The position numbers and the translations under genes are program-made. DNA of 13,679 bases. Origin: Actinobacteria bacterium UBA5975. GTDB taxonomy: Bacteria; Actinomycetota; Actinomycetes; Nanopelagicales; Nanopelagicaceae. Under the pieces are notes generated by a model. It made no database searches, was not told the DNA's origin, and saw nothing but the letters and a program-made list of their open reading frames with translations. Each line of letters starts with the position of its first letter. Position 1 is the stretch's first letter. The stretch is taken from contig DJBN01000007.1 of assembly GCA_002430075.1 (NCBI GenBank), positions 1 through 13,679 on the forward strand. The letters run 5' to 3'. Below, in pieces: positions 1 through 13,679 of this stretch.

Positions 1-13
1 GCTCTTCCGATCT
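1..13. other. Illumina adapter remnant at contig end
   Basis: The first 13 bases, GCTCTTCCGATCT, equal the common 3' end of the Illumina TruSeq-style adapters. They join directly to coding sequence at base 14. This is almost certainly untrimmed library adapter, so bases 1-13 should not be translated or treated as genomic, and the left edge is probably a true contig end. Confidence 0.9.
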
Positions 14-595
14 GAGGCAGCTGCCGAAAGCGGAATCACAATCATCTCAGCCATCTCTCAGCTCCCTCCAGCCAGGGTTGCTCAAATGCACGGCTATGCA
101 AAGACCACTCGAGTTTTGTGGTCACCCAATATCACTCTCGGCATCAACTTCATGATCGTTGCGGCAAAGACGTTGCAACAGATCGCACCTCATGCTGACA
201 TTTCCATTCTTGAAGAACACTTTAAAGCAAAGCCCGAAATTTCAGGAACAGCTAGGAAGATCTCACAAGCCCTTAACTTGGACCCCAGTGAAGTCAAAGT
301 TATTCGCGCAGGCGGAATTATTGGAGTCCACGAAATCCTCTTTGGTTTTCCATTCCAAACTGTGCGCCTTAAGCATGAATCAATCTCGCGAGAAGCTTTT
401 GGTAATGGAGCAAAGTTCGCTCTTCAGGAATTGAGCAAGCGTGACGTAGGCTTTTACAACATGGAAGAGCTAGTCGGAAGCATCTTTGTTAATGCCAATG
501 TGCATTACACGGACGGATCTACGCCTATTGCTAAGGCTCTTACCGTACGCGATCGCGCTCGACTGCTGAAGAGGGCCATTAGCCGTAAATCGTAG
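14..595 (+). CDS. DapB-like dihydrodipicolinate reductase family protein (5' partial)
   Basis: The reading frame is open to the left edge, so the N-terminal NAD(P)-binding part is mostly missing. What remains resembles the end of the Rossmann domain and the substrate-binding C-terminal domain of 4-hydroxy-tetrahydrodipicolinate reductase (lysine/diaminopimelate pathway). There is an ESGITIISAISQLPPARV stretch, then WSPNITLGINF (family pattern apNfSiGvn), then a GVHEILFGFPFQTVRLKHES block followed by SREAFGNGAKFA, the usual DapB C-terminal signature. The catalytic loop is degenerate. Canonical enzymes have E-HH-x2-K-x-DAPSGTA, but here it reads EEHFKAKPEISGTA, so the second histidine is Phe and the DAP stretch is altered. 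This may be a paralogue acting on a different substrate and not the housekeeping DapB. The decarboxylase gene starts 43 bases downstream on the same strand, so co-transcription is possible. Confidence 0.75.
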   Translation, partial: EAAAESGITIISAISQLPPARVAQMHGYAKTTRVLWSPNITLGINFMIVAAKTLQQIAPHADISILEEHFKAKPEISGTARKISQALNLDPSEVKVIRAGGIIGVHEILFGFPFQTVRLKHESISREAFGNGAKFALQELSKRDVGFYNMEELVGSIFVNANVHYTDGSTPIAKALTVRDRARLLKRAISRKS

Positions 596-638
596 GCAGT
601 CCAAAGCGGTGACTCCTTTTCTGTGAGAAACTTCGTGA

Positions 639-1985
639 GTGCATGAATTCACACAAGAGGTAGAAGAGCTTGCGAAGGCTGTGATGACCTATAGCCTCGA
701 GCGGTTGAAATCTAATCCACCCCTTGATGGACCTCGAAGTGAGAAAGATTTATATCAAGAGCTCGGTAACACAATCACCGCTGGTGGACTTGGCGGCAGA
801 AAAACTCTCGATATCTTTACGCAGACGCTCGCTCTTGCCTGTATATCAACAGATCATCCGCGCAACTTGGCCTTTATTCCTTCAGCACCCAGCGAATATT
901 CAAACCTCTTCGACTTAGTTGTCGGCGCATCATCTCTCTACGGAGGATCATGGCAAGAAGGCGCCGGCGCTGTCTTTGCCGAAAATCAAGCGCTCAAATG
1001 GCTTATCGATATAGCGGGCTTGCCAGAAAGAGCTGGGGGAGTCTTTGTTCAAGGCGGCACAATAGGCAATCTTTCAGCCCTGGTTGTTGCTCGCGATCAA
1101 GCGCGAAAGAAGTTTCCTGATACAGCGCGCTGGGTGATTGCCTGCAGCGCAGAATCTCACTCATCTATTACATCGGCTGCGCACGTGATGGATGTAGATA
1201 TTTTGAAGATTGAAACTAATGAAGAACTACGCCTTGATGGCGCACACGTTGGGCCAGCTATTGATGACCTGCATGCAACAACTAATAGACGCGTCTTTGC
1301 AATCGTTGGAACTGCCGGCAGTACCAATCTAGGAATTGTTGATGATTTAGCAACGCTGGCAACAACTGCCAAAGAACGCGATATCTGGTTCCATGTCGAT
1401 GGCGCCTATGGGCTAGCGGGGCTCTGCGCGCCATCTGTTCGTCACCTCTTTAACGGTGTTGAAAGCGCTGATTCATTTATCGTCGACCCTCATAAATGGC
1501 TCTTTGCACCATTTGATGCATGCGCACTTGTCTATCGCAATCCAGAGCTTGCAAAAGAGACTCATACTCAACACGCTTCATACCTTGAAACTCTTCACGA
1601 CGATTCGTGGTCGCCATCTGATTATGCAATTCACTTAACTCGTCGAGTTCGTGGGCTGCCTTTCTGGTTCTCACTTGCAGCCCACGGCACCAATGCATAT
1701 GCCGAAGCAGTTGAAACCGGAATTCGTCTTGCAAAAGATTCCGCAGCATTGATCAAAGCTCACCCTAATCTCGAACTTGTCTGCCAACCCGAACTTTCAA
1801 TCGTCGCTTTTACCAGAACTGGGTGGAGCCCAGGGCAGTATCAAGAGTGGTCCGATGCGTTGCTTGAAAAACAGATCGGTTTTATTCCACCTTCCAAACA
1901 TGCAGGCGAATCCATCTTGCGCTTTGCCTTTGTTAACCCTTGGACTTCAATGGCCGATGTCCAAATGATTCTTGAGACTTTGTAA
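639..1985 (+). CDS. Group II pyridoxal-phosphate-dependent amino acid decarboxylase
   Basis: This 448-residue protein belongs to the glutamate/aromatic/diaminobutyrate decarboxylase family (fold type I PLP enzymes), which removes the alpha-carboxylate of an amino acid to give an amine. The PLP lysine is K286 in IVDPHKWLFAPFDA. The aspartate that contacts the pyridine nitrogen is D254 in FHVDGAYGLAG, and the ring-stacking histidine is likely H174 in AESHSS. GTAGSTNLGIVDDL (224-237) is the usual preceding block. The length is normal for short bacterial members. The start is GTG at 639, because TGA lies in frame just upstream at 636-638, and no strong ribosome binding site is visible. The substrate cannot be told from sequence: aromatic amino acids, glutamate and diaminobutyrate are all possible. 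It converges on the agmatinase gene with 2 bases between stop codons, which hints at amine metabolism but proves nothing. Confidence 0.9.
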   Translation: MHEFTQEVEELAKAVMTYSLERLKSNPPLDGPRSEKDLYQELGNTITAGGLGGRKTLDIFTQTLALACISTDHPRNLAFIPSAPSEYSNLFDLVVGASSLYGGSWQEGAGAVFAENQALKWLIDIAGLPERAGGVFVQGGTIGNLSALVVARDQARKKFPDTARWVIACSAESHSSITSAAHVMDVDILKIETNEELRLDGAHVGPAIDDLHATTNRRVFAIVGTAGSTNLGIVDDLATLATTAKERDIWFHVDGAYGLAGLCAPSVRHLFNGVESADSFIVDPHKWLFAPFDACALVYRNPELAKETHTQHASYLETLHDDSWSPSDYAIHLTRRVRGLPFWFSLAAHGTNAYAEAVETGIRLAKDSAALIKAHPNLELVCQPELSIVAFTRTGWSPGQYQEWSDALLEKQIGFIPPSKHAGESILRFAFVNPWTSMADVQMILETL

Positions 1986-1987
1986 CC

Positions 1988-2986
1988 TTACCGATCGAGC
2001 AGGTTCTGCTTTGGATCATAAGTAGTCCCGTTGCGGCGCTTTGCAATTGCGCTTAAAGCTTCAAGCACTACGCGATTAGCCAAGATGGCTGTGATATCGG
2101 CGCTATCAAATGCTGGTGCGACTTCTACAACATCGATACCAACAACAGGTAGCTCAAGACAGATTCGGCGCACAGCCTCTAATAATTCACGACTAGTCAT
2201 TCCACCGGGTTCAGGCGTTCCTGTGCCGGGTGCCATTCCAGGATCAACAACATCGATATCGACAGAGAGAAATACTCCATCGCAGCCATCTGTAAGCGTT
2301 GCAAAAGATTCATCGAGAACTTCTTTCATTCCGCGATGATGAATTTCAGTCATTTCATAGGATCGCATTCCTTGATCGCGCATCCACTCGAGGGTCTTGT
2401 TATCTGGCCAATATCCGCGAAGTCCAAGTTGCAAGAAGCGATCTCCGCGCACATAACCTTCATCTATTAATCGACGCATCGGCGTTCCGTGCCCTACTAA
2501 GGCACCCCATTGATCTTCACCGGTATCAGCATGTGCATCAAAGTGGACCATAGAAACTTTTCCATGGCCTAAGTGGTTTGCAATACCTGCAACGTCAGCG
2601 GAAGCAATTGAATGATCGCCGCCCAAAACAACTGCAATCGCACCAGCGCGAGAAATCTTCTCTGTTGCTTCGCGCAGTACTGCAAGGGATGCAACTAAAT
2701 CTCCGCCGGGCATTAAAAGGTCTCCAGCATCAACAACCTTAAGATCCTTTAAACCATCTGTGCGAAGAGCAAGATGTGGTCGTTCGCCATCGTGAGGCAG
2801 GTAATCGCCGCCACGAATGGCCTGTGGCCCAAACTTCGCACCTGAACGATGAGATGTTCCGCTGTCAATCGGTGCACCTACGATGATGACGTCAGCGCCC
2901 TTGTAGCTTGATGGATCATCAAGATCGCATGCTGGGATTCCAAGGAAGGTAAAAGCTGGTCCATACATATTGCCGTGGTTAGCCAT
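1988..2986 (-). CDS. speB: Agmatinase/ureohydrolase family protein
   Basis: This 332-residue protein belongs to the arginase/agmatinase superfamily of binuclear Mn (or Ni) enzymes, which hydrolyse a guanidino group to release urea. All metal ligands are visible: H125 in GGDHS, D150, H152 and D154 in HFDAHAD, and D243 and D245 in SVDIDVVDPG. H166 in GHGTPMRR and E279 in the PGTGTPEPGG region match agmatinase-type enzymes. Agmatinase (agmatine to putrescine plus urea) is the default call. Guanidinobutyrase, guanidinopropionase and guanidine hydrolase share the fold and cannot be excluded. ATG at 2986 is the first good start, with a GAGG very close to it and a TATATA-like stretch about 18 bases upstream, so the leader may be very short. 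On its 5' side is the broken dppB gene in the opposite orientation. On its 3' side the decarboxylase gene almost touches it. Confidence 0.88.
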   Translation of the reverse strand: MANHGNMYGPAFTFLGIPACDLDDPSSYKGADVIIVGAPIDSGTSHRSGAKFGPQAIRGGDYLPHDGERPHLALRTDGLKDLKVVDAGDLLMPGGDLVASLAVLREATEKISRAGAIAVVLGGDHSIASADVAGIANHLGHGKVSMVHFDAHADTGEDQWGALVGHGTPMRRLIDEGYVRGDRFLQLGLRGYWPDNKTLEWMRDQGMRSYEMTEIHHRGMKEVLDESFATLTDGCDGVFLSVDIDVVDPGMAPGTGTPEPGGMTSRELLEAVRRICLELPVVGIDVVEVAPAFDSADITAILANRVVLEALSAIAKRRNGTTYDPKQNLLDR

Positions 2987-3044
2987 GCCTCAAGGATAGG
3001 CGCTATATACGCTCTTTCTGCCTCATTGCATATTCCCATCGCAA

Positions 3045-3542
3045 TTGATTGCCATCGTGGCCATATTGGTTCTCTATCTATTTGCAGTAAAGCTGGGATG
3101 GTTTCCAATTGGTGGCTACGGAACATTTGCCCACCTTGTGCTTCCTGCAATGACTCTGGGAATTTTAGGTAGCGGTTGGTATAGCCGCGTGATGCGTTCG
3201 AGCATGATCGATGTTCTGCGACAGGATTACATCCGAACTGCCCGCGCCAAAGGAGCTCCCGAGAGTCGCGTCATCTTTGTTCATGCGCTCAAGAATGCGA
3301 TTCTTCCCATCATCTCCATGATCGGAATTGATATTGGAATCTTTATGGGCGGAGTCGTCGTCGTCGAATCTGTATTCGGCTGGCCAGGAATCGGTCAGTT
3401 GGCATGGCAAGCGATTCAGCGTGTGGACATTCCCATCATCATGGGCGTAACTCTGGTCTCGGCGATCGCCATTGTTATTGGCAATCTCATGGCAGACTTG
3501 CTGGCCCCCCTTGTCGATTCACGCATCAAAATCCGCGACTAG
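3045..3542 (+). pseudogene. dppB: DppB-type peptide ABC transporter permease, 5'-truncated
   Basis: The frame encodes about 165 residues that match only the C-terminal half of DppB/OppB-family permeases (usual length about 310-340), the membrane subunit of dipeptide/nickel/oligopeptide importers. The match begins near LYLFAVKLGWFPIGGYG and includes the EAA loop that docks on the ATPase (RTARAKGAPESRVIF, then LPIISMIG), a VVVESVFGWPGIGQLAW block, and the final helix ending in DLLAPLVDSRIKIRD. The first half, with TM1 and the periplasmic loop, is absent. The sequence upstream belongs to the agmatinase gene and its leader. The only in-frame start is TTG 3045, without a ribosome binding site. The C-terminal half looks undamaged, so the truncation may be recent or an assembly junction. 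No intact dppC, ATPase or binding-protein gene follows. Confidence 0.82.
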
Positions 3543-3605
3543 AACCCTTCGGCGCTACCCACATTGATGCGCTGGGAAGAAGGCACCCTGTAGGAATTTA
3601 TCAAA

Positions 3606-3851
3606 CTATTTTTTTAGTCCATGCGCCGCAATTGCAGCATCCCACTGCTCCCGCAGCGGGTGCTCTGATGGTCCAACTTCTGTGATTATCCGAATTAAAC
3701 GCGACATGTATTCATCGCGATTTCGATCAAGCCGAACGACTTCATCTTTACTTGGCTGAAAACTATCTAAATCACTAGCCTTTAATTGCCCAGCTCGAAC
3801 AAGCAACATTTCTAGTGCATGCACTCGCGTATTTACGACATGGAAATCCAT
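3606..3851 (-). CDS. Small hypothetical protein (81 aa)
   Basis: The protein is not confidently recognised. It is mostly charged and helical, with no membrane segment, no signal peptide and no cysteine. The opening stretch NTRVHALEMLLVRAGQL vaguely recalls the N-terminal helix of nitrile hydratase alpha subunits (RV-ALE-LLV-G), but the metal-binding cysteine motif of that family is absent, so this is not a functional call. It starts at ATG 3851 and ends at TAG 3606. A direct-repeat copy (3867-3896) lies 15 bases upstream of the start. It stands alone on the minus strand between the broken permease gene and the catabolic operon. It could be a genuine small gene or the remainder of a longer one. 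Confidence 0.45.
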   Translation of the reverse strand: MDFHVVNTRVHALEMLLVRAGQLKASDLDSFQPSKDEVVRLDRNRDEYMSRLIRIITEVGPSEHPLREQWDAAIAAHGLKK

Positions 3852-3866
3852 TCCTAGTTCCGTAAG

Positions 3867-3896
3867 GATCCTGCGCCATTTTCACTTTGAGCATAA
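3867..3896. repeat. 30-bp direct repeat, left copy
   Basis: Bases 3867-3896 match 6135-6164 at 28 of 30 positions in the same orientation. The mismatches are G/C at the ninth base and C/A at the nineteenth. A second short match, TCATGCCT, follows both copies at different spacing. The two copies bracket the three-gene catabolic cassette. Confidence 0.8.
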
Positions 3897-4042
3897 CGAC
3901 AGTCATGCCTAGTCTCTTATGGCATATCCTGGAGATGCAGCTGAGAAAACTTAGACCCAATGTCTTCTGTGGGCTCTATGAATTATCAAGAAGATGCAAT
4001 ATTCTGCAGCGTACTTTCATTCGACACAAAAAGAGGTTTTCA

Positions 4043-4927
4043 ATGGCAACTGTAGGTTTTATTGGTCTTGGCGATATGGGTCAGGTAATTATTCCAAGGC
4101 TCTTAGATGCAGGACACACAGTCGTCGGATGGAATAGATCATCAGGAAAAGAAGGAGATTTGCTCGAACTTGGGATGCAACTTGCAGAATCTCCAAGAGA
4201 TGTTGCATCTCAATGTGAATTTATATTTTCAATTGTTACTGATGGAAAGGCCGTTCGCGAGATTGCTCTGGGCGAAGATGGAATTATTCATGGAATGCAA
4301 GAGACTTCCATCTTCATGGATATGAGCACAATCTCACCAGAAGTTAGCCGCTCTGTGAATGAAGAGTTCGTTGCCGCAGGAAAAATTATGTTAGATGTAC
4401 CGATCTCTGGAAGTCCGGTGACAGTGGGGCAGGGAAAAGCATCTCTGATGGTCGGCGGTGATTCATCTGCCTATTCTCGTGTCGAACCAATCTTGCTTGA
4501 TATTGGCGCTAAATCTTCCTATATTGGACCAGCCGGTTTTGCAGTACAGACAAAGTTATCAATCAATCTTTTACTGATGGTTGAAGTCATCGCCTTTGGT
4601 GAAGCTGTTGCATTGGCAGAAAAAGGCGGTGTTGGTCGCGAGCAAGTAGTCAACGCAATCTTAAATAGCGTTGCAGCATCCCCAGTCCTGGCCTATCGCG
4701 GCCCATTCATATTGGAAGGGCAGATGCCGCTCAAGCCCTTGGCAGATGTAACGCTGCAACAGAAAGATATGACCCTTGTGCTAGAGCAGGGCCGATTACT
4801 GGGTTCAATTTTGCCTCTTGCAAGCTCGGCCAATGAGATGATGAATGCGTGCCGCGGGCTAGGAATTGATCATCACGATTTTGTTGTTGCCCACCGTGCA
4901 TACCTTCAGATGGCAGGAGTTAAGTAG
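4043..4927 (+). CDS. NAD(P)-dependent beta-hydroxyacid dehydrogenase (HIBADH/tartronate semialdehyde reductase family)
   Basis: This 294-residue protein belongs to the 3-hydroxyisobutyrate dehydrogenase / 2-hydroxy-3-oxopropionate reductase family, which oxidises a beta-hydroxyacid or reduces the matching semialdehyde. The Rossmann motif GFIGLGDMG is at residues 5-13. The substrate-binding signature DVPISGSPVTVGQGKASLMV is at 118-137, with SGS where most members have SGG. The catalytic lysine is K171 in the family position (TKLSINLLLM). A C-terminal KPLADVTLQQKDM block (231-243) is also typical. The frame is open far upstream, but ATG 4043 is the start: the glycine-rich motif begins 4 residues later and AAAGAGG lies 5-6 bases before the ATG. 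It is the first gene of an operon. Its TAG stop abuts the ATG of the cupin gene with no gap. The exact substrate is unknown. Confidence 0.88.
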   Translation: MATVGFIGLGDMGQVIIPRLLDAGHTVVGWNRSSGKEGDLLELGMQLAESPRDVASQCEFIFSIVTDGKAVREIALGEDGIIHGMQETSIFMDMSTISPEVSRSVNEEFVAAGKIMLDVPISGSPVTVGQGKASLMVGGDSSAYSRVEPILLDIGAKSSYIGPAGFAVQTKLSINLLLMVEVIAFGEAVALAEKGGVGREQVVNAILNSVAASPVLAYRGPFILEGQMPLKPLADVTLQQKDMTLVLEQGRLLGSILPLASSANEMMNACRGLGIDHHDFVVAHRAYLQMAGVK

Positions 4928-5356
4928 ATGAAGCCTGATCCCACCGATCTTGATCGTTTCGTTACCAATCTCAATAAGATCCCTATTGTCGAAGGCCTCA
5001 AGCGCGACGAGGGCTGGGTCAATATGAAGGTGCAATTTCTTATTGACAAGATGAATGCAAATTCAAAGGATTTGCTAGTCGGTTGGACGGTTCTGCCACC
5101 AGGTGCCATGCATGATAAACATCGACATTTCCATGCTGATGAATTCTGGATTGTCATCTCTGGAAGCGGCGTCATGTATACAGATGATGGCGAAGAGCCT
5201 GCCAATACCGGAGATGTTGTATTAACTCCGCGCGGAAAATGGCATGGATTTAAAAATACGACGCAGCAAGATGTAGTACTTGTGTGGGGTTGGAGCGGAG
5301 CTGGTTCTCTTGAAGATGCCGGCTATGAAGTATCGGAGGAGACTCATTTCGACTGA
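4928..5356 (+). CDS. Single-domain cupin protein
   Basis: This 142-residue protein has one small beta-barrel cupin domain. Cupin motif 1 gives candidate metal ligands H65, H67 and E72 in HDKHRHFHADEFWIVISG. Motif 2, GDVVLTPRGKWHGFKN, supplies H106, so a complete mononuclear metal site is present. Proteins of this type act as isomerases, dioxygenases or sugar-acid binding proteins, and sequence alone does not decide. The start is secure: ATG 4928 follows the previous stop directly, and AGGAG at 4915-4919 gives an 8-base spacer. It sits between a hydroxyacid dehydrogenase gene and a FAH-fold hydratase gene, so a role on the same small organic acid is likely but inferred. Confidence 0.85.
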   Translation: MKPDPTDLDRFVTNLNKIPIVEGLKRDEGWVNMKVQFLIDKMNANSKDLLVGWTVLPPGAMHDKHRHFHADEFWIVISGSGVMYTDDGEEPANTGDVVLTPRGKWHGFKNTTQQDVVLVWGWSGAGSLEDAGYEVSEETHFD

Positions 5357-6014
5357 GAATCTGATCAAGGAAGGCGTTCTTGCTCAAGAAGCTCTCTTAC
5401 GCAGCGCATCAATAGAAGGCACTTCCCAAATCGGTTGGAAATTGGGCTTCAGTAGCGCTGCTGCAAAAACTCGATTTGGGACAAGTCGCGCGTTAGTCGG
5501 ATTTCTCCTTGATAAAAAGCAGATTCCCAACAATTGCACTCTCGATATTTCGAAATGGGTTAAGCCTGTACTCGAACCTGAAATCGCCATCTACTTCGAT
5601 AAAGATGTTAATTCAGCCGAAGATCTATTTGACTCAGTTTCAGCTGTTGGCCCTGCCTATGAGTTAGCAGACCTCTTTGCAATGCATGAAAATCCACTTG
5701 ATGTTACTTCGTCAAATATCTATCAGCGCCATTTTATTCTCGGAAGCAAAAATTCAAACCTTCGGGATTTAAATCTGTCGCATCTTTCTGCCACGGTCGA
5801 TAGCCAAGATATTCCAGATGTTGAAGGATTCGTTGGCAGTATGAAGGACCTTCTCAGTGATTTTGCAATAGATCTTCAGAATTACAGTCGCAAGATTAAG
5901 GCGGGAGACTTTGTCATTACGGGCTCAATAATTCCACCGATTTTTATCGAGACCGGCAAGGGCTATTCATACACATTGGATGGATTCGAAGAACTCACAA
6001 TCAATATTTCCTAA
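5346..6014 (+). CDS. FAH-superfamily hydratase/hydrolase (2-keto-4-pentenoate hydratase-like)
   Basis: This protein of about 222 residues has the fumarylacetoacetase C-terminal / MhpD fold, which binds a divalent metal and acts on 2-oxo acids by hydration, decarboxylation or C-C cleavage. Visible marks are GWKLGFSS (family G-K-G), the metal ligands E77 and E79 in VLEPEIAIYF with E106 in PAYELADL, and a C-terminal ITGSIIPPIFIETG block. The length fits the short hydratase branch. The start is unusual. A strong GGAGGA (5335-5340) is followed five bases later by an in-frame ATT at 5346, with no ATG, GTG or TTG at that distance. Alternatives are ATG 5316 or ATG 5325, inside the cupin gene and before this ribosome site. 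The coding region overlaps the cupin gene by at least 11 bases, so the two are probably translationally coupled. It is the last gene of the operon. Confidence 0.82.
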   Translation: MSTENLIKEGVLAQEALLRSASIEGTSQIGWKLGFSSAAAKTRFGTSRALVGFLLDKKQIPNNCTLDISKWVKPVLEPEIAIYFDKDVNSAEDLFDSVSAVGPAYELADLFAMHENPLDVTSSNIYQRHFILGSKNSNLRDLNLSHLSATVDSQDIPDVEGFVGSMKDLLSDFAIDLQNYSRKIKAGDFVITGSIIPPIFIETGKGYSYTLDGFEELTINIS

Positions 6015-6162
6015 CGAGGGTGCGAATCAAACCAACCGCAGCGATGACCAGTGAGAAGAACATCATTAAACTAAATCGGGCTAGCGAAGGAAGTGAAGCG
6101 TCAACCATGAGCTCCTTGCAGATATTTTCAATCTGATCCTGCCCCATTTTCAATTTGAGCAT
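6001..6162 (-). CDS. Short single-pass membrane ORF, possibly a gene remnant
   Basis: The minus-strand frame encodes about 53 residues: a charged start (MLKLKMGQDQIENICKEL), then a helix FSLMMFFSLVIAAVGLI that could span the membrane, then a basic tail LVRKY. Its 3' end overlaps the hydratase gene by 14 bases. The right direct-repeat copy covers its beginning. Possible starts are ATG 6162, ATG 6147 or a GTG at 6186. The DASLPSLARF-hydrophobic pattern faintly recalls the start of the membrane part of DUF389 proteins, which would make this a truncated gene, but the match is too short to rely on. It may be a real small membrane protein or debris at a rearrangement boundary. Confidence 0.35.
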   Translation of the reverse strand: MLKLKMGQDQIENICKELMVDASLPSLARFSLMMFFSLVIAAVGLIRTLVRKY

Positions 6163-6164
6163 AA
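6135..6164. repeat. 30-bp direct repeat, right copy
   Basis: This is the second copy of the repeat at 3867-3896, with 28 of 30 bases identical and the same orientation. It lies about 120 bases after the end of the catabolic operon and overlaps the start of the short minus-strand membrane ORF. Confidence 0.8.
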
Positions 6165-6287
6165 ATAGTCTATAGATTTTCCTCACTCATGCCTGCAAGT
6201 GCAGGTAAATCGAGCTTAATTGAATCAAACCTCAGGATTTTCACAGACTCTTACCACTAGAATTTCAAGGTAACGATTGGAGTGGTT

Positions 6288-6713
6288 ATGCAACTGTGGA
6301 TGTGGCTTGCGCTATCTGGAATTCTCGTCGTTGTTGAGATATTAACTGTCGATCTACTTTTCGCATCTTTAGCTTTCTCCACTCTTATGGCAGCAATTGC
6401 TAATGCCTTTGGCCTCAATGGCGGTTCGCAGGGAGCCATCTTCGCTATTGCGGCAGCGCTATCACTCTTTGTCTTACGTCCTATTGCGATGAAACATCTT
6501 AAGAAGAGGCCGGCAGATTTTGCTACCAATATGGAAGCGCTTATTGGCGCATCAGCAATTGCCTTAAGTGAGATTACAGATAATTCAGGGCAGATAAAGC
6601 TCAACGGCGAAGTCTGGAGCGCTCGTAGCGAAGCTGGAGCTATTGCCACAGATGCACATCTACAAGTTGTATCCATTGACGGTGCTACCGCAGTGGTCAA
6701 GAAGAGGGGTTAA
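6288..6713 (+). CDS. nfeD: Short NfeD-like membrane protein, copy 1
   Basis: This 141-residue protein belongs to the short NfeD class, which lacks the ClpP-like protease domain. The N-terminal half is hydrophobic (about residues 4-67, two to three membrane helices, with the conserved EILTVDLLFASLAF segment). A C-terminal OB-fold of about 55 residues (EALIGASAIA to AVVKKRG) contains GQIKLNGEVWSARS, the typical NfeD strand pair. These proteins partner SPFH/stomatin proteins in the membrane, and the SPFH gene here follows directly. ATG 6288 is preferred over GTG 6282 because GGAG (6279-6282) sits 5 bases before the ATG and the paralogue at 11144 begins at the same point (MPIWMWLA against MQLWMWLA). 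It shares about 89 of 141 residues with that paralogue. Confidence 0.88.
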   Translation: MQLWMWLALSGILVVVEILTVDLLFASLAFSTLMAAIANAFGLNGGSQGAIFAIAAALSLFVLRPIAMKHLKKRPADFATNMEALIGASAIALSEITDNSGQIKLNGEVWSARSEAGAIATDAHLQVVSIDGATAVVKKRG

Positions 6714-6715
6714 TG

Positions 6716-7585
6716 ATGTTTACTTATTCAAGCGGGGTACTCGTTCTGCTCGTCTCACTCTTTGCAGTGGTTCTAGCTCGCTCAATTCGAATCGTGCCTC
6801 AAGCCAGCGCCGGAATCGTTGAACGTCTCGGCCGCTATCACAAGACTCTAGGCGCAGGTCTTGCAATCATCATTCCCTTTATTGACCGGTTACGCCCACT
6901 CATTGATTTGCGCGAACGCGTAGTTTCTTTCCCACCACAGCCGGTAATCACTGAAGATAACTTGGTCGTCTCAATCGATACCGTTATTTACTTTCAGGTA
7001 ACAGATCCAAAGTCTGCAACGTATGAAATTGAAAACTATATCCAAGGTATTGAACAGCTCACCGTGACCACCCTACGTAACGTAGTCGGTGGCCTTGATC
7101 TTGAAGCCACCCTTACCTCCCGAGATTCAATCAATGCGGCCCTACGTGGTGTTCTCGATGATGCCACGGGCAAGTGGGGAGTTCGCGTTAATCGAGTTGA
7201 ACTTAAGGCAATTGATCCACCACCAAGTGTTCAAGAATCTATGGAGAAGCAGATGCGCGCCGAGCGAGATAAGCGTGCTGTGATTTTGACTGCAGAAGGT
7301 GAAAAGCAGAGTCAGATTTTGACTGCCGAAGGTGCTCGCCAAGCAGAAATTTTACGCGCCGATGGTGATGCACAAGCTGCTGTTCTTCGGGCGGAAGGTG
7401 AGGCTGCAGCAATCAAGAAGGTATTCGGAGCAGTACACGAGGCAAATCCAGATGAGAAAGTACTTGCCTACCAATATCTACAGCAGCTACCTGCTATCGC
7501 TAACGGAACCGCTAGCAAGATATGGGTCATCCCTGCTGAGCTAAGCGGAGCTGCCGAACAGATTGTTAAGGCGTTTAAGAAGTAA
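6716..7585 (+). CDS. SPFH/stomatin-like (QmcA/HflK-type) protein, copy 1
   Basis: This 289-residue SPFH-domain protein has an N-terminal membrane helix (about 6-22), a band-7 domain (RIVPQASAGIVERLGRYHKT through KAIDPPPSVQESM) and a helical tail. The tail holds four tandem 11-residue repeats at 190-233 (ILTAEGEKQSQ, ILTAEGARQAE, ILRADGDAQAA, VLRAEGEAAAI), as in other stomatins that oligomerise by coiled coil. Such proteins build ring assemblies or membrane microdomains and may control proteases. The specific client is unknown. ATG 6713 overlaps the nfeD stop (TAATG). ATG 6716 is preferred, since AGGGG at 6705-6709 is 6 bases away and the paralogue starts at the equivalent residue. It is co-translated with nfeD. 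The paralogue at 11573 differs at about 28 of 289 positions. Confidence 0.93.
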   Translation: MFTYSSGVLVLLVSLFAVVLARSIRIVPQASAGIVERLGRYHKTLGAGLAIIIPFIDRLRPLIDLRERVVSFPPQPVITEDNLVVSIDTVIYFQVTDPKSATYEIENYIQGIEQLTVTTLRNVVGGLDLEATLTSRDSINAALRGVLDDATGKWGVRVNRVELKAIDPPPSVQESMEKQMRAERDKRAVILTAEGEKQSQILTAEGARQAEILRADGDAQAAVLRAEGEAAAIKKVFGAVHEANPDEKVLAYQYLQQLPAIANGTASKIWVIPAELSGAAEQIVKAFKK

Positions 7586-7593
7586 TACTTCTT
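7577..7593 (+). terminator. Weak AT-rich inverted repeat at end of SPFH copy 1
   Basis: AAGAAGT at 7577-7583 and ACTTCTT at 7587-7593 form a perfect 7-bp inverted repeat with a 3-base spacer that includes the stop codon. It is AT-rich and not followed by a T-run. A convergent gene ends at 7600, so a terminator would be useful here, but this one is weak. Confidence 0.25.
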
Positions 7594-7599
7594 GATTCC

Positions 7600-8013
7600 T
7601 TATTTAGCGTGTGAATCAAACCATTCTCGCGCCATTGCCAAGATTTCAGGTTCAGTCATCGCAATCAAGTTGGTATCTAGCGCATCAACGATCTTTGCCG
7701 CAAGAAGTGAATGTTTGCGCTCTAAATACTGAATAAAGTGCAACATGGAACTAGCTTTGCCATGCCCGTGGCCAATTAACAAAACCTCTAACGCATCTCC
7801 TATGGCGGCAACAATCTCTTCGAAATATTGCGGAACACCTGGACCATCTCCACGACCATGATGTTTCGGATCATCTCTAAAGTGATGAGGATTCAACGCA
7901 GGAGGTGCAAATATCTTCTCTGGGATAGCACCACGTTCCATGCCCGTTGCCCAGACACGAGTTTCACGCCCGGTAATAGTTAGAACTATGAATTTCTCTG
8001 ATATATCGGACAT
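7600..8013 (-). CDS. Small eRF1-domain-3/baeRF-like protein
   Basis: This 137-residue protein has the layout of single-domain relatives of eRF1 domain 3, the C-terminal part of bacterial baeRF proteins, often named translational machinery protein. A short beta strand region (KFIVLTITGRETRVWATGM) is followed by a His/Asp-rich loop (NPHHFRDDPKHHGRGDG, 41-57), then EEIVAAIGDALEVLLIGHGHGK (65-86) in place of the family EIL-IVGPG-AK motif, then YLERKH, AAKIVDALDT and a final AREWF. The fold relation is inferred from this order of motifs. No GGQ peptide-release loop is present, so it is not itself a release factor. The start is ATG 8013, with GGGAG 6 bases upstream. It is last in a minus-strand run and separated from the oxidoreductase gene by 110 bases. 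Confidence 0.6.
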   Translation of the reverse strand: MSDISEKFIVLTITGRETRVWATGMERGAIPEKIFAPPALNPHHFRDDPKHHGRGDGPGVPQYFEEIVAAIGDALEVLLIGHGHGKASSMLHFIQYLERKHSLLAAKIVDALDTNLIAMTEPEILAMAREWFDSHAK

Positions 8014-8065
8014 CGGGTGCTCCCTTTACAGATTCGCGCGCAGTGGCTATCTATAAACACACTAA

Positions 8066-8087
8066 GCCCATTTCAATGCAGATGGGC
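8066..8087 (-). terminator. Possible terminator hairpin after the old yellow enzyme gene
   Basis: GCCCAT (8066-8071) pairs with ATGGGC (8082-8087), extendable by one wobble and one A-T pair around a 6-base loop. It lies about 37 bases past the stop of the minus-strand oxidoreductase gene and before the next minus-strand gene. There is no clear T-run, so it may be an attenuator, an mRNA end or chance. Confidence 0.3.
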
Positions 8088-8123
8088 CTCCCACATGAGT
8101 GCTACCACTCTGAATGAAGTTAT

Positions 8124-9188
8124 TTAAAGAGTTCGACCGCGTTCTAGTGGAAGTGGCCAATCAATCTTGATTCCGAGCTTTTCAGCAGCGTTAAGTGCCC
8201 ACCGCGGATTACGAATCATTGCACGGGCTAAGAAGACCGCATCGGCTTCACCCGTCTCAATAATGTATTGGGCTTGCTCTGGTTCAGTAATCATGCCAAC
8301 TGCAGTTGTTAATATTCCGCACTCGGTGCGAATCGCCTTTGCAAAAGGAACTTGAAAGCCAGGGCTGGCAGTAATTGGCGCGCTATGAACATTGCCACCC
8401 GTGGAGACATCAATCAGATTAACGCCAACTTTCTTGAGCTCATTACAGAGCTGAATTGAGTCAATCAAATTCCAACCATCGTCAACCCAATCGGTTGCAG
8501 AGATACGAACAAAGAGGGGAGTATTGGCCGGAATAGCAGCCTTCACAGCTTGCGTCGTCTCGAGTAAGAATCTGATTCGATTTTCGAAACTTCCGCCGTA
8601 TTGATCGCTTCGCTTATTAGCAAGAGGTGAATAGAACTGATGAAATAAATAACCGTGTGCTGCATGGATCTCAATGACATCAAAGCCGACTGCCACAGCC
8701 CTTTTAGCTGCATCTGCAAATTGTTCCGTTAATTGGTAAATCTCATCCAGAGTCAAAGCCCGAGGAGCTGGATACCCTTCAAATGCAATATCGGAAGCTG
8801 AAACGCTCTGCCATCCACCTTCAGCTTGAGTCGCTATGCGATGCTCATCCCACGGACGCATCGTTGAACTCTTTCGCCCAGCATGGGCTAACTGAATTCC
8901 CATCTTCGCATTCTGCGAATGAGCAAAATCAATCATCGGTTTAAAAGCTTGCGCATGTCTGTCATCTTCAATCGATGTACATCCAAGCGAGATACGCCCC
9001 TCGGGAACAACACCGGTAGCCTCGACCATAATCAACCCAGGCCCACCTGTGGCAAAAGCCCCTAAGTGCGCGCTATGCCATGCACCGACAACGCCATCTT
9101 CGGCCATGTATTGGCACATCGGTGACACCCAGACGCGATTGCGAAATTCAACAGAGCCGATTACCAGGGGATCAAAGAGTGTATTCAT
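8124..9188 (-). CDS. namA: Old yellow enzyme family NADPH:flavin oxidoreductase (YqjM/NamA-type)
   Basis: This 354-residue FMN-dependent ene-reductase of the OYE superfamily reduces activated C=C bonds (enones, maleimides, nitro compounds) at the expense of NAD(P)H. It has a TIM-barrel architecture. Class-defining residues are present one position off the YqjM numbering: C25 and Y27 in VSPMCQYM, H175 and H178 with Y180 in EIHAAHGYLFHQF, followed by RSDQYGGSFENRIRF. The C-terminal ADAVFLARAMIRNPRW forms the phosphate-binding end of the FMN site. The length is normal, so it is complete. The start is ATG 9188, with AGGATGGGG upstream. The physiological substrate is unknown, as is usual for this family. 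The protease gene ends 37 bases upstream on the same strand, so the two may share a transcript. Confidence 0.92.
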   Translation of the reverse strand: MNTLFDPLVIGSVEFRNRVWVSPMCQYMAEDGVVGAWHSAHLGAFATGGPGLIMVEATGVVPEGRISLGCTSIEDDRHAQAFKPMIDFAHSQNAKMGIQLAHAGRKSSTMRPWDEHRIATQAEGGWQSVSASDIAFEGYPAPRALTLDEIYQLTEQFADAAKRAVAVGFDVIEIHAAHGYLFHQFYSPLANKRSDQYGGSFENRIRFLLETTQAVKAAIPANTPLFVRISATDWVDDGWNLIDSIQLCNELKKVGVNLIDVSTGGNVHSAPITASPGFQVPFAKAIRTECGILTTAVGMITEPEQAQYIIETGEADAVFLARAMIRNPRWALNAAEKLGIKIDWPLPLERGRTL

Positions 9189-9225
9189 TGCCCCATCCTA
9201 ATTGCTTATACAAGAAGAGAAAAAT

Positions 9226-9963
9226 CTATTCGTCCCAGTAAAACTTCCCATCACAGCTTATGATTTTGGCACACATAGCATCTAGGGATGTCGCAACGTT
9301 GTACTGCTCCTTCGTGCTGCCAGAGGTTAAGGTACCTATGACCCGCCCTTCGTTATCTATAACTGGGCCACCGCTATTTCCATGTGAAGCATTTGCCGTA
9401 ATCAACACTTGCTTATCGTTCATATTCAATACTGAGCCAAAGGCGATAGATCCTTCATACCCATCGGCAGATCCTGCAACCATGGTCCAGTATCCGGGGT
9501 AGGGGAGATTCTCTGAAAGCTTCAACGTTGGTATGCGAATATCTGCCACAATGACAGCTAGGTCATTCTTCTTATCTAAGGTAATAATCTTGGCTGGAAT
9601 CGCCTTGGCATAGAGACGTGCAATCTTTAAATACTTCTCTTTACCGATGCAATCATCGACAACGTGGTAATTGGTAATAAAGACCGAGTCATATTCGGCA
9701 TAAGCATCTTCATCCAAGGTCACCGCCCACGCAGAACCCAATGACTCCTTCTTAGGAGCATCGCAATAGACAGTAACGGTAGATCGCAGAGTCTTATCGA
9801 CCATTGTCGCAATATCTCGCGGCTGCACATATCCATCTTTTACCGGATTACTGAGTTCATATTGATGCGACGGCCCCCAGGTAAGAAAGAAGGCCCCCAT
9901 CGCAAAGGGTGCAGCGACAATGACGATTGCGGCAATGAATTTATGTGCAGGAGTCTGGGTCAT
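9226..9963 (-). CDS. Membrane-anchored trypsin-like serine protease, no PDZ domain
   Basis: This 245-residue protein has an N-terminal hydrophobic segment (about 9-28, after a short basic stretch) that serves as a membrane anchor or uncleaved signal. The rest is a chymotrypsin-fold protease facing outside. The catalytic triad is visible: H100 in ITNYHVVDDC, D134 in KKNDLAVI and S197 in HGNSGGPV. The IGTLTSGSTKEQYNVATS segment forms the last barrel strands. Four cysteines (67, 105, 231, 237) could form two disulfides, fitting an exported protein. HtrA/DegP enzymes are longer and carry PDZ domains, and none is present here, so this is a minimal S1-type protease. ATG 9963 is the only sensible start given the basic-hydrophobic N-terminus. 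It lies between a hypothetical gene and the old yellow enzyme gene on the same strand. Confidence 0.87.
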   Translation of the reverse strand: MTQTPAHKFIAAIVIVAAPFAMGAFFLTWGPSHQYELSNPVKDGYVQPRDIATMVDKTLRSTVTVYCDAPKKESLGSAWAVTLDEDAYAEYDSVFITNYHVVDDCIGKEKYLKIARLYAKAIPAKIITLDKKNDLAVIVADIRIPTLKLSENLPYPGYWTMVAGSADGYEGSIAFGSVLNMNDKQVLITANASHGNSGGPVIDNEGRVIGTLTSGSTKEQYNVATSLDAMCAKIISCDGKFYWDE

Positions 9964-10017
9964 GCCAAGACAGTAGAACCTGGCACTGACAAGCCACCAT
10001 CACCACGGGCTCTTGAC

Positions 10018-10365
10018 TCAAGGAAGCCGCACAACAGTCTCGACAATAGATTGCGCAGTTGCCTGCGCTCCAAGCTCAACGCTGACGTTGGTACTAAATC
10101 CACGCAACGTTGCCTCTGAGAGAACCACCATCTGCGCTGCTATATCTGTCATCCAGTAGAACGCACCTGGCCCCACCTGCTCAATGATCAGCGCCGCCTG
10201 CGCCAACGCCTCTTCTCCAAATTTAGGTATATCGCTCTGATTATCTTCAAGGACTTTCAATAAGAAATCTCGCACCAAAGTCGCTTCATCTGTAACCCGC
10301 TGATGCTCATCAAGAATTTCCGTGAGCTCGAGATCCATTGCCGCGTACCTTAACCATTTGAACAT
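10018..10365 (-). CDS. Hypothetical protein (115 aa)
   Basis: The protein is not recognised. It is 115 residues and mostly helical by composition: acidic in the first half (DLELTEILDEHQRVTDEATL) and rich in alanine and small hydrophobics in the second (EEALAQAALIIEQVGPGAFYWMTDIAAQMV). There is no clear membrane helix, cysteine motif or signal. The start is ATG 10365, with GGGGG about 5 bases upstream. An internal ATG at residue 10 is an alternative start. It is first in the minus-strand run that continues with the protease gene, 54 bases away. The reading frame, start context and strand placement support a real gene, but no function can be given. Confidence 0.6.
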   Translation of the reverse strand: MFKWLRYAAMDLELTEILDEHQRVTDEATLVRDFLLKVLEDNQSDIPKFGEEALAQAALIIEQVGPGAFYWMTDIAAQMVVLSEATLRGFSTNVSVELGAQATAQSIVETVVRLP

Positions 10366-10512
10366 AGCGCCCCCATATCTACCGTGAGGCTATAAGGCAG
10401 GTGTGACAAGTGGTGAACCCGGTGATTAAGAGTTAACGGAAGGACTTAAAGCTCATTTTCTTCCCGTATTCGATACGCTCCTCCCTTAAATACCTAGGGA
10501 AAGAGGGAAATC

Positions 10513-10662
10513 ATGGGAGCTTGTCAGTGTGGTTACACAACGGATCCAGAGAAGAACTGCAACGGAACACATAAGGCAGTCAAGGCAGTGAAGGCAGATT
10601 TGGCTGAGAAGTTAGAGGCTGCTGGCTTTCCACATGCATCTGAATTTGTGAAGAATAACTAG
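10513..10662 (+). CDS. Mini CDGSH-like Cys/His protein (49 aa)
   Basis: This short gene encodes 49 residues. The N-terminus MGACQCGYTTDPEKNCNGTH holds C4, C6, C16 and H20. The pattern C-x-C-x9-C-[N]-G-T-H closely resembles the CDGSH 2Fe-2S binding motif (C-x-C-x2-[S/T]-x3-P-x-C-D-G-[S/T/A]-H), with one extra spacer residue and Asn for Asp. A basic, lysine-rich amphipathic helix follows (KAVKAVKADLAEKLEAAGF). Three Cys and one His is the ligand set of mitoNEET-type clusters, but a zinc site is also possible. The start is well supported: AGAGGG (10502-10507) is 5 bases from ATG 10513. The next gene begins 11 bases after the stop, so the two are probably co-transcribed. Its length and clean frame argue for a true small protein. 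Confidence 0.7.
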   Translation: MGACQCGYTTDPEKNCNGTHKAVKAVKADLAEKLEAAGFPHASEFVKNN

Positions 10663-10673
10663 AAAGTTTGGTT

Positions 10674-11078
10674 GTGAAGCTACTTCGAAGAGCTCCTCAG
10701 ATGGCGCTGGGCTTTGCACTTGCCTATGCCGGGGTTGGACATCTGACGAGTAGTCGGTTGGAGTTTCAAGCTCAGGTGCCGACGATCTTTAGAAGCTATG
10801 CAGATTTTGTCGTGCTGGCCTCTGGCATAGTTGAGATTCTGCTGGGAGTTGGACTAATTGCACTCTGGAAATATCGAGTGCAGATTGGTTGGCTAGTTGG
10901 CCTCTTCTTTATTGCAGTCTTCTGGGGAAATATCTCGCAGTATCTAAATGGCGTAGATGCCTTTGGATTAAATAGCGATCGAGCCAGGTTTGTGCGATTG
11001 CTCTTTCAACCATTGTTAGTGGCATGGGCCTTGGGTAGCACGGGGGCGTGGAGCACCTACAGGAGATCTCGAGGCTAG
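10674..11078 (+). CDS. DoxX-like integral membrane protein
   Basis: This protein of about 134 residues has four predicted hydrophobic segments, roughly ALGFALAYAGVGHL, FVVLASGIVEILLGVGLIAL, IGWLVGLFFIAVFWGNIS and LLFQPLLVAWALG. The layout matches the DoxX/DUF4267-like four-helix family: the GVGHL motif after helix 1, then EILLGVGL, then a loop with R before helix 4. The members have varied and mostly unproven roles, such as quinone-linked redox or membrane stress. GTG 10674 is preferred over TTG 10668 because AGAAAG lies 7 bases upstream of it. It follows the mini CDGSH-like gene on the same strand, which makes a redox link conceivable but unproven. The second nfeD gene starts 65 bases downstream. 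Confidence 0.75.
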   Translation: MKLLRRAPQMALGFALAYAGVGHLTSSRLEFQAQVPTIFRSYADFVVLASGIVEILLGVGLIALWKYRVQIGWLVGLFFIAVFWGNISQYLNGVDAFGLNSDRARFVRLLFQPLLVAWALGSTGAWSTYRRSRG

Positions 11079-11143
11079 TAATTTTTAACGCGCCTTAGCT
11101 CGAATAACAGCGGTAGGCTTAATTTCAAGAACAGGAGAAGTTC

Positions 11144-11569
11144 ATGCCGATATGGATGTGGCTTGCTGCAGGTGGAGCGCTTCTCGTTGCCGAAATGCTC
11201 ACTGTTGATCTTCTCTTTGCTTCACTAGCTTTCTCGGCATTTATGGCAGCAGGGGTCAATGCGCTCGGTTTTAATATGGCAGTGCAGGGTTTCACCTTCG
11301 GCCTTGCTGCAGTAATCTCGCTTTTTATTCTGCGCCCTATTGCGTTGAAGAATTTAAAGAAAAGAACACCAGATTTTGCAACAAATGTTGATGCCTTAGT
11401 GGGCGTTCCTGCATTAACAATTTCAGTGGTTACAGATCGCTCCGGCCAGATCAAACTCAATGGCGAAATCTGGAGCGCTCGCAGCCAATCTGGAGAAATT
11501 GCTGAAGATTCTAAGGTTCAGGTAGTTGCAATCGAAGGCGCCACTGCAGTGGTCAATCAGAAGGGTTAA
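11144..11569 (+). CDS. nfeD: Short NfeD-like membrane protein, copy 2
   Basis: This is a 141-residue paralogue of the protein at 6288, of identical length and with about 63% identical residues. It has the same hydrophobic N-terminal half containing EMLTVDLLFASLAFS and the same C-terminal OB-fold with SGQIKLNGEIWSARS. Differences concentrate in the loop between the membrane helices (LGFNMAVQGFTF) and in the last 40 residues of the OB-fold, which would be the surface that meets partners. The start is ATG 11144, with AGGAG at 11132-11136 and a 7-base spacer. Stop and next start are separated by 3 bases, so it is translationally linked to the SPFH gene. The upstream region resembles that of copy 1 only over a few bases, so the two operons may be regulated differently. 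Confidence 0.88.
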   Translation: MPIWMWLAAGGALLVAEMLTVDLLFASLAFSAFMAAGVNALGFNMAVQGFTFGLAAVISLFILRPIALKNLKKRTPDFATNVDALVGVPALTISVVTDRSGQIKLNGEIWSARSQSGEIAEDSKVQVVAIEGATAVVNQKG

Positions 11570-11572
11570 TCA

Positions 11573-12442
11573 ATGATCTCATATTCTTTCGGAGTCCTAG
11601 CACTGCTCGTTATTATTTTTGGCGTAATCCTTGCCAAATCTATCCGAATAATTCCACAAGCCAGTTCAGGATTAGTCGAGCGCCTAGGCCGGTATCACCG
11701 AACTCTTGGTGCAGGCCTCGCAATTATTATTCCTTTTGTTGATCGACTACGCCCTCTGATTGATATGCGCGAGCGAGTTATATCATTTCCACCGCAGCCA
11801 GTAATTACTGAGGACAACTTAGTTGTTTCAATTGATACAGTTATTTATTTTCAGGTCACAGATCCAAAATCTGCGACCTATGAGATTGAAGATGTCATTC
11901 AAGGTATTGAACAATTAACAGTTACAACTTTACGTAACGTTGTTGGTGGCCTTGATCTCGAGGCAGCTTTAACTTCTCGTGACTCGATTAACACTGCCCT
12001 TCGCGGAGTTTTAGATGAAGCCACGGGTAAGTGGGGAGTTCGCGTTAACCGGGTAGAGCTAAAGGCAATTGACCCACCTCCAAGCGTGCAAGAGTCGATG
12101 GAAAAGCAGATGCGTGCCGAGCGTGACAAGCGCGCTGTAATTTTGACTGCCGAAGGTGAAAAGCAGAGCCAAATTCTTACAGCAGAAGGTGAGCGTCAAG
12201 CAGAGATTCTGCGAGCAGAAGGCGATGCGCAAGCTGCAATTCTTCGGGCCGATGGCGAGGCTGCTGCAATTAAGAAAGTTTTCGGTGCGGTCCACGATGC
12301 CAACCCTGACGAAAAAGTCCTGGCCTATCAATACCTGCAGCAACTACCTGCCATCGCTAATGGAAGCGCGAGTAAAATCTGGGTTATTCCAGCTGAGCTC
12401 AGCGGCGCAGCAGAGCAGATTATGAAAGCCTTTAAAAAATAG
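11573..12442 (+). CDS. SPFH/stomatin-like protein, copy 2
   Basis: This 289-residue protein is colinear with the one at 6716 and about 90% identical, with no insertions or deletions. It has the same membrane helix, band-7 domain and four 11-residue tail repeats (ILTAEGEKQSQ, ILTAEGERQAE, ILRAEGDAQAA, ILRADGEAAAI). Differences cluster in the N-terminal membrane segment (10 of the first 27 residues), and most others are conservative. Codon third positions differ often even where the protein is identical: about 10 of 25 codons around 12118-12192. The pair is therefore an old duplication under strong protein-level constraint, and not a recent copy. Hetero-oligomers of the two copies are possible. 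The start is ATG 11573, with AAGGG 7 bases upstream. A GC-rich terminator hairpin follows the stop. Confidence 0.93.
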   Translation: MISYSFGVLALLVIIFGVILAKSIRIIPQASSGLVERLGRYHRTLGAGLAIIIPFVDRLRPLIDMRERVISFPPQPVITEDNLVVSIDTVIYFQVTDPKSATYEIEDVIQGIEQLTVTTLRNVVGGLDLEAALTSRDSINTALRGVLDEATGKWGVRVNRVELKAIDPPPSVQESMEKQMRAERDKRAVILTAEGEKQSQILTAEGERQAEILRAEGDAQAAILRADGEAAAIKKVFGAVHDANPDEKVLAYQYLQQLPAIANGSASKIWVIPAELSGAAEQIMKAFKK

Positions 12443-12452
12443 TTTAAGATAA

Positions 12453-12475
12453 GCCGCCAAGTAACTTTTGGCGGC
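12453..12475. terminator. GC-rich hairpin terminator, probably bidirectional
   Basis: GCCGCCAA (12453-12460) and TTGGCGGC (12468-12475) form a perfect 8-bp stem with a 7-base loop. It lies 10 bases after the SPFH copy 2 stop and 32 bases after the end of the minus-strand photolyase-like gene. On the minus strand the stem is followed by a T-rich stretch (TTATCTTAAACTATTTTTT), as in an intrinsic terminator. On the plus strand the T-run is poor. Confidence 0.65.
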
Positions 12476-12507
12476 ACAATCTCTCTAGTAGGGCCTAAAA
12501 GATTTAT

Positions 12508-13679
12508 TCATTTTAATTTCCCTCGCCAAGCACTGAAAGATCGCACCGATTTCTCATGAGGTAAGCGTAACCATGGGTATGGATGCACCTGTGCAAGATT
12601 CTGAAATTTTCTAAAACTTGGGACCGGGGCATAAGTCACGGCAACTGCGGTATCGCGTGCAAATTGATAAGGATCACCAAGATAAACAGTTAGATCTCGT
12701 CGCTCTGTCAAATCGCGCAAACTCTCTAAGTAAAAATAAATTCGCTTTGATGACAGTTGCAACTTAGCGAGTGCTTGCTCATTAAAAACAAATACAACTG
12801 GAAGCTCTGGATGGGCAACCAGCGCAGGGTCGCCATCTCCTAGCGAATCAACGGTTAATAAAACTGTGGTTGCCGGCTTCTTGCCTTCAGTAATCAGTGG
12901 CCCGGTCGTCGCGGCAAGATCTGGATCTGAAAGTAGCAAGCCCTCTAACGGGGCCGAATCTAATGAAATCTCATCAGGAAAATTCTCAATCGGGCATTTA
13001 CTTTTTAGGGGACAGTTTGCACACAACTGCGGCGCACGCTTCTGTACTTGCCATCGTGCAAAGCCATACGGCTTTCCAGTTCCACTACCAACTGCCCACT
13101 GCCACCCCAACAAATTTGCTGCCCGTGAACCATCAATTAAGTGGCGATACATAGCTTCTTGACCGTGCAACCAGCCAAACTCATTGCGCACAGTCCAGTG
13201 CGATGCCAGCCACATGCGACTTTGATTAACCAACCAGCCATCTTCCTCTAATTCATTGGTGGCAAAATCAACACAGGCCATACCTTTGGGCCAGCCATCA
13301 CCAGGCCTATCTGAAATTTGTTCAAAACGGAGATTTTGAAATAGCCGGACGCCGATTCGCGCATATAAATGTCTCGCATATTCTTGCCACAACAACTCAT
13401 CACGGTATTTTTCACGATCGCCAAATGGCGCCTTAGCCACGTGATCCCATACTCGCTGCAGTGGAAGCAGATTGTGGCGAATGTAAGGTGAGAGAACCGA
13501 CGCCCCACGATTGGCAAGTGGCAATACCTCTGATCTATTTTTGGTATAGCCTGAAATGTTTAACTCACTTAGCCTCTGATCTGCTGCGCTCTGCCCACCG
13601 GGAATTCGACTTCGCCCTCCACCTGAGTGCAGAGATTTAAAGTCTTGCGAAACGATGCTCTCCAAATCGGCGTTGATAT
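12508..13679 (-). CDS. FeS-type photolyase/cryptochrome-like flavoprotein with permuted domains (5' partial)
   Basis: The frame stays open past the in-frame TTG at 13665 to the right edge, so the N-terminus is probably outside the window. Numbered from that TTG, residues about 20-235 form the FAD-binding helical domain: RGASVLSPYIRHNLL (53-67), RDELLWQEYARHLY (88-101), WLVNQSRMWLASHW and HLIDGSRAANLLGWQWAVGS, all photolyase FAD-site blocks. Four cysteines, C131, C215, C218 and C224 (C-x83-C-x2-C-x5-C, ending CPI), match the [4Fe-4S] ligand arrangement of bacterial FeS photolyases such as PhrB/CryB. Residues about 255-385 look like the Rossmann photolyase domain: TVLLTVDSLGDGDPALVAHP, SKRIYFYLESLRDL and LTVYLGDP. 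Normally that domain comes first, so the order is reversed. Likely activity is blue-light DNA repair or sensing. The DNA lesion and antenna pigment are unknown. Confidence 0.8.
   Translation of the reverse strand, partial: INADLESIVSQDFKSLHSGGGRSRIPGGQSAADQRLSELNISGYTKNRSEVLPLANRGASVLSPYIRHNLLPLQRVWDHVAKAPFGDREKYRDELLWQEYARHLYARIGVRLFQNLRFEQISDRPGDGWPKGMACVDFATNELEEDGWLVNQSRMWLASHWTVRNEFGWLHGQEAMYRHLIDGSRAANLLGWQWAVGSGTGKPYGFARWQVQKRAPQLCANCPLKSKCPIENFPDEISLDSAPLEGLLLSDPDLAATTGPLITEGKKPATTVLLTVDSLGDGDPALVAHPELPVVFVFNEQALAKLQLSSKRIYFYLESLRDLTERRDLTVYLGDPYQFARDTAVAVTYAPVPSFRKFQNLAQVHPYPWLRLPHEKSVRSFSAWRGKLK

What the first reader, a model, noticed from the sequence alone, without database searches (positions are those of the whole stretch)
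12508..13679. Photolyase-like protein with FAD domain before Rossmann domain and a four-cysteine FeS signature
Photolyases and cryptochromes normally run Rossmann (antenna) domain first, FAD domain second. Here FAD-domain blocks (RGASVLSPYIRH, RDELLWQEY, GWQWAVGS) occupy the first two thirds, and segments that read as the Rossmann domain (SKRIYFYLESLRDL, LTVYLGDP) occupy the last third. C131, C215, C218 and C224 reproduce the ligand spacing of FeS bacterial photolyases. A circularly permuted FeS photolyase would put the antenna pocket, DNA groove and linker in new positions. It could be a separate light-response family in sunlit-water actinobacteria.
Basis: partly seen in the sequence, partly recalled or inferred. 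Interest (0 to 1): 0.8.

Follow-up and report, generated by a model that had tools for sequence, protein, structure and literature searches.

The report
Back-to-front iron-sulfur DNA photolyase
An actinobacterium carries what looks like a light-driven DNA-repair enzyme whose two domains sit in the opposite order from the textbook enzyme; the oddity is real, but this kind of back-to-front photolyase has already been described in other bacteria.

Summary
The anatomy is confirmed; the claim of a new family is not. The window ends inside the gene. A contig encoding the identical 389 residues supplies the missing five codons: 394 aa, ATG directly after an in-frame stop, so no Rossmann domain precedes the FAD domain. 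A confident model (pLDDT 94.2) puts residues 1-241 on the catalytic halves of photolyases; the last 145 residues, modelled alone, fit photolyase N-terminal antenna domains best. Profile comparison agrees. Four cysteines spaced 84/3/6 are kept in 52 of 52 sequences of the window's branch and in 109 of 120 hits to a Deinococcus relative. That spacing matches reversed-order Phr4 (85/3/6; PMC9426592), not FeS-BCPs (88/3/13). The sister set includes a Cyanobium PCC 7001 protein, a strain reported to carry Phr6. Published names for the kind are SPL, NewPHL and Phr6. The pocket is CPD-type, so dimer repair is likelier than light sensing. Possibly new: a patchy branch (20 of 296 phylum genomes, own included) with invariant Gln and Ser where relatives compared have flavin-site Arg and Asp.

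The parts
12508..13677 (-). reversed-order photolyase gene, 389 of 394 codons plus TGA stop; the ATG lies just beyond the contig edge
12949..13677 (-). N-terminal catalytic FAD-binding domain (residues 1-243)
12877..12948 (-). stretch between the two matched domains, residues 244-267
12511..12876 (-). C-terminal alpha/beta domain (residues 268-389), counterpart of the photolyase N-terminal antenna domain
13273..13275 (-). C135, putative 4Fe-4S ligand 1
   Evidence: Cys in 55 of 57 aligned
13021..13023 (-). C219, putative 4Fe-4S ligand 2
   Evidence: Cys in 54 of 57 aligned
13012..13014 (-). C222, putative 4Fe-4S ligand 3
   Evidence: Cys in 54 of 57 aligned
12994..12996 (-). C228, putative 4Fe-4S ligand 4
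   Evidence: Cys in 54 of 57 aligned
13387..13398 (-). E94..W97, counterparts of E. coli E274 and W277 (roles recalled)
   Evidence: E94 and W97 invariant in the 57 aligned; mapping to 1dnp
13384..13386 (-). Q98, where E. coli R278 and Synechococcus R287 stand
   Evidence: Gln in 52 of 52 of the branch, Arg in the 5 others aligned
13213..13227 (-). N151..M155, counterparts of E. coli N341 and M345; FeS-BCP L120 has His at the places of V150 and N151
   Evidence: N151 invariant; M155 in 56 of 57
13171..13173 (-). W169, counterpart of E. coli W359; E. coli W306 falls in an insertion without counterpart
13126..13128 (-). S184, where E. coli D374 and Synechococcus D382 stand
   Evidence: Ser in 52 of 52 of the branch, Asp in the 5 others aligned
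13096..13116 (-). N188, W192, W194, counterparts of E. coli N378, W382, W384 (roles recalled)
   Evidence: invariant in the 57 aligned

Best explanation
It is a complete reversed-order (circularly permuted at the domain level) iron-sulfur photolyase of the SPL/Phr6 kind. The N-terminal helical domain binds FAD and a 4Fe-4S cluster. Blue or near-UV light excites FADH-, which splits a cyclobutane pyrimidine dimer flipped into the E94/W97/N151/M155/W194 pocket. A Trp pair (W192, W169) re-reduces the flavin. The C-terminal Rossmann-like domain takes the part of the usual N-terminal antenna domain, capping the FAD site and perhaps holding an antenna. Shown here: gene extent, domain order, predicted folds, homology, cysteine and active-site conservation. 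Inferred: cofactor binding, CPD repair, preference for single-stranded DNA (from NewPHL), antenna binding.
Confidence: 0.78

Rival explanations
1. A reversed-order FeS enzyme that repairs (6-4) photoproducts, as PMC9426592 proposes for Phr4/Phr5 and Phr6.
Against: The pair that is His-His in the FeS-BCP L120 is V150-N151 here, and M155 is Met as in E. coli CPD photolyase. SPL proteins are described as CPD-repairing (PMC9649867 passages).
Confidence: 0.12
2. A blue-light receptor (cryptochrome function) of aquatic actinobacteria that no longer repairs DNA.
For: Branch changes at or near the FAD/lesion site: Q98, S184 and Q152 in 52 of 52, V150 in 50 of 52; patchy distribution (3 of 37 genomes of the genus, own included).
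Against: E94, W97, N151, N188, W192 and W194 are invariant in the 57 aligned; no extra domain; no widely conserved neighbour gene (largest cluster 10 of 80 loci, mechanical ORFs); relatives in genera not thought of as lake plankton, such as Cryobacterium and Patulibacter (habitats recalled).
Confidence: 0.07
3. A truncated conventional photolyase whose N-terminal domain was lost at the contig edge, with an unrelated tail.
For: The window does cut the 5' end.
Against: Complete copy in L003; upstream stop in 78 of 80 relatives; C-domain matches photolyase antenna domains.
Confidence: 0.01

Closest known systems
Phr6 (and split Phr4/Phr5) of Cyanobium and marine Synechococcus (PMC9426592)
   Same: FAD domain first, photolyase domain second; four FeS cysteines, Phr4 spacing 85/3/6 (here 84/3/6); a protein named for Cyanobium PCC 7001 (P0214) falls in the sister set; C-domains align at E 2.1e-21.
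   Different: Separate branch; 394 aa versus 440 aa for P0214; Q98 and S184 replace Arg and Asp; one gene, no frameshift split.
SPL, short photolyase-like (Xu et al. 2021; not held, known through PMC9649867 and PMC9178010 passages, plus recall)
   Same: Short, CPD-photolyase-like FAD domain, FeS cluster; a Rhodococcus fascians member is recalled as an FeS/FAD CPD photolyase.
   Different: [quoted passage not shown] here a counterpart of that domain is present at the C terminus.
NewPHL (Emmerich et al. 2020; not held, known through PMC13274461, PMC9426592 and PMC8948257 passages)
   Same: Inverted topology, short, no upstream domain; Trp pair, as in the dyad reported for D. shibae NewPHL.
   Different: The 120 listed hits to the Ruegeria query, taken as NewPHL-like, lack three of the four cysteines (120 of 120); the C-terminal part of 60 of them shows no clear profile match to this C-domain (E 0.066).
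FeS-BCP / prokaryotic (6-4) photolyase (PhrB, CryB)
   Same: FeS cysteines in the FAD domain; PhrB tops the match list of the FAD domain and CryB that of the C-domain.
   Different: Opposite domain order, no PF04244 domain, spacing 84/3/6 versus 88/3/13, no His-His pair.
Conventional photolyase of the same genome (G000:C58; taken as class I, class not tested)
   Same: FAD-domain homology (E 2.4e-14); Asn-Met and Trp positions as in E. coli photolyase.
   Different: Conventional order with a PF00875 domain, no FeS cysteines.

Membership tests
SPL/Phr6-type reversed-order FeS photolyase | FAD domain at the N terminus with no domain before it | tested here: met
   L003 full gene; upstream stop in 78 of 80 loci
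SPL/Phr6-type reversed-order FeS photolyase | photolyase alpha/beta domain at the C terminus | tested here: met
   but the window protein is below Pfam PF00875 detection and Foldseek alone is weak
SPL/Phr6-type reversed-order FeS photolyase | four Cys with about 85/3/6 spacing | tested here: met
   84/3/6; reference spacing from PMC9426592
SPL/Phr6-type reversed-order FeS photolyase | phylogenetic grouping with Phr6 | tested here: met
   13 branch and 12 Deinococcus-query rows (P0214 among them) group at support 100 and 91; that P0214 is Phr6 rests on the strain name PCC 7001
SPL/Phr6-type reversed-order FeS photolyase | iron and FAD bound, light-dependent repair | not testable with these tools
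   needs purified protein
FeS-BCP (PhrB/CryB) | PF04244-type domain before the FAD domain | tested here: not met
FeS-BCP (PhrB/CryB) | Cys spacing 88/3/13 | tested here: not met
   84/3/6 here; L120 and L121 have 88/3/13
NewPHL | inverted topology with Z-domain | tested here: inconclusive
   order is inverted; C-domain versus alphaproteobacterial C-terminus E 0.066
NewPHL | Trp dyad instead of triad | tested here: met
   W192 and W169 kept, no W306 counterpart; dyad in D. shibae NewPHL from PMC8948257
Cryptochrome (signalling) | loss of repair with a signalling role | not testable with these tools
   pocket residues intact, which argues against

The most novel reading that the evidence does not exclude
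The window's branch is a functionally separate group of reversed-order FeS photolyases. Its invariant Q98 and S184, in place of flavin-site Arg and Asp, together with V150/Q152 beside the lesion pocket, shift flavin redox or substrate (for example another single-stranded nucleic acid substrate, or sensing). In addition, proteins described as lacking the alpha/beta domain (SPL) really carry it at the C terminus, which would undercut the proposal that the family began from a protein that had not yet gained that domain.
Probability: 0.2. Interest if true: 0.55.

Novelty: new member of a known kind. Interest (0 to 1): 0.3.

Why it matters
Reversed-order photolyases bear on how the photolyase/cryptochrome family began. 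SPL proteins have been proposed as the ancestral form and described as lacking the antenna-type domain; this family shows a counterpart of that domain at the other end. It occurs in patches among small-genome actinobacteria whose relatives come from lakes such as Baikal and Pavin (record titles), so it might bear on strain differences in UV tolerance. The branch-wide departures at the flavin site give a concrete mutational test of which contacts photorepair needs.

Tried and rejected
A lost upstream Rossmann domain: rejected by L003. N-terminal domains in ten relatives with long upstream open frames: only FAD_binding_7 at E<=0.1. A shared neighbour gene: the largest neighbour cluster, from mechanical ORFs, covers 10 of 80 loci at varying distance. 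Reordering the window-branch profile to conventional order gave no gain in local score (128.2 against 128.3; 20 shuffled controls mean 128.2, max 130.3), though the global score rose to 119.9 (native 111.3, shuffles max 102.0). The 78-sequence P0214 profile did gain locally (186.6 against 160.1, shuffles max 164.5) and globally (168.3 against 139.3, shuffles max 133.2). Homology of the alphaproteobacterial C-terminal part (60 sequences) to this C-domain: not shown (E 0.066; against the P0214 set 0.0018, probability 15; against conventional N-terminal domains 0.24). PF04244: 12 of 60 class genomes, none in the own genome; from the 12 loci L119-L130 my filter kept three full proteins, one (L119) without the cysteines; a first motif filter had kept none. 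Named relatives from plasmids: 132 records matched, 2 of them over at least 80% of the query; six were fetched, five used. Paper searches: SPL with R. fascians: 0 papers; reverse domain order: 1 paper.

Full report
What was checked. The finding concerns the minus-strand frame 13677..12508, 389 codons, open at the end of the contig. The window is contig C93 of an 82.75%-complete, 1.22 Mb assembly.

The upstream end. L003 (contig DFDL01000048.1, titled Actinobacteria bacterium UBA3028) encodes the same 389 residues at 100% identity. It reads TAA, then ATG, then four more codons into the window's frame, giving 394 aa. So no domain precedes the FAD domain. Across the 80 loci kept (249 stretches encoded a relative; the best 80 were returned), 78 have an in-frame stop upstream within the locus and two are cut by a contig end; none has a stop inside the match. 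Some have long upstream open frames; ten of these were scanned and show only FAD_binding_7. Two same-genus genomes give open frames of 396 and 395 aa.

The cysteines. In alignment A1 (52 rows of the window's branch, window included and one row from a Myxococcota-titled MAG; 2 Deinococcus; 3 alphaproteobacterial) C135 is kept in 55 of 57 and the other three in 54 of 57; the exceptions are alphaproteobacterial. The pattern C-x(80-90)-C-x2-C-x(4-6)-C occurs in 52 of 52 of the branch, 109 of the 120 listed hits to the Deinococcus query, 0 of the 120 listed hits to the Ruegeria query and 0 of 17 conventional photolyases; by aligned position the Deinococcus-query hits have Cys in 120, 118, 120 and 119 of 120. 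In the Ruegeria-query hits position 135 is still Cys in 106 of 120 while the other three ligands are missing in all 120, which may be a trace of a lost cluster (inference). Spacing is 84/3/6 here, 85/3/6 in Phr4 (C169, C254, C257, C263; PMC9426592), and 88/3/13 in two FeS-BCPs of the window's own genus (L120, L121).

Active site. Mapping onto E. coli photolyase by the printed alignment (roles of the E. coli residues are recalled, and profile positions were tied to window residues by their letters) gives E274-E94, W277-W97, N341-N151, M345-M155, N378-N188, W382-W192, W384-W194 and W359-W169; all are invariant in the 57 aligned except M155 (56 of 57). W306 has no counterpart, hence a Trp pair rather than a triad, as reported for D. 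shibae NewPHL (PMC8948257, passage). The FeS-BCP L120 has His-His where this protein has V150-N151. This is a CPD-type pocket. E. coli R278 and D374 (Synechococcus R287 and D382 in the alignment, both listed as flavin-binding in PMC9426592) are Q98 and S184 in 52 of 52 of the branch; the two Deinococcus and three alphaproteobacterial rows keep Arg and Asp. V150 is Val in 50 and Thr in 2 of 52.

Relatives and distribution. Database search: 3503 proteins at E<=0.001 among the 7999 candidates scored, a count that probably includes other photolyases. Of 296 phylum genomes, own included, 20 have a match at E<=1e-30. Of 37 genomes of the genus, own included and many incomplete, 3 have a close homologue. 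The own genome also has a conventional photolyase (G000:C58) and no PF04244 protein in what is assembled. FAD-domain trees were built on subsets (13 branch, 12 Deinococcus-query, 9 alphaproteobacterial, 6 conventional; 3 PF04244 proteins added in the second). They join the branch and the set holding P0214 with support 100 or 91. The branch alone has 67 and 100. Grouping of these two with the alphaproteobacterial set is weak (69). No widely shared gene neighbour was seen.

Literature. PMC9426592 (section 5 read, other passages seen) describes Phr6, and split Phr4/Phr5, as photolyases with reversed domain order and four FeS cysteines, and Phr7 as an FAD domain plus Z-domain without them; its authors predict activity for the former. 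It names Cyanobium PCC 7001 as a Phr6 strain; P0214 is named as a probable photolyase of that strain. [quoted passage not shown] The primary papers (Emmerich 2020, Xu 2021) are not held; what is said of the R. fascians protein is recalled. PMC8591293 (passages) mentions an uncharacterised cpf2 in the freshwater actinobacterium Rhodoluna lacicola; whether it is this family was not tested.

Verdict. It is not a new family: it is a branch, mostly actinobacterial, of the reversed-order FeS photolyases already in print. The most likely job is light-driven CPD repair, perhaps on single-stranded DNA. The points worth a specialist's time are the branch-wide flavin-site substitutions and the presence of the alpha/beta domain in proteins of a kind elsewhere described as lacking it.

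Noticed in passing
window 6282-7585 and 11144-12442, + strand: Two copies of an NfeD-like plus SPFH (stomatin-like) gene pair, starts 4.9 kb apart; proteins 63% and 90% identical. Pfam NfeD and Band_7 were found for the second pair; the first was not scanned.
   Followed up: partly
P0156, P0158, P0159, P0160: Unnamed relatives of the Deinococcus reversed-order photolyase (63-65% identity), 688-709 aa, whose precomputed domains include PF03167 (recalled as uracil-DNA glycosylase): perhaps a fusion of direct-reversal and base-excision repair.
   Followed up: no
P0241-P0360 (hits to the Ruegeria query): 106 of 120 keep a Cys at FeS ligand position 1 although the other three ligands are absent in all 120, a possible trace of a lost cluster.
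   Followed up: no
L120, L121 (same genus as the window): Conventional FeS-BCP photolyases (PF04244) occur in two other genomes of the genus but not in this incomplete assembly.
   Followed up: partly
L003:224-1036, + strand: A 271-aa protein with two CxxC motifs and no Pfam family at E<=0.01 ends directly before the photolyase start codon.
   Followed up: partly
[not shown]
   Followed up: no
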